This document shows positions 1-64,000 of a stretch of 64,000 nt of DNA, piece after piece. Source of the stretch: Acidipropionibacterium jensenii DSM 20535 (GTDB taxonomy: Bacteria > Actinomycetota > Actinomycetes > Propionibacteriales > Propionibacteriaceae); the NCBI RefSeq assembly GCF_000425285.1, contig NZ_AUDD01000015.1, forward strand, positions 1 through 64,000, written 5' to 3'. Each line of letters begins with the position of its first letter. Within the stretch, counting starts at the first letter, position 1. Both the position numbers and the translations under genes were made by a program. The notes under the pieces were generated by a model. The model ran no database searches. It had not been told where the DNA came from and was given only the letters and a program-made list of their open reading frames with translations.

Positions 1-105
1 TCCGGTTCCTGGATGCGTGTGTGGTAACCCACATCCTGCCGGAGGCCTCCCCCCTCAGCTCAACTGTTCACAACGTCCCGGGGAAGTACACCTAGAGTGA
101 CCCGG

Positions 106-1335
106 GTGACGAGCGACTTCACCGGGCGGGCCACCGTGCAGGACCACTACCCGCCACCGCCTCTGAGCCGATGGCAGCAGACCTGGCGGTGGGGGCTGTG
201 CGTCCTCGTGACCCTGGTGCTGCTGATCAGCAATGGCGATGGCTTCTCCTTCGTGATCCCGATCTGGCTGGACCTGTTCGCCGGAGTGGTCTCGCTGGTT
301 CTCGTCGGCTTCCGCCGTCGCCACCCCCTACCGATCTGCCTGGCGCTCAGCGCCCTGTCCGCGGTCTCGCAGAGTTCCGGAGCGGCGTCCGGGTGGGGGT
401 TCGCGAGCCTGTGCACCCGGAGGCGGTGGCGGGAGATCCTCCCCGCCACGGTCGTCTTTGTTGGTTGCGGAGCTGTCAATGTGGTCCTCTCCGACGATCT
501 GCGCAAGACCCTGGGACGTCCCTTTCCCGGGGCCTCGACTGCGCAGTACCTGAGCTATCTCGGCTTCATCGTGCTGTCGACCCTGGCTCTGTTTGCGGCG
601 CTGATGGCTCTGGGGCTGTACACCGGCGCCCGTCGAGATCTCATCGCCTCGTTGTCGGAACGGGCCGACACCGCGGAGCGGGAGCAGCAGATCCGGGTGC
701 TGGCCGCCCGGTCCGAGGAGCGCAACAGGATCGCCCGGGAGATGCACGACTCCCTGGCCCATCAGCTGACCCTGGTCTCGATGCACGCCGGAGCCCTGGC
801 CTCCCGGGACGACCTGAGTCCTGAACAGACCCGCCGGGCGGCCGGCGTCATTCAGGAGGCGGCCGGCCGGGCGCTCAACGAGCTGCGCGGCATCCTTGGC
901 TCGCTGCGCAATGCCGACGAGGTGGACGGTCGGCTCTCCCGCCCCCAACCCACCCTGGCCGATCTGGCGGACCTGTTGGACGAGATGCGCTCGGCCGGCA
1001 TGCGGATCGAGTGGGATGACGCCCTGCAGCACCCTGAGGAGATCCCCGCCCCGACCGGGCGGAACCTGTACCGGATCGTCGCAGAGTGCCTCACCAATGC
1101 CGGGAAGCACGCCCCGGGGGCGACGGTGCGGGTCGCGCTGTCGGGAGGCAAGGGCGAGGGAGTTCGGCTGAAAGTGACCAATCCCGTGCGCGGGTCTCAG
1201 ACCGGTCGCAGCACCGTTCCGGGTTCCGGGTCGGGTCTCATCGGGGTGGCCGAGAGGGTGGAGTCGCTGGCTGGCAGGATCGACTACGGGACGCAGCAGG
1301 GCGAGTTCGTGGTGGAGGTGTGGTTGCCGTGGTGA
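106..1335 (+). CDS. NarL-family sensor histidine kinase
   Basis: Membrane sensor kinase of a two-component pair with the next gene. About 170 N-terminal residues form several hydrophobic segments, followed by a short coiled linker and a HisKA_3 dimerisation domain with the motif REMHDSLAHQL; the phospho-accepting His is about residue 214. A HATPase domain with a GSGSGLIGVAERV-type G box ends the protein. I chose GTG 106 because a TAGAGT box at 93-98 sits 7 nt upstream, as expected for a leaderless transcript; an in-frame GTG at 97 overlaps that box. The signal sensed cannot be read from the sequence. The stop overlaps the response regulator start, so the two are translationally coupled. Confidence 0.9.
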   Translation: MTSDFTGRATVQDHYPPPPLSRWQQTWRWGLCVLVTLVLLISNGDGFSFVIPIWLDLFAGVVSLVLVGFRRRHPLPICLALSALSAVSQSSGAASGWGFASLCTRRRWREILPATVVFVGCGAVNVVLSDDLRKTLGRPFPGASTAQYLSYLGFIVLSTLALFAALMALGLYTGARRDLIASLSERADTAEREQQIRVLAARSEERNRIAREMHDSLAHQLTLVSMHAGALASRDDLSPEQTRRAAGVIQEAAGRALNELRGILGSLRNADEVDGRLSRPQPTLADLADLLDEMRSAGMRIEWDDALQHPEEIPAPTGRNLYRIVAECLTNAGKHAPGATVRVALSGGKGEGVRLKVTNPVRGSQTGRSTVPGSGSGLIGVAERVESLAGRIDYGTQQGEFVVEVWLPW

Positions 1336-2021
1336 ATCGGGAGGGGGCCGAACCGGTCTCCGTTGCCCTGGTGGATGACGACCCGCTGGTCCGCAGCGGG
1401 CTGCAGCTGCTGCTCGAGGGTCCGCAGTCGGGAATCCGGATCGTGGGGGAGGCCAGCGACGGCGATGAGGTGCTCGATCTCGTCGCGCAGTGCCGGCCTC
1501 GGGTCGTGCTGATGGACATCCGGATGAGACGGGTCGACGGCATCGAGGCCGCCCGGCGGCTGCTTGCCACCGAGGATCCGCCCCGGATCGTCATGCTCAC
1601 CACCTTCGATGCCGACGAGATGGTGCTGCGGGCGCTGGCGGTCGGTGCTCACGGATTCCTTCTCAAGGACACTGCGCCGGACCGGATGGTCGAGATGATT
1701 CGCTCCGTCGCGGCGGGGGAGTACACCCTGTCGCCGACGATCCTGGGTCAGGTGATCGCCGCGGCCACCTCCGAGGTGGTCGACCCACGGCGCGACCAGG
1801 CCCGATCGGCTCTGGCCGGGCTGAACGCCCGCGAGCGCGAGATCGCGGTGCGGCTGGCCGACGGGTTGTCCAATGCCGAGATCGCGGGCCGGATGTACCT
1901 GTCGGTGGCCACGGTGAAGGCCTGCGTGACGCGGATCCTCAGCAGTCTCGGGATGGCCAACCGGGTTCAGGTGGCGATCCTGGTCCATGACGCCGAGCTT
2001 GAGGATCGGGAAGACGGATGA
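1332..2021 (+). CDS. LuxR/NarL-family response regulator
   Basis: DNA-binding partner of the upstream kinase. The receiver domain (about residues 9-125) has the acidic pocket VDDDP and phospho-acceptor Asp62 in VVLMDIRM. A LuxR-type helix-turn-helix occupies about residues 160-225 (LNAREREIAVRLADGLSNAE). GTG 1332 overlaps the kinase stop at 1333-1335; GTG 1329 is equally possible. The frame stays open upstream to 1086, but that stretch lies inside the kinase. At 229 aa it has the usual family length. The target genes are unknown. The stop codon TGA shares two bases with the first 66-bp repeat. Confidence 0.9.
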   Translation: MNREGAEPVSVALVDDDPLVRSGLQLLLEGPQSGIRIVGEASDGDEVLDLVAQCRPRVVLMDIRMRRVDGIEAARRLLATEDPPRIVMLTTFDADEMVLRALAVGAHGFLLKDTAPDRMVEMIRSVAAGEYTLSPTILGQVIAAATSEVVDPRRDQARSALAGLNAREREIAVRLADGLSNAEIAGRMYLSVATVKACVTRILSSLGMANRVQVAILVHDAELEDREDG

Positions 2022-2085
2022 GATCTGCCACGTGCGGGCCGGCGAGTGGATAGTGCGCCTGCCGGGGTTCCTGGTGGCAGATCTC
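2020..2085. repeat. 66-bp palindromic repeat, copy 1
   Basis: The element begins with GAGATCTGCCAC and ends with its exact reverse complement GTGGCAGATCTC, a perfect 12-bp inverted repeat around 42 bp. A nested CCGGC/GCCGG stem can form inside. Its core GGATAGTGCGCCTGCCGGG is identical to that of copy 2. It starts on the response regulator stop codon. It resembles a REP or MITE-like intergenic repeat; no protein is encoded. Confidence 0.75.
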
Positions 2086-2111
2086 GTTTCTACTGCGGCC
2101 GGCCCTCGGTT

Positions 2112-2177
2112 GAGATCTGCCATCTAAAGGCCGGCGGCTGGATAGTGCGCCTGCCGGGTCCCTCCGTGACAGATCTC
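2112..2177. repeat. 66-bp palindromic repeat, copy 2
   Basis: Same length and orientation as copy 1 after a 26-bp spacer. The ends are GAGATCTGCCA and TGACAGATCTC, giving one G-T wobble in the terminal stem. The central 19 bases match copy 1 exactly, while the flanks of the core have diverged. That is the pattern expected of a mobile or structured repeat rather than a recent tandem duplication. Confidence 0.75.
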
Positions 2178-2249
2178 GTTGGGTCCCGGCCGAACGCACC
2201 GAGATTCGGCCGAACTGCTCAGCCACTGCCTCATTGGTAGGTTGACCGT

Positions 2250-3353
2250 ATGGCGTTCACCCCACATCGCAGACTCGGTGCCGCACTGCTGGCCAGGGGA
2301 GTCGGAATCGGTCTGGGTGTCCTCGCCGATCGCTCCATCGCCGATCCGCAGCACCACCCGGTTGCCGTCTTCGGGTCGGTGGCCGACAGGCTGGAGAAAT
2401 GGGTCTGGGAAGACTCGGTGACCTGCGGCGGCCTCTACACCGCCGCCTGTCTACTGCCCCTGGGAGTTCTCGGCGCCGCAGTCGACCGCGCCACCCGCGA
2501 CCACCCGGTGGCGCGAGTCATTGTCACCGCGGCCGCCACCTGGGCCGTGGTCGGCGCCACCTCGCTGGCCCGCGAGGGGGACACGATGGCCTCAAGACTG
2601 GCCGCCGAGGACCTCGAGGGAGCACGCGACCAGCTCTCCCACCTGTGCGGACGGGATCCGAGCTCTCTGGACGAGCCGGAGCTGGCGCGGGCCACCGTGG
2701 AGTCGATGGCCGAGAACACCGCTGACGCAGCGGTCGCCTCCATCTTCTGGGGAGCGGTCGGCGGGCTCCCGGCGATGCTCATCCATCGGGGTGCCAACAC
2801 TCTGGACGCCATGGTCGGTCACCACAACGAGCGGTTCGAACGGTTCGGGAAGATCTCGGCCCACCTCGACGATCTCCTCGACCTCGCCCCGGCGCGGATC
2901 ACCGGGGTGCTTGCCTGCATGCTCGCTCCCATGGTCGGGGGAGACCGGCGGCGCAGCCTCTCCGTGCTCGCCCGCGACCACGCCCACCACCCCAGCCCCA
3001 ACGGCGGCTGGTGCGAATCAGCCTGGGCCGGGGCGCTCGGCGTCACCCTGGGCGGCCGCAACCTCTACTACGGATCCCGGGAGGAGAACCGCCCCCTGCT
3101 GGGAAACGGTCCCCGACCCGACGCCGACAAGGTCCGCGACGCCGCCAGGCTGGTCCAGGCGGTGACCTTCGCCGCCACCGGGATCGCGGTCTCCGGAGTC
3201 GCCGCGGCGGGCCACCTGCTCTTCTACGGCGGCATCCTCCCGCGCCCCGCAGGCACCCTCGGAGACCGCGACACCAAGGGTGCGCGCCGCACTCGCAGGT
3301 CCCTCAGAGCGGCCCTCCGCACCACCACCCACCCCACGGAGGCCCACCAGTGA
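2250..3353 (+). CDS. cbiB: Adenosylcobinamide-phosphate synthase CbiB/CobD
   Basis: Inner-membrane enzyme that attaches the aminopropanol arm to adenosylcobyric acid in late cobalamin synthesis. It shows the family signature ESMAENTADAAVASIFWGA (about residues 150-170), the VGHHNERF motif, and several hydrophobic segments; 367 aa is slightly longer than usual. ATG 2250 lies 6 nt after a TAGGTT box, so the operon transcript may be leaderless. The stop overlaps the cobQ start by 4 nt. Together with CbiP it handles the steps after ring completion. The C-terminal 30 residues are basic and poorly conserved in appearance. Confidence 0.92.
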   Translation: MAFTPHRRLGAALLARGVGIGLGVLADRSIADPQHHPVAVFGSVADRLEKWVWEDSVTCGGLYTAACLLPLGVLGAAVDRATRDHPVARVIVTAAATWAVVGATSLAREGDTMASRLAAEDLEGARDQLSHLCGRDPSSLDEPELARATVESMAENTADAAVASIFWGAVGGLPAMLIHRGANTLDAMVGHHNERFERFGKISAHLDDLLDLAPARITGVLACMLAPMVGGDRRRSLSVLARDHAHHPSPNGGWCESAWAGALGVTLGGRNLYYGSREENRPLLGNGPRPDADKVRDAARLVQAVTFAATGIAVSGVAAAGHLLFYGGILPRPAGTLGDRDTKGARRTRRSLRAALRTTTHPTEAHQ

Positions 3354-4804
3354 CCGGAATCCTCATTGCCGGAACCTCCTCGGACGCGGGGAAGTCTCTC
3401 GTCGTCACGGCCCTGTGCCGAGTGGCGGCCCGCCGGGGCATCGACGTGGCCCCATTCAAGGCCCAGAACATGTCGAACAACTCGATGGTCTGCGCCGATG
3501 GCGCCGAGATCGGCCGCGCCCAGTACCTCCAGGCCCAGGCAGCCGGCGTCGCACCGACCTCGGCGATGAACCCGGTGCTGCTCAAGCCGGGCACCGACAG
3601 GCGCTCCTTCGTCGTGCTGCGCGGCCACCCCGGCGGCACCCTGGAGGCCGGCCAGTACACCACCGGACGCCATCAACTCGCAGAGGCGGCGTGGGCCGCC
3701 TACGACGAGCTCGCCGGCCAGCACGACCTGGTGGTCTGCGAGGGAGCGGGGTCCCCGGCCGAGATCAATCTGCGCCAGGGGGACTACACCAACATGGGGC
3801 TGGCCCTGGCCAAGAATCTCCCGGTGGTGCTGGTCGGCGACATCGACCGTGGCGGCGTGCTGGCCTCCATCTACGGCACCTGGGCGCTCCTCGACGACGC
3901 CGATCGCAGCCACCTGGTCGGCTATCTCATCAACAAGTTCCGCGGCGACGCGGCCGTCCTGGCCCCCGGTCTCGAGGAGATCACCCGGCGCTCCGGGCTG
4001 CCCAGTCTGGGCGTGCTGCCCTGGTTGGACGGCGTCTGGCTCGACGGCGAGGACGCACTGGAGGTCGGCCGGTGGCACCACGAGGGGGAGTCCACCGACT
4101 CCGCCGCACTGCGGGTGGCGGCGGTCCGACTGCCCAGGATCTCCAACGCGACCGATGTCGACGCGCTGGCAGGGGAGCCCGGAGTCGACGTCCAGGTGAC
4201 GGTCAATCCGACCACCTGCGCGCGGGCCGACATCCTCGTGCTGCCCGGATCCCGGTCCACCGTCTCCGATCTGGCCTGGCTGCGTCGCACCGGGATCGCC
4301 GAGGTGATCGCCGAGCGGGCGGCCGCCGGGCGCACCGTCGTGGGCGTGTGCGGCGGCTACCAGATGCTCTCCCGGCTGATCCTGGATCCCGAGGGGGAGG
4401 AGGCCGCCCCCGGTTCGCGGATCGAGGGTCTGGGCCTGCTCCCGGTGGAGGTGGACTTCGCCGCCGACAAGGTGACGTCGCTGTCCCAGGGGTCCTGGCG
4501 CGACATCCCGGTCGGCGGCTACGAGATCCACCACGGCTCCTGCACGGTGCTCGACGAGGCGGAGCCCTTCCTGGACGGCTGTCGGGTCGGCAGCGTGTGG
4601 GGGACGATGTGGCACGGCGCCTTCGAGTGCGACGCCTTCCGCCGGGCCTGGTTGGAGCAGGCCGCCGCCGACGCCGGGCTGGACTGGCGGGCCGACCACC
4701 GGGCGATGGGCTACCAGGCCCTGCGCGGCCAGATGATCGACACCCTGGCCGACGGCCTGGAGGCCCATGTCGACATCGACCGGCTGCTCGGTCTGGCCCG
4801 CTGA
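3350..4804 (+). CDS. cbiP: Cobyric acid synthase CobQ/CbiP
   Basis: Glutamine-dependent amidase that amidates the b, d, e and g side chains of the adenosylated corrinoid. The N-terminal dethiobiotin-synthetase-like domain has the ATP loop GTSSDAGKS (residues 8-16). The C-terminal type 1 glutamine amidotransferase domain has the nucleophile Cys334 in GVCGGYQML and the His422 region MWHGAFECD. GTG 3350 overlaps the cbiB stop and has GGAGG about 8 nt upstream; starts further upstream lie inside cbiB. 484 aa is normal for the family. It is the last gene before the riboswitch, so it belongs to the upstream transcription unit. Confidence 0.93.
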   Translation: MTGILIAGTSSDAGKSLVVTALCRVAARRGIDVAPFKAQNMSNNSMVCADGAEIGRAQYLQAQAAGVAPTSAMNPVLLKPGTDRRSFVVLRGHPGGTLEAGQYTTGRHQLAEAAWAAYDELAGQHDLVVCEGAGSPAEINLRQGDYTNMGLALAKNLPVVLVGDIDRGGVLASIYGTWALLDDADRSHLVGYLINKFRGDAAVLAPGLEEITRRSGLPSLGVLPWLDGVWLDGEDALEVGRWHHEGESTDSAALRVAAVRLPRISNATDVDALAGEPGVDVQVTVNPTTCARADILVLPGSRSTVSDLAWLRRTGIAEVIAERAAAGRTVVGVCGGYQMLSRLILDPEGEEAAPGSRIEGLGLLPVEVDFAADKVTSLSQGSWRDIPVGGYEIHHGSCTVLDEAEPFLDGCRVGSVWGTMWHGAFECDAFRRAWLEQAAADAGLDWRADHRAMGYQALRGQMIDTLADGLEAHVDIDRLLGLAR

Positions 4805-4889
4805 GGCCGGGCCCCGCGGACTCGGCCGTCACCCCAGCATTGGCCCCACCGCCGACCCGGCGTTAGCCCGGTCGCCGACCCGGCCGCTG

Positions 4890-5050
4890 CCCGGACAGTT
4901 CTGCGGGAGGTGCCTTGTCGGGCGGATGTGGGAGACTGGGGCCCGCGACCATCGACGAGGAATCCGGTGAGAGTCCGGAGCGGTCCCGCCACTGTGACCC
5001 CACCCAGGGGCAGCCAGACACTCCGATGGCACGTCACGAGCACGTTTCGG
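4890..5050 (+). promoter_or_regulatory. Cobalamin riboswitch
   Basis: The untranslated stretch between cbiP and cbiL carries the core of a B12 riboswitch: GAATCCGGTGAGAGTCCGGA (start about 4960) followed directly by GCGGTCCCGCCACTGTGA, and then a B12-box-like segment with GCCAGACACTC near 5012-5022. Adenosylcobalamin binding normally represses the genes downstream, here cbiL to cbiX-cysG. The outer boundaries are estimates. No clear T-run terminator follows, so control of translation (sequestering the GAGGAGG ribosome site before ATG 5074) is more likely than attenuation. Confidence 0.88.
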
Positions 5051-5073
5051 GCGAGAGACCTGAGGAGGCCGGC

Positions 5074-5835
5074 ATGACCCATGCCATGAACCCTGTACGC
5101 AGACTTGTCGGAGTGGGGGTGGGTCCCGGCGACCCCGAACTGGTCACCCTCAAGGCGGCGCGCATCCTCAGCGAGGCCGATGTCGTCCTGGTGCCCGCCA
5201 CCGAGACGTCCGGGGACGGCCCCGGTCGCGCCGAGATGATCGTGCGGGCCGCCTGCCCGCAGCTGCGCGGAGATCTGCGCAGGGTTCCCTTCTCGATGTC
5301 GCAGCGTCGCGGCATCGGTCACAAGCGTGCGGAGTCCTGGCGGGCCTCGGCCGACGCCGCCATCGCCGCCTTCGACGCCGGGGCGCACACCGTCGCCCTG
5401 GCCACCGTCGGCGATCCCGGGGTGTTCTCCACCTTCAGCTACCTGCGCGGCAATGTCGAGGAGCGGATGTCCGACGTCGAGGTGACGATGGTTCCCGGCA
5501 TCACCGCGATGCAGGCCCTCTCGGCGGCCACCGCCACCCCGCTCGTCGAGGGCCGCGAGATCCTCGCGCTGGTGCCGGCCACGGTCGGCGTCGAGAAGCT
5601 CGGTGAGGTCCTCGACCTGGTCGACTCGGTCACGGTCTACAAGGGCGGCCGCGTCCTTCCGGCGGTTCTCGAGCAGATCCGCTCCCGGGGCCGCGACGCC
5701 GTCCTGGGCACCGACGTCACCCTGGACTCCCAGCAGCTCGTCGGGCTGGACGACGTGGCCGAGGGCACCACGCTGCCCTACTTCTCGACCGTCATGACCG
5801 CCCCGTCCCGCACCACGACTGGAGGAAGCCTGTGA
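5074..5835 (+). CDS. cbiL: Precorrin-2/cobalt-factor II C20-methyltransferase
   Basis: S-adenosylmethionine-dependent methylation at C20 of the tetrapyrrole, an early step of corrin ring building. It opens with the TP-methylase motif GVGVGPGDPELVTLKA and has VPGITAMQALSA and a GDPGVFSTFSYL glycine loop. ATG 5074 has a strong GAGGAGG site; the frame is open upstream, but only through the riboswitch. 253 aa is typical. First gene of the riboswitch-controlled unit, overlapping cbiF by 4 nt. It could equally be named cobI; cbiL is preferred because of the cobalt-early partners CbiX and CbiG downstream. Confidence 0.92.
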   Translation: MTHAMNPVRRLVGVGVGPGDPELVTLKAARILSEADVVLVPATETSGDGPGRAEMIVRAACPQLRGDLRRVPFSMSQRRGIGHKRAESWRASADAAIAAFDAGAHTVALATVGDPGVFSTFSYLRGNVEERMSDVEVTMVPGITAMQALSAATATPLVEGREILALVPATVGVEKLGEVLDLVDSVTVYKGGRVLPAVLEQIRSRGRDAVLGTDVTLDSQQLVGLDDVAEGTTLPYFSTVMTAPSRTTTGGSL

Positions 5836-6980
5836 CCGGTACGACCGGACCGAACGGAACCACCGGAACCGATGGGGCGCGCCCCGCGCGACCCACTCAG
5901 CACAGCTCCGAGAAGACCCTGGAGGAGATCGACCACACGAAGATCTCCCCGGCACCCATCCCCAGGGTCCAGACCGGATCCGGCGAAGGGAAGGTCGTCT
6001 TCGTGGGGGCCGGACCGGGTGCGGCCGATCTGGTGAGTGTGCGCGGAGCCCGCGTCATCGAGCAGGCCGACATCATCATCTGGGCCTCCAGCCTGGTCCA
6101 CCCCGACATGGTCGCCCGCCACAAGGCCGGCGCCGAACTCATCGACTCGGCCTCGATCCCCCTGGAGGACCTGGAGCCGCTCTACTCCCGGGCCCGCGAC
6201 GAGGGTCTGCTGGTCGCCCGGGTGCACACCGGCGACCCGTCCATCTACGGGGCCACCGCCGAGCAGCGGGATCTGTGCCGTCGGGTCGGGATCGCCTTCG
6301 AGACGATCCCCGGCATCTCCGCCTTCTCGGCGGCCGCCGCCCGGATGGATGTCGAGATCACCGTCCCGGAGGTCTCCCAGTCGCTCATCCTCACCCGGTT
6401 GGAGGGAGGTCGCACCCCGATGCCGAAGGGGGAGACCATCGCCTCCTTCGCGGCGCACGGCGCCACCATGGCGATCTACCTGTCGGCGGCCCGCAACAAG
6501 GCCCTCCAGGAGGCTCTGCTGGAGGGCGGCTACCCGCCCGAGACGCCGTGCATCATCGGCTACGCGGTCACCTGGCCCGAGGAACTGATGTTCCGCTGCC
6601 CGCTGTCGGAGCTGTCGGAGACGATGCGCGCCCACAAACTGTGGAAGCACGCCGTCGTGCTGGTCGGCCCGGCCCTGGCCGAGGGCCCGATCGCCACCCG
6701 CAGCCACCTCTACCATCCCGGCTTCCGGCACGAGTACCGGCCGGCCGATCCCGCAGCCCACGCCGATCTGAGGGAGCACGGCACCCGGGGTGTCCTGGAG
6801 GACATTCCCGACCCGCAGTCCATCGGTACTGCGCAGCCCTCCGACACCGCGCCGTCCTCCGACACGGAATCCACCATGCAGTCCGGCACTGCGCCCACCA
6901 CGCACCTCGACACGGCGTCCGACGCCACCTCCAGCACGGCGTCCAACGCCACCTCCGACACCAAGGGAGACCTTTCATGA
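5832..6980 (+). CDS. cbiF: Precorrin-4/cobalt-precorrin-4 C11-methyltransferase
   Basis: Methylates C11 of the corrin precursor. The catalytic TP-methylase core runs from about residue 53 (VVFVGAGPGAADLVSVRGA) to about 305, with HTGDPSIYGA and IPGISAFSAAAA motifs. The protein is unusually long (382 aa against about 250-270). It has a 50-residue Thr/Gly-rich N-terminal extension and a roughly 60-residue Ser/Thr/Asp-rich tail made of imperfect SDT and AS repeats. Neither extension matches the fold and both are probably disordered. GTG 5832 overlaps cbiL by 4 nt; a later internal start near the core is possible but would break the coupling. Confidence 0.9.
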   Translation: MTGTTGPNGTTGTDGARPARPTQHSSEKTLEEIDHTKISPAPIPRVQTGSGEGKVVFVGAGPGAADLVSVRGARVIEQADIIIWASSLVHPDMVARHKAGAELIDSASIPLEDLEPLYSRARDEGLLVARVHTGDPSIYGATAEQRDLCRRVGIAFETIPGISAFSAAAARMDVEITVPEVSQSLILTRLEGGRTPMPKGETIASFAAHGATMAIYLSAARNKALQEALLEGGYPPETPCIIGYAVTWPEELMFRCPLSELSETMRAHKLWKHAVVLVGPALAEGPIATRSHLYHPGFRHEYRPADPAAHADLREHGTRGVLEDIPDPQSIGTAQPSDTAPSSDTESTMQSGTAPTTHLDTASDATSSTASNATSDTKGDLS

Positions 6981-9547
6981 TCCGGGTCCACGGCTATCTC
7001 GGCACCCTCACCGAGGCGATGAACCGCGACGTCGCCGACTCCGCCCTGGTGGTCGGCGGCCGCCGTCACCTCGACGCGCTCGGGGTGCCCGAGGACAAGC
7101 GACAGGTCCTGGGTCTCATCGGCCCGGCGATCGAGCGCATCCAGTCCCTCCCCACCGACTCCAAGGTGACGGTCGTCGCCTCGGGCGACCCGATGTTCTT
7201 CGGGGTGGTGCGCAGGATGCGCCAGGCCGGTCTGCGCCCCGAGGTCATCACCGCTCCGAGCTCCCTTCAGGCGGCCTTCGCCGCGATCGCCCTGCCCTGG
7301 GACGACGCCCAGCTGGTGTCCTCCCACACCGGCGGGATCGAGTCGGCCATCCGGGTCGCCAAGGTCCACCCCAAGGTCGGCGTCCTCACCGCTCCCCACA
7401 AGGGCCTTCCCGAGCTCGTCGCCGGACTGGCCGGCCTGGGCCGGTACTACGTGGTCGCCGAGCGGATCGGCGAGGAGAACCAGCGGATCCGGATCCTGGA
7501 CGAGGACGCCGCCCGCGCCGTGGTGGACGCCGAGGACCTCACCAGCCCCTATGTGGTGCTGGTGCTGGCCCATCACCCCGACGACCCGGCCGAGATCGGC
7601 GTCAGCCCCGAGCTCGTGGGCGACGTCAACACCCCCGGACCGCAGGATCCGACACCGGGTTCCGACACGAACCCGGACGGCTCCGACCGGACACCGATCA
7701 TCGGCCAGATCATCAACACCGATGCCGCGATCGCCCACGCCGAGGCGATCGACAAGGCCCTCGGGGTCACCACCAGGAAGTACCCCGGGCCGGCCACCGC
7801 CGGGCTGGTCGAGGCCTGGGGCCAGTGCGACCTCATCGTCTCCCATCTGGCCCTCGGCGCCACCACCCGCATCATCGCCCCGCTACTGGCCTCCAAGAAG
7901 ACCGATCCCGGGGTGGTCGTCGTCGACGAGGCCGGACGGTTCGCCATCCCGCTGGTCGGCGGCCACGTCGGGGGAGCCAACGGTCTGGCCCGCCAGATCT
8001 CCGAGGCCCTCGGCGGGACCGCCGTCGTCTCCACCGCCACCGACTCCCTGGGGGTGCCCGCCCTCGACCAGCTCGGCTGGTCCTACGAGGGGGACGTCGC
8101 CGGGGTCACCGGTGCGATCATCGCCGGACGGCCCGTCGCCGTGGTCCGTGAACACCGCTGGCCGCTGCCCCCGCTGCCGAGGAATGTCAGCGAGGACGCC
8201 GCCTCCCCGGTCGCGCAGATCATCGTCACCGACCGCACCGCGCAGTCCGCGCCGGCCGGGACCGATGGGCTGCCGACCGTCGTCCTGCACCCCCGCTCCC
8301 TGGTGGTCGGGATGGGCTGCAACTCGGGCACCGATGTGGAGGCCCTGCGGGCCCTGTTCGACAAGACCCTGGCCGATGCCGGACTGGCCGTCGGATCGGT
8401 GAGCGCTCTGCTCAGCCACGAGGTGAAGGCCGGCGAGCTGGGACTGATCAAACTCGCCCATCAGCTGGGGGTCGAGTACCGCACCTACCCGGCCGATGTG
8501 CTGGCCGCCCAGGACGCCCCCAACCCGTCCCAGGTGGTCGCCCGGGAGGTCGGCACCGGAAGCGTCAGCGAGGCCTCGGTGCTCGCCGCGAAAGCCGAGC
8601 TCATCGTCCCCAAGCACAAGACCTCCGAGGCCACCTGCGCGGTCGGGCGGATCCCGGCCCGCGGCCACCTGGCCGTCGTCGGCCTGGGGCCGGGCTCCCG
8701 CGACCTGCTCGCCCCGCGTGCCATGAAGGCCATCCAGGACGCCACCTTCGTCGCCGGCTACGCCCCCTACGTCCGCCAGATCCGCGACCTGGTGCGGCCC
8801 GGGGTGGAGATCCTGGCCACCAAGATGGGCACCGAGGAGGAGCGCACCGAGGCCGCCATCGAGGCCGCCCGGGCGGGCAACAACGTCGCCTTCGTGTGCG
8901 GCGGGGACCCGGCGATCTACGCGATGGCCTCACCCACCCTGGAGATGGGCACCGACGGCATCGATGTGGAGATCGTCCCCGGCATCACCGCCGAGCTCGC
9001 CATCTCGGCGATCCTGGGCGCCCCGCTGGGCCATGATCACGCCACCATCAGCCTGTCGGACCTGCACACCGACTGGGATCTCATCCTCAAGAGGGTGCAC
9101 GCCGCCGCCGAGGGCGATCTGGTCACCACCTTCTACAACCCGCGTTCCCGGACCCGCACCCACCAGCTGCCCGACGCCCTGGCGATCATGGCCGAGCACC
9201 GGCCGCCGACCACCCCGGTGGCGATGATCTCCCACGCCGAACGACGTCAGCAGGAGGTCATCATGTCCACCCTGGCCGAGTTCAAACCGGAGTGGGTGGG
9301 GATGACGGCGATGGTGGTGGTGGGCTCCTCCACCACCAAGTACGTCACCTCCGGGGACGGCCGTCAGATGATGGTCACCCCGCGCGACTACCACTGGATG
9401 GACGGCGCCATCAGCGCCCACAGCCAGAAGAACTACTCTCACCGTGACCTGCCGAAGGCCGATGACGCCTCCTACTTCGGGCAGCGAAAGGCGCGCAAGG
9501 ACAGCGCCGATGAGGCCGGCAACGATGGCCGGACCCAGGAAGGATGA
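6977..9547 (+). CDS. cbiEGH: CbiE-CbiG-CbiH trifunctional corrin enzyme
   Basis: An 856-aa fusion of three cobalamin enzymes. Residues about 1-210 are a CbiE-type C5 methyltransferase (VVASGDPMFFGVVRRM). After a Pro/Asp-rich linker, about 238-555 are CbiG, which opens the delta-lactone of cobalt-precorrin-5A (PLVGGHVGGANGLARQI, VVGMGCNSGTD). About 560-815 are the CbiH/CobJ C17 methyltransferase (AVVGLGPGSRDLLAPRA, VPGITAELAISA). A charged tail follows. ATG 6977 overlaps the cbiF stop. CbiG is specific to the anaerobic route, so this shows the pathway type. I recall the same triple fusion being described for Propionibacterium freudenreichii. CbiT, the C15 methyltransferase/decarboxylase, is not in the window. 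Confidence 0.93.
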   Translation: MIRVHGYLGTLTEAMNRDVADSALVVGGRRHLDALGVPEDKRQVLGLIGPAIERIQSLPTDSKVTVVASGDPMFFGVVRRMRQAGLRPEVITAPSSLQAAFAAIALPWDDAQLVSSHTGGIESAIRVAKVHPKVGVLTAPHKGLPELVAGLAGLGRYYVVAERIGEENQRIRILDEDAARAVVDAEDLTSPYVVLVLAHHPDDPAEIGVSPELVGDVNTPGPQDPTPGSDTNPDGSDRTPIIGQIINTDAAIAHAEAIDKALGVTTRKYPGPATAGLVEAWGQCDLIVSHLALGATTRIIAPLLASKKTDPGVVVVDEAGRFAIPLVGGHVGGANGLARQISEALGGTAVVSTATDSLGVPALDQLGWSYEGDVAGVTGAIIAGRPVAVVREHRWPLPPLPRNVSEDAASPVAQIIVTDRTAQSAPAGTDGLPTVVLHPRSLVVGMGCNSGTDVEALRALFDKTLADAGLAVGSVSALLSHEVKAGELGLIKLAHQLGVEYRTYPADVLAAQDAPNPSQVVAREVGTGSVSEASVLAAKAELIVPKHKTSEATCAVGRIPARGHLAVVGLGPGSRDLLAPRAMKAIQDATFVAGYAPYVRQIRDLVRPGVEILATKMGTEEERTEAAIEAARAGNNVAFVCGGDPAIYAMASPTLEMGTDGIDVEIVPGITAELAISAILGAPLGHDHATISLSDLHTDWDLILKRVHAAAEGDLVTTFYNPRSRTRTHQLPDALAIMAEHRPPTTPVAMISHAERRQQEVIMSTLAEFKPEWVGMTAMVVVGSSTTKYVTSGDGRQMMVTPRDYHWMDGAISAHSQKNYSHRDLPKADDASYFGQRKARKDSADEAGNDGRTQEG

Positions 9548-10917
9548 CCATGACCGATCGCACTCCCACATCAGCCTCCGCCAGCTTGGCGGGAGGCACA
9601 GCCACCGTGGCGGACCTCGGTTCGGGGGTCCCGCTGGTGATCGCCGCGCACGGCACCCGCGACACCCACGGCGTGGAGACCTGTCGCGCCCTGGTGCGCC
9701 GGGTCGCCGGCAAGCTCCCCGGGGTGCCGGTGGAGCTCGGCTTCGTCGAGCTCGCCGAGCCGCCCATCGCCGAGGCGGTCGCCGCCGCGATCACGGCCGG
9801 GCAGTCCGAGCGGGCCGAGGAGACGCCGTCGGTCGCGTCCCCGCAGACCGCTGAGGACGCCGACCCCGCCGCGGATCCGGGCGGGCCGGACGCCGTGGTG
9901 GTGCCCCTGATGATCAACACCGGGGGACACGTCCAGCAGGACATCCCCGAGGCGATCGAGGAGGGACGAGGCGACTCCCGGGTGGTCTACTCCCGCCCCC
10001 TGCAGCCCGATGCCCGGCTGCGCCAGGCCCTGGTGCGGCGACTGACCCAGGCCATGGAGCCGGCCTCCGGGGAGGCCTGGAAGCCCAGGGACACCGCCGC
10101 CGTGCTGGTGGGCCGTGGCGCCCTGGCCCCCGATGCGAATGCCGCGCACTACCAGCTCACCCGGCTGTTCTGGGAGGAGAGCGGGCTCAACCGCGTCCAG
10201 CCGGCCTTCATCCAGGTCACCCGTCCGGCCCTGCCCGAGGCCCTCACCCTGCTGGCCTGCCAGGGAGCCACCCAGATCGTGGTGGTCGGCAACTTCCTGT
10301 TCCCGGGCCTGCTGCACCGGTGGATGACCGAGCAGGTCGAGGCGTGGAACTCCGCCCGACCCGATGTGGAGGTGCGCATCGCCGAGGTGATCGGCGACTG
10401 CGATGAGCTCGCCGACGTGGTGGTGGACCGCTACCGCGAGCCGCTCGACGAGGTCGGCCTGGGGGAGGGTGCTCCGGTGTACATGTCGGGGCTGAGACTG
10501 CAGGGCAGGGATGTCCTGGTGGTCGGTGCCGGCCATGTCGCCGAGCGCCGCGTGGTGCGCCTGCTGGAGGCCGGTGCGCGGGTCCACGTGGTGGCCCCGA
10601 ACACCGGGATCCAGCTGGGCAGGCTGGCCCGCAAGGGTCTGGTGGATCTGCAGCGCCGGGCCTTCACCCCCTCGGACCTCAACGGCATGTGGTTCGTCCA
10701 GGCGCTCACCAACGACCCGGAGGTCAATGCCGCGATCGCGGCGGAGGCCGAGCGCCAGCGGATCTTCTGCGTGCGCGGGGATGCCGGGCGCAAGGGCTCG
10801 GCCTTCACCCCCGCCACCCAGGAGGCCGGCGGGATGACGGTCTCTGTGGTCGGCGACCGCACCCCGCGCAAGTCCGCCAAACTGCGCGACGAACTGCTGA
10901 GGGCTCTGCAGGGTTAG
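9544..10917 (+). CDS. CbiX cobaltochelatase fused to precorrin-2 dehydrogenase
   Basis: Combines two adjacent early steps: oxidation of precorrin-2 and insertion of cobalt. Residues about 30-310 hold two tandem CbiX-like halves. The first keeps His in AAHGTRDTHG and a second His in NTGGHVQQDIP. The second half has VGRG where the chelatase His would be, but keeps FLFPGLLHRWM. Residues about 315-457 are a CysG N-terminal/Met8 Rossmann domain (GRDVLVVGAGHVAERRVVRL). The first half contains a roughly 30-residue acidic Ser/Ala insertion near residues 85-115. ATG 9544 overlaps cbiEGH by 4 nt. This is the last gene of the operon. Confidence 0.88.
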   Translation: MTMTDRTPTSASASLAGGTATVADLGSGVPLVIAAHGTRDTHGVETCRALVRRVAGKLPGVPVELGFVELAEPPIAEAVAAAITAGQSERAEETPSVASPQTAEDADPAADPGGPDAVVVPLMINTGGHVQQDIPEAIEEGRGDSRVVYSRPLQPDARLRQALVRRLTQAMEPASGEAWKPRDTAAVLVGRGALAPDANAAHYQLTRLFWEESGLNRVQPAFIQVTRPALPEALTLLACQGATQIVVVGNFLFPGLLHRWMTEQVEAWNSARPDVEVRIAEVIGDCDELADVVVDRYREPLDEVGLGEGAPVYMSGLRLQGRDVLVVGAGHVAERRVVRLLEAGARVHVVAPNTGIQLGRLARKGLVDLQRRAFTPSDLNGMWFVQALTNDPEVNAAIAAEAERQRIFCVRGDAGRKGSAFTPATQEAGGMTVSVVGDRTPRKSAKLRDELLRALQG

Positions 10918-10963
10918 CCGGTCGCCGATCGGGTCGGTGCCGAAGTCACCGTAGGATCGAGCA

Positions 10964-11824
10964 GTGATCTCGTTTGACCTGCACAGCCTCGGATTCGACG
11001 CCCCCTCCCTCGACGAGCTGGTGGACAGCGCTCTGGCCGCCGGTGCGGCCGGCGTCCAGCACGTGGCGGGATTCGACATCCTGGCCGCCTACACCGATCC
11101 GTCCGGCGCCAGGCTCGGCCTCATCAAACCCTTCGACGGGGACCTGGACACGATGGCCAGCCTGGTCTGCCCGACGACCCATCCCGCCGAGGTGTTCCGC
11201 TACCGGGACACCCTGGCCCAGGTCGACGTCCTCGCCCCCGGACGCCCCGCCGGGCTGTCGCGCTCGGCCCTGGACGGTTCGGGGGTGCTCTCCGGGGACA
11301 CCATCCTCAGCGGCCGCGCCGACGCCGAACCCCAGCGGCTGGCGCGGTTCCTCGCCAACACCGATGATCCGCTGGAGTACCCGCTGTCGTCCGGTCCGGG
11401 GTCGGACCAGCCCAAGCGGATCGAGCACCTGAGGGTCGGCGCGGTGGCCACCGACTTCCCGAAGATCTACGACTCGGAGGAGGCCTACGGCCACTCCGAG
11501 GAGGGCTCGATGGGACAGGAGCTGGCCTTCTCGGCCGGAACCCTGATCTCCCCGTGGCTGCTGGAGATCAGCGCCGGACGCGCCACCCGGGACCAGGCCA
11601 GCGCGGCCACCCAGATGACGATGGTGTGCCAGAAGGTGCAGCGACGCACCAATGAGCTCACCGGGGTCGACTGGTTGCGGGTGATCGGCAAGACCTCGGT
11701 GCCGATGACGCTGGCTCTGCCGGCCGATCTTCCTCACACCCCCCACGAGGGATCGGTGATCTCGACGACGGTGACCCCGGTGGTCTCCTCGGGAACTTGG
11801 GAGGCCGGCAAGGTCTGGAACTGA
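10964..11824 (+). CDS. Conserved protein of unknown function
   Basis: I do not recognise this 286-aa protein. It is soluble by appearance, with no signal peptide or membrane segment, and has a DILAAYTDPSGARLGLI stretch near the N-terminus and a TTVTPVVSSGTWEAGKVWN end. GTG 10964 follows a TAGGAT box by 6 nt, so the gene probably has its own leaderless promoter, separate from the cobalamin operon that ends 46 nt upstream. Codon use looks like that of its neighbours. A 14-bp tandem repeat starts at its stop codon. A role tied to cobalamin cannot be claimed from position alone. Confidence 0.75.
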   Translation: MISFDLHSLGFDAPSLDELVDSALAAGAAGVQHVAGFDILAAYTDPSGARLGLIKPFDGDLDTMASLVCPTTHPAEVFRYRDTLAQVDVLAPGRPAGLSRSALDGSGVLSGDTILSGRADAEPQRLARFLANTDDPLEYPLSSGPGSDQPKRIEHLRVGAVATDFPKIYDSEEAYGHSEEGSMGQELAFSAGTLISPWLLEISAGRATRDQASAATQMTMVCQKVQRRTNELTGVDWLRVIGKTSVPMTLALPADLPHTPHEGSVISTTVTPVVSSGTWEAGKVWN

Positions 11825-11876
11825 GCCGGTGGAACTGAGCCGGTGGAACTGAGCCGGTGGAACTGAGCCGTCGGAA
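11821..11876. repeat. 14-bp tandem repeat, four units
   Basis: Four head-to-tail copies of CTGAGCCGGTGGAA; the fourth differs (CTGAGCCGTCGGAA). The first unit contains the TGA stop of the preceding gene, and every unit carries a TGA in changing frames because 14 is not a multiple of three. Copy number changes would leave the protein unaffected. It is a likely variable-number locus. Confidence 0.85.
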
Positions 11877-11945
11877 TCGGCACGTCGGAACCGTGACGCC
11901 GCCGCGGATCGGGGTCGGGCAGGGACCGGGCGATAGTCTGCCCGG

Positions 11946-12830
11946 GTGACCTCACCCGTCCAGCAGTCCACCCCGACCGGGCACTTCCTCGCACAGGCCG
12001 GCCCGACCCATCCCGGGCTGGTCGCCATCCTCGGGGCCTGTTTCATCGCGGTCGGTCAACTCTTCGTCCAGATCCCTGCCCAGCTGGTGGGCGTGGACAC
12101 CGCGTCATCGCGGGGGACCGTGCTGCTGCTGGCCTCCTTCGTCCCGGTCTGGGTGCTGCTGTGGGCCTGGCTGAGACTGGCCGAGCACCGCCCACTGCGC
12201 CGGATCGGGCTGGACGGCAGGAGGACCGATCTGCTCATCGGGCTCGGGATCGCATTCGCCATCCTCGCGGTCGACGCCGTGGTGATGGCCGCCTCGGGGC
12301 AGGTGAGGTTCCACTGGGGCGGTTCCGGGGTCACCGGGATCGCCGTGATCATCGCGATCCTGGTGCTCTTCGCCATCCAGGGATCGGCCGAGGAGGCCGT
12401 TCTACGAGGGTTCGTGATGCAGGGGGTCTGCGCCAGGTGGGGGGTCTGGGCGGGTCTGCTGATCCAGGCGGTGGTCTTCGCGGTCCTGCACGGCTCCAAT
12501 CCGGGGGCCGGTCCGGTGGCGCTGGGCAATGTGGCCGCTTTCGGCATCATGCTCGGCCTGCTGGTGCTGTGGCGGGGGAACCTGTGGGCGGCGATGGGCT
12601 TCCACGCGGTGTGGAACTGGGCCCAGGGAATGGTGCTGGGATACGACGTCTCGGGGTTGAGCTTCGGACACTCCGTGCTGTCCCAGACGACGTCGCCGAG
12701 CGCATCGGCGGTGGTCACCGGGGGTGCCTTCGGGGCGGAGGGCTCGGTCATCACGCTGGTGGCGCTGATCCTGGCCATCATCGCGCTGGGATGGGCGTGG
12801 CGCAGGTCCCCGGGCGCGTCCGGCCACTGA
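11946..12830 (+). CDS. CPBP-family intramembrane metalloprotease
   Basis: Membrane protein of the CAAX-protease/bacteriocin-processing (Abi) family with about eight hydrophobic segments. The catalytic motifs are present: EEAVLRG (Glu-Glu, Arg), then the HGSN His, and a final HAVWNW segment. Such proteins cleave within the membrane; substrates here are unknown. GTG 11946 follows a TAGTCT box (about 11934-11939) by 6 nt, suggesting a leaderless message. 294 aa is normal. There is no bacteriocin or immunity gene beside it. Confidence 0.85.
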   Translation: MTSPVQQSTPTGHFLAQAGPTHPGLVAILGACFIAVGQLFVQIPAQLVGVDTASSRGTVLLLASFVPVWVLLWAWLRLAEHRPLRRIGLDGRRTDLLIGLGIAFAILAVDAVVMAASGQVRFHWGGSGVTGIAVIIAILVLFAIQGSAEEAVLRGFVMQGVCARWGVWAGLLIQAVVFAVLHGSNPGAGPVALGNVAAFGIMLGLLVLWRGNLWAAMGFHAVWNWAQGMVLGYDVSGLSFGHSVLSQTTSPSASAVVTGGAFGAEGSVITLVALILAIIALGWAWRRSPGASGH

Positions 12831-12844
12831 GCCGCGCACATGAC

Positions 12845-12874
12845 TGTACAGACCACGGGAACCTGTCCTACGCT
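12845..12874 (+). promoter_or_regulatory. Promoter of the IolE-like gene
   Basis: TGTACA at 12845-12850 and TACGCT at 12869-12874 are separated by 18 bp and lie directly upstream of a perfect palindrome. Reasonable but imperfect matches to -35 and -10 boxes. Confidence 0.5.
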
Positions 12875-12875
12875 C

Positions 12876-12891
12876 GTTGGAGCGCTCCAAC
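12876..12891. promoter_or_regulatory. LacI-type operator palindrome
   Basis: GTTGGAGCGCTCCAAC is a perfect 16-bp palindrome with a central CG, the standard form of LacI/GalR-family operators. It begins two bases after the -10 box, where a bound repressor would block initiation. The nearest LacI-family gene starts at 13991, so control by that protein is likely. Confidence 0.7.
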
Positions 12892-12923
12892 GGCGGAGCT
12901 CTCAACGATGAGGAGAAGCGGGA

Positions 12924-13856
12924 ATGGCCCCCAAGGCACGCAACACGAACGATCCGAAGTACTCGAAGCTCGCCATCGGCGTCTGTCCCGATCAGTGGGG
13001 AGTCTGGTTCCCGGACGACCCCAAGCAGATCGCCCCGCGCCAGGCCATGCAGGAGATGGCGGAGGCCGGATTCGAGATTCTGGAGACGGGCCCCTACGGG
13101 TACTTCCCGACCGACCCCAAGGAACTCACGAGATGGACCGATGAGTTCGGCCTCAAGGTGGTCGCCGGCACCGGCTGGGGAGTCCTGCACAAGGCCGAGG
13201 CCTGGCCTACCACCGTGGAGACCTTCCGCAAGATCGCCGAGACCCACGCGGCCGTCGGCGCCGAGTACATCGTGCACCTGCCCCCGCTCTACCGCGACGA
13301 CAAGACCTGGGAGTGGACTGACGACCGGGTGCTCTCCGACGACGCCTGGAAGCTGTTCATCGAGAACGCCAACAAGCTCGGCCAGATGCTGCTCGACGAG
13401 TACGGCCTCAAGATGGTGCTGCATCCGCACGGCGACTCCCACATCGAGACCCCCGAGGAGATCGCCCGGATCTTCGACGCCACCGATCCCACCTACGTGA
13501 ACCTGTGCCTGGACACCGGCCACGTCGTCTACGGCGGAGGAGACCCGATCGAGCTCATCAAGCAGTACCCCGAGCGGATCACCTATGTGCACATCAAGGC
13601 CTTCGACCCCGAGATCACCCGCGAGGCCCACGAGAAGGACTGGCCCTTCGGCGAGGCCGTCGCCAAGGGGGCCTCGGTCCGCCCGCCGGCCGGTGAGCCC
13701 GACATGAAGAAGCTGGTCAACGCGCTGTCCGAGCTGGACAAGGACATCTACGTGGTCTGCGAGCAGGACCTGTACCCCTGCGATCCGGGTCTGCCCAAGC
13801 CCAACGCCATCGCCACCCGCGAGTACCTGGCGGAGTGCGGCCTGGGACTCAAGTGA
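12924..13856 (+). CDS. IolE-like sugar isomerase/dehydratase (TIM barrel)
   Basis: 310-aa protein of the xylose-isomerase-like TIM-barrel superfamily, closest in appearance to inosose dehydratase IolE: LAIGVCPDQWGVWFPDD at the start, VLHPHGDSHIETPEEI, LCLDTGHVVYGGGDP, YVHIKAFD and a final EQDLYP Glu. The His, Asp and Glu of these motifs are the usual divalent-metal ligands. ATG 12924 has GAGGAGAAGCGGG upstream. The gene has its own promoter and palindromic operator and is followed by a LacI regulator. It may supply the IolE step missing from the inositol block at 36-46 kb, or act on another sugar acid; the substrate is not provable here. Confidence 0.82.
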   Translation: MAPKARNTNDPKYSKLAIGVCPDQWGVWFPDDPKQIAPRQAMQEMAEAGFEILETGPYGYFPTDPKELTRWTDEFGLKVVAGTGWGVLHKAEAWPTTVETFRKIAETHAAVGAEYIVHLPPLYRDDKTWEWTDDRVLSDDAWKLFIENANKLGQMLLDEYGLKMVLHPHGDSHIETPEEIARIFDATDPTYVNLCLDTGHVVYGGGDPIELIKQYPERITYVHIKAFDPEITREAHEKDWPFGEAVAKGASVRPPAGEPDMKKLVNALSELDKDIYVVCEQDLYPCDPGLPKPNAIATREYLAECGLGLK

Positions 13857-13990
13857 GTCCGACCGTTCACATCTGAGGACTCCAGAGAGGTCCGTCCCGG
13901 CACCTGTAGGAGCAGACTGTCGTGACGGAGCGGGACGGTTGTCGGAGCGTGGACGGTGGGTGAGGCGGGACGCCGAGCGGAGGGGGAGTG

Positions 13991-15004
13991 ATGAACGGAA
14001 GACAACCGACCCAGGTCGAGGTGGCCAGGATGGCCGGGGTGTCCCGCCAGACGGTCTCCCTGGTGTCCCGCAACGACCCGAGGGTCTCGCCCGCCAGCCG
14101 GGCCGCCGTGGAGGCGGCCATGAAGACCCTCGGGTACCGCCCCAATGTCGCCGCGCGGGCGCTGGCGGCCCGGCGGACCGGGTTCATCGGCATCGCGATC
14201 TCCGGGCTGGTCAACCCCTTCAACGGCGAACTGCTCGAGATGATCAGGCGGCACTGCGAGGCCGAGGGACTCCTCCCGTTCATCGTCCCGGTCGACCAGG
14301 ATCCAGCCGACGAGAGGCTGGTCATCGACCGCTTCCTGCAGATGAACGTGGACGCACTGATCCTCGTCTCCCCGCAGTTGGGCGGTGAGGAGCTGGAGCG
14401 GGTCGGCCGACGGGTGCCGACCGTCGTGGTGACCCGCAACGCCGGCCCCGGCAGCGTCGACCTGGTGCACACCGATGACGCCCTGGGGGCCCGCCTGGTG
14501 ACCGAGCGTCTGCTGGAGGAGGGCTATCGCCCGCTCATCTGTCTCGGGGTGGAGGGGCCGGTCTCCGGCGACTCCGCCGGGGACCGGGTGCGCGGCTACC
14601 GTCAGGTCTGCGAGGGGGCCGGTATCGAGCCCCGGGTCGAGATGGTCCGGCTCGACGATCTGGGCCCGGTGATCGCGCGCATCGTCAAGCAGTACGGGCG
14701 CGGCTTCGGTCTGTGCTGCCACAACGACCTGATCGCCCTGGCCGCGGTCGGGCAGCTGGCCGCTCAGCACCTGAGGCCCGGCCGGGACGTCGGCGTCACG
14801 GGTTTCGACAACACGGTGGTCTCCGGCCTTCCCGGGGTGTCGTTGACCACGGTCGACCCGAGCACCTCGACGATGGCCGGCCGGGTCGTCGCGCTGGTGG
14901 TCGAGAGACTCGCCGGACGCACCGATCCGGTCGACGTCGTGCTGCCCCCGCAGCTGGTGGTGAGGACCTCGACCTGCGGGCGAGGAGACGGGACGAACCC
15001 CTGA
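13991..15004 (+). CDS. LacI-family transcriptional regulator
   Basis: DNA-binding repressor with an N-terminal LacI helix-turn-helix (VEVARMAGVSRQTVSLVSRN, about residues 9-28) and hinge (GYRPNVAARALAARR), then a periplasmic-binding-protein-like sensor domain (TGFIGIAISGLVNPFNGELL). 337 aa is normal. ATG 13991 is preferred over GTG 13988 because of spacing to GGAGGGGG. It lies in the same direction behind the IolE-like gene with a 134-bp gap and probably controls the palindrome at 12876. The effector sugar is unknown. Confidence 0.9.
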   Translation: MNGRQPTQVEVARMAGVSRQTVSLVSRNDPRVSPASRAAVEAAMKTLGYRPNVAARALAARRTGFIGIAISGLVNPFNGELLEMIRRHCEAEGLLPFIVPVDQDPADERLVIDRFLQMNVDALILVSPQLGGEELERVGRRVPTVVVTRNAGPGSVDLVHTDDALGARLVTERLLEEGYRPLICLGVEGPVSGDSAGDRVRGYRQVCEGAGIEPRVEMVRLDDLGPVIARIVKQYGRGFGLCCHNDLIALAAVGQLAAQHLRPGRDVGVTGFDNTVVSGLPGVSLTTVDPSTSTMAGRVVALVVERLAGRTDPVDVVLPPQLVVRTSTCGRGDGTNP

Positions 15005-15101
15005 GGCAGGCCGTCACCCCGTTTCGACATGGTGCGACTGGGGGTCCGGTGATCCTGTCCCCTGTTCCGGGGATTGCTGATGGGTTCGGCGCGGTGGTGT
15101 C

Positions 15102-16450
15102 GTGGCAGGGTGGTGCTGCGGCGCGGCAGTTCTGGTGATGCTGGCAGCGAGTGGCTGCGGAGGGCTCCCGGGTGGTGCCTCCCGTGCGGCTTCGGGGTCC
15201 TCGGCGTCCTCATCCGGATCGGCTCCCGCCTCGCAGCGGCCCGCGAGCCAGGCGGCGTCCCCGTCGGCATCCGGTCCGGCCGGACGAAGCGTGGTGGTGA
15301 TTCTGGACGCGTCCGGGTCGATGCGTCGTGATGACGCTGGTGGCGGGGTCACCCGGATGAAGGCCGCCCAGGACGCGGTGACCTCCCTGGTGTCGGGCCT
15401 GGACTCGTCAACATCTGTGGGGTTGGTGGCCTACGGATCGAGGACTCCCGGTGATGACGTGACCAAGAGCAAGGGCTGTGGTGATGTGACGGTGGAGCAG
15501 CCCCTGGCCGGGTCGTCGGGCTCCTCGGTGGTGGCTCGGGCAAAGGCCCTGAAGGCCGGTGGGTGGTCGCCGATCGGGTCGGCTCGTCAGAAACTGTCCC
15601 CTCAGGGAGTCCAGGGGGTGTCCGTGGGGCAGCCGTGGGCCACGATCGCGAAGGAGAATCCCGGTTTTCCGAGCGTGTCCGGCGGGACCTCGCGGACCTT
15701 CGGCGGCAGGACGGTGACCTTCGGGTGTGGCGCGGGTGCGAGTGGGGCTTTGACAGAGGGGTGCTGACGGTGATCAATCCGTTGGCGAACCGCACGATCG
15801 ACGAGCTGGGGGTGGGGTCGTCGCGCTCGAGTGTCGATGCACTGTTGGGGGAGTCGGTCTCGGGCCCGGCCTCGGGCGCCGGGCATGTGGTGTACGTGGC
15901 GGACCGGGAGAAGGGCCTGGCCTGGGATGTGACCTACGACGCGGCTGGTCGGGTGGTGGTCATCGTGCTGTGCCACTGTATGCCACCCTCGAACGACCTG
16001 CCCGCCGGGATGAGCCGGCAGTGGGAGCTGCACGGCCTCAACCTCACCATTCGCGACGACGGACGGGCGGTATCGGTCGCGCGCACCTACAGCGGCATGG
16101 GGCCCGGCAGTGGGAGTTGCGATGACAAGGAGTGCGCCGAGGTGAAGGACTTCCGCGTGACGGTGCCGTCAGCGACGACCCTCAAGCTCACCGTGACGAG
16201 CAGCTACCGGGCGCCGCTGGTGCTGTCCGAGGATGGCAGCATGCAGACCGGGGACTCCCGTTTCCCGTCCGAGGACTCCGAGGTGGCCGTCGGCGACTAC
16301 TACACCCTGGCGGTCCAGTCCGACGGGAATGCGCTGACCACCCTGTACTCGGCGGACGGCGTCGAGAAGACCGTCTCGAAGTTCAACGGACTGGGATCTC
16401 CGTGGATCTGCAGTCCCGACCACCATGACCCGCAGAAGTGCGGCGCCTGA
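15102..16450 (+). pseudogene. Degenerate VWA-domain lipoprotein, paralog of the gene at 25.1 kb
   Basis: Starts with a lipoprotein-like signal (VLVMLAASGCGG) and a Ser/Ala-rich linker, then a von Willebrand A domain with the metal site DASGSM. Compared with the paralog at 25125-26989, roughly 100 residues of the VWA domain are missing after GWSPIG; the text jumps to LSPQGVQ, where the paralog has LSPSGVQ. Around 15690-15725 the frame then shifts: the first frame ends at 15767, while the homologous text RVWRGCEWGFDRGVLT continues in another frame to 16450. Internal deletion plus frameshift make an intact product unlikely. It ends 3 bp from the convergent helicase gene. Confidence 0.75.
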
Positions 16451-16453
16451 GGC

Positions 16454-18115
16454 TCACGCCTCGTTGATGCGATCCAGTTCCCCGCCGTCGACGATCCGGT
16501 AGGAGTACCCCTGCTCCGCCAGGAAGCGCTGACGGTGGGCGGCGAAGTCGGCATCCACGGTGTCGCGGGAGACCACCGCGTAGAACCGGGCGGTGAGGCC
16601 GTCCTTGGGACGCAGCAGCCGGCCCAGTCGCTGGGCCTCCTCCTGGCGCGAGCCGAAGGCCCCCGAGACCTGGATCGCCACCTCGGCGCTGGGCAGGTCG
16701 ATGGAGAAGTTCGCGACCTTGCTCACCACCAGCAGGTTGATCGTGCCGTCGCGGAACTCCTGGTAGATCTTCTGGCGGCGCAGCGAGGTGGTGGCCCCGG
16801 TGATGATCTCGCAGCCCAGTTCGGTGGCCAGCTCCTCGAGCTGGTCGACGTACTGACCGATCACCAGGGTCGGTTGACCCTGGTGCCGTTTCACCAGTTC
16901 GCGGACCACCGCGTTCTTGGAGGCCAGGGTGGAGGCCATCCGGTAGCGCACGTCCGGTTCGGCCAGCGCACAGGCCATCCGCTCGTCCTCGGTGGGGGTG
17001 ACCCGCACCTCCACGCAGTCGGCGGGAGCGATCCAGCCCTGGGCCTCGATCTCCTTCCAAGGAGCGTCGTAGCGCTTGGGCCCGATGAGGGAGAAGACGT
17101 CCTCCTCGTGGCCGTCCTCGCGGACCAGGGTGGCGGTGAGGCCGAGCCGACGTCGCGCCTGCAGGTCGGCGGTCATCCGGAACACCGGGGCCGGCAGCAG
17201 GTGCACCTCGTCGTAGATCACCAGTCCCCAGTCGCGGGCCTCGAAGAGTTCCAGGTGCGGGTGCACCCCGTGACGCTTGGTGGTGATCACCTGGTAGGTG
17301 GCGATGGTGACCGGCCGGACCTCCTTGCGGGAGCCCGAGTACTCGCCGATCTCATCGGGGGTCAGGGTGGTGCGGCGGACCAGTTCGTCCTTCCACTGCC
17401 GGGCCGAGACGGTGTTGGTCACCAGGATCAGGGTGGTGCACTTGGCCATCGCCATCGCGGTCGCTCCGACCACCGTCTTGCCGGCCCCGCAGGGCAGCAC
17501 CACGACCCCGGAGCCCCCGGCCCAGAAGGACTCGGCAGCCATCCGCTGGTAGGGACGCAGCTTCCAGCCGTCCTCGACCAGATCGATGTCGTGCTGTTCG
17601 CCGTCGACGTAGCCGGCCAGGTCCTCGGCCGGCCAGCCGAGCTTCAGCAGGGCCTGCTTGAGGGTGCCTCGCTGGGAGGGGTGGACGACCGCGGTCTCCG
17701 CATCGATCTGGTCCCCGACCAGGCCACGGACCGACTTGGCCCGCAGCACCTCGGTGAGCACCGCCTTGTCGGAGGAGACCAGCACCAGACCCTGGGTGGG
17801 GTGCTTCTCGATCCGCAGCCGTCCGTAGCGGCTCATCGTCTCGGTGATGTCGACCAGCAGCGAGGAGGCCACCGGGAACCGCGAGTAGCGCATCAGGACG
17901 TCGACGACCTGCTCCGCGTCGTGGCCGGCCGCCATCGCATTCCACAGGCCCAGCGGGGTGAGCCGGTAGGTGTGGATGTGTTCGGGGGCGCGTTCCAGTT
18001 CGGCGAAGGGGGCGATCGCGTGGCGGCACTCGTCGGCCATCGGGTGGTCGACGTCGAGCAGCAGGGTGCGGTCGGACTGAACGATCAGGGGGCCAGGAGT
18101 CTGAGACATCGACAT
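16454..18115 (-). CDS. XPB/Rad25-type DNA repair helicase
   Basis: ATP-dependent DNA helicase of superfamily 2, the bacterial relative of eukaryotic XPB/ERCC3. An N-terminal damage-recognition-like region (about residues 1-180) precedes the helicase core with Walker A PCGAGKT, the DEAH-type box IYDEVHLL (DEVH) and motif VI EEAQRLGRLLRPK. 553 aa is the usual actinobacterial length. GGAGG lies about 8 nt before the ATG. The gene follows the helicase-associated protein at 18141-20348 in the same direction with a 25-nt gap, an arrangement also seen in mycobacteria. A role in nucleotide-excision-type repair is inferred from the family. Confidence 0.93.
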   Translation of the reverse strand: MSMSQTPGPLIVQSDRTLLLDVDHPMADECRHAIAPFAELERAPEHIHTYRLTPLGLWNAMAAGHDAEQVVDVLMRYSRFPVASSLLVDITETMSRYGRLRIEKHPTQGLVLVSSDKAVLTEVLRAKSVRGLVGDQIDAETAVVHPSQRGTLKQALLKLGWPAEDLAGYVDGEQHDIDLVEDGWKLRPYQRMAAESFWAGGSGVVVLPCGAGKTVVGATAMAMAKCTTLILVTNTVSARQWKDELVRRTTLTPDEIGEYSGSRKEVRPVTIATYQVITTKRHGVHPHLELFEARDWGLVIYDEVHLLPAPVFRMTADLQARRRLGLTATLVREDGHEEDVFSLIGPKRYDAPWKEIEAQGWIAPADCVEVRVTPTEDERMACALAEPDVRYRMASTLASKNAVVRELVKRHQGQPTLVIGQYVDQLEELATELGCEIITGATTSLRRQKIYQEFRDGTINLLVVSKVANFSIDLPSAEVAIQVSGAFGSRQEEAQRLGRLLRPKDGLTARFYAVVSRDTVDADFAAHRQRFLAEQGYSYRIVDGGELDRINEA

Positions 18116-18140
18116 CCAGTATCCTCCGTCGCCAAGTCCG

Positions 18141-20348
18141 CTACTGGGCCACCGCCCGGGCGGCGCTCACTCGCGGCACCGGGATAATGACGATCCCCCC
18201 GCCACCACGGCGCACACAGCGCATCGCCCCCTTGGCCAGAGCCATCACCTTCAGCGTCTCAGAGGTCGTCGTGCCGTCGTCGCGCACCCAGGTGACCTCC
18301 AGCCAGGTGCCGTCGGCCTGGGCGCGGTGCAGGATCGCCAGCAGATGACGCGAGTCGTTGAAGGTCGGCAGGCTCGCCAGCGACTCGGCCACCGCCTTGG
18401 GATCGGACAGGGGACCCGGGGGGAGCCCCGGGCCGCCGTGATCGGCGGTCCGTGCCCTGGCCGGGGCCGGAGCGTTGAAGATGTCGCCGTGGGCGTCGCG
18501 GGCCACCGGACTCAGACCCATGTCGCGCAGCGCGGCCAGCACCACGTCGGGGTCGGCCTGTGCCGCCAGCACGGTGGGGGCCAGTCGTCTCAGGCCCAGT
18601 CCCTCGGCGGCCGAACTGCGCAGCAGGGTCTCCATCAGACTCGGGTCGTCGACCTCCAGGACCGAGCCGGTGGCGGCCACCGAGACCCGCCCGTGGTCAC
18701 GGACGACGTCGTCCAGCAGCACCAGGAGTCCCTGGGGCACCTCCGACATCGAGTGCAGACGCCACCACTCGCGCACCTGGTCGCCGCTCCAACCGGCATC
18801 CAACGCGCGACGCAGGCTGGTCCGGGTGAACCGGCGCACGCCGGCGACGCCGGTGGACTCGCGGTCTGCCAGCAGGGCCAGGTCGGCGGCAAGGGCGGGG
18901 GTGAGGGGCCCGGGGGCCACCGCGGTGAGATCGGACTGCAGGATGACGCTCTCCTGTCGCTGCGGCATGCCGGGATCCTCGGTGGCGTCGACCAGGCCCG
19001 AGCGGGCGCCCAGCGCCGTGAGGCCCAGAACCTGGCACTCCTCGGTGGTCGCCCTCAGCACGGGGGCGGCCTCGAGCACCGGCCAAACGGGATGGCGCCA
19101 GGCGATCCTGGCGATCACCAGTTCGGGATCCACGGGGGTCCCGGGCTCGGCGGTCCTGAGCTCGTTGAGGACCTGCTGGCGCCAGGCGCGGGCGGTGGCC
19201 GGAGCCGGGGCGTCCAGGGTGTTCGACAGCTCGCCGGGGGTCTGGGGAATGGCCAGCCAGGCGTCGCGGAGCACCTGCCACTGGGTCCACAGCTCGTCCT
19301 GACGCCACTTGTCGGCGGTGGTGGTCGGCAGCCAGCCGCGGCTGTCGGCAGCGATGAGATTGGCCGACACCGCCACCGTGAGGTACCACCAGCCGGTGTC
19401 GCCGTGGGCCACCCTGGCCAGCGCCCGGGTGGCGTCGCGCTTGGCCATCCCGCCGGATGCCAGCCGGGCCGGGGTGATCGTCTCGACCGCCTCCAGCAGG
19501 GCCGACATCGAGGAGATGGCCTCAAGAGCGGTGCCCAGAGCCGCCGAGTCGGTCCGTGCGGCGGGGTGCGGTGAGGGCCAGGCGGGCGGCCGGGCGGACA
19601 CCGGGTTCTGGAACAGCCGGCCCTTGCGCAGCACCAGGGAGACCTCCCGGGGCAGCACGACGGTCTCGTCGTCGACCGGGTGAAGCAGCCGGTGGGCCAG
19701 TGCCAGGTCGATCGGGGAGGTGGCCGTCTCGGGGCTCACCGCGCGGCGGGCGTGCGGCACATGTCCCGACGGGGACCACATCAGACGGTGCAGGACCGGC
19801 AGCACGGTCGGTCCTGCGGCATCCAGTCGCTCGGAGACCTCGGCCGCGGTGAGAGGTTGACCGGATTCGGGCGCCAGTCCGGCAGGGCTCGGTCCCAGCA
19901 CCGAGGCGGCTGCGCTGACCAGGTGGAACTGATCCTCCTCGGGCAGCACCAGGGCGAGGTCCTCGAGGTGGTCGACGGCCTCGTCGAGATCGCGTCGGGA
20001 GGGCAGACCGACGCTGTGGGGGGTGCCCGAGTGCTCGCCGGCCCCCTCAGTGGTCTGCTCAGCTGTCGCGGTTGTCCGGTCGCCGCTCGCGGCGTCCAGC
20101 AGGTGACCGGCCAGGTCATCCCTCGAGACGTCCCCCAGGGCGGCGATGGCCAGTACGACGCGGTACTGCCAGCTGTCGAGGCCGTCCAGAGCGGCGCGCA
20201 CCGACGCCTGGGTGGAGGCTCTCTCGGCCATCTCGGCCAGCGACCGAGGGGGCGGGCTCGCCAGATCGGGGCGCAGGCTGAGCAGCTGGGTCATCGCGTC
20301 GGTGTCCATCCCGCGAATCACCGAGGCCAACGTGATCGTGCCGCTCAT
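18141..20348 (-). CDS. Helicase-associated protein (partner of XPB-like helicase)
   Basis: 735-aa protein of the family encoded beside bacterial XPB in actinobacteria (Helicase_C_3-type). It starts MSGTITLASVIRGMDTDAM and shows a winged-helix-like N-terminal region (ALDGLDSWQYRVVLAIAALG). A C-terminal domain has a WYL-like look (WLEVTWVRDDGTTTSETLKVMALAKGAM written in part). I set the start at the ATG at 20348 although the frame is open upstream, because the upstream gene ends there with a 4-nt overlap and the extra residues would duplicate that gene in another frame. The exact biochemical role is not established; the tight coupling suggests a helicase cofactor. Confidence 0.85.
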   Translation of the reverse strand: MSGTITLASVIRGMDTDAMTQLLSLRPDLASPPPRSLAEMAERASTQASVRAALDGLDSWQYRVVLAIAALGDVSRDDLAGHLLDAASGDRTTATAEQTTEGAGEHSGTPHSVGLPSRRDLDEAVDHLEDLALVLPEEDQFHLVSAAASVLGPSPAGLAPESGQPLTAAEVSERLDAAGPTVLPVLHRLMWSPSGHVPHARRAVSPETATSPIDLALAHRLLHPVDDETVVLPREVSLVLRKGRLFQNPVSARPPAWPSPHPAARTDSAALGTALEAISSMSALLEAVETITPARLASGGMAKRDATRALARVAHGDTGWWYLTVAVSANLIAADSRGWLPTTTADKWRQDELWTQWQVLRDAWLAIPQTPGELSNTLDAPAPATARAWRQQVLNELRTAEPGTPVDPELVIARIAWRHPVWPVLEAAPVLRATTEECQVLGLTALGARSGLVDATEDPGMPQRQESVILQSDLTAVAPGPLTPALAADLALLADRESTGVAGVRRFTRTSLRRALDAGWSGDQVREWWRLHSMSEVPQGLLVLLDDVVRDHGRVSVAATGSVLEVDDPSLMETLLRSSAAEGLGLRRLAPTVLAAQADPDVVLAALRDMGLSPVARDAHGDIFNAPAPARARTADHGGPGLPPGPLSDPKAVAESLASLPTFNDSRHLLAILHRAQADGTWLEVTWVRDDGTTTSETLKVMALAKGAMRCVRRGGGGIVIIPVPRVSAARAVAQ

Positions 20349-21310
20349 CGTGAGATCCCCTGTCGCCCCTGAGAGGGATCGGTTCTGGGTGTGGGTGTGA
20401 GTTCTCGGTCGATGATGATCATCGAGGCGACCAGGATGGCGATATTGGCCATCCAGCAGGTCCATCGGAGCTGTTCCCAGCCGCTGCGGGTGGGGCTGCC
20501 GAGGATGGTCATGAGCAGCGCGAGGGCGGTCGCGACGCCGTAGAGCCGCAGCAGGGCGGTGCGGGCGACCGGGTGGCGCCAGGTGAAGTACCAGCCGACC
20601 GCCAGGGCGGGCAGCGACAGCCAGGTGCCCAGGCAGCCGGCCACCACGCTGGCCACCAGCCCCCAGCCCAGACCGCGGCACAGCGCTCCCAGGGTCCTGT
20701 TTCCGGGCAGTTCGGGGCGCTCCCCCCACAGCCCCGAGGGCTCGGCGGGGGCCAGGTTGAGGCCGTTGTCGAGGGCGGGCTCCGGGGGTGCCCAACGGTC
20801 GGACCCGGATCGTGCGGAACCGCGTCGGGCCGCACCCGAGTGGGCGGGGCCGGACGGTTCGAGACCGGACTGAACGACGCTGGACGGGCTGGACGGTTCG
20901 GGGCCGGTGAGCGGGGAACCGCCCCATCCTGCCGGTCCGCCCGAGGTGAGGATCGGCCGACGCGGATCGATCTCGGCGTGACGGCCCCACTGAATCGGCA
21001 CCCCGGTGGAGGGGAACGGGAGACTCGGGTCCCGGGTCTCCCCGGTCTGCGGGACGAGGGACGACAGTGGCGGCTGATGAGGTGATGCCTGATAACCCTG
21101 CGGAGGATCGGCCGGCAGATCAGGACGCGGGGCGTCGGGGCGGACGGCCGACGACTCCAGGGGGGTGGTGTCCGGCATCGCGAAGGCCATCGGCGGTTCG
21201 ACGGCTCCGACGACGTCGGTGAGAGTCACCGGTGCGGGTGTACCCCCGGACGAGGCACGGCCGCTCGATCTCATCGCAGTCGTGCTCGTCTCAGTCACCC
21301 TGGTAGCCAC
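20345..21310 (-). CDS. Pro-rich membrane protein of unknown function
   Basis: 321 aa: about 200 residues of Pro/Ser/Gly-rich, low-complexity sequence followed by four predicted hydrophobic segments (from GLGWGLVASVVAGCLGTW to ANIAILVASMIII) and a short polar tail. No catalytic motif is seen. GTG at 21310 has a TAAGAT box 6 nt upstream on the minus strand, suggesting a leaderless start of the three-gene unit with the helicase-associated protein and the helicase. The stop overlaps the next start by 4 nt, so translation is coupled. A link to DNA repair is only positional. Confidence 0.75.
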   Translation of the reverse strand: MATRVTETSTTAMRSSGRASSGGTPAPVTLTDVVGAVEPPMAFAMPDTTPLESSAVRPDAPRPDLPADPPQGYQASPHQPPLSSLVPQTGETRDPSLPFPSTGVPIQWGRHAEIDPRRPILTSGGPAGWGGSPLTGPEPSSPSSVVQSGLEPSGPAHSGAARRGSARSGSDRWAPPEPALDNGLNLAPAEPSGLWGERPELPGNRTLGALCRGLGWGLVASVVAGCLGTWLSLPALAVGWYFTWRHPVARTALLRLYGVATALALLMTILGSPTRSGWEQLRWTCWMANIAILVASMIIIDRELTPTPRTDPSQGRQGISR

Positions 21311-21427
21311 AGCCCCATCTTAGGGAGGAGGACGACCCCGTCCCGTCCGGCCGACCGCCCCGACGGTCCTGTCGGCGTGCTCAACGCTCGCCCTGATGGT
21401 CGAACCGCGCATCTGAAGTGCGCGCAT

Positions 21428-21452
21428 CACTCAAAATCCTGTTCATTGAGTG
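21428..21452. promoter_or_regulatory. Inverted repeat upstream of nagB
   Basis: CACTCAA and TTGAGTG form a perfect 7-bp inverted repeat with an 11-bp spacer, 90 bp before the nagB start. The rest of 21311-21541 holds no gene. It is a candidate operator for an amino-sugar regulator (GntR or ROK type), none of which is encoded nearby. Confidence 0.45.
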
Positions 21453-21541
21453 TCCCGACTCCTACTCTCGAAATCGACTCAGGAAAGACGCGCCGGCCAC
21501 CGCCGTGACGCGTCGCGACACACTATCGAGGGGGCTCCATC

Positions 21542-22327
21542 GTGGAGGTCATCATCTGCAAGGACGCCGACGAGGCGGGGCTACAGGCAGCGGCTCGGAT
21601 CGCTGCGATCCTGTCCACGCGTCCCGATCCGGTGCTCGGGGTCGCCACCGGCAGCTCGCCGCTGCCGACCTACCGGGCGCTGGCCGATCTGGTGCACTCC
21701 GGTCGGCTCGACGTCTCCCGCCTGAGGGCCTTCGCCCTCGACGAGTATGTCGGGATGCCGATCGACGACGAGCGCAGCTATGCGGCGACGATTCGCCACG
21801 AGGTCACCGAGCGGCTCGGCCTCGACCCGGCCGGCGTCCACGTCCCCGACGGCCTGGCCAGTGACATCGTGGCCGGTTGCCGGGCCTACGAGAAGGCCAT
21901 CAGGGATGCCGGCGGGATCGACGTCCAGATTCTCGGGATCGGCGGCAACGGGCACATCGGCTTCAACGAGCCCAGTTCCTCCTTCGCCTCCCGCACCCGG
22001 ATCAAGACCCTCGCCCCGCGCACCCTGCGCGACAACGCGCGGTACTTCAAGGAGGGCGAGACGGTTCCCACCCACTGCGTCACCCAGGGGCTCGGCACCA
22101 TCATGGATGCCCGCCATGTCGTCCTGCTGGCCAGCGGTGAGAGGAAGGCCGATGCGGTGGCCGCCGCCGTCGAGGGCCCGGTCAGTGCGATGTGCCCGGG
22201 CTCGATCCTTCAGCACCACGAGCACGCGGTCATCGTCGTCGACGAGGCCGCCGCCGCCAACCTGAAGCTGGCCGACTACTACCGCTATGTCTGGCAGCAC
22301 AAGCCGGAGGAGTACAAGGACTTCTGA
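21542..22327 (+). CDS. nagB: Glucosamine-6-phosphate deaminase
   Basis: Converts glucosamine-6-phosphate to fructose-6-phosphate and ammonia. The signature LRAFALDEYVGM (general base Asp67) and the GIGGNGHIGFNEP segment (His138) are intact, as is the RIKTLAPRTLRDNARYF phosphate-binding stretch. GTG 21542 follows a purine-rich GAGGGGG site. 261 aa is normal. Its pathway partner nagA is 10 kb away at 32132, so the two genes are unlinked. A candidate operator lies upstream. Confidence 0.95.
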   Translation: MEVIICKDADEAGLQAAARIAAILSTRPDPVLGVATGSSPLPTYRALADLVHSGRLDVSRLRAFALDEYVGMPIDDERSYAATIRHEVTERLGLDPAGVHVPDGLASDIVAGCRAYEKAIRDAGGIDVQILGIGGNGHIGFNEPSSSFASRTRIKTLAPRTLRDNARYFKEGETVPTHCVTQGLGTIMDARHVVLLASGERKADAVAAAVEGPVSAMCPGSILQHHEHAVIVVDEAAAANLKLADYYRYVWQHKPEEYKDF

Positions 22328-22419
22328 CGGCGTCCCGCTCCTCGGCCGGGCAGTCGCGCCCTGATGGTGGAAGGTGCCCGGAAGGGCGCCGACCCCGGGT
22401 GCGCCCACCGGGGAGCGGT

Positions 22420-23178
22420 TCACTCGTGCAGAGTGCGCTTCAGGTCCGGGGGCAGCAGCAGCGCTGCGCACACCAGCCGATGGGCGACAACGACGGTGAC
22501 CGCCTGGCCGGCGAGGATGCCGATCAGGACCAGCAGCTGGGCGGCACCGGCCTGGAGGGCGGATCCGCCACCGAGCAGGACGCCGACGAAGGCTCCCGGA
22601 AGGGTCACGAGGCCGACTGTTCGGGTGCTGTCGACACTGGGGATGACGGCCTCGGCGACACAGTGCTCGGTCACCATCCGGATGGCCTCGGAGCGCGGCA
22701 GGCCGAGCGAGAGGGCCGCCTCGAAGGTGCCGGTGTTCTCGCGCAGCTCGGGGAACAGACGTCGACCGGCCAGGGTGTGGCCGTTCATCATGTTCCCGAT
22801 GATGATCCCGGCCATCGGGATGAGGGTTGCGGCGTTGAAGGGTGCCGAACCGCTGACGAAGATGATCGCGAGCACCGGCAGCGCGCCACTGGCCACCGCG
22901 ACCGCGGTCCAGGGCCAGGCCCTGCCGACTCCGGTGCGCCTGGCGGTCGTGATGACGCCGACGACGAACATCAACAGGGTGAAGGCGGCGCCCGCCCACA
23001 GATGCTGCAGGGCGTAGTGGAGGACCAGGGAGACGGCGGCGAGCTGGACCGTGGCCCGAACTGCGGAGATCACCGACGACTTGCTGATTCCGAGGCGGCC
23101 GAGACGGGAGGCGATCACCGCCAGTCCCACCAACGCCACCAGTGCCACGATGAGTTGCCAACTGGGACCAACTGTCAT
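22420..23178 (-). CDS. FetB/UPF0014-family ABC transporter permease
   Basis: 252-aa integral membrane protein with seven hydrophobic segments and the family's hallmark stretch NAATLIPMAGIIIGNMMNGH (residues about 115-134), plus LSLGLPRSEA, the coupling-helix-like loop. The E. coli relative FetB works with the ATPase FetA in iron export. No ATP-binding subunit is encoded beside it here, so the partner must be elsewhere or the system has changed. ATG at 23178 is the only reasonable start. It converges with nagB. Confidence 0.85.
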   Translation of the reverse strand: MTVGPSWQLIVALVALVGLAVIASRLGRLGISKSSVISAVRATVQLAAVSLVLHYALQHLWAGAAFTLLMFVVGVITTARRTGVGRAWPWTAVAVASGALPVLAIIFVSGSAPFNAATLIPMAGIIIGNMMNGHTLAGRRLFPELRENTGTFEAALSLGLPRSEAIRMVTEHCVAEAVIPSVDSTRTVGLVTLPGAFVGVLLGGGSALQAGAAQLLVLIGILAGQAVTVVVAHRLVCAALLLPPDLKRTLHE

Positions 23179-23601
23179 GCGCCATCTCCATACCCGGCGC
23201 GGGTCGCGCGATCGACCCTGACAGCACGGGGCTGAGTGGGACGTGGTCCACCACGATGGTGGCCCTGAACATCAGACACCCGGCCGCCGCGCGCTACACC
23301 ATACCGGCCGCGACGCCCGCTGTGCTGCACCTCTGCCCGGGAACCGGGCGGGGAACCGGCTGGGCGCGTCTGTCCGGGAACCGGGCGGGCACTGCTGCGG
23401 TGTTGCGCAGGGGTTGCGCAGGGTCAGCCTTGGCGGCGTTGGGGGGAGCTTGTAGGCTGAGTAGCTGACTGGGAACAGAGACCTGGAGCCGACACTGTCG
23501 GTTCCGTGAGCCGTCGTCGGGCCACGAGATGCCGACGGCGGTTCTTCATTCCCAGGCACCAGAACAAGTACGAGTACGCAGAATCGGGGAGTGAGCCAGC
23601 G
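23179..23601. other. Intergenic region with short direct repeats
   Basis: 423 bp without a convincing gene. Two copies of CCGGGAACCGGGCGGG lie near 23337 and 23382, each able to form a small CCGG-GAA-CCGG-type hairpin, followed by two copies of TTGCGCAGGG near 23404 and 23415. The stretch must also hold the promoters of the divergent permease and cold-shock genes. The frame of the cold-shock gene is open upstream to 23506, but the extra residues are basic and unlike the family. Confidence 0.5.
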
Positions 23602-23985
23602 ATGCCAACCGGGAAGGTGCGTTTCTACGACGCCGCCAAGGGGTTCGGTTTCCTGACCAGGGACGGCGGTGGCGACGTGTACGTCAACGCCTCCGCCCTG
23701 CCCAGCGGTACGACGACGTTGAAACCCGGCCAGAAGGTGGAGTTCGGCGTCGTCGAGGGCAGGCGGGGTGACCAGGCACTGTCTCTCCAGCTCGTCGAGA
23801 CCCCGAAGTCGCTGTCGAAGTCGACCCGGAAGTCCCCCGACCAGCTGGCCGTCATCTGCGAGGACCTCATCAAGATGCTGGACCACATGGGCAATGGCTA
23901 TCGTCACGGCCGCCATCCCGATCCTCGGACCGCCTCCAAGGTGGCCAAGATGCTGAGAGCCGTTGCCGACGAGTTGGAGCTGTGA
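23602..23985 (+). CDS. Cold-shock protein with C-terminal extension
   Basis: 127-aa nucleic-acid-binding protein. Residues 1-65 are a cold-shock (OB-fold) domain with the RNP1 motif KGFGFLTRD and a degenerate RNP2 (VYVNASAL). The remaining about 60 residues form a charged helical extension (DPRTASKVAKMLRAVADELEL) absent from classical CspA but usual in the longer actinobacterial form. ATG 23602 is chosen because the family begins MPTGKVRFYDAAKGFGF. Its stop overlaps the DUF3027 gene by one base, a pairing also seen in other actinobacteria. Confidence 0.9.
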   Translation: MPTGKVRFYDAAKGFGFLTRDGGGDVYVNASALPSGTTTLKPGQKVEFGVVEGRRGDQALSLQLVETPKSLSKSTRKSPDQLAVICEDLIKMLDHMGNGYRHGRHPDPRTASKVAKMLRAVADELEL

Positions 23986-25034
23986 TGAGCGCCCAGTACC
24001 CAGAATCCATGGACTCCACGGAGCCCGCTGTCCCCTCGGAGTCGGAGGTCGCCCCCGAGGCCGCTGCCTCCTCCGAGGCTGCTGCTCCCGAGTCGGTCGA
24101 CGCCCCGCAGTCGACTGTTCCCGCCGAGTCCACCGACTCCTCGGAGTCGGCTGCTGCTCCTGAGCCCGCTGTTTCCTCTGGTTCTTCTGAGCCCTCGAAT
24201 CCCTCCGAGGTCGAGGAACCGCAGGGGGCCCCCGAGGCGCACGACGCCCCGGTCCGCAAGCGTGCCGCCGCCAAGCCGAAGGCCGACCCGACCCTGGTCA
24301 AGGCGGTCGACCAGGCCCGGGAGGCCGCCGAGTTCCAGGCCGGCGACTTCGGCGTCGGGGAGTACCTCGGCGCCGTGATCGAGGGGGATCGCGTCCTCAC
24401 CCATCTCTTCGAGTGCCCGCACCCCGGATACCGGGGCTGGCACTGGTCGGTGACGATGGCGCGCGCCCTGCGCGGCCGCAACGTCACCGTCGACGAGGTG
24501 TCCCTGATGCCCGGCGACGACGCCCTCATCGCCCCGGCCTGGGTGCCGTGGCGGGAGCGGGTGGAGCCCGGCGACATCACCCCCGGCTCCCTGCTGCCGA
24601 CCCCCGACAACGATCCCCGGCTGGAGCCCGGCTACACCGGTGGTGAGCTGGCCGCCGAGGAGGATCCCGCGGAATGGGCCGCCACCCGCGCGGTGGCCGG
24701 CGAGCTCGGCCTCGGCCGGGAGCGGGTGCTCTCCATGGAGGGCCGTGACCGCGCCGCCGAACGCTGGTTGGAGGGTCCCGCCGGGCCCGACGACAGCTTC
24801 ACCAAGCACGCCCCGGGACAGTGCCAGACGTGCGGCTACTTCGTCCGCCTCCAGGGTGGGCTGGGCCGCCTGTTCGGGGCCTGCACCAACGAGTACTCGC
24901 CCTTCGACGCGCATGTCGTGGAGATCGAGCACGGCTGCGGCGGCCACTCCGACCTGGTGGAGAAGAAGCGCGGCATCGAGCTTCCCGAGCCGGTCTTCGA
25001 CACCATCTCCGTCGACTCCTCACTTTTCGACTGA
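23985..25034 (+). CDS. DUF3027-family protein
   Basis: 349 aa. The first about 85 residues are an acidic Ser/Ala/Glu/Pro-rich, probably disordered region. From about residue 95 comes the conserved DUF3027 domain (AVDQAREAAEFQAGDFGVGEY, HPGYRGWHWSVTMARA, VTVDEVSLMPGDDALIAPAW). Near the C-terminus a zinc-ribbon-like set of cysteines appears: CQTCGYF, GAC and HGCGGH. ATG 23985 overlaps the TGA of the cold-shock gene; GTG 23982 is an alternative. Function is unknown; the coupling to a cold-shock protein suggests a role around RNA or translation, as inference only. Confidence 0.88.
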   Translation: MSAQYPESMDSTEPAVPSESEVAPEAAASSEAAAPESVDAPQSTVPAESTDSSESAAAPEPAVSSGSSEPSNPSEVEEPQGAPEAHDAPVRKRAAAKPKADPTLVKAVDQAREAAEFQAGDFGVGEYLGAVIEGDRVLTHLFECPHPGYRGWHWSVTMARALRGRNVTVDEVSLMPGDDALIAPAWVPWRERVEPGDITPGSLLPTPDNDPRLEPGYTGGELAAEEDPAEWAATRAVAGELGLGRERVLSMEGRDRAAERWLEGPAGPDDSFTKHAPGQCQTCGYFVRLQGGLGRLFGACTNEYSPFDAHVVEIEHGCGGHSDLVEKKRGIELPEPVFDTISVDSSLFD

Positions 25035-25124
25035 GAGTTTCTCTCCGCCGTGTTCCCTGAACTGGGGACAGGCGATGGGCGCCATTCTGCTCGTGAGAGT
25101 GTGGGGTCTCCCTGGGCTGCCGAC

Positions 25125-26989
25125 ATGGCACGACGATGGCTGGTCCTCCCACTCGCAGCGGCACTGATGGTGGCGGGGTGCTCGGTTCCGGGATTGTCAT
25201 CATCGGCGCACTCACCCACCGGGTCCGGCGCATCCGCCGCCGCGCAGCCTGCCTCCGCAACAGTAGGGGCCCCACGGGCTCGTCGGCCGCATCCTCTGAA
25301 CGGCGTCCGGCGAACTACCTGCTCATCGTGGACGCATCGGGTTCGATGCGGAAGTCCGATGTGGGTGGTGGTACTCGGATGGCCGCCGCCCAGGACGCCG
25401 CCTCGAAGTTCGTGTCCTCCCTGCCGAAGGGATCCAGGGTCGGCCTGGTGAGCTACGGCGACAAGACCTTGGAGGAGGCCCCGCGCTCGGCCGGATGCGG
25501 AGATGTCTCGCTCAAGGTTCCGGTCGGGTCTGACATTGGCGCGGTGACCCGTCAGGTCAAGACCCTCAGGCCGGTGGGATGGACGCCGATCGGGAAAGCC
25601 CTGCAGACAGCGGCCGCCCAGGCGAAGGGCCAGCCCCTCAATGTCGTCCTCATCACCGATGGCGAGGACTCCTGCGCACCGCCCGACCCGTGTCAGACGG
25701 CGGCCACGCTGGCGGCCGACAACGCAGGCCTGTCGATATCGGCGATCGGCCTGAACGCGTCCTCCGACCAGCTGTCCTGCATCGCCAGCAAGGGCAAGGG
25801 GTACTTCGTCACCGCCAGCAACTCCGCCCAACTGGCGCGTCGTCTCGAGGCGCTGGGGGACCCGGATGCAGCCTCCCGGACCCTTTCCCCCTCTGGAGTC
25901 CAGTCGATCCGGCCCGGACAGCTGGTCGACGAGATCCGCAAGAGCCACCCGGGATTCCCGAAGGTGGACTCCGGTGCGCAGGTGCGAGTGGTCTGGATGA
26001 ACTGCACCTGGACGTTCAGCGCGAAAGGCGTCCTCACCTCGATCGCACTGGAGGGATCGGGGTCGGCCTCGACCATCGACGGGCTGAGGGTGGGGGACGC
26101 CGCCGCGGCGCTGAACGTGCTCGGGGCGCCCGTCTCGACCTCGACCAACGGCGGAGCGGAGACGCGCCTCTACCCGGCGGACGTGCGTCTCGGACTGGGC
26201 TGGAAGGTGCAGATCAAGGACGGCAGGATCATCACCATTGTGCTGTGCACCTGTCTCACCGGTAGCTGCCCTCCGTCGGTGGACCAGATCCGGAAGATCC
26301 AGGATGACCCCACGATGAATCCGACGAAGATCACCTGCATCGACGACGGGAACTGGGTGGTTGTGGAGTCCAACTTCGAGGGGGACCACACCGGAGGATG
26401 GCTCTTGCTGCAACGGACAGGCGGCGGGTGGACCAAGGTCAAGCGGGTGACCAACGCCGGCGACTGCTACGAGTTGCCCGAGGATGCACCGTACGGCGAG
26501 TTGGAGAAGCCGTTGGGAGGCTTCTGCAACTTCCGGGCATCGGCTGTCGGAGTGAAGACAGCCCCCATCACGATGGATGGGGCCGGACCAATAGTGCTGG
26601 GAATGACCAGGGAGACTCTCGAAGGTACTTCGGTGAACCTGTCCATGGAGGATGAGTGTGGGGGACACGCCGCTCCGAACGTCGTCAACGGCTTTGTCCC
26701 TGGTCTTGACGGCTATCACCTCCGGTTCATGGACGGGAAGCTCACCGCCATGGCGGTGGACGCCCTAGGTGCGAGGACGACCTCGGGGGCCACTGTGGGG
26801 ATGAGCGTCAAGGATCTCCTGAGTCTCTATCAGGGAACCCTCACGGTGGACACGGAGCACGGCGGGTACTCCTACACCGCCGGAGGCAGAACACTGGAGT
26901 TCACGAGCTTGGGCGACGACGGCTTCGAAACGAACACTGTGCTGGCGATCCGCGTGCACTACAGCAACTCGCCCTGGGCCGTCTGCTGA
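25125..26989 (+). pseudogene. VWA-domain lipoprotein with frameshift in the linker
   Basis: From ATG 25125 one frame encodes a clear lipoprotein signal (MARRWLVLPLAAALMVAGCS, lipobox VAGC) and a Ser/Ala linker. The von Willebrand A domain (metal site DASGSM, SYGDKT, LITDGEDSC) and about 450 further residues lie in a different frame that is open from 25136 to the stop at 26989. The frames must join between about 25260 and 25310, near GGGGCCCC; one missing base would restore a roughly 620-aa exported protein. The long C-terminal half has paired cysteines and no recognised domain. It is a paralog of 15102-16450. Sequencing error or real inactivation cannot be separated here. Confidence 0.72.
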
Positions 26990-27020
26990 TCGGGTGGCGT
27001 GCGGGACCGCGATCTCGGAG

Positions 27021-27098
27021 GTGAACATTTCACTCGCGGAAGTGCCCTTCGGGGCGCTGGTGCGTGGTGGACCCCGGTTCCGTGAGTGATCGGTTCAC
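27021..27098. repeat. 78-bp inverted-end repeat, copy 1
   Basis: Begins GTGAACATTTCACTC and ends GAGTGATCGGTTCAC, which pair over most positions. The first 42 bases are identical to copy 2, the rest differ at a few positions. Together with copy 2 it fills the 454-bp gene-free stretch 26990-27443. It resembles a small non-coding repeat family, unrelated in sequence to the 66-bp pair at 2 kb. Confidence 0.8.
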
Positions 27099-27280
27099 TC
27101 GGGTGAGGTTTGGGTTGGCCGTTCCACCGATTTGGGCCATCCGACAGTGCGTTTACCTTGTGATCCGCCTGCGGACTCGGGTGCCGGGCGCCCTGAGGCC
27201 CCCTACGGAGCTGCTCTGCCGCTAGGCGCGGGTCGTTGGGAGTGTCGGGGTGCGGTCGGCGGGGGAGTTCGCGGTCCGGG

Positions 27281-27358
27281 GTGAACATTTCACTCGCGGA
27301 AGTGCCCTTCGGGGCGCTGGTGGGTGGTGACCCCCAGTTCCCTGAGTGATCGGTTCAC
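27281..27358. repeat. 78-bp inverted-end repeat, copy 2
   Basis: Same length, orientation and terminal sequences as copy 1, starting 260 bp downstream. Copies differ mainly between 27321 and 27342. The 182 bp between them contain no gene. The purine permease promoter follows. Confidence 0.8.
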
Positions 27359-27452
27359 CCTCAGCGGAGCTGCCCCCGAAACGATCACCGGGACAGCTCA
27401 CCGCCGGTCCTCGTAACACGATCGATTTCAGAATCTCAGTATCATGCTCGCC

Positions 27453-28979
27453 GTGTCTGTGACCCCCACATATCCAGAACCAAACAGCAGAATCGATCGC
27501 TGGTTCGAGCTCACCAAGCGAGGCACCACCCGCTCCAAGGAGATCCGCGGCGGTGTCGTGACCTTCTTCACGATGGCCTACATCCTCGCTCTGAACCCCC
27601 TCATCCTCGGAGCAGCCGCCGACAAGAACGGCAAGCTCCTCAGTGGCGCCCCGAAGTTCCTCGACGCGGCGGGCAAGACCCTCAACGAGGCCGCCATCGA
27701 TCACAACAAGATGATGGTCCTGGCGGTGACCGCCCTGGTCGCCGGTGTGATGACCATCTTCATGGGCATTTACGGCCGGTTCCCGCTGGGTATCGCCGCC
27801 GGACTCGGCATCAACTCGCTGCTCGCGTACGGCGTGGCACCCACGATGACCTGGCCTCAGGCGATGGGCCTGGTCGTCTGGGAGGGCATCCTCATCTTCA
27901 TCTTCGTCATCTCCGGTCTTCGGGAGATGATCTTCCGCGCCGTGCCTCGCAGCCTCCGAGCGGCCATCGGCGTGGGCATCGGTCTGTTCATCGCCTTCGT
28001 CGGACTTGTCGACTCCGGTGTGGTTCGCGCCGGCACCGGCACCCCGGTCCAGCTGGGAGTCAACGGGTCCCTGGTGGGCTGGCCGATCTTCGTATGCGTG
28101 GTCGGGTTCATCGCCGTGGTGATCCTGTACGCCAAGAAGGTCCGCGGCGCGATGCTCATCGCGATCGCGGGCGGCTCGATCCTGGCCCTCATCATCGAGG
28201 AGATCGGCAAGATCGGTCCCCACATCGGCGACCAGAATCCCACCGGCTGGGCGCTCAACGTCCCCCGTCTGCCGGCGGCCTCCAGCTTCTCCTGGCCCGA
28301 TCTCGGGCTGGTCGGGCGGGTCGACCTGTTCGGCGGCTTCCTCAAGGACGGCCACTTCAACATCGCCACCTTCATCTCGGTGCTGCTGGTGGTCTTCTCC
28401 CTGATGCTGGCCGACTTCTTCGACACCATGGGTACCGTCGTGGCGATCGGCGCCCAGGCCGGGCTCAATGATGCCGAGGGCAACCCGCCCCACCTCAAGG
28501 AGATCCTGCTGGTGGACTCCCTGGCCGCGGTCGCCGGCGGACTGGGATCCTCGTCCTCCAACACCGGTTTCATCGAGTCCTCGGCCGGTGTCGGCGAGGG
28601 CGCCAGGACCGGTTTCGCATCCGTGGTCACCGGCATCCTGTTCCTGCTGTCGATGCTCATCTCCCCGGTGATCACGATGATCCCCTCGGAGGCGGCCGCC
28701 CCGGTGCTGGTCTTCGTCGGATTCCTCATGATGTCCCAGGTCACCGACATCAAGTGGAATGACGTCGTCGAGGGACTTCCGGCCTTCGCCGCCATCATCC
28801 TGATGCCCTTCACCTACTCGATCACCGACGGTATCGGTGCCGGGTTCATCCTGTACTGCATCACGAAGCTGTTCGTCGGCAGGGCTCGCCTGGTCCATCC
28901 CATCCTGTGGGCGGTCTCGGCGCTGTTCGTCATCTACTTCGGCCAGGGGCTGCTCCTCGATCTCATCGCGAAGCTCTGA
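27453..28979 (+). CDS. NCS2-family purine (adenine/guanine/hypoxanthine) permease
   Basis: Proton-coupled nucleobase importer of the AzgA-like branch, about 508 aa with 12-14 membrane segments. Family marks are FFTMAYILALNPLIL near the start, GLGINSLLAYGVA, and SLMLADFFDTMGTVVAIGAQAGL, followed by GLGSSSSNTGFIESSAGVGEGARTG (given in part). GTG 27453 is chosen because TATCAT at 27440-27445 sits 7 nt upstream; the alternative ATG 27444 would be part of that box. No purine metabolism gene adjoins it. Which base is preferred cannot be told. Confidence 0.9.
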   Translation: MSVTPTYPEPNSRIDRWFELTKRGTTRSKEIRGGVVTFFTMAYILALNPLILGAAADKNGKLLSGAPKFLDAAGKTLNEAAIDHNKMMVLAVTALVAGVMTIFMGIYGRFPLGIAAGLGINSLLAYGVAPTMTWPQAMGLVVWEGILIFIFVISGLREMIFRAVPRSLRAAIGVGIGLFIAFVGLVDSGVVRAGTGTPVQLGVNGSLVGWPIFVCVVGFIAVVILYAKKVRGAMLIAIAGGSILALIIEEIGKIGPHIGDQNPTGWALNVPRLPAASSFSWPDLGLVGRVDLFGGFLKDGHFNIATFISVLLVVFSLMLADFFDTMGTVVAIGAQAGLNDAEGNPPHLKEILLVDSLAAVAGGLGSSSSNTGFIESSAGVGEGARTGFASVVTGILFLLSMLISPVITMIPSEAAAPVLVFVGFLMMSQVTDIKWNDVVEGLPAFAAIILMPFTYSITDGIGAGFILYCITKLFVGRARLVHPILWAVSALFVIYFGQGLLLDLIAKL

Positions 28980-29031
28980 CCCCCGCCGCCGACAAGCTGC
29001 CGACAAGCTGCCGACAGGCGACACGACCGGT

Positions 29032-29083
29032 CACGCCGGCCAGATCACATCGTCGTTCTCTCGATGGTGCTCTGGCCGGCGTG
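29032..29083. terminator. Long hairpin between convergent genes
   Basis: CACGCCGGCCAGA (29032-29044) and TCTGGCCGGCGTG (29071-29083) pair perfectly over 13 bp with a 26-nt loop. The structure spans the 3' end of the minus-strand gene at 29045 and lies 53 nt after the permease stop. It may terminate both transcripts, though no T-run follows. Just upstream, GCCGACAAGCT occurs in tandem. Confidence 0.5.
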
Positions 29084-29728
29084 CCACACCACGAACAGGT
29101 CGGGAGCCGCTCGGCCGGCCCCCGGCGCGGCGGCACTCCAGGTCTGGAACTGGACGAGGAACCCGACGAGCCCGGCGACCGTCTCCCGGTTCGGCTCGGA
29201 CACCCGTTCGGCGATCGCCGACAGGGCGTCCCGGGTGGCGGTGACATGGGCCGCCCGGGAGTAACCGGTGCGCATCCCAGGGGCCGGACGCAGCGGGATC
29301 TGGGGGTCGCTGCCGAACAGTCGACGCAGGGACAACTCGCTGGGCAGCCCGGCCCGGGCCAGGTCGAACTCGAAGTCGTCGACCCGGCCGAGGTCCATCG
29401 ACATCGAGTGGGTCCCCCACGACAGGTTGTGCAGCCACAGGTCGAGCACCCGCCAGCAGCGGACCAGCCGGTCGGGGGAGACGAACCGGCCCGCGATGAG
29501 ATCGTCCACGTCCTGGGGGGTGGGCCAGTTCACCGGCAGGATCGGCGCCTCGTCGTCGATCCGGGTGACCGGGCGCAGCTTGGACCACAACCCCCGTCTA
29601 CGAGGCGTCTCGGGCACGCTGAAGTGCTCCTGTGCCCAGCCGCGAAGCGTGCGTGCCTGTGCCTCGTCGGCTCCGAAGATGTCTCGAACCTCATTGATCG
29701 AGATGGCGTGAAGCCGTAACTCACCCAT
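29045..29728 (-). CDS. Conserved protein of unknown function
   Basis: 227 aa starting MGELRLHAISINEVRDIFGA, soluble by appearance and rich in Arg/Leu, ending PDLFVVWHAGQSTIERTTM. I do not recognise a domain. The ATG at 29728 follows a TACCGT box by 6 nt on the minus strand, pointing to a leaderless message; the frame is open further upstream but would run through the divergent small gene. Convergent with the purine permease and divergent from the propeller operon. Confidence 0.75.
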   Translation of the reverse strand: MGELRLHAISINEVRDIFGADEAQARTLRGWAQEHFSVPETPRRRGLWSKLRPVTRIDDEAPILPVNWPTPQDVDDLIAGRFVSPDRLVRCWRVLDLWLHNLSWGTHSMSMDLGRVDDFEFDLARAGLPSELSLRRLFGSDPQIPLRPAPGMRTGYSRAAHVTATRDALSAIAERVSEPNRETVAGLVGFLVQFQTWSAAAPGAGRAAPDLFVVWHAGQSTIERTTM

Positions 29729-29771
29729 GCGCCAACGGTACAGACCCGATCCCGGAACTATCGTGGAACCC

Positions 29772-29864
29772 GTGGATCCGCGCTCAAGACAGTACGTCGT
29801 GACAACAGCCCTCGTCCTGGTCGTGGTGCTCGTGGTGGTCGGCGCCCTGCTGGGAGCCCGATGA
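29772..29864 (+). CDS. Small single-span membrane protein (30 aa)
   Basis: Short gene encoding a basic N-terminus (VDPRSRQYV) followed by one very hydrophobic segment (ALVLVVVLVVVGALLGAR). GTG 29772 lies 7 nt after a TATCGT box, the leaderless layout seen at many genes in this window; GTG 29763 in the same frame would give 33 aa. Its stop overlaps the ATG of the next gene (ATGA), which supports translation and coupling. Function unknown; it may assist or regulate the secreted propeller protein. Confidence 0.55.
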   Translation: MDPRSRQYVVTTALVLVVVLVVVGALLGAR

Positions 29865-30868
29865 GCGGGGATCGAATGATCGGCCACGGTGGCCTCGGCC
29901 CGTCCGTGGCAGGATGGAGCCTCGTGACTGGAAGCCTCCCGCGACGCGTGCTGCAGACCGTCGTCTGCGCCTTGGCCGCCTGGACTCTGGCAGCCGGTCC
30001 CGCGGTGGCCGCCCCCCAGGGGTTCTCCATCCAGGTCTCCGGCGTCTCGGCGCCGGTCGGAATGGCCGCCGACACCGACGGCAACTGCTACTGGGTGACC
30101 GACGGCAGCTCGCGGACCACCCGCACCCTGGTGGCCGTCGACGCCCAGGGCCGTCGCAGCAAGGAGGTGTCCTGGCAGGCGATGCCCACCAATGTGCAGG
30201 CACTGGCCTGGTCCGACAGCTCGCTGTTCGTCGGCGACATCGGCGACCCGACGGCCAGCCGCAAGAGTATTCAGGTGCTCAGCCCCCAGGCCCTCGACGG
30301 GTCGGCGACCTCCTGGCGCGCCTGGGACCTCGTCTATCCCGACGGACCCCATGACGCCGACGCCATGGCGGTCAGCGGGAGGGGCAACATCTACATCGTC
30401 ACCCGCGGCGACTCCCCGGCGATCTACCGGGCGCCCACCGAGCTGAGCCGCGACTCCGACAACACCCTGGTCCGGGTCGCGAGCGCTCCCGCCGATGTCA
30501 CCGACGCCGTCTTCCTGTCGGACGGCAAACGGATCGCGCTGCGCACCAGGGACCAGGTCACCCTGGTGGACGCCTACACCTGGAAGACGCTGGCCACCGC
30601 GCCGGTCTCCCCGTCGGGGGGAGACGCCATCTCATCGACCCTGTCGGGCGACGGTCTCCAACTGGCCGGCTCCTCGACGACGGTCACCGGGATGAGCCTG
30701 CCCGGCGGCTCCACCAGCGCGACGCCGACCCCCTCGGCATCGGCGGCCGACCCCGCCCACAGCGACGATGACGACACCGCCGGGATCCGGTGGGGGACGC
30801 TCATCACCCTGGTGGCCAGCGTGCTGCTGGCGGTCGCGGCGGCAGTGGTGGTGTACCGGGCGAAGTAG
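29861..30868 (+). CDS. Secreted, membrane-anchored propeller-like protein
   Basis: 335 aa with a Sec signal peptide (VLQTVVCALAAWTLAAGPAVAA, cleavage likely after AVA-A), a roughly 220-residue extracellular region with repeated beta-strand blades (GMAADTDGNCYWVTD, ALAWSDSSLFVGDIGDP, AMAVSGRGNIYIVTRGD), a Ser/Thr/Pro spacer, and a C-terminal membrane helix followed by YRAK. ATG 29861 overlaps the small upstream gene; GTG 29924 would give a shorter, more typical signal peptide. Ligand or partner unknown. Convergent with serC. Confidence 0.78.
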   Translation: MSGDRMIGHGGLGPSVAGWSLVTGSLPRRVLQTVVCALAAWTLAAGPAVAAPQGFSIQVSGVSAPVGMAADTDGNCYWVTDGSSRTTRTLVAVDAQGRRSKEVSWQAMPTNVQALAWSDSSLFVGDIGDPTASRKSIQVLSPQALDGSATSWRAWDLVYPDGPHDADAMAVSGRGNIYIVTRGDSPAIYRAPTELSRDSDNTLVRVASAPADVTDAVFLSDGKRIALRTRDQVTLVDAYTWKTLATAPVSPSGGDAISSTLSGDGLQLAGSSTTVTGMSLPGGSTSATPTPSASAADPAHSDDDDTAGIRWGTLITLVASVLLAVAAAVVVYRAK

Positions 30869-30883
30869 CCTGGCGGGGGCCGA

Positions 30884-30900
30884 GGGGCCTCTCAGGCCCC
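30884..30900. terminator. Short hairpin between propeller gene and serC
   Basis: GGGGCCT and AGGCCCC pair around CTC, overlapping the serC stop codon in the 23-bp space between convergent genes. A weak shared terminator. Confidence 0.4.
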
Positions 30901-32022
30901 GACCCGGGGCATCCTCTCCAGGATCCAGTCCAGGCAGGCGACCAGCGCACGGACATCCTCCGGGTCGACCGAGGAGAAGGTCCCGACCCGGATCTGGTTG
31001 CGCCCCAGCCCCCGGTAGGGCTCGATGTCGAGAATCCCGTTCTCTCGGGCGATCGCGCACAGCTGCGCCGAGTCGATGCTGTGGTCCAGGTCGATGGTCA
31101 CCACCACCGGGCTGCGCAGCGCCGGGTCCTGGACGAACGGGGAGGTCAGCGGGTTGTCCTGGGCCCACCGGTAGAGGACTCCGGAGGAGGTGTGGGTGCG
31201 GTTGGCCGCCCACGCCATCCCGCCGTGCTCCAGCAGCCAGGAGATCTGCGCCTCCAGCATCACCAGGGTGGCGATCGCCGGAGTGTTGAGGGTCTGGTCC
31301 TTGCGGGAGTTCTCCACCGCCAGGGTCAGATTGAGGATGTCGGGCACCCAGCGGGCCGAGGAGGTCAGGTCGGCCGACCTCGCGATCGCCGCGGGGGACA
31401 GCACCGCCACCCACAGCCCGCCGTCGGAGGCGAAGTTCTTCTGCGGTGAGAAGTAGTAGGCGTCGGTGGCCGAGATGTCGGCATCCACCCCGCCGGCCGC
31501 TGAGGTGGCGTCGATCAGCACCAGGGCGGACTCGTCGATACCCTCGGGCCGCTGCACCGGGGCCACGACGCCGGTGGAGGTCTCGTTCTGGGCCCAGGCG
31601 TAGGTGCCCACCGCATGGGCGGCCCGCGGCAGCGCCAGTCTGCCGGCCGGGGCCTCGAAGATCGCCGGATCGGCCAGGAAGGGGGCCTTCTGCAGGGTGG
31701 TGGCGAATTTGCGGCTGAAAGAGCCGTAGACGCCGTTGGCGCTGCGATGAGCCACCAGGCTGCACGCCGCCATCGACCAGAACAGGGTGGCCCCGCCGTT
31801 GCCGAGTGCCACCTCGTAGCCGGCCGGCAGCCGGTACAGCTCGGCCAGACCGGACCGGATGGAGTGCACGACATCCTTGACCGGGGGCTTGCGGTGCGAG
31901 GTGCCCATCACCGACCCGGGTGCGGCCAGAGCCTGGATCACCTCGCGTCGGATGCGCGAGGGCCCCGACCCGAAACGGGGGTCGGAGGGCAGCAGATCGA
32001 CGGGAACCTTCAGCTCAGACAT
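30892..32022 (-). CDS. serC: Phosphoserine aminotransferase
   Basis: PLP-dependent transamination of 3-phosphohydroxypyruvate in serine synthesis (also used for pyridoxal phosphate synthesis). 376 aa of the mycobacterial type: RFGSGPSRIR near the start, MGTSHRKPPVK, and the cofactor lysine in YFSPQKNFASDGG. The C-terminal RNQIRVGTFSSVDPEDV binds phosphate. The ATG at 32022 starts the usual MSELKVP; the frame is open upstream but enters the nagA promoter. Divergent from nagA with 109 bp between. Confidence 0.94.
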   Translation of the reverse strand: MSELKVPVDLLPSDPRFGSGPSRIRREVIQALAAPGSVMGTSHRKPPVKDVVHSIRSGLAELYRLPAGYEVALGNGGATLFWSMAACSLVAHRSANGVYGSFSRKFATTLQKAPFLADPAIFEAPAGRLALPRAAHAVGTYAWAQNETSTGVVAPVQRPEGIDESALVLIDATSAAGGVDADISATDAYYFSPQKNFASDGGLWVAVLSPAAIARSADLTSSARWVPDILNLTLAVENSRKDQTLNTPAIATLVMLEAQISWLLEHGGMAWAANRTHTSSGVLYRWAQDNPLTSPFVQDPALRSPVVVTIDLDHSIDSAQLCAIARENGILDIEPYRGLGRNQIRVGTFSSVDPEDVRALVACLDWILERMPRVGA

Positions 32023-32131
32023 GCCCGAATTCTCCCAGACGGGGGCCGCCGGGACGCCGATGTCCACGCAGGAGGACCCGGACAAGGCATCCTGTGGAAG
32101 AATCGAGGGGCGAACACCACCGGAGGTCAGC

Positions 32132-33265
32132 ATGATCATCTCGTCGCGTCACGTTCTCTACCCGGACGGTTCGGTCGGGCCGGCAACGATCACCATCGAG
32201 GGTGACCGGTTCAGCGAGGTGGCCCTCGGCGTCCTGGACGCCGAAGACGAGGTCGACGAGTGGGTGCTGCCCGGATACGTCGACACCCACTGCCACGGGG
32301 CGGCCGGGGCGAGCTTCTCCGACCCCGACCCGGACAAGGTGCGGGCCGCCATCGGGTACCACCGCTCCCAGGGCGCCACCAGCCTGTTCGCCAGCACCGT
32401 CACCGAGGACATGGACGACCTGGTCGACCAGATCGGCCGGCTGCGCCAGTTCTGCGCCGAGGGCGAGTTCGACGGCATCCACCTCGAGGGGCCCTTCCTG
32501 GCGGAGTCCCGCAAGGGCGCCCACAACGTCGACCTGCTGCGCGATCCGACCCCCGGACGGGTCTCCCGGCTGCTGGACGCCGGTGGCGATGACCTCCGGA
32601 TGATCACCCTCGCCCCGGAGCGCCGGTGCGGGATCGAGGCGGTGCAGACGATCGCCGCTGCCGGGGTCCACTCGGCCTTCGGCCACTCCGAAGCCGACGC
32701 CGCGACCGCCCGCGACGCCGTCGACTCCGGTGCCGACGTCGTCACCCACCTGTTCAACGCGATGGCCCCGATCCATCACCGCAAGCCCGGTCCGGTGCCG
32801 TGGATGCTCACCGACTCGCGGGTGATGTGCGAGCTCATCTGCGACGGCGTCCACCTCGCTCCCGATGTCATCCGGATGGCGGTGCAGGCCGCCGGTCCTG
32901 AGCGGATCTGCCTGGTCACCGACGCGATGAGCGCCACCGGCCAGCCGGACGGCGACTACATGCTCGGGTCCCTGGCGGTCCGGGTGGTCAACGGCGGTGC
33001 CCGGCTGCTCAACCCGGACGGTTCCCTCGGCGCGATCGCCGGGTCCACCCTCACCCTGGGCCGGGCCGTCGAGTTCGTCGTGACCACGGTGGGGATACCG
33101 CTGGCCCAGGCCGCCATGATGGCCTCGACCACCCCGGCCCGCTGGCACGGACTGGACGCCGGCGTCATCAAGGCGGGCAGGCGCGCCGACCTGTGCCTCA
33201 CCACCGGGACGGGTCACCTGGAGCGGGTCATCCGTGCCGGCCGGGAGATCGAGCGGCAGGGCTGA
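32132..33265 (+). CDS. nagA: N-acetylglucosamine-6-phosphate deacetylase
   Basis: Metal-dependent amidohydrolase that removes acetate from GlcNAc-6-P, feeding NagB. Metal and catalytic residues are visible: THCHG (His53, His55), HLEGPFL, FGHSEAD, VTHLFNAM and VTDAMSATG with the catalytic Asp. 377 aa is normal. ATG 32132 has a CGGAGG ribosome site 6-7 nt upstream; the frame is open upstream into serC antisense and was not used. nagB lies 10 kb away. No GlcNAc transporter adjoins it. Confidence 0.94.
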   Translation: MIISSRHVLYPDGSVGPATITIEGDRFSEVALGVLDAEDEVDEWVLPGYVDTHCHGAAGASFSDPDPDKVRAAIGYHRSQGATSLFASTVTEDMDDLVDQIGRLRQFCAEGEFDGIHLEGPFLAESRKGAHNVDLLRDPTPGRVSRLLDAGGDDLRMITLAPERRCGIEAVQTIAAAGVHSAFGHSEADAATARDAVDSGADVVTHLFNAMAPIHHRKPGPVPWMLTDSRVMCELICDGVHLAPDVIRMAVQAAGPERICLVTDAMSATGQPDGDYMLGSLAVRVVNGGARLLNPDGSLGAIAGSTLTLGRAVEFVVTTVGIPLAQAAMMASTTPARWHGLDAGVIKAGRRADLCLTTGTGHLERVIRAGREIERQG

Positions 33266-33310
33266 CGGGTCGCGGAACGGGGCCGAGCCCGTCCCGCGGG
33301 AAGGTCTGCG

Positions 33311-33331
33311 CGGCCGGTGGAGCACCGGCCG
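33311..33331 (+). terminator. Terminator hairpin after nagA
   Basis: CGGCCGGTG and CACCGGCCG form a 9-bp GC-rich stem around GAG, 45 nt after the nagA stop. No T-run; typical of high-GC actinobacterial terminators. Confidence 0.5.
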
Positions 33332-33447
33332 GGGAATGAGTCATCGCGGTGAGCTGTTCCCACATCGGCGTCTCCCACCGCTTCTACCGTGGGACGAACA
33401 GAGTTTCAGATGGTTGCGAGGGCCCATCGGGCACGACGGAGGAGAAC

Positions 33448-34164
33448 GTGAGCGGCGAACTCATCGACACCACAGAGATGTACCTGCGTACTCTTTACGA
33501 GCTGTTGGAGGAGGGCATCGATCTGCGCAGGGCGAGGATCGTCGAGCGGCTGCATCAGTCCGGGCCCACCGTCTCGCAGACCGTGGCGCGGATGGAGCGC
33601 GACGGCCTGCTGGTCGTCAGACCCGACCGCACCATCGAGTTCACCCCTGCCGGCCATGCCCAGGCGGTCAATGTGATGCGCAAGCACCGGCTGGCCGAGT
33701 GCCTGCTCACCCAGGTGATCGGACTGGACACCGCCCTGGTCCACGGCGAGGCCTGTCGCTGGGAGCACGTCATCTCCGACGAGGTGGAGAACCGGCTCAT
33801 CGACATCCTCGACGATCCCGACAAGTCCCCCTACGGCAATGCGATCCCGGCGATCGGCCAGTTCACCAGCACCGACTCGGCGGTCCCCTTCCGCAGGGAC
33901 TCCCATCCACTCGCCGAGTTCCTCATCGACGGTGGCGAGGGGGACCAGCAGGTGAGGATCGTGCGGTTCACCGAGCACTTCCAGGCCACCGAGCCCAATC
34001 TGGCGACGGTCAAGAGGGTCGGCCTGGAGATCGGCGTCCCGATCACCGCGCGACTGCAGGACGGGGCGGTGCTGATCACCGGACCGGACGGCAGCGCGGA
34101 GTTCTCCGAACACGACGCCGACGGCATCTTCATCGTCCCGGCCACCATTCCCGCACGTACCTGA
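33448..34164 (+). CDS. DtxR/IdeR-family metal-dependent repressor
   Basis: 238-aa regulator with the DtxR layout. The N-terminal winged helix (TEMYLRTLYELLEEGIDLRR, LHQSGPTVSQTVARMERDGL) is followed by the dimerisation and metal-binding region with HRLAECLLTQVIGLD and CRWEHVISDEVENRL (the Cys/Glu/His cluster of metal site 2), and then a C-terminal SH3-like domain. GTG 33448 has a strong GGAGGAG site; the longer open frame upstream lacks family resemblance. Likely senses Fe2+ or Mn2+. It precedes a methyltransferase by 12 nt, probably one transcript. Confidence 0.92.
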   Translation: MSGELIDTTEMYLRTLYELLEEGIDLRRARIVERLHQSGPTVSQTVARMERDGLLVVRPDRTIEFTPAGHAQAVNVMRKHRLAECLLTQVIGLDTALVHGEACRWEHVISDEVENRLIDILDDPDKSPYGNAIPAIGQFTSTDSAVPFRRDSHPLAEFLIDGGEGDQQVRIVRFTEHFQATEPNLATVKRVGLEIGVPITARLQDGAVLITGPDGSAEFSEHDADGIFIVPATIPART

Positions 34165-34176
34165 GGGGAGCCTGAG

Positions 34177-35028
34177 GTGAGGACCGCATCCGTTCGCGAG
34201 CTGGCCCGTCGACTGGGTCTGGGGAGCCCCCAGGACCCGTGGCCCGACTATCTGGCGCGGTTCCACGCCGAACGTCCGGGAGTGATCCAGGAGGCCCTGC
34301 GTCGCAGCACCGCCGGTGAGCGGAATCCTTACTCCTGGCTGGCCAGGGCGGTCTCCAGGACCGCCGAGGTGGTGGTCGACGTCCGCTGCGGAGCCGGGGT
34401 GCTGTCGCGCAGACTGGCCGACGGCCGGCGCCAGGTGATCGGCGTGGAGGACTCCGCCGAGGAGCTGGAGCAGGCGATGAGCGGAGGCGCGGGAGCCGAC
34501 GCCGTGCACTGGGTGCGCGGGGCGTTCGACCACCTGCCGCTGTCCGACTCCTCGGTGGACGCCGTGGTGACCTCGATGGGCATGGTGACGGTGCCCGATC
34601 CGCGGCTGCTGGTCGACGAGGCCTCCCGGGTACTGCGCCCCGGTGGGATCTTCGCCTGCATGGCTCCCACCATCCGCCCGGTCCCGCCCTCCCTGATGCG
34701 CCCGGCGGTGGAGCTGGCCGCCAGGGTCGGGTCGACGCCGAGCTTCCCCGGCGCCCTCGAGCTGAGGATGACCGATCTGCTCGCCCAGCGGGGTCTGCGC
34801 AAGGTGGAGGACGCCCGGTCCTGCTACGTGTTCACCGTCCGCGACAGCACCGACGCCGACCTGCTGATGTCGGCGATGTACCTGCCTGGTTCCACCGCCT
34901 CCCGCAGGCAGTCGGCCCGCGACTGGCTGGTCCACCAGGTGCAGAGCCGGGGACCGGTCAACCTGCCCGTGCCGATGCGCCGGGTGGTCGCGCTGAAGGA
35001 TCCGCAGCCGGCCGACGGCGTCGCCTGA
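34177..35028 (+). CDS. Class I SAM-dependent methyltransferase
   Basis: 283 aa with a Rossmann methyltransferase core. Motif I is VVVDVRCGAGVLS, with Arg replacing the usual first Gly of GxG; the acidic end of strand 2 is VIGVEDSAEELEQA; motif IV-like VDAVVTSMGMVTVPD and the post-motif VLRPGGIFACMAP follow. The substrate is unknown. GTG 34177 follows GGGGAGCCTGAG. It is encoded 12 nt behind the DtxR regulator, so it may be co-transcribed, but no functional link is evident. Confidence 0.85.
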   Translation: MRTASVRELARRLGLGSPQDPWPDYLARFHAERPGVIQEALRRSTAGERNPYSWLARAVSRTAEVVVDVRCGAGVLSRRLADGRRQVIGVEDSAEELEQAMSGGAGADAVHWVRGAFDHLPLSDSSVDAVVTSMGMVTVPDPRLLVDEASRVLRPGGIFACMAPTIRPVPPSLMRPAVELAARVGSTPSFPGALELRMTDLLAQRGLRKVEDARSCYVFTVRDSTDADLLMSAMYLPGSTASRRQSARDWLVHQVQSRGPVNLPVPMRRVVALKDPQPADGVA

Positions 35029-35164
35029 GCCGGGCCCCGGCCGCCTCGGGGGCCGGGCAGAGGGGAATAATGCCCCCGGCGGGTGTGTTCCCGAGCCAGA
35101 AGAGATGCCGTGACGACTCTGGCATCGGTACCTGAACAGCTTGAATGACTTCACGGAGGTAGAC

Positions 35165-35545
35165 ATGGCGACGGTTGCCCTGAACGAGGAGAATTTCGCC
35201 TCGACCATTGACTCGAATGATGTCGTGCTCATCGACTTCTGGGCGGGCTGGTGCAACCCGTGCATGCGGTTCGCCCCGATCTACGACAGCGCGAGCGAAC
35301 GGCACGACGACGTGACCTTCGCCAAGGTCGACACCGAGGCCGAGCAGAACCTCGCCGGCGCCCTGGAGATCACCTCGATCCCCACCCTGATGGCCTTCCG
35401 AGCCGGCTACCTGGTCTTCCGCCAGTCGGGTCTGCTGCCCGGATCGGCACTGGACGACCTCATCGCCCAGGTCAAGGCGATCGATCCGGCCGAGCTCGCC
35501 AAGCAGGCCGAGGAGCAGCACGCCGAGGAGCACGCCGACATCTGA
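35165..35545 (+). CDS. Thioredoxin-family protein
   Basis: 126-aa cytoplasmic thiol-disulfide oxidoreductase with a complete thioredoxin fold. The active site is WCNPC instead of WCGPC (AGWCNPCMRFAPIYD), and the cis-Pro motif ITSIPTLMAF is present. The tail is extended by a charged AKQAEEQHAEEHADI. ATG 35165 follows GGAGG; the frame opens at 35141 but that start is less well placed. It ends 76 nt before a strong two-way terminator. Confidence 0.9.
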   Translation: MATVALNEENFASTIDSNDVVLIDFWAGWCNPCMRFAPIYDSASERHDDVTFAKVDTEAEQNLAGALEITSIPTLMAFRAGYLVFRQSGLLPGSALDDLIAQVKAIDPAELAKQAEEQHAEEHADI

Positions 35546-35620
35546 GGACTGAGGGTCCTCTGGGATCCTCATCCGCCGAGAGCCCCTCGTCCGCTGAGAG
35601 GTCCGCCTCACCACAGAGCA

Positions 35621-35659
35621 ATGGCCGGTGAACGGGTTTTGAACCCGTTCACCGGCCAT
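35621..35659. terminator. Bidirectional terminator
   Basis: An 18-bp perfect inverted repeat (35621-35638 and 35642-35659, beginning ATGGCCGGTGAACGGGTT) with a 3-nt loop, between the convergent thioredoxin and transaldolase genes. The stem top carries a TTTT stretch. Confidence 0.85.
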
Positions 35660-35681
35660 CACTGTGCTGAGCCGGGGTGGA

Positions 35682-36758
35682 TCACGGCTCGGGCATCACG
35701 ATGTCCTTGACCAGGGTCTCGAGGTCGCAGTCGGCCTTGAGGAACCCGCGCAGGGTGCGCACCGTCGGCCCGAAGGTGTCGAACTCCTCGACGGTCATGC
35801 CGTCGGGATCGTAGGCGCGACGGAACTCGGGCATCTTCATCAGGGCGTCGAGGTGGTGCTGGGGAACCGGCTTGCTGATGGCGTCGAAGTCCGGGGTGTA
35901 GCCGGAGTCGTTGACCCGCTTGGCCCAGGCGAAGGGCGGGGACAGCACGAGGTCGCCACCGGTCAGCTCGGAGTACTGCAGGACGTTGCGGTAGGCGGCC
36001 ACCAGGACCCGAGCCTGGAACCCGCGCTCCTGGAAGATCTGGTAGGCGTGCTTGATCGCGGCGATACCGCCCCACTCCAGGGCGCCCGGGTCGATGAACA
36101 GCTGCTCGCGGGAGGCGACGATCTTCAGCCAGTCGTCGAGACGACCGCCCATGATGGTCACCACCGGGCCCATCTCGTCGATCGGCTTGCCGTCGGCGAC
36201 CCGGCGGTCCAGACCGCGCTGGATGGCCTCGGCGGTGCGCACCGCCTGGGGGACCGAGAAGGACACCGTGACATTGATGGAGACGCCGCGGTAGGTGGCG
36301 TCCTCGATGGCCTTGACGCCGACGCTGGTGGCCGGCACCTTGACGATGATGTTGGGAGCCATCTGGCTGAAGGACTCGGCCTGGTCGGCCAGGGCCTTGG
36401 CGTCGTTGTGCAGGCGGGGGTCGGTCTGGATGGACAGCCGGCCGTTGTGTCCGTGCTGCTCCTTGAAGATCGGCTCGAGCAGGGCGGCGGCCTCCACGGA
36501 CATGTCCTTGACGGCCTGCCAGCCGACCTCGGCCTCGCCCCAGGTCGGGTGGGCCTTGGCGATCTCGCGGATCCGCGGCGCCCACACGTCGAGGTGCTTC
36601 TTGATGGTGCCGTAGGCGATCTGCGGGTTGCAGGTGGCGCCGACGCCGCCGAAGGAGATCGACTGGGTGAGCTCCTCGAGGTCCGCGGAGTCGTTCCACA
36701 GGGCGGTCGAGGTGTGCTGCGCCACCTGGAGGAGAGGCCCGGGGGTGTATTCGGTCAT
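35682..36758 (-). CDS. Transaldolase-family protein in the inositol block
   Basis: 358-aa TIM-barrel aldol transferase. The Schiff-base lysine is Lys140 in NIIVKVPATSVG; family motifs ATCNPQIAYGTI and INVTVSFSV are present. It diverges from iolC, and both promoters carry the same operator motif, so it appears to belong to the inositol regulon rather than to the pentose phosphate pathway. Possible roles are recycling of triose phosphate from inositol breakdown or a dedicated aldol step on another sugar; neither can be shown here. The ATG at 36758 has a GGAGCTGATC region upstream and a good sigma-70-type promoter. Confidence 0.88.
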   Translation of the reverse strand: MTEYTPGPLLQVAQHTSTALWNDSADLEELTQSISFGGVGATCNPQIAYGTIKKHLDVWAPRIREIAKAHPTWGEAEVGWQAVKDMSVEAAALLEPIFKEQHGHNGRLSIQTDPRLHNDAKALADQAESFSQMAPNIIVKVPATSVGVKAIEDATYRGVSINVTVSFSVPQAVRTAEAIQRGLDRRVADGKPIDEMGPVVTIMGGRLDDWLKIVASREQLFIDPGALEWGGIAAIKHAYQIFQERGFQARVLVAAYRNVLQYSELTGGDLVLSPPFAWAKRVNDSGYTPDFDAISKPVPQHHLDALMKMPEFRRAYDPDGMTVEEFDTFGPTVRTLRGFLKADCDLETLVKDIVMPEP

Positions 36759-36823
36759 TGGATGATCAGCTCCTGTGCTGGATACCTGGGGTCAGCTCGT
36801 CATCGTCGTCGCTGACAGACCCC

Positions 36824-36854
36824 ATTACACTGCCTTCCAATTGTCCTGTCAAAT
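36824..36854 (-). promoter_or_regulatory. Transaldolase promoter with operator site 1
   Basis: Minus strand: TTGACA (36852-36847), 17 bp, TGTAAT (36829-36824), a strong sigma-70-type promoter. The operator motif, read on the minus strand as ATTTGACAGGACAAT (36854-36840), overlaps the -35 box. Confidence 0.7.
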
Positions 36855-36932
36855 ACCGGGGCACTTCCCTCGGTCGGTCCGTGCGCGGCCCCCGCGGGCG
36901 GTGCGGTCGCGTCCTCTGTCGGCAGCCCGGGT

Positions 36933-36967
36933 ATTTGTATTGACAATAGGTGCGGTGCTGCTACCGT
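36933..36967 (+). promoter_or_regulatory. iolC promoter with operator site 2
   Basis: TTGACA (36940-36945), 16 bp, TACCGT (36962-36967), 36 nt before the iolC start. The operator motif ATTTGTATTGACAAT (36933-36947) covers the -35 box, as in the divergent promoter. Confidence 0.7.
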
Positions 36968-37003
36968 TGGCCTGCGTAGCCACCCCAGAGAAGTGGAGCT
37001 CAC

Positions 37004-37990
37004 ATGATTGCCCCCGGATCGCGTTCCCTTGACGTCCTGACGATGGGACGGATCGGCGTCGACATCTACCCGTTGCAGCACGGCGTCGGGCTGGAGGAGG
37101 TCACCTCCTTCGGCAAGTTCCTCGGCGGCAGTCCCACCAATGTCGCGGTGGCGACCGCCCGGATGCGGCACGCCTGCGCGGTGATCACCGCGGTCGGCGA
37201 CGACCCCTTCGGCAACTTCTGCCGGCAGGAGATGGCCCGCCTCGGGGTCTTCTCCACCTATGTCAAGACCGTCCGCGAGATCCCCACCCCGGTGACCTTC
37301 TGCGAGATCTTCCCGCCCGACGACTTCCCGCTGTACTTCTACCGGTTCCCCAGCGCGCCCGATCTCAAGATCACCCCGGCTGACATCCCCGAGCAGCAGG
37401 TCCGCGACGCCAGGATCCTCTGGTTGACGGTCACCGGGCTGTGCCAGGAGCCCAGTCGCGCCGCCCACCACCACGCCCTCGACATCCGTGACAGGGCCGA
37501 GCACACCATCCTCGACCTCGACTACCGCGACAGCTTCTGGGACTCCCCGCAGCAGGCCCACGAGGCGGTCGCCGAGATCCTGCCGAAGGTAACCGTGGCG
37601 GTCGGAAACCGCGAGGAGTGCGAGGTCGCCGTCGGCGAGACCGACCCGACCAGGGCCGCCGAGGCCCTGCTGGACGCCGGGGTGCAGCTCGCGGTGGTCA
37701 AGCAGGGGCCCAAGGGGACCCTGGCGATGACCCGCACCGAACGGGTCGTCGTCCCGCCCACCCCGATCGAGGTGACCAACGGGCTGGGAGCCGGGGATGC
37801 CTTCGGCGGCAGCCTGTGCCACGGACTGCTGGAGGGCTGGTCGCTGGCCGACACGATCCGCGCCGCCTCCAGCGCCGGGGCCCTGGTCGCCACCCGGCTG
37901 GAGTGCTCCACCGCGATGCCGACCGAACCCGAACTGTTCTCGATGATGGCCCGCCACCCCGACATCACGGCCACCCAGGAGTCACGATGA
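37004..37990 (+). CDS. iolC: 5-dehydro-2-deoxygluconokinase
   Basis: PfkB-family sugar kinase that phosphorylates 2-deoxy-5-keto-gluconate in myo-inositol breakdown. The start LDVLTMGRIGVDIYPLQ, the sugar-binding GGSPTNVAVATARM, and the C-terminal anion-hole motif GLGAGDAFGG with catalytic Asp265 are intact. 328 aa is normal for IolC. ATG 37004 is preceded by GTGGAG. First gene of iolC-aldolase-iolB-iolD, with an ATGA overlap to the next gene. Confidence 0.94.
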   Translation: MIAPGSRSLDVLTMGRIGVDIYPLQHGVGLEEVTSFGKFLGGSPTNVAVATARMRHACAVITAVGDDPFGNFCRQEMARLGVFSTYVKTVREIPTPVTFCEIFPPDDFPLYFYRFPSAPDLKITPADIPEQQVRDARILWLTVTGLCQEPSRAAHHHALDIRDRAEHTILDLDYRDSFWDSPQQAHEAVAEILPKVTVAVGNREECEVAVGETDPTRAAEALLDAGVQLAVVKQGPKGTLAMTRTERVVVPPTPIEVTNGLGAGDAFGGSLCHGLLEGWSLADTIRAASSAGALVATRLECSTAMPTEPELFSMMARHPDITATQESR

Positions 37991-38868
37991 GCACCACACC
38001 GCTGATCGACAGCCTCGTCGAGCGCCGCGTGAAGGACCCCCGCGGGTTCCAGGCCAGGGTCATCGACCGCGAGCGGCCCCGCTGGCACGGCGGGGAGCCG
38101 CTGATGGTGATCGCCGCCGACCACCCGGCCCGCGGAGCACTGCGGGTCGGTGCCGACGAGTACGCGATGGCCGACCGGGAGTCCCTGCTGGAACGGTGCG
38201 TCACCGCCCTGTCGCGACCCGGGGTCAACGGATTCCTGGGCACCAGCGACATGGTTCAGGACCTGGCCAACCTCGGTGCCCTGGAGGGCAAGGTGGTCTT
38301 CGGCTCGATGAACCGCGGCGGACTGCGCGGGGCCAGCTTCGAGATCGACGACCGGATGACCGGCTACGACGTCGACGGGGTCATCGGCCAGGACCTGGCC
38401 GGCGGCAAGATGCTGATGCGCTACGACTTCGAGGACTCCTCGACCTCCGACACCGTGGCGGCCTGCGCGAGCAGCATCGACGCGCTGGCCAGGGCCGGTC
38501 GGATCGCGATGGTCGAGCCCTTCATCTCGCGCCGGGACGCCACCGGGAAGGTGGTCAACGACCTGTCGACCCAGGCGGTCGTGAAGTCGGTCGCGATGAC
38601 CGCCGGACTGGCCGCCGACTCGACATGGACCTGGCTGAAACTGCCAGCCGTCGAGGGGATGGAGGAGGTCGCCCGAGCCTCCTCGATGCCGATCCTGCTG
38701 CTGGGCGGGGAACTGTCCGACGATGTCGAGGCGACCCGCCGGATGTGGGCCAGGGCACTGGCCCCCTCCACCGTCCAGGGTCTGGTCCTGGGCCGATCAA
38801 TGCTCTACCCGGCGGACGGCGACGTCGCCTCCGCCGTGGACAACGCCGTCACACTATTGGAGGTCTGA
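37987..38868 (+). CDS. IolJ-like class I aldolase (Cgl0159-type)
   Basis: 293-aa (beta/alpha)8 protein of the DeoC/LacD superfamily of the kind encoded in actinobacterial inositol clusters. Visible motifs are MVIAADHPARGALRVG, GSMNRGGLRGASFEIDD and a candidate Schiff-base lysine in WTWLKLPAVEGM. By position it should cleave 2-deoxy-5-keto-gluconate-6-phosphate to dihydroxyacetone phosphate and malonate semialdehyde, the step done by IolJ in Bacillus. ATG 37987 overlaps the iolC stop by 4 nt. The assignment of the reaction is by context. Confidence 0.85.
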   Translation: MSTTPLIDSLVERRVKDPRGFQARVIDRERPRWHGGEPLMVIAADHPARGALRVGADEYAMADRESLLERCVTALSRPGVNGFLGTSDMVQDLANLGALEGKVVFGSMNRGGLRGASFEIDDRMTGYDVDGVIGQDLAGGKMLMRYDFEDSSTSDTVAACASSIDALARAGRIAMVEPFISRRDATGKVVNDLSTQAVVKSVAMTAGLAADSTWTWLKLPAVEGMEEVARASSMPILLLGGELSDDVEATRRMWARALAPSTVQGLVLGRSMLYPADGDVASAVDNAVTLLEV

Positions 38869-38873
38869 CACAG

Positions 38874-39770
38874 ATGAGTGACTACGTTCTGCCGGCAGGT
38901 ACCGCCGGCCACGACGAGTTCGAGGTCGACGTCTCCCCGCAGCGGGCCGGCTGGACCTACTCGGGGCTGAGAGTCGCGACCCTGGCGGCCGGCTCCTCGA
39001 CCACCGTGGAGACCGGGGAGTACGAGTACCTGGTGCTGCCGCTGGAGGGGTCCTGGAGAGTCGAGGTCGACGGCAGGACCACCGAGCTCGCCGGCCGACG
39101 CACCATCTGGGGCCAGGTCACCGACTACTTCTTCCTGCCGCGCGGGACCACCGCGGTGGTCACCGCCGTCAGCGGCGGCCGGGTCGGGCTGCCCTATGCG
39201 CTGGCCTCCGAGGACCTGGAACCCCGCTACTGCCCGGTCGACGAGGTCACCGTGGAGCTGCGGGGAGCCGACTACCTGTGCCGGCAGGCCTCCAGCTACT
39301 CGGTCGGCAATGCCCTGCACACCTCGCGACTGCTGGTCGTGGAGGTCATCACCCCCGGTGGCTGCTGGTCCTCCTACCCGCCCCACAAGCACGACGAGGA
39401 GGGGCCCGACGAGCACGAGCTGGAGGAGATCTACTACTTCCAGATCAAGGGCAACGAGTACGGCCCCGGGATGGCGCTGCACGCCACCTACGGGACCGCG
39501 GACCGCCCGATCAGCGTCGCCGCCAAGATCGGCACCGGCGACGTCGCCCTGGTGCCGCACGGCTGGCACGGCCCCTGCGCGGCCGCTCCCGGGTACGACC
39601 TGTACTACCTCAATGTGATGGCGGGCCCCGGCGGAGCCGAGTGGAAGTCGGTGGACGACCCCGAGTACACGTGGCTGCGCGGCACCTACGAGACCGGGAC
39701 GATGGACCCGCGCCTTCCCTACCAGGTCGACGAGAACGTCGACGACATCCAGGCTGACCCCAAGAACTGA
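38874..39770 (+). CDS. iolB: 5-deoxy-glucuronate isomerase
   Basis: Cupin-type isomerase converting 5-deoxy-glucuronate to 2-deoxy-5-keto-gluconate. The second cupin carries the metal site YPPHKHDEE and ELEEIYYFQ, with a later His in VPHGWHGP. 298 aa is slightly longer than the usual 270. ATG 38874 follows GGAGGTCTGACAC, 5 nt after the aldolase stop. Middle of the iol operon. Confidence 0.95.
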   Translation: MSDYVLPAGTAGHDEFEVDVSPQRAGWTYSGLRVATLAAGSSTTVETGEYEYLVLPLEGSWRVEVDGRTTELAGRRTIWGQVTDYFFLPRGTTAVVTAVSGGRVGLPYALASEDLEPRYCPVDEVTVELRGADYLCRQASSYSVGNALHTSRLLVVEVITPGGCWSSYPPHKHDEEGPDEHELEEIYYFQIKGNEYGPGMALHATYGTADRPISVAAKIGTGDVALVPHGWHGPCAAAPGYDLYYLNVMAGPGGAEWKSVDDPEYTWLRGTYETGTMDPRLPYQVDENVDDIQADPKN

Positions 39771-39792
39771 CCCCAAGAAGGAGTCCAGAGAG

Positions 39793-41697
39793 ATGGCTGA
39801 ACCCACCATCCGGCTGAGCGTCGGACAGGCGATCGTCCGGTACCTCACCCACCAGTACAGCGAGCGGGACGGCGTCGAACGCCGCTTCGTGCCCGGCATC
39901 TTCGGCATCTTCGGCCACGGCAACGTGGCCGGACTCGGCCAGGCCCTGCTGCAGAACGAGGTGAGCCCCGACCCGGAGGAGGGCCGCCTGGAGTACTGGC
40001 ACGGTCGCAACGAGCAGGGCATCGTCCACGCGGCGACCGCCTATGCCCGCACCATGGACCGGCTGCAGACCCTGGCCGCCACCGCCTCGATCGGCCCGGG
40101 CTCCCTCAACATGGTCACCGGGGCCGCGCTGGCCACCACCAATCGGATCCCGGTGCTGCTCTTCCCCTCCGACATCTTCGCCAACCGGGCGCCCAACCCG
40201 GTGCTGCAGCAGCTGGAGGACTCCAGGGACCCCGACATCAGCTGCAACGACGCCTTCAAGCCGGTCTCGAAGTTCTGGGACCGGGTCAACCGGCCCGAAC
40301 AGCTGATGGTGAGCCTGCCCGGGGCGATGCGGGTGCTCACCGACCCGGTCGAGACCGGTGCGGCCGTGGTCTGCCTGCCCGAGGACGTCCAGGCCGAGGT
40401 CTACGACTGGCCGCTGTCCTTCTTCGCCAAGAAGGTGTGGCACATGGACCGCCAGGTCCCCGCTCCCTCCGCCCTGGCCCGGGCGGTCAGCGCCATCAAG
40501 GGCGCCGCCAAGCCGCTCATCGTCTCCGGCGGTGGCACCATCTACTCCCAGGCCTCCGAGCAGCTTCGGGAGCTGGCCACCGCCACCGGCATCCCGGTCG
40601 CCGACACCCAGGCCGGCAAGGGAGCCATCAACTGGGACCACCCGGCCGCCGTCGGCGGTCTGGGGGCCACCGGCGCCGGATCGGCGAACGCGCTGGCGGC
40701 CGAGGCCGATCTGGTGATCGGCATCGGCACCCGGTACTCCGACTTCACCACCGGCTCCCAGACGGTCTTCGGAAACCCGCAGGTGCGCTTCGTCAACATC
40801 AACGTCGCCGCCTTCGACGCCGTCAAGCAGGGTGCCGAGATGGTCCTCGCCGATGCCCGGGAGGCACTCAGCGCGCTGACCGCCGCACTCGCCGACTTCC
40901 ACGTGAGCCAGCAGTGGACGGACAAGACCCGCACTGAGGTGGCTGCCTGGCAGAAGGCCACCGACGCCTGCTACCACGCGGATCACGGTCCGCTGCCGGC
41001 CCAGACCGAGGTCTTCGGCGCCCTCAACGAGATGATGGGCGACGAGGACATCATGATCAACGCCGCCGGCTCGATGCCCGGCGACCTGCAGTGCCTGTGG
41101 CGGGCCAGAACCCCGGTCCAGTACCACGTCGAGTACGCCTTCTCCTGCATGGGATACGAGATCCCGGCCGCCCTGGGCGTCAAGATGGCCCGGCCCGAGT
41201 CCGAGGTGGTGGCGATCGTCGGCGACGGCACCTACCAGATGCTGCCGATGGAGCTGGCGACCCTGGTCCAGGAGGGTCGCAAGGCGATCTTCGTGCTGCT
41301 GCAGAACTACGGCTACTCCTCGATCGGAGCGCTGTCGGAGTCCCACGGGTCCCAGCGGTTCGGCACCAAGTACCGTCGCGACGACGACGGCGAGGGCCAT
41401 GTCCGCGGCGACGACCCGTCGCTGCGGCTGCCGGTCGACATCGCGGCCAATGCCCGCTCCTGGGGGCTGGACGTCCTCGAGGTGCACGGCATCGAGGAGT
41501 TCCGTCAGGCCTACCAGAAGGCCCACGCCTCCGACCGGGCGACGATGATCCACATCGAGACCGACCTGTACGGCCCCAACCCGCCCTCCACCGGCTGGTG
41601 GGACGTCCCGGTCACCTCGCAGTCCCGGCTGGAGTCGACCCAGGAGGCCTACCGGCAGTACGCCGGCGAGATCACCCGGCAGAGGCGGTTCTTCTGA
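39793..41697 (+). CDS. iolD: 3D-(3,5/4)-trihydroxycyclohexane-1,2-dione hydrolase
   Basis: Thiamine-diphosphate enzyme that opens the inositol-derived ring, giving 5-deoxy-glucuronate. 634 aa with the three acetolactate-synthase-like domains: the N-terminal pyrimidine-binding part (FGIFGHGNVAGLGQAL, HGRNEQGIVHAATAYA), a central Rossmann-like part, and a C-terminal cofactor motif starting VGDGTYQMLPMELATL. ATG 39793 has an AGGAG-type site. Its substrate is made by IolE, which this block lacks. A very strong terminator follows. Confidence 0.95.
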   Translation: MAEPTIRLSVGQAIVRYLTHQYSERDGVERRFVPGIFGIFGHGNVAGLGQALLQNEVSPDPEEGRLEYWHGRNEQGIVHAATAYARTMDRLQTLAATASIGPGSLNMVTGAALATTNRIPVLLFPSDIFANRAPNPVLQQLEDSRDPDISCNDAFKPVSKFWDRVNRPEQLMVSLPGAMRVLTDPVETGAAVVCLPEDVQAEVYDWPLSFFAKKVWHMDRQVPAPSALARAVSAIKGAAKPLIVSGGGTIYSQASEQLRELATATGIPVADTQAGKGAINWDHPAAVGGLGATGAGSANALAAEADLVIGIGTRYSDFTTGSQTVFGNPQVRFVNINVAAFDAVKQGAEMVLADAREALSALTAALADFHVSQQWTDKTRTEVAAWQKATDACYHADHGPLPAQTEVFGALNEMMGDEDIMINAAGSMPGDLQCLWRARTPVQYHVEYAFSCMGYEIPAALGVKMARPESEVVAIVGDGTYQMLPMELATLVQEGRKAIFVLLQNYGYSSIGALSESHGSQRFGTKYRRDDDGEGHVRGDDPSLRLPVDIAANARSWGLDVLEVHGIEEFRQAYQKAHASDRATMIHIETDLYGPNPPSTGWWDVPVTSQSRLESTQEAYRQYAGEITRQRRFF

Positions 41698-41734
41698 GCC
41701 TTGTTCGACCAGGCCTGGTCGACCAGGCGTGTGG

Positions 41735-41779
41735 ACCGGCGGGACCCCCGGGCAGAGACTGCCCGGGGGTCCCGCCGGT
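41735..41779 (+). terminator. Strong terminator after iolD
   Basis: A 19-bp perfect GC-rich stem (41735-41753 and 41761-41779; start ACCGGCGGGACCCCCGGGC) with a 7-nt loop, 37 nt after the iolD stop. It closes the iolC operon. Confidence 0.85.
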
Positions 41780-41825
41780 CTGGTCCCCAGGACCTTCGGG
41801 GAGATGGCAGCGGCCGGGGACATGG

Positions 41826-41854
41826 AAGGGGCCCGTCCCCAGGACGGGCCCCTT
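41826..41854. terminator. Second terminator hairpin
   Basis: AAGGGGCCCGTCC and GGACGGGCCCCTT form a 13-bp stem with a CCA loop; A and T flanks would serve either strand. It lies between iolD and the minus-strand membrane gene. Confidence 0.75.
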
Positions 41855-41926
41855 CGTGCTGACGGATTCGTCTCGACTCGATGTGAGTCGCAGGCTGTGT
41901 GAGACTCTCCGTTGCGTCTCTGCCAG

Positions 41927-41948
41927 GGTCGCACCTCAGGGTGCGACC
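41927..41948 (-). terminator. Hairpin downstream of small membrane gene
   Basis: GGTCGCACC and GGTGCGACC pair with a 4-nt loop, 17 nt beyond the stop of the minus-strand gene at 41965. Confidence 0.55.
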
Positions 41949-41964
41949 GGTTCCGCTGTGATGG

Positions 41965-42225
41965 TCAGTTCTGGGCCAGCACCGCCTTGCGCAGGGTCGA
42001 GGCGACCAGCGCGAAGGAGGAGGCCACTGCCAGGAACCCGCCGAGGATGACGGCCACATCGGAGGAGATCACCAGACCGGTGAGGGCGACGATCACCGAG
42101 ACGGCCACGAGAACGACCGCGACGATGGGCAGCTGGAACCTGTCAGTGTCGGCGTGACGGGAGACGGAGTGCCGAGAGGCAGCTCCCCTGGACGCGAGGG
42201 ACTTGTTCAGAGAAATGGTGGTCAT
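41965..42225 (-). CDS. Small two-span membrane protein of unknown function
   Basis: 86 aa: a polar, Ser/Arg-rich N-terminus (TTISLNKSLASRGAASRHSV) followed by two hydrophobic segments (LPIVAVVLVAVSVIVALTGL and VAVILGGFLAVASSFALVAS) and a short basic end. No family recognised. The ATG at 42225 is preferred; an in-frame ATG at 42243 would add six residues. It has its own terminators and divides the iol block into two halves, but no inositol role is evident. Confidence 0.65.
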   Translation of the reverse strand: MTTISLNKSLASRGAASRHSVSRHADTDRFQLPIVAVVLVAVSVIVALTGLVISSDVAVILGGFLAVASSFALVASTLRKAVLAQN

Positions 42226-42403
42226 GTGCGTGCCTGCTTCCATGATCGGAGTGCCGGGCACGGCTGAAAGCCGTGCTCAGCACGGCTTCGTGCGCTCCCC
42301 GGGATTCCGGGAAGGGTCAGGTTCATGACCTGACAAGGAAGACGATACGGGATGACACCGTGCCGGGCAAGTACCCGGGGCACGTCTATGCCCACGGCGA
42401 AGA

Positions 42404-42419
42404 ATTTGTTCTGACAAAT
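42404..42419. promoter_or_regulatory. Operator site 3 upstream of the LacI gene
   Basis: ATTTGTTCTGACAAAT is a perfect palindrome of 6-bp arms around four bases and matches the ATTTG-N4-GACAA motif of the two operators at 36.8-36.95 kb. It lies 45 bp before the proposed GTG start of the regulator, suggesting autoregulation. Confidence 0.65.
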
Positions 42420-42464
42420 AACTCGCAGCTTCTGACGTTGCCGCTGGCGGTAGCATCACCCGAC

Positions 42465-43643
42465 GTGGATGGCGCACAGGGGCGAACACCGCACAGGGTC
42501 ACGATTCGCGACGTCGCGAGACTGGCCGGCACCTCGACGTCCACCGTCTCGGTGGCTCTGTCGGGCGGCGGGAAGGTCTCCGAGGCGACCCGCAGGCGGG
42601 TCATCGACGCCGCCGACCGGCTCGGCTGGCGGCCAGACCGCAGAGCCTCGGGACTGCGGCGATTCCACTCCCGGTCGGTGGGGGTGGTCTACGAGGTCGA
42701 GCAGTCCTTCCAGGCGCATCTGCTCGACGCCCTCTACGTGGGGCTGTCCGGCGAGCACCTCGAGGTGATCCTGGCCGGGGCCACCGCCCATCACACCGAG
42801 CAGATGTGCATCGAGGACCTCACGCGCGAGGGTTGCGAGGCGATGGTGCTCACCGGTTCTGGACTCAGCGACCAGGAGATCGCCGCGGTGGCGAGGCGCC
42901 TGCCGGTGCTGAGTCTGTGTCGACAGGTGGCACTGGGGGGTGTCGATGTCGTCGCCTGCGACTCGCGCTCGGGGGTCGCCGGGGCGGTGGATGCCCTGGT
43001 CTCCCTGGGGCACCGCCGGATCGTCCATGTCGGCGGATCGGGTCAGCCGATGGCCGATGCCAGGGAGCAGGGGTACGTGGAGGCGATGACCCGCCACGGG
43101 CTGGCGGGGGAGATCCGCGTGCTGCCCGGCGGGTCGACCATCGAGGCCGGGGTGCTGGCCGGGCACGCGCTGTGGGCGATGGCCCCCGCGCCGACCGCGG
43201 TCACCTGTTTCAACGACATGTGCGCGGCGGGCCTGGTCCGGCAGTTGCGGATGATCGGGGTGCGGGTCCCCGACGACATCAGCGTGGTCGGCTTCGACGA
43301 CGCGCCGGTGGCCAGCGATCCCACCACGGCCCTCACCACGGTCCGTCAGGACGTCACCCTGCTGGCGCGGCTGGCGGCGAGGGTGCTGCGTACCCGGGTG
43401 GAGGCCGGCGGTCCGGTGCGGCCCGGGGCCGAGCGGGCGGTGACGGTGCCCGCGGTGCTGGTGACCCGTTCGACGACCGGGTCCCCCGCGGTCGTAACGA
43501 TTCGACTCGGCCGGCAATCCGTTCACCCAGTCGCCAGTCTCCCGATCGAATCGTTTTTTCATGTCAGTACGTTTATCACTTTTCGGATGACATGGGGCAT
43601 CATCGTTGTGCCGGTGCACTGGGGCACCGTCCGCGGCCAATGA
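42465..43643 (+). CDS. LacI-family regulator of the inositol block
   Basis: N-terminal LacI helix-turn-helix (TIRDVARLAGTSTSTVSVAL), hinge (LGWRPDRRASGLRR) and a sugar-sensor domain (VVYEVEQSFQAHLLDALYVG, GVRVPDDISVVGFDDAP). GTG 42465 is chosen because a TAGCAT box at 42451-42456 lies 8 nt upstream; the open frame continues upstream through the operator. The normal family end is reached near residue 342, after which about 50 hydrophobic or unrelated residues follow before the stop, an unusual tail. By position it controls the small gene, iolT and iolG, and by shared operator also the iolC and transaldolase promoters. Confidence 0.87.
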   Translation: MDGAQGRTPHRVTIRDVARLAGTSTSTVSVALSGGGKVSEATRRRVIDAADRLGWRPDRRASGLRRFHSRSVGVVYEVEQSFQAHLLDALYVGLSGEHLEVILAGATAHHTEQMCIEDLTREGCEAMVLTGSGLSDQEIAAVARRLPVLSLCRQVALGGVDVVACDSRSGVAGAVDALVSLGHRRIVHVGGSGQPMADAREQGYVEAMTRHGLAGEIRVLPGGSTIEAGVLAGHALWAMAPAPTAVTCFNDMCAAGLVRQLRMIGVRVPDDISVVGFDDAPVASDPTTALTTVRQDVTLLARLAARVLRTRVEAGGPVRPGAERAVTVPAVLVTRSTTGSPAVVTIRLGRQSVHPVASLPIESFFHVSTFITFRMTWGIIVVPVHWGTVRGQ

Positions 43644-43670
43644 GGGCCGCGGGACTGAGCAAGGAGCGTT

Positions 43671-43859
43671 ATGACTGAGAAGAAGGCCATCGGCGCGGGA
43701 GTCCCCTCCCGCGGACCGGTGGGCAGCGTGCGCACCGGGGCCCGCCAGGGTCTCCAGGAGCTATTCCCCGAGATCGACCGCAGCGTCGACGCCTGCATCG
43801 CGGACCGCGCTCAGGCGGCGGCGCGTCCGGTGTCCCTGCTGACCGGCCGCGACGAGTGA
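43671..43859 (+). CDS. 62-aa protein upstream of the inositol transporter
   Basis: Small soluble protein (MTEKKAIGAGVPSRGPVGSV...) with a conserved-looking helix RQGLQELFPEIDRSVDACIA. ATG 43671 has a good AAGGAG site, and the gene is 27 nt after the regulator and 10 nt before iolT, so translation is likely. No domain recognised. It could be a transporter-associated peptide or a small regulator. Confidence 0.65.
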   Translation: MTEKKAIGAGVPSRGPVGSVRTGARQGLQELFPEIDRSVDACIADRAQAAARPVSLLTGRDE

Positions 43860-43869
43860 GGTTGGAGTC

Positions 43870-45534
43870 ATGACCATGGACACGACACGTCCCGCCCCCG
43901 GGACCGATGAGCCCGACATCGCAGAAATGGTGGCCGGGACTCCGGCCTCCGGCAAGCATCGCGGCATCCTGGCGGTGGCCGGGGTGGCCACCCTGGGTTC
44001 TCTGCTCTTCGGCTATGACACCGGTGTCATCTCCGGTGCACTGCCCTACATGTACATGCCGCACGGTGCCGGCGGCCTTGCGTTGAACCCGGTCGAGGAG
44101 GGCCTGATCGGCGGCGTTCTGCTGATCGGTGCGGCCTTCGGCGCGGTGCTCGGCGGGACCATGTCGGACCGCTGGGGACGACGTCACAACATCACGATCC
44201 TCGCCGTGCTGTTCCTGTTCGGAGCCATCGGCACCACCTTCGCGCCCAGCGTGGCCGTGATGAGCCCGTTCCGGTTCATCCTCGGCTTCGCCGTCGGCGG
44301 CGCCTCCGCCACCGTGCCGGTGTACCTGGCCGAGACGGCCCCCAAACGCATTCGAGGGTCGATCGTGGCGATCGACCAGCTGATGATCGTCACCGGCCAG
44401 CTGCTGGCCTTCACGATGAACGCCGTCATCAACGCGGCGCACGGCGGACCGCAGATCACGGTGACCGCCAACCACAACGCCGACCAGCACGGCATCGGCC
44501 TCGGCCAGCGGTCCTGGGACTCGGTCCTCGCCCTGCAGGCCAGCAAGGGCGGCCCGATGGACGACGCGCAGTTCCACGCCTTCGTCAACAACCTGGTGGT
44601 CAGCGCGGGCAACGGCGCCGCCTGGCGGTGGATGCTGGTGCTCTGCACGATCCCGGCCATCGCGCTGTGGATCGGCATCCGGCTGATGCCGGAGTCGGCC
44701 CGGTGGTATCTCGTCAAGGGTCGCATCCGCGAGGCGATCGGCTCCCTCAAGCGGGTCCGCAATCCTGAGAAGGACGGGTCCCTGGAGGACGAGGTCACCG
44801 AGATGCTGGAGACTCGTCACCATGAGCGCGAGGAGGCCGGGGCCAGAGGCACCTTCAAGCACGTGTGGCAGACGCCATGGCTCCGCAAGCTGCTGTTCAT
44901 GGGCATCTTCCTGGCGATCGTCAACCAGACCACCGGTGTCAACACGATCATGTACTACGCCCCGAAGGTGCTGGAGTACGCCGGCATGACGACCTCCGCC
45001 TCGATCACCGCCCAGGTGGCCAATGGCGTGATGTCGGTGATCGGCTCGGCCCTGGGCCTGTGGCTGATCCTGCGGTTCCGCCGTCGTCAGATCCTCATCT
45101 TCGACGTCTTCGGTGTCGCCGCGGCGCTGCTGGCGATCGCCGGCGTGTTCCACTTCATGATCGCCCCGCACATCGCTGACGGCACCCGGCCGCCGGCCTG
45201 GACGGCCTACCTGGTGCTGGCCATGATGGCGCTCTTCATGCTCATCGTGCAGTCCACCAATGGCACCGTGGTGTGGACGATGCTGGGGGAGATGTTCCCC
45301 TCCAACGTCCGAGGCGTGATGAACGGCACGGCGATCTTCTTCATGTGGGTCGTCAACGCGATCATCACCTTCACCTTCCCCTCGATGATGGCCAGCCTCG
45401 GTGGTGGACTCACCTACACCATCTATGGCGTCCTCAATGTCGTCATCGGCATCGTCCTGCTCAAGATCATGCCGGAGACCTCCGGGAAGTCTCTGGAACA
45501 GATCGAGGGATACATGGAGAAGCGCTACTCCTGA
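43870..45534 (+). CDS. iolT: MFS sugar/myo-inositol:H+ symporter
   Basis: 554-aa sugar-porter-family importer with 12 membrane segments. Signature motifs are LFGYDTGVISGALPY (helix 1), DRWGRRHN, PVYLAETAPKRIRGS, PESARWYLVKGR after helix 6, NQTTGVNTIMYY, and the closing PETSGKSLEQIE. A roughly 50-residue insertion between the fifth and sixth helices (TANHNADQHGIGLGQRSWDS) is longer than in glucose porters but occurs in inositol transporters. ATG 43870 has GAGGTTGGAG upstream. A terminator follows; iolG comes next. Confidence 0.9.
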   Translation: MTMDTTRPAPGTDEPDIAEMVAGTPASGKHRGILAVAGVATLGSLLFGYDTGVISGALPYMYMPHGAGGLALNPVEEGLIGGVLLIGAAFGAVLGGTMSDRWGRRHNITILAVLFLFGAIGTTFAPSVAVMSPFRFILGFAVGGASATVPVYLAETAPKRIRGSIVAIDQLMIVTGQLLAFTMNAVINAAHGGPQITVTANHNADQHGIGLGQRSWDSVLALQASKGGPMDDAQFHAFVNNLVVSAGNGAAWRWMLVLCTIPAIALWIGIRLMPESARWYLVKGRIREAIGSLKRVRNPEKDGSLEDEVTEMLETRHHEREEAGARGTFKHVWQTPWLRKLLFMGIFLAIVNQTTGVNTIMYYAPKVLEYAGMTTSASITAQVANGVMSVIGSALGLWLILRFRRRQILIFDVFGVAAALLAIAGVFHFMIAPHIADGTRPPAWTAYLVLAMMALFMLIVQSTNGTVVWTMLGEMFPSNVRGVMNGTAIFFMWVVNAIITFTFPSMMASLGGGLTYTIYGVLNVVIGIVLLKIMPETSGKSLEQIEGYMEKRYS

Positions 45535-45551
45535 TCCGACCCCAGTACTGA

Positions 45552-45590
45552 TGAGGGCGGGCTCTCCCTTCAAGGGAGGGCCCGCCCTCA
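45552..45590 (+). terminator. Terminator after iolT
   Basis: TGAGGGCGGG pairs with CCCGCCCTCA, extended inward by CTCTCCCTT/AAGGGAGGG, then ATTGTGTT. Strong intrinsic-type terminator 18 nt after the stop. Confidence 0.8.
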
Positions 45591-45722
45591 ATTGTGTTAA
45601 CATTTCCGTGGTGACGGTGCCGACACAGTGAGTCCTGCTCGCAGGGCACCACCACAATCCCGCCGGTGGCGCGGCCACTGACCAGCATCAGTGCAGATGT
45701 CCTATGAGAGGTGTTCTCAATC

Positions 45723-46736
45723 ATGATTCGAATCGCAATCATCGGTGCCGGCCGCATTGGCCACGTCCACGCCCGCGCGGTGGCCAACCACCCGCAGGCC
45801 GAGCTGGTGCTGGTCTGTGATCCCTTCGAGAAGAATGCGAAGGAGCTGTCGGCGCAGTACGGCGTCAAGTACTGCCTGGACCCCCAGGAGGTGTTCTCCT
45901 CCCCGGACGTCGACGCGGTGATCATCGGATCCCCGACGCGGTTCCACGTGGACCACATCCTGGCCGCCGTGAAGGCCGGCAAGAAGGTCATGAGCGAGAA
46001 GCCGATCGCTCTCGACCTGGCCTCGGCCAAGCGCTGCGTCGACGAGCTGGGAGACGCCGCCGACCACGTGATGATGGGCTTCAACAGGCGCTTCGACCCG
46101 AGCTTCGCCGAGATCCACCACCGGGTCGCCGATGGCGAGGTCGGGGACCTCCAGCAGCTCATCGTCGTCTCCCGCGACCCTGCCGCCCCGCCGGCCGAGT
46201 ACGTGGCCGGGTCCGGCGGCATCTTCAAGGACATGACGATCCACGACTTCGACACCGTGCGGTTCTTCCTCGGCGACATCGCCGAGGTGACCGCGGTGGG
46301 TACCAATGTCGACGAGGCGATCAAGGCCCAGGGCGACTTCGACCAGGTCCTGGTCACGCTGAAGTCGGTCGACGGCAAGCTGGCCACCATCGTCAACTCC
46401 CGCAGCTGCGCATTCGGCTACGACCAGCGTCTGGAGGCCTTCGGAGCCGACGGCATGCTGAGCGCCGACAACCTCACCGAGACGGCGGTGCGCAAGGCCT
46501 CGGGGAACCAGACCGAGGCGAAGTCCGCGGTGATGGACTTCTTCCTGGACCGCTACGAGGACGCCTACCGGATCGAGCTGGGACACTTCATCGAGGCGGC
46601 CGCCTCCGGTGAGGCCGTCTCGCCGTCGGTGCGCGACGGGTACGCCGCCCTCCAGCTGGCCGAGGCGGCCGGCCTGTCGGCCAAGGAGGGACGGACCGTC
46701 GCCATCGAGGCGAACAAGGTGCCGGCGGCCGTCTGA
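45723..46736 (+). CDS. iolG: Inositol 2-dehydrogenase
   Basis: NAD-dependent oxidation of myo-inositol to scyllo-inosose, the entry step of the pathway. Gfo/Idh/MocA fold: Rossmann motif IGAGRIGHVHAR (residues 7-18), SEKPIALD with catalytic Lys93, FNRRFDPSF, and KDMTIHDFD with Asp170 and His174. 337 aa is typical. ATG 45723 follows GAGAGGTG. Separated from iolT by a terminator and 188 bp, so it probably has its own promoter. Confidence 0.94.
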   Translation: MIRIAIIGAGRIGHVHARAVANHPQAELVLVCDPFEKNAKELSAQYGVKYCLDPQEVFSSPDVDAVIIGSPTRFHVDHILAAVKAGKKVMSEKPIALDLASAKRCVDELGDAADHVMMGFNRRFDPSFAEIHHRVADGEVGDLQQLIVVSRDPAAPPAEYVAGSGGIFKDMTIHDFDTVRFFLGDIAEVTAVGTNVDEAIKAQGDFDQVLVTLKSVDGKLATIVNSRSCAFGYDQRLEAFGADGMLSADNLTETAVRKASGNQTEAKSAVMDFFLDRYEDAYRIELGHFIEAAASGEAVSPSVRDGYAALQLAEAAGLSAKEGRTVAIEANKVPAAV

Positions 46737-46763
46737 GTCTCGACGGACCGCGCGGTACCGCGG

Positions 46764-46839
46764 TGGCGGCCCCGAGAGGATTCGAACCTCCGACACATGG
46801 TTTAGGAAACCACTGCTCTATCCCCTGAGCTACGGGGCC
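46764..46839 (-). tRNA. tRNA-Arg (anticodon CCT)
   Basis: On the minus strand a complete cloverleaf starts GGCCCCGTAGCTCAGGGGAT and ends with GGTTCGAATCC in the T arm, an acceptor stem closing with CGGGGCC, discriminator G and an encoded CCA (46766-46764). The anticodon loop reads TTCCTAA, anticodon CCT, decoding AGG. 76 nt. Confidence 0.95.
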
Positions 46840-46942
46840 ATCATGGCCGTGCAACGGACCTCGACCAGCCTAGTGGTAGGGCCTCGCGAGACGCCAGCCA
46901 GCCTCTAGGATCGGACCTGACGCCTAGCCGGAAGGAACCATG

Positions 46943-48343
46943 ATGAGCGAAGCAGGACTTGTCGCCGCACAGCAGAAGATGACCAAGGCCGGGGTCGACC
47001 AGGCCGCCATTGACGTCTTCACCTCCTACTACCACCAGCTCGAGGAGGGCGGCACCGGGCTCATCCGTGAGGACACCATCAGTCCCCTCACGGACCCCCC
47101 GATGCTCGACGAGCTCGATGTTGACGATGCGGCCGCGGCGCAGGCCCTGGACCGCACCGTCATCATCAAGCTCAATGGCGGCCTGGGCACCTCGATGGGC
47201 CTGGACCGGGCGAAGTCCCTCCTGGAGGTCCGCGACGGCAAGACCTTCCTGGACATCGTGGTCGACCAGGTGGTGGCGGCCCGCCGCACCTACGGTGCGC
47301 GGCTGCCGCTGCTGTTCATGAACTCCTTCAACACCCGCGACGACACCCTCGCCCATCTGGCCCGGTACCCGGAGCTGAGCGTCGACGGACTGCCCCTGGA
47401 CTTCCTGCAGAACGAGGAGCCCAAGCTGAGGGCCGACGACCTCACCCCGGTGGAGTGGCCGGCCGACCCGAGCCTGGAGTGGTGCCCGCCCGGACATGGC
47501 GATCTCTACACCGCCCTGCTCGGCTCCGGGGTGCTCGACAAGCTGCTGGCCAAGGGGTTCAAGTACGCCTCGGTCTCCAACGGAGACAACCTCGGCGCCG
47601 TCCCGGACGCCAGGCTGGCCGGCTGGTTCGCCGCCTCCGGCGCCCCCTACGCCGCCGAGCTGTGTCGGCGCACCATCAATGACAAGAAGGGCGGGCACCT
47701 GGCGGTCCGCAAGTCCGACGGCCAGCTGATTCTGCGCGACACCGCTCAGACGGCTCCCGAGGAGATGTCCTACTTCACCGACGAGTTCCGCCATCCCTAC
47801 TTCCACACCAACAATCTCTGGTTCGATCTCGAGGCGCTGCGTCGAGTTCTCGATGAACGCCACGGGGTGCTGGGTCTCCATCTCATCCGCAATGAGAAGA
47901 CGGTCGATCCCAAGGACGCCGACTCCACCCCGGTGATTCAGATCGAGTCGGCGATGGGCGGGGCGATCGAGGTATTCGACGGGGCCACCTGCATCTGCGT
48001 GGACCGGTCGCGATTCCTGCCGGTCAAGACGACCAACGAGTTGCTCCTGCTGCGCAGCGACGTCTACTCCCTGGACGACTCCGCACATCTGGTCAAGAAC
48101 ACCGACACCACCTGCGAGATCGATCTTGACAAGCACTTCTACAAGAAGATCAATGACTTCTCGAAGCGCATTCCCGAGCCGCCGTCGCTGCGTGCGGCCA
48201 CCCGGCTGGCGGTGGCGGGGGACTGGACCTTCGGTTCAGGGGTGACCGTCTCCGGGAAGGCCCATCTGGTCGCCGGCAACGGTCCGGCAACGGTGCCCGA
48301 CGGCAGCACCCTCACCGGCGAGATCACTCCCGAGACCCTGTGA
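46943..48343 (+). CDS. UTP--glucose-1-phosphate uridylyltransferase (UGP2 type)
   Basis: Makes UDP-glucose from UTP and glucose-1-phosphate. 466 aa of the eukaryote-like UDPGP family, not the short bacterial GalU type: KLNGGLGTSMGLDRAKSLL nucleotide loop, PLLFMNSFNT, PPGHGDLYTALL, and YASVSNGDNLGA metal site. A C-terminal left-handed beta-helix-like end follows (TRLAVAGDWTFGSGVTVSGK). ATG 46943 is better spaced from AAGGA than ATG 46940. It overlaps the next gene by 4 nt. Confidence 0.93.
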   Translation: MSEAGLVAAQQKMTKAGVDQAAIDVFTSYYHQLEEGGTGLIREDTISPLTDPPMLDELDVDDAAAAQALDRTVIIKLNGGLGTSMGLDRAKSLLEVRDGKTFLDIVVDQVVAARRTYGARLPLLFMNSFNTRDDTLAHLARYPELSVDGLPLDFLQNEEPKLRADDLTPVEWPADPSLEWCPPGHGDLYTALLGSGVLDKLLAKGFKYASVSNGDNLGAVPDARLAGWFAASGAPYAAELCRRTINDKKGGHLAVRKSDGQLILRDTAQTAPEEMSYFTDEFRHPYFHTNNLWFDLEALRRVLDERHGVLGLHLIRNEKTVDPKDADSTPVIQIESAMGGAIEVFDGATCICVDRSRFLPVKTTNELLLLRSDVYSLDDSAHLVKNTDTTCEIDLDKHFYKKINDFSKRIPEPPSLRAATRLAVAGDWTFGSGVTVSGKAHLVAGNGPATVPDGSTLTGEITPETL

Positions 48344-48720
48344 GCGCGCAGCGGGCGGCAGCCCAGTGCTGGCAGGCGATCGCCGCGGTGCTCACCGGTG
48401 AGCGGCCCGAGCCGCCGGCCCGGCCGGACTGGCGGGCTGACTCGGTGGCCGACTGGTTGGTCTCACTGGGCTGGGACCGGCAGGCGCTGGGGGAGAGACG
48501 GCGGCACTGCCAGCAGGAGCGCCTGGTGTGGCCGGACCGGCTTCCCGACGATCTGGCGAGCGGTCTCGAGTTCGCCCGCTACTCGGCGCTGCTGGCCGAG
48601 GTGCGGCGCCTCCTCGGCGTGGACGGGCTGCCGAGCGCGATTCACCACGGACCGAGGATCATCGGCCCGGCGGAGGAGAGGCTGTTGCGCGAAGTGCCCC
48701 CGCACAGCGTGCAGAGCTGA
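48340..48720 (+). CDS. Small conserved protein of unknown function
   Basis: 126 aa, acidic/basic mixed and Trp-rich (QCWQAIAAVLTG, RPDWRADSVADWLVSLGWD, LVWPDRLPDDLA), no membrane segment or known motif. GTG 48340 overlaps the UDP-glucose pyrophosphorylase stop, so it is translationally coupled and may act with it. Its last codons form one arm of a 10-bp hairpin (GTGCCCCCGC at 48694, GCGGGGGCAC at 48721) that may terminate the transcript. Confidence 0.7.
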   Translation: MSAQRAAAQCWQAIAAVLTGERPEPPARPDWRADSVADWLVSLGWDRQALGERRRHCQQERLVWPDRLPDDLASGLEFARYSALLAEVRRLLGVDGLPSAIHHGPRIIGPAEERLLREVPPHSVQS

Positions 48721-48730
48721 GCGGGGGCAC
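48694..48730. terminator. Hairpin at convergent gene ends
   Basis: 10-bp perfect stem with a 17-nt loop containing the stop codon of the 126-aa gene; the mscL gene converges from the right, ending at 48769. Confidence 0.5.
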
Positions 48731-48768
48731 CTGGCAGGACTCGTGCGCGACGAGCCGACCCTGTCGGG

Positions 48769-49137
48769 TCAGTTGCTGCCATTCTTGGCGGCCAGCAGGT
48801 CGCGGATGTCGGCGAGCAGCTCCTCGGTGGTCGGGGGGACATCGTCGGGATCGTCGGTGACCAGCTTGGACTTGGCGTACTCGAAGGGCTTGACCAGGCC
48901 GAAGTAGATCACGAAAGCCAGGATGAGGAAGGCCACCACAGCGGTGAGGAAGGCGCCGATGTGGATTCCCCAGGGCACGAAGGTGGAGAAGTTCGGCGTC
49001 CCGCCGAGCTTTCCGATGAGGTCCATGATGATCGCCGTGAACGACTTGACAACGTCACCGAACGCGGCGCCGAGAATGAACGCGACGGCAAGCTCGACGA
49101 GATTGCCCCGCATGATGAAATCTTTGAAACCCTTCAT
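48769..49137 (-). CDS. mscL: Large-conductance mechanosensitive channel
   Basis: Emergency osmotic release channel, 122 aa. N-terminal amphipathic helix (MKGFKDFIMRGNLVELAVAF), pore helix 1 (ILGAAFGDVVKSFTAIIMDL), periplasmic loop, helix 2 (IGAFLTAVVAFLILAFVIYF) and a charged C-terminal bundle (PTTEELLADIRDLLA). The ATG at 49137 follows GGAGGGG; the longer frame to 49194 lacks a membrane-consistent start. First of several genes in a neighbourhood conserved in actinobacteria. Confidence 0.96.
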   Translation of the reverse strand: MKGFKDFIMRGNLVELAVAFILGAAFGDVVKSFTAIIMDLIGKLGGTPNFSTFVPWGIHIGAFLTAVVAFLILAFVIYFGLVKPFEYAKSKLVTDDPDDVPPTTEELLADIRDLLAAKNGSN

Positions 49138-49283
49138 AAACCCCTCCGGTCCTGGACTCGCCCGGTGAGTCCCGTACGCTATCGTCAACAGCACGGCAGC
49201 ATAGGTCTGCCGTCGGAGGAACTCCTCATTCTGGACGCGTTTTTCGCGACCGGAGGAAGGCCGGAGAACCGCCCGGGCCCGGT

Positions 49284-49952
49284 TCAGGTGATCACGACGC
49301 CGATCTCCTGACTGGACGCGTGGGTCGCAATTCTGGCCGCGCTGGCGGGATCGGTGCTGACCACCACCACCGAGTGGTCACCGGTGGTCGACAGTGCCCC
49401 GGAACTCGAACCGGTGAGAATGGTCCGGACCACTGCCGAGGGTGCCAGGGTCTCGGTCCGGGAGCCGTCGCCGGCCACCACGACGCTGACCGTCTGACCG
49501 ACCTGGAGCATCGCCAGCAGGGCCGGGTCGGAGATCGTGATCCCGGTCAGCGCGCCGCCCGGGCCCGCCCGAGGAGAACCCAGCAGGTCGGCCGAGGTGA
49601 GCACACTGCCGGCCGGCCGATCGGCGACCAGGGTCTGTCCGGTGGCCCGTGACGTCGCGGTGAGCGCCCCGGAGGGCACCAGGCGGCGGGGCATCTGCAC
49701 CATCTTGAGGGCGGATCCCTCGATCCTGGCACCCCCGGAGAGCGGACGGGAGGCGGCGACCACGGCCACCTCGGCCTCGGGACTCGGGCTCGAGGAGGAC
49801 GCGATCAGCCACACCACCGCGGCCAGCAGGAGAGCGGCGAGCCCGCGGCGATGTCGTGCGATGAGGACGTGAAGAGCCCGTCCGCGGGCGGGACGCCTGC
49901 CGGACGGGTCTGTGGAGACGGTGGACGAGTCACTGTGCGGGTGTGTTCTCAC
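49284..49952 (-). CDS. SAF-domain (CpaB-like) membrane protein
   Basis: 222 aa with a basic N-terminus, one membrane helix (GLAALLLAAVVWLIASSS) and an extracytoplasmic SAF domain (RPLSGGARIEGSALKMVQMP, GQTLVADRPAGSVLTSADL). Such domains occur in the pilus assembly protein CpaB/RcpC, but no Flp-pilus gene is nearby; stand-alone copies occur in actinobacteria beside mscL. GTG at 49952 is the likely start. Function uncertain. Confidence 0.8.
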   Translation of the reverse strand: MRTHPHSDSSTVSTDPSGRRPARGRALHVLIARHRRGLAALLLAAVVWLIASSSSPSPEAEVAVVAASRPLSGGARIEGSALKMVQMPRRLVPSGALTATSRATGQTLVADRPAGSVLTSADLLGSPRAGPGGALTGITISDPALLAMLQVGQTVSVVVAGDGSRTETLAPSAVVRTILTGSSSGALSTTGDHSVVVVSTDPASAARIATHASSQEIGVVIT

Positions 49953-50011
49953 ACCCCCACGTGTAGCGGCCGCCGGGAGAAATCAGCGGTTGTCCACAGG
50001 TGCGTCGAGAG

Positions 50012-50341
50012 TCAGTTGGCCGCCACCGGGGCTGTGGACGACGCTGGTGCGCTGGAGGTCGCGTCCGACCCGGTGGCCTTCGTGGTGCTCGCGGTGCTGG
50101 CGGTGCCGGTCGAGCTGGAGTGCTCGTGCTCGGGAGCCGGGGCGGCAGCGGCGGTGGCCCCATGGGTGTGATTGTCGGTCGAGTAGAACCCAGAACCCTT
50201 GAACACCACGCCCACCGCGCTGAAGACCTTGCGGAGCTTTCCCCGGCAGGAGGGGCAGGTGGTGAGTGCGGCATCGCTGAAACGCTGGACGACCTCGAGA
50301 TCGCGTCCGCACTCGGTGCAACGGTACTGATAGGTGGGCAT
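50012..50341 (-). CDS. FmdB-family zinc ribbon protein
   Basis: 109 aa. Residues 1-45 are a zinc ribbon with two CxxC knuckles (YRCTECGRDLEVVQRF and TCPSCRG), then FSAVGVVFKGSGFYSTD typical of the family, then a roughly 50-residue Ala/Ser/Thr-rich disordered tail. The ATG at 50341 follows GAGGAGAG; the earlier GTG in frame lacks family support. Possibly regulatory; exact role unknown. Confidence 0.9.
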   Translation of the reverse strand: MPTYQYRCTECGRDLEVVQRFSDAALTTCPSCRGKLRKVFSAVGVVFKGSGFYSTDNHTHGATAAAAPAPEHEHSSSTGTASTASTTKATGSDATSSAPASSTAPVAAN

Positions 50342-50568
50342 GCTCTCCTCGATCCGGTCCGATCGCACGATCGGGCGACCCTAATATGGTAGGTGACTGC
50401 GCCGCGTGCCCGAAACCGGCCACCCGGCGATGCCGACGGAGACCGCTGGGCGTCGCCCCGGCGTCACCCTGACCACGAGCGGAACGTCTGGTCCGGCCAC
50501 GCTATTCCTGGGCGTCCTGTCCTTCAGCATCACTGTCCGCGCGGGCGACACGTCCGGGCCGAGCGTCC

Positions 50569-51237
50569 TCACTCTGCGGGTGTCGCTGCCTCCGACACCG
50601 CCAGGGGAAGCAGCCCGGAGGGGGTGAGGGCGGCGTCGACCCGGATGTCCCACCGGTCGTGGGGGAGAGCGGGGACCACCTCGGACTCGTCGACCATCGC
50701 CCAGACCGGGGCGACAGGGTGGCGCCCGCTGTCCAACCGGTGCCCACCGCCCGACCGGTACCCGCTGCCCGCAAGGGCCCGGTCGTACCAGCCGCCGCCG
50801 GTCCCGACCCGGTGACCGTTGCGGTCCACCCAGATCGCCGAGCAGATCACCAGATCCGCCCGGATCAGCGCATCGGGTCCCAGCACCGGGCCATCCGGCT
50901 CGGGAATTCCCCACAGTCCGTCCCGGAGGCGGTCGGCGTCGAAGCGGGCCCAGGCCGGGTCGTGGATCCCGTGACCGGCCCCGTCGGTGAGCACGGGGGC
51001 GAGCACAGTGAGACCGGCCCCGGCCAGCCTGGCCGCCAGCCCCACGGTGGCGGGTTCGCCCGGTCGCGACAGATACAGCGCGACGGTGCCCGCGCCGGTG
51101 CGGCGGACCTCCCGGAACCCGGTGCGCTCCCAGCCGCGGTCGCGTCGATCCTGCTCGCGATCGCTCAGAGCTGCCCGACGGGCGCGGCCCAGGTCCCGCC
51201 AGGTGGCCTTGGAGGAGCCCGGGCGGCCGTCGGGCAT
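50569..51237 (-). CDS. 5-formyltetrahydrofolate cyclo-ligase
   Basis: ATP-dependent conversion of 5-formyl-THF to 5,10-methenyl-THF. Typical N-terminus SSKATWRDLGRARRAALSD, the ATP/substrate region LRDGLWGIPEPDGP, and the C-terminal signature VGTGGGWYDRAL. The ATG at 51237 gives 222 aa; GTG at 51261 is an alternative. The frame is open much further upstream, antisense to moeA. Divergent from moeA, as in mycobacteria. Confidence 0.88.
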   Translation of the reverse strand: MPDGRPGSSKATWRDLGRARRAALSDREQDRRDRGWERTGFREVRRTGAGTVALYLSRPGEPATVGLAARLAGAGLTVLAPVLTDGAGHGIHDPAWARFDADRLRDGLWGIPEPDGPVLGPDALIRADLVICSAIWVDRNGHRVGTGGGWYDRALAGSGYRSGGGHRLDSGRHPVAPVWAMVDESEVVPALPHDRWDIRVDAALTPSGLLPLAVSEAATPAE

Positions 51238-51316
51238 CAGGATCGGCAGCACGATCCTCACCCTACTGGGCAGGGCCTGTCCGCTCAGGCGGCGTCGAGC
51301 CCGTACGCTGTGGACC

Positions 51317-52594
51317 ATGGCGCTGTTCCGCAAGAAGAAGACCGACGAGGAGACGCCGCTGGGGGCGCCGCTGGCGTTGCCGGGGGCTCCCGACGACGAC
51401 GAGAACGGTCGGCGCAGCCTGGAGGACCACCGCGACTTCCTGCTCTCCCTGGTCAAGCCGCTGGCTCCCTTCGGGTTGAGCATCGGCGACTCCCTCGGTC
51501 TGGAACTGTGCGAGGACGTCCCCTCTCCGGTCGATGTGCCGCGCACCACCACCTCGGTCATCGACGGGTTCGCCCTGGACTCGGCAGTCACGACCCGCGC
51601 CGGCAATCCCTACCCGGTGGTCCTGCAGGTCGACCGGCGGCCTCCGAGCCCGGTCGTCCAGGGCACCGCCGTCGTCGTGAGAGCCGGGGATCCGCTGCCG
51701 GCGGGAGTCGACTGCGTGGTCCCCGAGGAGTCCCTGGACGCAGACGGCCAGGTCAGCCTCACCGCTGCCGTGCACCCCTGGAGCGGCTGCCGGCTGGCCG
51801 GTTCGGACTTCGCCGCGGGAGACCCCATCGTGTCCCGAGGGAGGATCCTGCACCCGGCCACCATCGCCCTGCTCGCCGACTCCGGTGCCGGCAAGGTGCT
51901 GGCCCGGCCCCGCCCCCGGGTGGTGGTGCTGGGAACCGGCGGCGGCAAGTCCGGCCACGACGGCGTCCCCCTGCTGGACGTCACGGCCCATCTGATCTCC
52001 GCGGCCGCCGCCGAGACCGGCGCCCACGTCTGGCGGGTCGAGGCCGACGTCTCCGACACCGCGGCGCTGCGCGAGGCAATTACCGACCAGCTCATCCGGG
52101 CCGATCTGCTGCTGATCACCAGCAACCGTCCGGCCGCCGCGCGCCGCGATCCGGTCGCCGATCTGCTCCCGGATCTGGGTGCCACCGACTTCTGCCAGGT
52201 GGCGATGGATCCCGGTGCCACCCAGGGGTTCGGCCTGGTCGGGCCGGATCTGGTCCCGGTGATGGTGATGCCCCCGGGGCCCGGTGCGGCACTGGTGTCC
52301 TTCCACGCCTTCGCGGCGCCGCTGCTGCGCAAGCTCGGCGGGATCACCGTGACGGCGCGCCAGACCGTGGAGGCCGAGGCCCTCGACATCCTGGCCGGCC
52401 CGGACACCCCGGTGAGGTTCGTCCCGGTGGTGCTGCGCGACCGCGGTGGTCGCAGCTGCGCGGCACGCGCGGGACGTGGGGACGCTCGCGAGCTGGTCGA
52501 CCTGTCCGAGGCCGACGCCTTCGCCGTGATTCCGGCCGGCCAAGGCGTCGATGTCGGCGACACCGTGACCTGCTGGGCCGTGGAGCGGGACTGA
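51317..52594 (+). CDS. moeA: MoeA-like molybdopterin molybdotransferase
   Basis: Inserts molybdate into adenylated molybdopterin. 425 aa with the MoeA domain order: TSVIDGFALDSAV (usual PxSxxDGYA), VVRAGDPLPAGVDCVVPEE, then the MPT-binding Rossmann part (RPRVVVLGTGGGKSGHDGVP, MDPGATQGFGLVG, MVMPPGPGAALVSFHAFAAP) and domain IV. Some usual motifs are relaxed, so activity is probable but not certain. ATG 51317 follows TACGCT by 8 nt, suggesting a leaderless start. Followed by rimJ after 6 nt. Confidence 0.87.
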   Translation: MALFRKKKTDEETPLGAPLALPGAPDDDENGRRSLEDHRDFLLSLVKPLAPFGLSIGDSLGLELCEDVPSPVDVPRTTTSVIDGFALDSAVTTRAGNPYPVVLQVDRRPPSPVVQGTAVVVRAGDPLPAGVDCVVPEESLDADGQVSLTAAVHPWSGCRLAGSDFAAGDPIVSRGRILHPATIALLADSGAGKVLARPRPRVVVLGTGGGKSGHDGVPLLDVTAHLISAAAAETGAHVWRVEADVSDTAALREAITDQLIRADLLLITSNRPAAARRDPVADLLPDLGATDFCQVAMDPGATQGFGLVGPDLVPVMVMPPGPGAALVSFHAFAAPLLRKLGGITVTARQTVEAEALDILAGPDTPVRFVPVVLRDRGGRSCAARAGRGDARELVDLSEADAFAVIPAGQGVDVGDTVTCWAVERD

Positions 52595-52600
52595 CCGACG

Positions 52601-53314
52601 ATGACCGACTCGCTGCCACAGCGCGCCTTCCAGATGCCCTACGGCACGAGCCTCCCGCGGGCCCATCACTGGCCGACGGTGCTGCGGGCGGGAGCCGTGG
52701 TGCTCCGGCCCCTGGTGAGGTCGGACGGTCCCGAGTGGTTCCGGATCAGGCAACGGGACGCCGAATGGCTGCAGCCCTGGGAGGCCACCAGGCCGCCGGG
52801 ATCCCTGGAGAGGGTGCCCAGCTTCCCGCAGATGGTGGCCCGCAACCGCAGGCTGGCGAAGGTGCCGGTGGCCCTGCCCTGGGCGATCGTCTGGGATGAC
52901 GGGTGGCCCCGCAGCCCGGCCCGGCACCCGGAGAAACTCGCGGTGATCGGTCAGCTGACGGTCTCCAGCATCACCTACGGCTCGGCGCTCAGCGCGTCGA
53001 TGGGCTACTGGGTGAGTCATCGGTATGCCGGCCGCGGAGTGGTGCCCACCGCCGTGGCACTGGCCGCCGACTACTGCTTCCAGGTGCTGCGCCTGCACCG
53101 CATCGAGATCTGCATCAGGCCCGAGAACGCCAAGAGTCTTCGCGTCGTCGAGAAGCTCGGGCTGGTCGAGGAGGGGATGCGTCCGCGGTACCTCCACATC
53201 GACGGGCAGTGGTCCGACCACCGGGTGTTCCGGCTGCTGTGCGACGACCGTCCGGCCGGCGTGCTGCAGGAGTACTTGGCGTCGCACGTCCTGCCGGGCT
53301 CTCCGCTGACCTGA
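52601..53314 (+). CDS. rimJ: RimJ-type GNAT N-acetyltransferase
   Basis: 237-aa acetyltransferase acting on protein N-termini (RimJ/RimL group). The acetyl-CoA site is seen in YWVSHRYAGRGVVPTAVALA, and the last strands in LRLHRIEICIRPENAKSLRV followed by VVEKLGLVEEGMRPRYL. ATG 52601 is 6 nt behind moeA. The order moeA-rimJ-sepX matches the mycobacterial neighbourhood. Natural substrate not evident. Confidence 0.9.
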   Translation: MTDSLPQRAFQMPYGTSLPRAHHWPTVLRAGAVVLRPLVRSDGPEWFRIRQRDAEWLQPWEATRPPGSLERVPSFPQMVARNRRLAKVPVALPWAIVWDDGWPRSPARHPEKLAVIGQLTVSSITYGSALSASMGYWVSHRYAGRGVVPTAVALAADYCFQVLRLHRIEICIRPENAKSLRVVEKLGLVEEGMRPRYLHIDGQWSDHRVFRLLCDDRPAGVLQEYLASHVLPGSPLT

Positions 53315-53446
53315 ATCGGCTTGCCGGGTGGCAGTCCGACGCGTCATAGGATGTGCGCACCCGAATTACATCCGTGTGATGCGAAATGTCCGACACTCCG
53401 GCGAAGAGCCTGACGGGAGCGCATCGGGACCTTTAGCGTGTGCCAC

Positions 53447-54277
53447 GTGGAAGCAATCATCGTCGGAGTGCTCGTCGTGGCGTGGATCGCCTACCTTGTG
53501 CCGTGGTTCGTGATGCGTCGCCACGACCGTGCCGAGGAGAGCGAGGAGGCGACCGAGTTCCCTGACACCATGTCGGTGGTGCGCGACGGTGGCCTGACCA
53601 TCAGCGCGCATACGGCGGAGCCCCAGGACGATCTGGAGGTCGCCACCCCCTTCACGAGGGCGCACGCCCGCCAGGAGGTCCGCGAGGCCTGGGCCAATGC
53701 GGCCGTCCGGCGTCGCAGGACCGTGGCCGTCCTGATGCTTCTCACCACCTTGATGGCCGCGCTGGCACTGACCTCCGTGCTGTCCTGGTGGTTCACTGCC
53801 GCCGCCGGTGCACTCGTGGTGGCCTTCTTCGTCGTGGCGCGGATCTCGGTGGTCCGGATGGCCCGCCGGCTCGACGCGCAGATCGATCAGATCGACCGTG
53901 GGTGGGACGAGCACACCGTGCTGCTGAGCCGAGAGGCCCCCTTTCCCGAGGAGTCCCACCAGCACGAGAGCGACCACACGCTCGAGGAGAACGAACCCAC
54001 CGCATACTCGGTCGAGCTGAACGGGCCGGTCTCCGCGGGCTCCGGTTCGCTGTGGGACGCCGTCCCGGTCACCACCCCGACCTACGTCTCCAAGCCGATC
54101 GCCGCGCGCACCGTGCGCACCATCGACCTGTCCGCCCCCGGACCGGTGGCCGGACAGACCAGCACCCCGGTGACCGCCGAGCATCCCCAGGCAGTCGGGG
54201 CCCATCTCCCCACGGTCGTCGAGGGGTCGACCGTCGAGCAGCAGCCGGAGGAGGCCCTCCGCCGCCGGTCGGCATGA
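53447..54277 (+). CDS. SepX/GlpR-like divisome membrane protein
   Basis: 276 aa: an N-terminal membrane helix (EAIIVGVLVVAWIAYLVPWF) followed by the family-typical RRHD, a cytoplasmic stretch, two further helices (AVLMLLTTLMAALALTSVLS and WWFTAAAGALVVAFFVVARI) and a long acidic/Pro tail. SepX is a cell-division factor in Streptomyces; the assignment rests on topology, the YLVPWFVMRRHD motif and position after rimJ. GTG 53447 is chosen because TAGCGT (53434-53439) lies 7 nt upstream. Confidence 0.8.
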   Translation: MEAIIVGVLVVAWIAYLVPWFVMRRHDRAEESEEATEFPDTMSVVRDGGLTISAHTAEPQDDLEVATPFTRAHARQEVREAWANAAVRRRRTVAVLMLLTTLMAALALTSVLSWWFTAAAGALVVAFFVVARISVVRMARRLDAQIDQIDRGWDEHTVLLSREAPFPEESHQHESDHTLEENEPTAYSVELNGPVSAGSGSLWDAVPVTTPTYVSKPIAARTVRTIDLSAPGPVAGQTSTPVTAEHPQAVGAHLPTVVEGSTVEQQPEEALRRRSA

Positions 54278-54326
54278 GCCCGGATTGGCGCTGCGAGACC
54301 CCTGTGGTAGCGTGAGCGCGGTCCTT

Positions 54327-54402
54327 GGGGCATTGGCGCAGTTGGTAGCGCGTCTCGTTCGCAATGAGAAGGTCAGGGGTTCGAATCCCCTATGCTCCAC
54401 CA
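54327..54402 (+). tRNA. tRNA-Ala (anticodon CGC)
   Basis: Complete cloverleaf: acceptor GGGGCAT pairs with ATGCTCC, discriminator A, encoded CCA at 54400-54402. The anticodon loop is TTCGCAA (anticodon CGC, decoding GCG), and the T arm has GGTTCGAATCC. 76 nt. No integrase or attachment-site duplicate was found beside it. Confidence 0.95.
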
Positions 54403-54666
54403 GTAGATCAGAGGCCGGTTGGCCGGGTGTTGTGCCCGGTGAGCTGGCCTTCTCCATACCGGATGCGTGCCCGGGCTGACCGTGCATCGCCGCTCGACAG
54501 TGCGCCCCGGGATCCCGGCCGACCACCGGCGGGAATGGACGGACCGGGTCGAGACCAGTGGCGATCTCCCGGCCGACAGCCCCGGTCCACTAGGGTGAGG
54601 CGAACGTGTCAACCGGGTGGAAGCACAGTGATGTGGTGATGCTGACGAGTCAAGGGAGCGTGCAGC
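54403..54666. other. Gene-free stretch after tRNA-Ala
   Basis: 264 bp. I see no gene, repeat or strong hairpin. It must hold the promoter of the AI-2E-family gene; a GGGAGCG site precedes ATG 54667. Confidence 0.5.
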
Positions 54667-55766
54667 ATGTCGGAGAGCAGGCGTACCGGGCCCTTGCGTT
54701 CGCAGCGGATTCGTCGCGCGGGCGTCACCGCGTGGTCGGCACTGGGCATCGTCGTGCTGATTGTGGTCGTCGCGGCCGCTATTGGCGCACTCTCCGGGAT
54801 CCTCGTTCCCCTGGTGGTCGCCGCCATCCTCGGGATCGTGCTTGAGCCGTGGGTCTCTTGGCTCGAACGCCGCAGGGTGCCTTCGGCCCTGGCGGCGGTC
54901 ATCGGCCTGGTCTCCGCGGTTCTTGTCGCGGCCGCCATGGTGTGGCTGGTGGTCGTCGGCTTCATTCAGCAACTCCCTGCGATCACTCAACAGGTGATGA
55001 CGGGCTGGAACGCCTTCGTCAGCTGGGCGCGAGGTCTCGATCTCGATGCAGTCCTTCTCGATCAGATCCGCGAGGCCGCCTACGGGTATGCCCCGCGACT
55101 CGGCGAGGGCATCCTCGGCCTGGTCATCAGCACGCTCTCCGGGGGCGTCTCGATGGTGATCGGCACCTTTTTCAGTCTCTTCTTCCTGTTCTTCGTCCTG
55201 AAGGATTTCCGGCGCTTCGGCGAGTGGCTGTCGCGGGTGACGGGTACCGACCCGGTGCTCGTCGAGAGGATCAAGGACCTGTCGCAGACCGCTGTGCAGG
55301 GGTACTTCAGAGGTACCGCGCTGACGGCAATCATCACCGCGCCGATCTTCCTGCTGCCGCTGCTGTTCCTGAAGGTGCCGCTGATCCTGCCGATCTCGAT
55401 CCTCTACTTCTTCCTCTCCTTCATCCCTATGTCGGTGCCTGGATCACCGGGGCCTTCGCAATTCTGATCGCCTTTGGATCTGCCGGTCCGACCGGGGCGC
55501 TGATCGTCGGCATCAGTCTGCTGGTGTCGAATGGGACGATTCAGAGCGCTGTGGGCTCGTGGGCTCTGGGCAGCTCGCTGTCCCTCCACCCGGTCGTCGT
55601 GCTGCTCGCCACCATCGTCGGCGGCACCATCGCAGGGATGCTCGGGATGGTGCTCGGCCCTCCGGTGGCAGCAGCGGTCGTCAAGTCGGTTGCCGCGGTT
55701 CGTGAGGGCGGATCGGCGACAACGAGCTCGGCGGCGCCGTCCGAGCCGGAACCGGCACAGCCCTGA
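54667..55766 (+). pseudogene. AI-2E-family transporter, frameshifted
   Basis: Membrane protein of the AI-2E/PerM family. The first frame (54667-55467) carries most of the domain, including SLFFLFFVLKDFRRFGEWLS and LILPISILYFFLSFIP. At 55425-55427 (TCATCCCTATG) the frame is lost: the expected continuation YVGAWITGAFAILIAFGSAG lies in the next frame and runs to 55766. One extra C in that C-run would rejoin them into a protein of about 366 aa, the usual length. Either a true recent inactivation or a homopolymer undercall. Some relatives also act as Na+/H+ antiporters. Confidence 0.82.
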
Positions 55767-55839
55767 GGACCCCGGGCACCGTCGTGGTGCACGGGGTGAC
55801 CTCCGATGCTGGCCGGTCCCGTGATGGCGGGTCGGTGGA

Positions 55840-56706
55840 TTACGGGGTGTCGGTCTTCAGGGTGTCGAGGTACTTCCTCAGATCGGCGGCGAAGGCCTTG
55901 TGCGACTTCGACGAGTGCCGCAGCGACAACCACGACTTCGCCGCGGCCACGAACTGGGCCTGGTCGTCCGGGGGTGGCGGAGGAGGCGGCGGGGTCGCCA
56001 GGGGAGCGAAGATCGTGCAGTCCCCCGAGGCCTTCAGCAGGACCTCCATGGCGTCCCAGCTGAAGTAGGCCCTGCCCTGCAGGCCCCAGTCCTCGCCCCA
56101 GGAGTTCTGCATCCAGACCCGCTCATGCTCGACGTCGAGCTCGTCGAGACAGTACTCGTGGCCGCCGGCCAACCGACCGGTGATCGTCTGACGCCCGTCG
56201 GGAGCCGGGTCGAACATGTCCTGGCGCCACTCCGTACCCACGATGACCGCATGATCGGCCAACGCGGTCAGCATGGCACTCAGAGAGAAGGCGTGCTCGT
56301 ACCCGCTGATCAGGCCGCGAGTCTTGAGCACTTTCGCCACCGACAGACCGTCGGACCCGGTGTCGGTGGGCGGGTAGGTGCCCTCGAAGGGATCGATCTT
56401 GGTGGCATCGGAGTAGATGCCGACCGCATAGCGCTGGTCGGCGTCGGCGTCACCGCTGAGCACCGCCTGCACCTCGGGCTGGCTCCAGAACGGGAGGTAG
56501 GAGATGCACTTGGCGGCGGCGTTGCCGGTGCACGAGCCGAGGTCGCCCTGGTTCAAGGTCGGGATGTGAGAGGTGTGACGCACCGAGGTGAGGGTGCTGA
56601 GGTCGGCGGCCTTGAACGCGTAGTCCCAGGACCGGGGATCGTGGTTGACGTTGCGGCCCAGGCGAGGATCCCTGGGCTCCCGGTAGATCTTCACGTAGTT
56701 GCTCAT
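55840..56706 (-). CDS. Papain-like (C1 family) cysteine peptidase
   Basis: 288 aa with all papain active-site elements: Gln53 and Cys59 in NQGDLGSCTGNA, His183 in AGGHEYCLDE, and Asn201 in MQNSWGEDWG. A polyproline stretch (residues 239-246) separates the peptidase from a short helical C-terminal domain (FVAAAKSWLSLRHSSKSHKA). No signal peptide or propeptide is seen, so it may act in the cytoplasm or be released another way. The ATG at 56706 is preferred; GTG upstream would add 23 residues. C1 peptidases of this size are scattered in bacteria and phages; the substrate is unknown. Confidence 0.87.
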   Translation of the reverse strand: MSNYVKIYREPRDPRLGRNVNHDPRSWDYAFKAADLSTLTSVRHTSHIPTLNQGDLGSCTGNAAAKCISYLPFWSQPEVQAVLSGDADADQRYAVGIYSDATKIDPFEGTYPPTDTGSDGLSVAKVLKTRGLISGYEHAFSLSAMLTALADHAVIVGTEWRQDMFDPAPDGRQTITGRLAGGHEYCLDELDVEHERVWMQNSWGEDWGLQGRAYFSWDAMEVLLKASGDCTIFAPLATPPPPPPPPDDQAQFVAAAKSWLSLRHSSKSHKAFAADLRKYLDTLKTDTP

Positions 56707-56803
56707 CGCTGCGTCCTGTCCCCCTGAGTAAGGATGAAGCCGAGGGCGGCAGAAATTAGCACCCGTCTGGGTCATGTCATGCCAGTCTGTTCGCGGGGAA
56801 TCC

Positions 56804-57729
56804 TCAGGATCTGGTTCTGCTCCGGGTGTGCACGGCTGCCCAGGCCAGAAGGATGATCCTCGCGCCGCTCAGGGCGACCAGCGGGGTGATCGTCTCGCCG
56901 AGCAGCAGGGCCGACCAGATCATGGTGAGCACGGGTTGAAGGAGCTGGGTCTGGCTGACGGCGGTCATCGGCCCGATCGCCAACCCCCGGTACCAGGCGA
57001 TGAAGCCGACGAACATGCTCACGACGCCGAGGTAGCCCAGCGCCGCCAGGGGCCCGGCCCGGGGAGGGTGTGGATCTCGCGCAGACCCGTGACCAGGGCC
57101 AGGGTGCCCATCACGGGAGCGGCCAGCAGCAGCGCCCAGCAGATGGTCTGCCAGGCGCCGAGCTCCCGGGACACCAGACCGCCCTCGGCATATCCGACCG
57201 CCGCCGCGACGACCGCGGCAAAGAGCCACAGGTCGCCCGGCTCGAGAACCAGGTGCATCGAGGCGCTCTGCATCATGCTGAACATCACCACGGTGAGCGC
57301 GCCGGCTGCGGTGAACACCCAGAACACCGGGCGGGGGTGCTCGTGCCCGCGGATGGAGGCGGCGACCGCGGTGGCCGCCGGGAGGAGACCGACGACCACG
57401 GCCGAGTGTGATGCCGACGTCGTGGTGAGGCCGAGGGTCGTGAACAACGGAAACCCGAGGACGACGCCGAAGGAGATCACCGTGAGCCGTACCCACTGAC
57501 GCCTCGAGGGCAGGGTCTGGCGCAGCACCAGCAGAGTGAGGGCCGCCAGGACGGCACCGATCACCGCTCTGGCCGAGGTGGCGAAGACGGCAGAGAACTG
57601 CGACACCGCGACCTTGGTCATCGGGAGGGTCAGGGAGAACCCGAGCACGCCGAGGGCGCCCCAGATCAGTCCGGTGCTGCCCGTCGACGTCGCTCGAGTC
57701 TTCCTGTTCACGCGGGTGTCGGTCGTCAC
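56804..57729 (-). pseudogene. EamA/DMT-family transporter, frameshifted
   Basis: Drug/metabolite transporter with ten membrane segments split over two frames. The first part (GLIWGALGVLGFSLTLPMTK to LVTGLREIHTLPGPGP) is followed at 57049-57052 by a shift; the last three segments (LGYLGVVSMFVGFIAWYRGL, PMTAVSQTQLLQPVLTMIWS) are in another frame ending at 56804. One additional base in the run read GGGG on the plus strand restores one protein of about 308 aa. Likely start GTG at 57729. It diverges from an ArsR gene. Confidence 0.8.
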
Positions 57730-57859
57730 GGTGCTCAGTACACACCGTTGTGGCAGCCGTTCTGACCGCTGAGACGGGCCCTCACGACTGGTCCGAGGAA
57801 TCAGTCGGGCGAAGGTCGGTCGGCGGTCCGGGCCGTCCTTCAACTGTTAGTACCCGCGT

Positions 57860-58225
57860 ATGGATGCGGATATGCAGACAAGCGGCGAGGAACCGTCGCC
57901 CGAGTACATCGACCTGGCGGCGGAGGTGCTCGGACTGCTGTCGGACCCGACGCGGATCAGGATCGTGCTCGCGCTTCGCCGGGCCGAGGAGCTGTCGGTG
58001 AACGCCCTCGCCCAGATCGTGGGCAGGAGGCCCTCCGGCGTCTCCCAGCATCTCGCCCGGATGAGGTTGGCCCGGATGGTCACCACCCGCCAGGAGGGCA
58101 CCCGGGTGCTCTACCGACTCACCGACGAGCACGCGGTGACCCTGGTCCTCGAGGCGGTCAAGCAGGCCGAGCACGCGGTCGCCGACGGGCATCTCCCTCC
58201 GCACCACCACTCGGTGCGCCCATGA
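57860..58225 (+). CDS. ArsR/SmtB-family metal sensor
   Basis: 121-aa winged-helix repressor (LGLLSDPTRIRIVLALRR, recognition helix RRPSGVSQHLARMRLARM). The C-terminal helix keeps most of an alpha-5 metal site: Asp89 and His91 in TDEH, Glu104 and His105 in QAEH, with Gln102 where NmtR has His. The tail adds His111 and His115-117. This points to Ni, Co or Zn sensing. ATG 57860 lies 6 nt after TAGTAC, a leaderless layout. The MFS exporter 31 nt downstream is its probable target. Confidence 0.88.
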   Translation: MDADMQTSGEEPSPEYIDLAAEVLGLLSDPTRIRIVLALRRAEELSVNALAQIVGRRPSGVSQHLARMRLARMVTTRQEGTRVLYRLTDEHAVTLVLEAVKQAEHAVADGHLPPHHHSVRP

Positions 58226-58256
58226 GCCAGCTGTCATCCAGGAACAGGAGCCAGTC

Positions 58257-59504
58257 ATGATCTCCGTGCTGCGAACCCCCAGCTACGCGAAACTCTTCGG
58301 CGCACAGATCGTCGCCCTGGTGGGGACCGGTCTGCTCACGGTGGCCCTGGGGCTGCTCGCCTTCGACATCGCCAGGGGGGATGCAGGAATCGTGATGGGC
58401 GTGGCCATGACCATCAAGATGGTCGCCTATGTCGCCGTCGCCCCGCTCGCCACCGCACTGGTCGCCCGGCTGTCCCGGAAACCGGTGCTCATCGGCGCCG
58501 ACCTGGTGCGCGCCGGCGTCGCGGTCTCCCTTCCCATGGTGACCCAGGCGTGGCAGATCTACATCCTGATCCTGCTGCTCCAGTCAGCCTCGGCGACCTT
58601 CACCCCGACCTTCCAGGCGGTGATCCCCTCGGTGCTTCCCGACGAGGGGGACTACACCCGAGCCCTGTCCCTGTCGAGGCTCGCCTACGATCTGGAGTCG
58701 GTGCTCAGCCCCATGCTCGCCGCCGTCCTGCTGACGGTGATCAGCTACCACAACCTGTTCGTCGGGACGGTGATCGGGTTCATCGGGTCCGCGGTGCTGG
58801 TGGCGTCCACCCGATTCCCGCACATCGAGGTCCCGCCCAGCGCACCCTTCCTGGAGCGGCTCACCCGCGGCGTGCGGCTGTTCTGGCGGATCCGCGAGCT
58901 GCGCGGGCTGATGGGACTGAACCTCGTGGTGGCGACCACCACGGCGATGGTCATCGTCAACACCGTGGTGCTGGTCCAGGCCCATCTCGGGCGGTCGCAG
59001 TCCGATGTGGCACTGCTGCTGGGTGTCTACGGCACAGGGTCGATGGTGGTGGCGCTCGGGATGCCGGCACTGCTCGACCGGCTCCCCGACCGCAGGGTGA
59101 TGGTCGCCGGGGGACTCGCCCTGCCCGTCCTGCTGCTGGTGGCCGCCGGGGTGATCGCACGGCCGGCGAGTTCCGGTCAGTGGGTGGCGCTCCTGGTCGT
59201 GTGGACGCTGCTGGGGGCCGCGACCTCCACCATCCTCACGCCCTCCTCGCGGCTGCTGCGCAGGAACAGCCAGGATCAGACCAGGCCGGCGGTGTTCTCC
59301 GCCCAGTTCTCGCTGTCCCATGCCTGCTTCCTCATCACCTACCCGCTCGCCGGCGCCCTCGGTGCGGCGATCGGCCTGCCGGCCGTGGCGGTGGTCCTGG
59401 TCGTCGTCGGCGTCCTCGGTCTGGTCGCGGCGCTGCTCGCCTGGCGCCCGGTTTCGACCGGCTCCCGGGACCACCGACCCACGGTCTCCCGGTCGCGGAT
59501 CTGA
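58257..59504 (+). CDS. MFS exporter paired with ArsR sensor
   Basis: 415-aa major facilitator with 12 segments of the NreB/enterobactin-exporter-like group (LRTPSYAKLFGAQIVALVGTG, ARLSRKPVLIGADLVRAGVA). Organisation behind a His-rich ArsR protein suggests efflux of a metal, in the manner of NreB nickel exporters, but there is no His-rich tail. ATG 58257 follows CAGGAACAGGAG. Drug export is the alternative. Confidence 0.85.
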   Translation: MISVLRTPSYAKLFGAQIVALVGTGLLTVALGLLAFDIARGDAGIVMGVAMTIKMVAYVAVAPLATALVARLSRKPVLIGADLVRAGVAVSLPMVTQAWQIYILILLLQSASATFTPTFQAVIPSVLPDEGDYTRALSLSRLAYDLESVLSPMLAAVLLTVISYHNLFVGTVIGFIGSAVLVASTRFPHIEVPPSAPFLERLTRGVRLFWRIRELRGLMGLNLVVATTTAMVIVNTVVLVQAHLGRSQSDVALLLGVYGTGSMVVALGMPALLDRLPDRRVMVAGGLALPVLLLVAAGVIARPASSGQWVALLVVWTLLGAATSTILTPSSRLLRRNSQDQTRPAVFSAQFSLSHACFLITYPLAGALGAAIGLPAVAVVLVVVGVLGLVAALLAWRPVSTGSRDHRPTVSRSRI

Positions 59505-59550
59505 GGACCGATGCCCTGAGTGTTCTGGGGCCCGTGGGTCTGGCAGACAG

Positions 59551-61056
59551 CTACTGGATCGCCGAGGTGAGGCGCATCACCGACTCGGTGTACCGCCTGG
59601 CCACCGAGCGGTCGGACCACCGCTCGGGATCCAGCACGCTGCTGCGGGACGCGTAGTCGGCGATGACGTCGCGCAGCTGTTCGACGATGTCACCGCCGTA
59701 GGCCAGCAGGCTGATCTCGTAGTTGAGGCCGAAGGAGCGCATGTCCAGGTTCGAGGACCCCATCACGGCGATCTCGTCGTCGACCAGGAAGCTCTTGGTG
59801 TGCAGCACCTCGGGGGCCGGGTAGCGGTAGATCCTCACCCCGGCGTCCAGCAGGGCCTGGTAGTAGGAGGACTGGGCCCGGTCGACCATGAACTGGTCGG
59901 CGACCTCGCTGACGTACAGCTCGACCGACACCCCGCGCAGGGCTGCCGTGGTGACCGCCGCCAGCAGGGACTCGTCGGGCACGAAGTAGGGGCTGACCAT
60001 CGCCAGACGGTGCTTGGCCAGATACATCAGGGAGGCGAAGGTGCGCAGATTGGGATCGGTCCGGAAGCCGGGTCCCGAGGGGATCAGCTGCACGGCGTTG
60101 ACATTGCCGCCGACCGCCCGGCGGGGGCCGTGGCGGGTCGGCAGCAGGTGGGCGTCGGCGTCCGGATCGCCCAGTCCGCGGTAGGCGTGCATGTCGACGA
60201 TCTCGCCGGACTCGGTGTACCAGTCGACGATGAAGATCGCCTCCAGGGAGGAGACGATCTCGCCGGTGAGCTCGATCGTGATGTCGACCCAGCGTCTGCC
60301 CAATCGGGCATTCCTGGCCGATCCGTAGGGAGCCTCGATGAGATTCTGGGACCCCATCGCGGCCACCCGGCCGTCGACGATGAGAAGCTTGCGGTGGTTG
60401 CGCAGGTCGATCCGTCGCACCTTCCCCTGGAGGGGGAGGAAGGGCAGCATCAGGTACCACTCGATGCCGGCTGCGGTCATGTCCCTGAGGAGCTGGTGGA
60501 AGCCGGGGTACTTGCGCGACCCGATGTGGTCGAGCAGCACCCGCACCTTGACACCGCGCTTGACGGCGTCTGCCAGTGCCTCGAAGAAGGGCCGGGTGGT
60601 GTCGTCACGGGCCATGATGTAGATCTCGACGTCGACCGCCTCCTGGGCGGTCTCGACGAGTCGGGTCATCCGCTCGATGCTCTCCTCGTAGTCCATCGTG
60701 ACGCCGTGGTTGACGCCGGTGACCATCGGCAGCGAGGTCAGGGACCGGGACAGTTCGATGATGTCGGCCAGCCCCTGCGGCAGGGTGACCGACTCCGGAG
60801 AGTTCGGGACGCCGTCGGTGCCGTTCTTGAGCAGGAGATTCGCCTCGGCCTGGATGCGCGCCCGGCGTCCGTTGACGAAGGGACTGCCGAACATCAGGAA
60901 CAGCGGGACGCCGACGACCGGCAGGAAGAGGATCAGCAGCAGCCAGGCCGTCGACGAGGAGGGCCGGCGATTCTCGGGCACCACACCGATCGCGAAGACC
61001 TTGATGAGGTACTCGATGACCACGAAGACACTCGTACCCCGCAGGAATCGTTTCAT
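59551..61056 (-). CDS. cls: Cardiolipin synthase
   Basis: 501-aa membrane phospholipase-D-type enzyme that joins phosphatidylglycerol units. Two N-terminal membrane helices (YLIKVFAIGVVPENRRPSSS then AWLLLILFLPVVGVPLFLMF) precede two HKD motifs: His221 in NHRKLLIVDGRVAAMGSQN and His419 in HTKSFLVDDEIAVMGSSN. ATG at 61056 is followed by basic residues. Complete and typical in length. Convergent with the MFS gene. Confidence 0.94.
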   Translation of the reverse strand: MKRFLRGTSVFVVIEYLIKVFAIGVVPENRRPSSSTAWLLLILFLPVVGVPLFLMFGSPFVNGRRARIQAEANLLLKNGTDGVPNSPESVTLPQGLADIIELSRSLTSLPMVTGVNHGVTMDYEESIERMTRLVETAQEAVDVEIYIMARDDTTRPFFEALADAVKRGVKVRVLLDHIGSRKYPGFHQLLRDMTAAGIEWYLMLPFLPLQGKVRRIDLRNHRKLLIVDGRVAAMGSQNLIEAPYGSARNARLGRRWVDITIELTGEIVSSLEAIFIVDWYTESGEIVDMHAYRGLGDPDADAHLLPTRHGPRRAVGGNVNAVQLIPSGPGFRTDPNLRTFASLMYLAKHRLAMVSPYFVPDESLLAAVTTAALRGVSVELYVSEVADQFMVDRAQSSYYQALLDAGVRIYRYPAPEVLHTKSFLVDDEIAVMGSSNLDMRSFGLNYEISLLAYGGDIVEQLRDVIADYASRSSVLDPERWSDRSVARRYTESVMRLTSAIQ

Positions 61057-61215
61057 CTGCTGCGTGCTCCTTCGGGTTGAACACCGCCGCCGATCGGCAG
61101 CCGGCCGAGGTTGGCGCCAGTGTAGAGGGTGCCGCTGCCGTCCGGTGCGGCAAACCCGGCCTGGAGGTGCGGTGGACCGTGCCCGCGGGGAGGGTCATGT
61201 CACTGTGGCAGGGAA

Positions 61216-61227
61216 ATGACCTGTCAT
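61216..61227. promoter_or_regulatory. Palindrome before the oxidoreductase gene
   Basis: ATGAC-CT-GTCAT, a 12-bp inverted repeat overlapping a CATATA box, 64 bp before the ATG at 61292. A possible operator; nothing else is seen in 61057-61291. Confidence 0.4.
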
Positions 61228-61291
61228 ATAGCGTGGGTGGGCACGTGGGCGGTGTGCCCACCGGTCTGCACGAGTTCAAAGGAGACTCCGC

Positions 61292-62323
61292 ATGCGTATC
61301 GGACTTGTTGGATACGGGGTGGGCGGCCACCTGTTCCACCTTCCCTACATCCAGGCTGCCAAGGAGTGGGAGATCGTCGGCGTGGTGACGCGCAATCCCG
61401 CGCGGCGCGAGGTGCTGGCCGGCGAGGCGCCGGGGGTGCCCGCCTTCGACTCGATGGACGATCTGATCGACGCCGGGGTCGACGCCGTCACCATCACCAC
61501 TCCTCCCCAGACCCGCCGCGAACTGGTCCTCCATGCTCTGGAGCGCGGCGTCAACGTGGTCGCCGACAAGCCCTTCGCCCCGAACCTGGCCGGCGCGAAG
61601 GAGCTCGCCGAGGCGGCGGCCGCCGCCGGCAAGGTGCTGTGCGTCTTCCAGAACAGGCGGTACGACACCGATCTGATCACCCTTCAGGGTGTCCTGGCCT
61701 CCGGGGACCTCGGGGCACCGTGGCGCTCCCGGATCGTCTTCGACCTCGACGAGCCCGGCGGACTGGAGGTCGGCCCCGAGCACGGCCTGCTGCGCGATCT
61801 CGGCGCCCATGTCGTCGACCAGGCGATCCGGCTGTTCGGTCCGGTGGCACGGGTCGACGGACATCTGGACTGGGTGGACACCCCCGACGGGCGCGTCGAC
61901 GTCGGCTTCTCGCTGGGCCTTCACCACGCGTCCGGGGTGTTCAGCGACGTGTCGGCCTCCAAACTGTGCCGCCGGACCGCCAAGGAGTTCACCGTCTACG
62001 GCGCCAAGGGCTACTACGAGTCCCACATGAGCGACCGCCAGACCGACCAGCTCACGTCGGGCCTGCGTCCGGCAACCGCCCCGAAGGGGGTCTGGGGGGT
62101 GGAGGAGCCCGATCGCTGGGGGACCCTGGTCACCGCCGACGGCGCCCATCAGGTGCCCTCGGCGGCCGGCGAGTACGCCGACTTCTACCGGCAGTTCCAC
62201 GCGGCGGTGGCCGACGGGGCGCAGCCCCCGGTGCTGCTGCCGGAGGTGCTGCACACCATCGCCGTGCTGGACGCCGCCAGGCTCAGCGACGCGCAGGGCA
62301 GGTCCGTGGTCCCCGAGGCATGA
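61292..62323 (+). CDS. Gfo/Idh/MocA-family oxidoreductase
   Basis: 343-aa NAD(P)-dependent sugar-type dehydrogenase. Rossmann start RIGLVGYGVGGHLFHLPYIQ, ADKPFAPNLAGAKELAEAA with the catalytic-type Lys, QNRRYDTDLITLQ, and LLRDLGAHVVDQAIRLFG with the Asp/His pair. ATG 61292 has AAAGGAG upstream. It resembles YdgJ/YvaA-type scyllo-inositol dehydrogenases more than IolG, so a role in scyllo-inositol use is possible but it is 15 kb from the iol block. Confidence 0.9.
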   Translation: MRIGLVGYGVGGHLFHLPYIQAAKEWEIVGVVTRNPARREVLAGEAPGVPAFDSMDDLIDAGVDAVTITTPPQTRRELVLHALERGVNVVADKPFAPNLAGAKELAEAAAAAGKVLCVFQNRRYDTDLITLQGVLASGDLGAPWRSRIVFDLDEPGGLEVGPEHGLLRDLGAHVVDQAIRLFGPVARVDGHLDWVDTPDGRVDVGFSLGLHHASGVFSDVSASKLCRRTAKEFTVYGAKGYYESHMSDRQTDQLTSGLRPATAPKGVWGVEEPDRWGTLVTADGAHQVPSAAGEYADFYRQFHAAVADGAQPPVLLPEVLHTIAVLDAARLSDAQGRSVVPEA

Positions 62324-62384
62324 TGTCTCGGACAGGGGCCCGATGCGCTTGATGCGGGGCCGAACGCGGGTAACATGCAACCAA

Positions 62385-62729
62385 ATGGTTGTAGAAAGTG
62401 AGTTGAGCGAGGCTCAGACCGATCGCCTGTTCCACGCCCTGTCGGCGTCGACCAGGCGTGACATCCTGCGCCGGACGATGACCAGGGAGGTCAGCGTCTC
62501 GGAGCTGTCGGGCTCGTACCGGATGTCCTTCGCGGCGGTCCAGAAGCATGTGGCCGTCCTGGAGGAGGCCGGGCTCATCGCCAAGAGAACGTCGGGTCGA
62601 ACCCGTCTGGTCCGCGCCGATCCCCGCAGGATCGCCCAGGTGCGGGCACTTCTGGAGCAGTACGAGGAGTTGTGGAGGGGGCGCGTCGACAGACTCGACG
62701 CCCTCCTCGCAGACCCCGCCACCGACTGA
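62385..62729 (+). CDS. ArsR-family regulator (SRPBCC partner)
   Basis: 114-aa winged-helix protein (LFHALSASTRRDILRRTM, recognition helix SFAAVQKHVAVLEEAGLI) of the metal-independent ArsR type usually encoded with an AHSA1 protein. ATG 62385 follows TAACAT (62371-62376) by 8 nt, a leaderless layout; the frame is open to 62343. Probably autoregulates and controls the SRPBCC gene 57 nt downstream. Confidence 0.9.
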   Translation: MVVESELSEAQTDRLFHALSASTRRDILRRTMTREVSVSELSGSYRMSFAAVQKHVAVLEEAGLIAKRTSGRTRLVRADPRRIAQVRALLEQYEELWRGRVDRLDALLADPATD

Positions 62730-62786
62730 GCCGATTTCCAGCGTCCCCGCGCATCCCTGCATCGCAGACTCTTCAAGGAGCCGAAC

Positions 62787-63767
62787 ATGCCCGTCACCGA
62801 CATCGTCGCCGACGAGACGAACCTCACCCTCACCGTCACCGCCGACTTCCCCCATCCCGTCCACCGGGTGTGGCAGGCCTACGCCGATCCGCGCCAGTTG
62901 GAGCGGTTCTGGGGTCCGCCGACCTACCCCGCCACCTTCACCGAGTGGGACCACCGGGTCGGCGGCCGCGCCCTCTACCACATGACCGGCCCCCGCGGGG
63001 ACAGGTCATACGCCCGCTGGGACTTCCTGGAGATCGACCCGGAGCGCCGCTTCGAGGTGACCGACTCCTTCGCCGATGAGCACGGCACCCCGGTCCCCGG
63101 GATGCCCGCCATGCGGATGACCTTCGTCTTCGAGCCGACCGAGGAGGGCACCCGGATGACCTGCACCTCGGTCCTCGGATCCCTGGAGGGTCTGCGCAAG
63201 GTGATCGAGATGGGCGTCATCGAGGGCACCAGGCTCGCGATGGGTCAGATCGACGCCGTCCTGGCCGGCCTGCGCCAGTGGTTCAGGGGCCAGGGCACCC
63301 GGCTCGAGCTCCTCACCGACACCCTGGTGCGCATCACCCGGGCCGTCGACGTCCCGAGAGGGCTCGTCTGGCGGGCCCACAACGACCCGGAGTTGATGAC
63401 GCAGTGGATGCTCGGGCCCGATGGCTGGTCCATGACCACCTGCCAGGTGGCCACCGAGGTCGGTCAGGGATACCGCTTCGGCTGGACCCCGGGTCCCGGG
63501 GTGGAGGGCCAGCCCTTCGGCTTCGAGGGGGAGCTGCTGCTGAGCGATGAGCCGTTGCGGGCAGTCACCTCCGAACGGATGACCGGGACCGATGGCCCCA
63601 CCACCGTCAATGACCTCACTCTCGCCGAGGAGGACGGCGTCACCGTCATCACCACAGTCATCGAGTACCCCGACGCCGTCACCAGGGACATGATCCTGGG
63701 CACCGGGATGGTCGATGGCATGGAGGCCTGCTACGCCCGGATGGAGACGCTGCTGGCAGCCACTTGA
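62787..63767 (+). CDS. Tandem SRPBCC (AHSA1-type) protein
   Basis: 326 aa containing two lipid/ligand-binding SRPBCC folds, about residues 8-155 (FPHPVHRVWQAYADPRQLER) and 170-326 (VPRGLVWRAHNDPELMTQWM). Both halves are closely similar in layout, so it arose by duplication or fusion; single-domain forms are commoner. ATG 62787 has an AAGGAG site. Ligand unknown. Forms a unit with the ArsR gene. Confidence 0.88.
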   Translation: MPVTDIVADETNLTLTVTADFPHPVHRVWQAYADPRQLERFWGPPTYPATFTEWDHRVGGRALYHMTGPRGDRSYARWDFLEIDPERRFEVTDSFADEHGTPVPGMPAMRMTFVFEPTEEGTRMTCTSVLGSLEGLRKVIEMGVIEGTRLAMGQIDAVLAGLRQWFRGQGTRLELLTDTLVRITRAVDVPRGLVWRAHNDPELMTQWMLGPDGWSMTTCQVATEVGQGYRFGWTPGPGVEGQPFGFEGELLLSDEPLRAVTSERMTGTDGPTTVNDLTLAEEDGVTVITTVIEYPDAVTRDMILGTGMVDGMEACYARMETLLAAT

Positions 63768-63819
63768 GACGCGCCACAGCGGTGGTAGCCTCCGCGCAAT
63801 ACCCACAGCGTTCTCGATC

Positions 63820-63839
63820 TCCGGACACACCGCGCGGCG
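63820..63839. repeat. 20-bp direct repeat, copy 1
   Basis: TCCGGACACACCGCGCGGCG, identical to 63929-63948, where it encodes the SGHTARR start of the last gene. This copy lies in the non-coding lead region. Confidence 0.85.
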
Positions 63840-63907
63840 AACCGTTGCGAGTCGGCTCTCGGGCCGGTTCCGCCCTGACGACGTTGCAGTCGGCGCCCGG
63901 TGGAGGC

Positions 63908-64000
63908 ATGAGTGACATGACCGACATATCCGGACACACCGCGCGGCGTCAGCTGCTCGCCAACGATCTCGCCGTCATCGTGACCACCATCATCTGCGCG
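63908..64000 (+). CDS. Partial gene at window end
   Basis: Starts MSDMTDISGHTARRQLLAND and reaches a hydrophobic segment LAVIVTTIICA when the window ends, 31 residues in. GGAGG precedes ATG 63908. Probably a membrane protein; family not recognisable. Its codons 8-14 are the second copy of a 20-bp direct repeat. Confidence 0.6.
   Translation, partial: MSDMTDISGHTARRQLLANDLAVIVTTIICA
63929..63948. repeat. 20-bp direct repeat, copy 2
   Basis: Exact copy of 63820-63839, 109 bp downstream, inside the 5' end of the partial gene. Confidence 0.85.

Follow-up and report, generated by a model that had tools for sequence, protein, structure and literature searches.

In Corynebacterium glutamicum, the GntR-type regulator IolR represses the genes of inositol transport and breakdown, according to the parts of two reports drawn on here (PMC9603128, PMC8634428). 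Other inositol regulators belong to the LacI family, whose operators, in the sections of PMC4052901 available to us, are even palindromes with a central CG in 1173 of the 1303 regulators studied. A further LacI-type protein, IpsA, is described in the accessible text of PMC3899939 as an inositol-sensing activator of ino1. No paper on the regulon considered below in Acidipropionibacterium was among the matches listed in our literature search, which returned work on inositol regulators in general, on Streptomyces and on Propionibacterium, most subscription journals lying outside its reach.

The DNA analysed here, the window, is a stretch of 64 kb (C15:1-64000) from a genome of 3,028,354 bases in 56 contigs. 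Its inositol genes and related ones on other contigs are collected in Table 1. A sequence-only reading of the window had picked out three copies of a shared motif and had assigned tal, iolC-D and a LacI gene to one regulator, namely the product of that LacI gene. A single regulator of tal and iolC-J-B-D is upheld by the cores of sites 1 and 2, which are invariant in four genomes of the genus; its identification as LacI acting on itself is not, as the motif is found together with a GntR gene where the LacI is absent. In our view the motif very probably serves as operator for an inositol repressor of the GntR/HutC type (an actinobacterial-type IolR), whose gene lies on contig C18 downstream of iolE; its mechanism, regulon and history of gene order are proposed below.

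Table 1. Operators and genes of the inositol locus, with related genes on other contigs
Feature	Position	Strand	Remarks
Operator 1	36840..36854	-	over tal -35 box; 16-mer AATTGTCCTGTCAAAT at 36839-36854 on plus strand; 21.0 bits
Operator 2	36933..36948	+	over iolC -35 box; 22.2 bits
Operator 3	42404..42419	+	before LacI gene; 23.6 bits
Operator 4	45590..45605	+	AATTGTGTTAACATTT; directly 3' of hairpin, before iolG; 17.0 bits
Transaldolase (tal)	35682..36758	-	PF00923 above cut-off; below NCBIfam cut-offs
iolC, 5-dehydro-2-deoxygluconokinase	37004..37990	+	TIGR04382 above cut-off
Cgl0159-like gene, here 'iolJ' (our own name)	37987..38868	+	PF22649 above cut-off; no NCBIfam match; start picked by eye
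iolB	38874..39770	+	TIGR04378 above cut-off; start picked by eye
iolD	39793..41697	+	TIGR04377 above cut-off
LacI-family regulator	42465..43643	+	PF00356, PF13377; GTG start inferred from genus alignment, matching ATG of relatives
Sugar-porter MFS transporter	43870..45534	+	TIGR00879 above cut-off; from its place, candidate inositol transporter
iolG, inositol 2-dehydrogenase	45711..46736	+	TIGR04380 above cut-off
GntR+UTRA regulator	G000:C18:43585-44361 (L039 1583-2362)	-	PF00392, PF07702 above cut-off
iolE	contig C18		beside GntR gene; TIGR04379 above cut-off
adh, zinc alcohol dehydrogenase	contig C18		divergent, beside iolE
iolA-type gene	contig C1		TIGR01722 above cut-off

As in the C. glutamicum IolR regulon, a GntR-family repressor (here a predicted one) would govern inositol genes; in probable contrast to that system, the regulator gene lies beside iolE and away from iolC, tal faces iolC, and sites are carried by tal and, in this species, by the LacI gene. 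The LacI-family IolR groups, as far as the sections of PMC4052901 at hand describe them, are likewise inositol regulators with even-length palindromes, but the sites here have no central CG and the distribution of the motif does not track this LacI. With IpsA the likeness lies in the LacI family and the inositol effector, whereas its targets, in the accessible text of PMC3899939, are inositol synthesis and cell-wall genes, with a central CG in the ino1 sites.

All three copies of the motif lie where the sequence-only reading had placed them, as ATTTGACAGGACAAT (36840-36854, minus strand), ATTTGTATTGACAAT (36933-36947) and ATTTGTTCTGACAAAT (42404-42419), with the central dinucleotides CT, TT and CT on the plus strand. 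Its pattern, ATTTGNNNNGACAAW, has three exact matches in the window, and a genome-wide search of the 3.03 Mb returned these same three; since the sites themselves had supplied the pattern, this count is partly circular and pattern counts were not relied on. With one mismatch, further matches fell just 5' of the start of the iolA-type gene (C1:105211), over the adh start (C18:45846), before a tautomerase gene (C1:27405), at C36:8513 and on site 3 read in reverse. At up to two mismatches the window held 7 matches against a shuffle mean of 3.11, six of 100 shuffles giving at least 7, which is a weak excess at the only looseness for which window shuffles were run. The genome held 101 matches at this looseness against 36 for the reversed control, while the core pattern TTTGTNNNGACAAA gave 52 against 40, hardly above its control; most of these loose matches are thus chance. 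At up to one mismatch on both strands, the core pattern was found 6, 10, 12 and 11 times in this genome (G000) and its genus mates G003, G027 and G063, the reversed control 0, 3, 1 and 1 times. It was absent from G047, a genus mate without an iolC, GntR or LacI orthologue, which, lacking LacI as well, cannot separate GntR from LacI as the regulator.

Sites 1 and 2 do overlap the TTGACA (-35) boxes of opposite promoters when these are judged by eye, the tal promoter reading TTGACA-17-TGTAAT (36852-36824, minus strand) and that of iolC TTGACA-16-TACCGT (36940-36967). In neither region did a consensus scan call a promoter, and the -35 and -10 boxes are named by eye and by conservation. Over four aligned genomes of the genus, 15 bases of operator 1 (AATTGTCCTGTCAAA) are invariant and the 16th varies, and operator 2 is invariant as TTTGTATTGACAA. 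The presence of TTGACA in both sites could suggest that the motif is mainly a -35 box with chance flanks. Such a coincidence is scarcely credible and was rejected, as TTGACA belongs to the first motif half at site 1 and to the second one at site 2, and as both arms, TTTGT and ACAAA, are conserved over the 29 regions described below and are visible without imposed symmetry. A constant distance between operators 1 and 2, which might have pointed to looping, was also considered and was rejected, as the operator starts are 94, 95, 96 and 129 bp apart.

Site 3 precedes the LacI gene as had been noted, 46-61 bp 5' of its GTG start. It overlaps no convincing -35 and lies upstream of TAGCAT (42451-42456), the first five bases of which are invariant in an alignment of five regions upstream of LacI genes in the genus. 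Its description as a perfect palindrome holds for the 6-bp arms only, the central TCTG not being palindromic (6 of the 8 base steps pair).

The genes that accompany the motif were surveyed in 117 family genomes, an even sample of a larger group, which were searched for iolC, GntR, LacI and iolE. Each of the 41 genomes whose iolC match was near full-length (at least 52% identity) also had a GntR homologue of at least 36% identity, a count made by hand from two lists that leaves out G006 and G077 (partial iolC, both with GntR). Orthologues of the LacI (at least 61% identity) occurred in 4 of the 117, all from its own genus; any LacI match at E 1e-40 or better was found in 19, and those next in rank after the orthologues are 52% and 51% identical and far from iolC. 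Forty regions were fetched from family genomes, a locus at a contig end (L093) being kept out of motif learning, and in 29 of them outside the genus the GntR gene is divergent to iolC (25) or iolJ (4). The pattern ATTTGNNNNGACAAW was present in 6, 16 and 25 of these 29 intergenic regions at no, up to one and up to two mismatches respectively; in 100 dinucleotide shuffles the corresponding means were 0.0, 0.15 and 1.67, and the maxima 0, 1 and 5. The motif is widespread in the family, and it accompanies the GntR gene in genomes that do not have this LacI.

A motif was then learned from the 29 regions by palindromic expectation-maximisation at width 16, with one site per region, symmetry imposed, the best of 80 starts of 12 rounds kept and no sequence of the own genus in training. 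The result, aTTTGTCcgGACAAAt (19.8 bits; training-site scores 13.6-26.0), has two weak central letters, a CG centre being seen by eye in only 2 of the 29 sites. Scored on the window and the fetched stretches rather than genome-wide, it ranked sites 3, 2 and 1, in that order, as the top three of the window (scores in Table 1), followed by operator 4 and by 61214-61229 before a Gfo/Idh/MocA gene (14.7 bits), and then by 10.3 bits. Sixty Markov simulations of the window gave a mean of 0.017 hits of at least 16 bits and a top score of 16.3.

Because the 29 regions had been picked for a GntR gene facing an iol gene, iolC promoters not facing GntR were tested, and 9 of the 10 held-out promoters scored at least 19.9 bits. 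These were five of five in L102-L106 (24.3-26.8 bits; the GntR-iolJ regions of four of the genomes were in the learning set) and four of five in a second group (19.9-24.3 bits), in which G108 had no site. In L100 and L101, where iolC comes after iolE in the same direction, no 13-bit site was found directly before iolC; the L100 site lies between iolG and GntR, and that of L101 before iolE.

Named genomes were scanned with a six-member GntR alignment, and the best 80 of 129 loci were taken, of which the first 51 are actinobacterial; setting aside six loci counted as learning-set contigs and one from the own genus left 44. Within these best 80 of 129 loci, a site of at least 16 bits lay within 400 bp before GntR in 32 of the 44, in 30 of the 37 that have iol genes close by (the other 7 scoring below 16 bits) and in 1 of the 29 more distant GntR loci, which lack iol genes. 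Other 400-bp windows reached 16 bits in 15 of the 51 and 1 of the 29 loci, again among the best 80 of 129; most of these extra windows, whose position was not fixed, may represent further iol promoters. LacI-like genes of 25-41% identity were found in 10 of the 51 named loci from the same best 80 of 129.

Upstream of six GntR homologues not linked to iolC, no match reached 16 bits, the best scores being 3.9 (G018), 10.0 (G041), 13.9 (G059), 4.9 (G097), -5.4 (G087) and 14.0 (G108). Similarly, 8 of 9 GntR loci from genomes without a listed iolC (L200-L208) had no match of at least 13 bits. The highest scores were 14.3 and 16.5 bits in L203, which has iolJ- and adh-like pieces, 11.0 in L208, where iolB- and iolA-like genes are present, and 10.8 in L200; none of the rest exceeded 2.6. 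These results do not suit a simple picture: some GntR homologues may thus not be readers of the motif, and the site-poor ones could be paralogues that serve other functions, or regulators without autoregulation.

The motif that Klaffl et al. are said to have given in 2013 for the C. glutamicum IolR, KGWCHTRACA, occurs exactly in 15 of the 29 family regions (mean 0.5 and maximum 3 in 100 shuffles) and with one mismatch in the tal-iolC region of the window. No text containing KGWCHTRACA was found in our literature search, outside of which most subscription journals lie. Among the best 80 of 129 loci, Corynebacterium pacaense has a GntR gene divergent to iolC with a 20.6-bit site, its GntR being 47% identical to the one on C18. 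As in actinobacterial IolR of the GntR/HutC type, the regulator on C18 combines a GntR HTH with a UTRA domain, its gene is linked to iol genes (iolE here; iolC or iolJ in the 29 regions), and a palindromic TGTCnnGACA-type operator stands at iol promoters, apparently in agreement with the C. glutamicum motif. The marks of a LacI operator, an even palindrome with a central CG and a site conserved with the LacI gene, were not found.

In this genome the GntR gene lies downstream of iolE on the same strand and not beside iolC. On C18 the learned motif has sites before iolE (20.4 bits) and before adh (16.9 bits), and no match of at least 13 bits directly before the GntR gene itself; the iolA region scores only 11.5 bits. 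These last two results, like the distance of the gene from the tal-iolC pair, speak against the GntR reading. Operator 4 is an addition to the three sites noted earlier. An inverted repeat (45552-45590) adjoins it, and an element resembling it stands before iolG in G063 (16.1 bits) and G027 (14.5 bits).

For binding, repression and inducer we infer the following from the sequence. A GntR dimer would bind the 16-bp palindrome aTTTGTCnnGACAAAt, and as the bound site covers the -35 box of tal and of iolC, RNA polymerase would be blocked; the repressor would come off once inositol or a breakdown product had bound to its UTRA domain. The regulon would probably comprise tal, iolC-J-B-D, iolG, iolE and adh, with iolA as a possible further member; in this species the LacI gene would probably belong to it as well, as one of the targets and not as the master regulator. 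The relocated GntR gene would show little or no autoregulation. Most likely this is an ordinary inositol circuit with rearranged genes, a regulon of the GntR-type IolR kind found here in Acidipropionibacterium.

The LacI protein itself could be envisaged as the inositol repressor, binding all three sites and controlling tal, iolC-D and its own gene. The LacI gene is within the iol cluster in all four genomes of the genus that have the cluster, operator 3 sits close before it, and the sections of PMC4052901 available to us give seven LacI orthologous groups for inositol. This is nevertheless very improbable, as the pattern at up to two mismatches is present in 25 of the 29 intergenic regions, which come from family genomes without a LacI of at least 61% identity, and as a CG centre is present in none of the three sites and, by eye, in 2 of the 29 learned ones, against the 1173 of 1303 regulators quoted above. 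In addition, operator 3 has no conserved counterpart next to LacI within the genus: no comparable site was found close upstream of that gene in G003 (two LacI genes), G027 or G063. One of the two G003 genes is preceded, at about 290 bp, by a match of 14.1 bits, and the LacI gene of G063 is divergent to iolA, in a region with an 11-bit-type element like that of our own iolA region. LacI was rejected as reader of the motif on its distribution, the unconserved operator 3 and the absent central CG, and the LacI gene of this species is probably a target of operator 3.

Both proteins might also share the operators, with GntR at all of them and LacI at some sites in the genus as a second signal input. 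Consistent with such an arrangement, LacI has stayed together with MFS and dehydrogenase genes next to the iol genes across the genus, and no CG-centred LacI-type palindrome that could serve it was found, at the thresholds of our script, before the LacI, MFS or iolG genes of the window. We regard it as highly unlikely, as the sequence does not require it and LacI could use sites outside those searched. A few CG-centred palindromes do occur before genes of the relatives (the G003 dehydrogenase, and MFS and iolG in G063), without shared sequence.

With GntR as the preferred reader, the order of the genes can be compared with that in L087-L089 (iolC 77-78% identical), which is tal (minus), site, GntR (minus), site, iolC (plus). 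The site between tal and GntR differs from operator 1 by one or two bases, being ATTTGTCCTGTCAAAT in L087 and L088 and GTTTGTCCTGTCAAAT in L089. In the own genus, tal faces iolC and both site cores are conserved in the four genomes with the cluster, while the GntR gene is convergent behind tal in G063, far off in G003 and G027 and on another contig here. An ancestral tal-GntR/iolC divergon would have lost or relocated its GntR gene, and both operators would have remained, facing each other; that GntR left and the operators stayed is the simplest reading of these arrangements. A fuller scenario, unlikely when taken as a whole, would have GntR leave the pair with the operators kept and tal head to head with iolC, and the repressor then capture the genus-specific LacI gene in this species. 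The outcome would be a cascade of GntR over LacI over the transporter and dehydrogenase, the two proteins possibly competing for operator 3.

For inositol use in Acidipropionibacterium and the relatives examined, the GntR reading puts forward a regulator together with its operator and regulon, in place of the plausible, neighbour-based guess of LacI. It would make a clear case of operators in place after their regulator gene had moved, and for annotators it suggests that the regulator gene nearest to the sites is not always their reader. Finally, the learned motif also has an 18.6-bit match before a tautomerase gene (L040 2905) with no known tie to inositol, which is a point against it.

A fourth operator-like site was located upstream of iolG, with a hairpin immediately preceding it, and elements resembling this site were found in the iolG upstream regions of two genomes of the same genus (G063 and G027). 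A motif match of 14.7 bits lay 63 bp upstream of a Gfo/Idh/MocA dehydrogenase gene, a possible further inositol target. On another contig of the genome (C1), an 18.6-bit match stood immediately upstream of a tautomerase gene, for which we know of no tie to inositol.

A TIM-barrel gene, iolE-like but scoring below the iolE cut-off, is followed by another LacI gene, and the two perhaps form a second sugar cluster; scoring with the learned motif gave no match of at least 13 bits in this segment.

The frame of the window's own LacI gene runs about 50 residues past the part alignable to its relatives in G003 and G027; the G063 homologue has a stop within the aligned stretch. The family genome G020 carries a different LacI gene, at 34% identity, immediately upstream of iolC, and motif matches flank this gene on both sides.

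Coordinates of the features discussed
Feature	Location
Site before iolG	window 45590-45605
Match before dehydrogenase gene	window 61214-61229
Gfo/Idh/MocA dehydrogenase gene	window 61292-62323
Match before tautomerase gene	L040 2905-2920 (G000:C1:27404-27419)
iolE-like and LacI genes	window 12924-15004
Extension of the LacI frame	window 43490-43643
G020 LacI gene	L102 1987-2958
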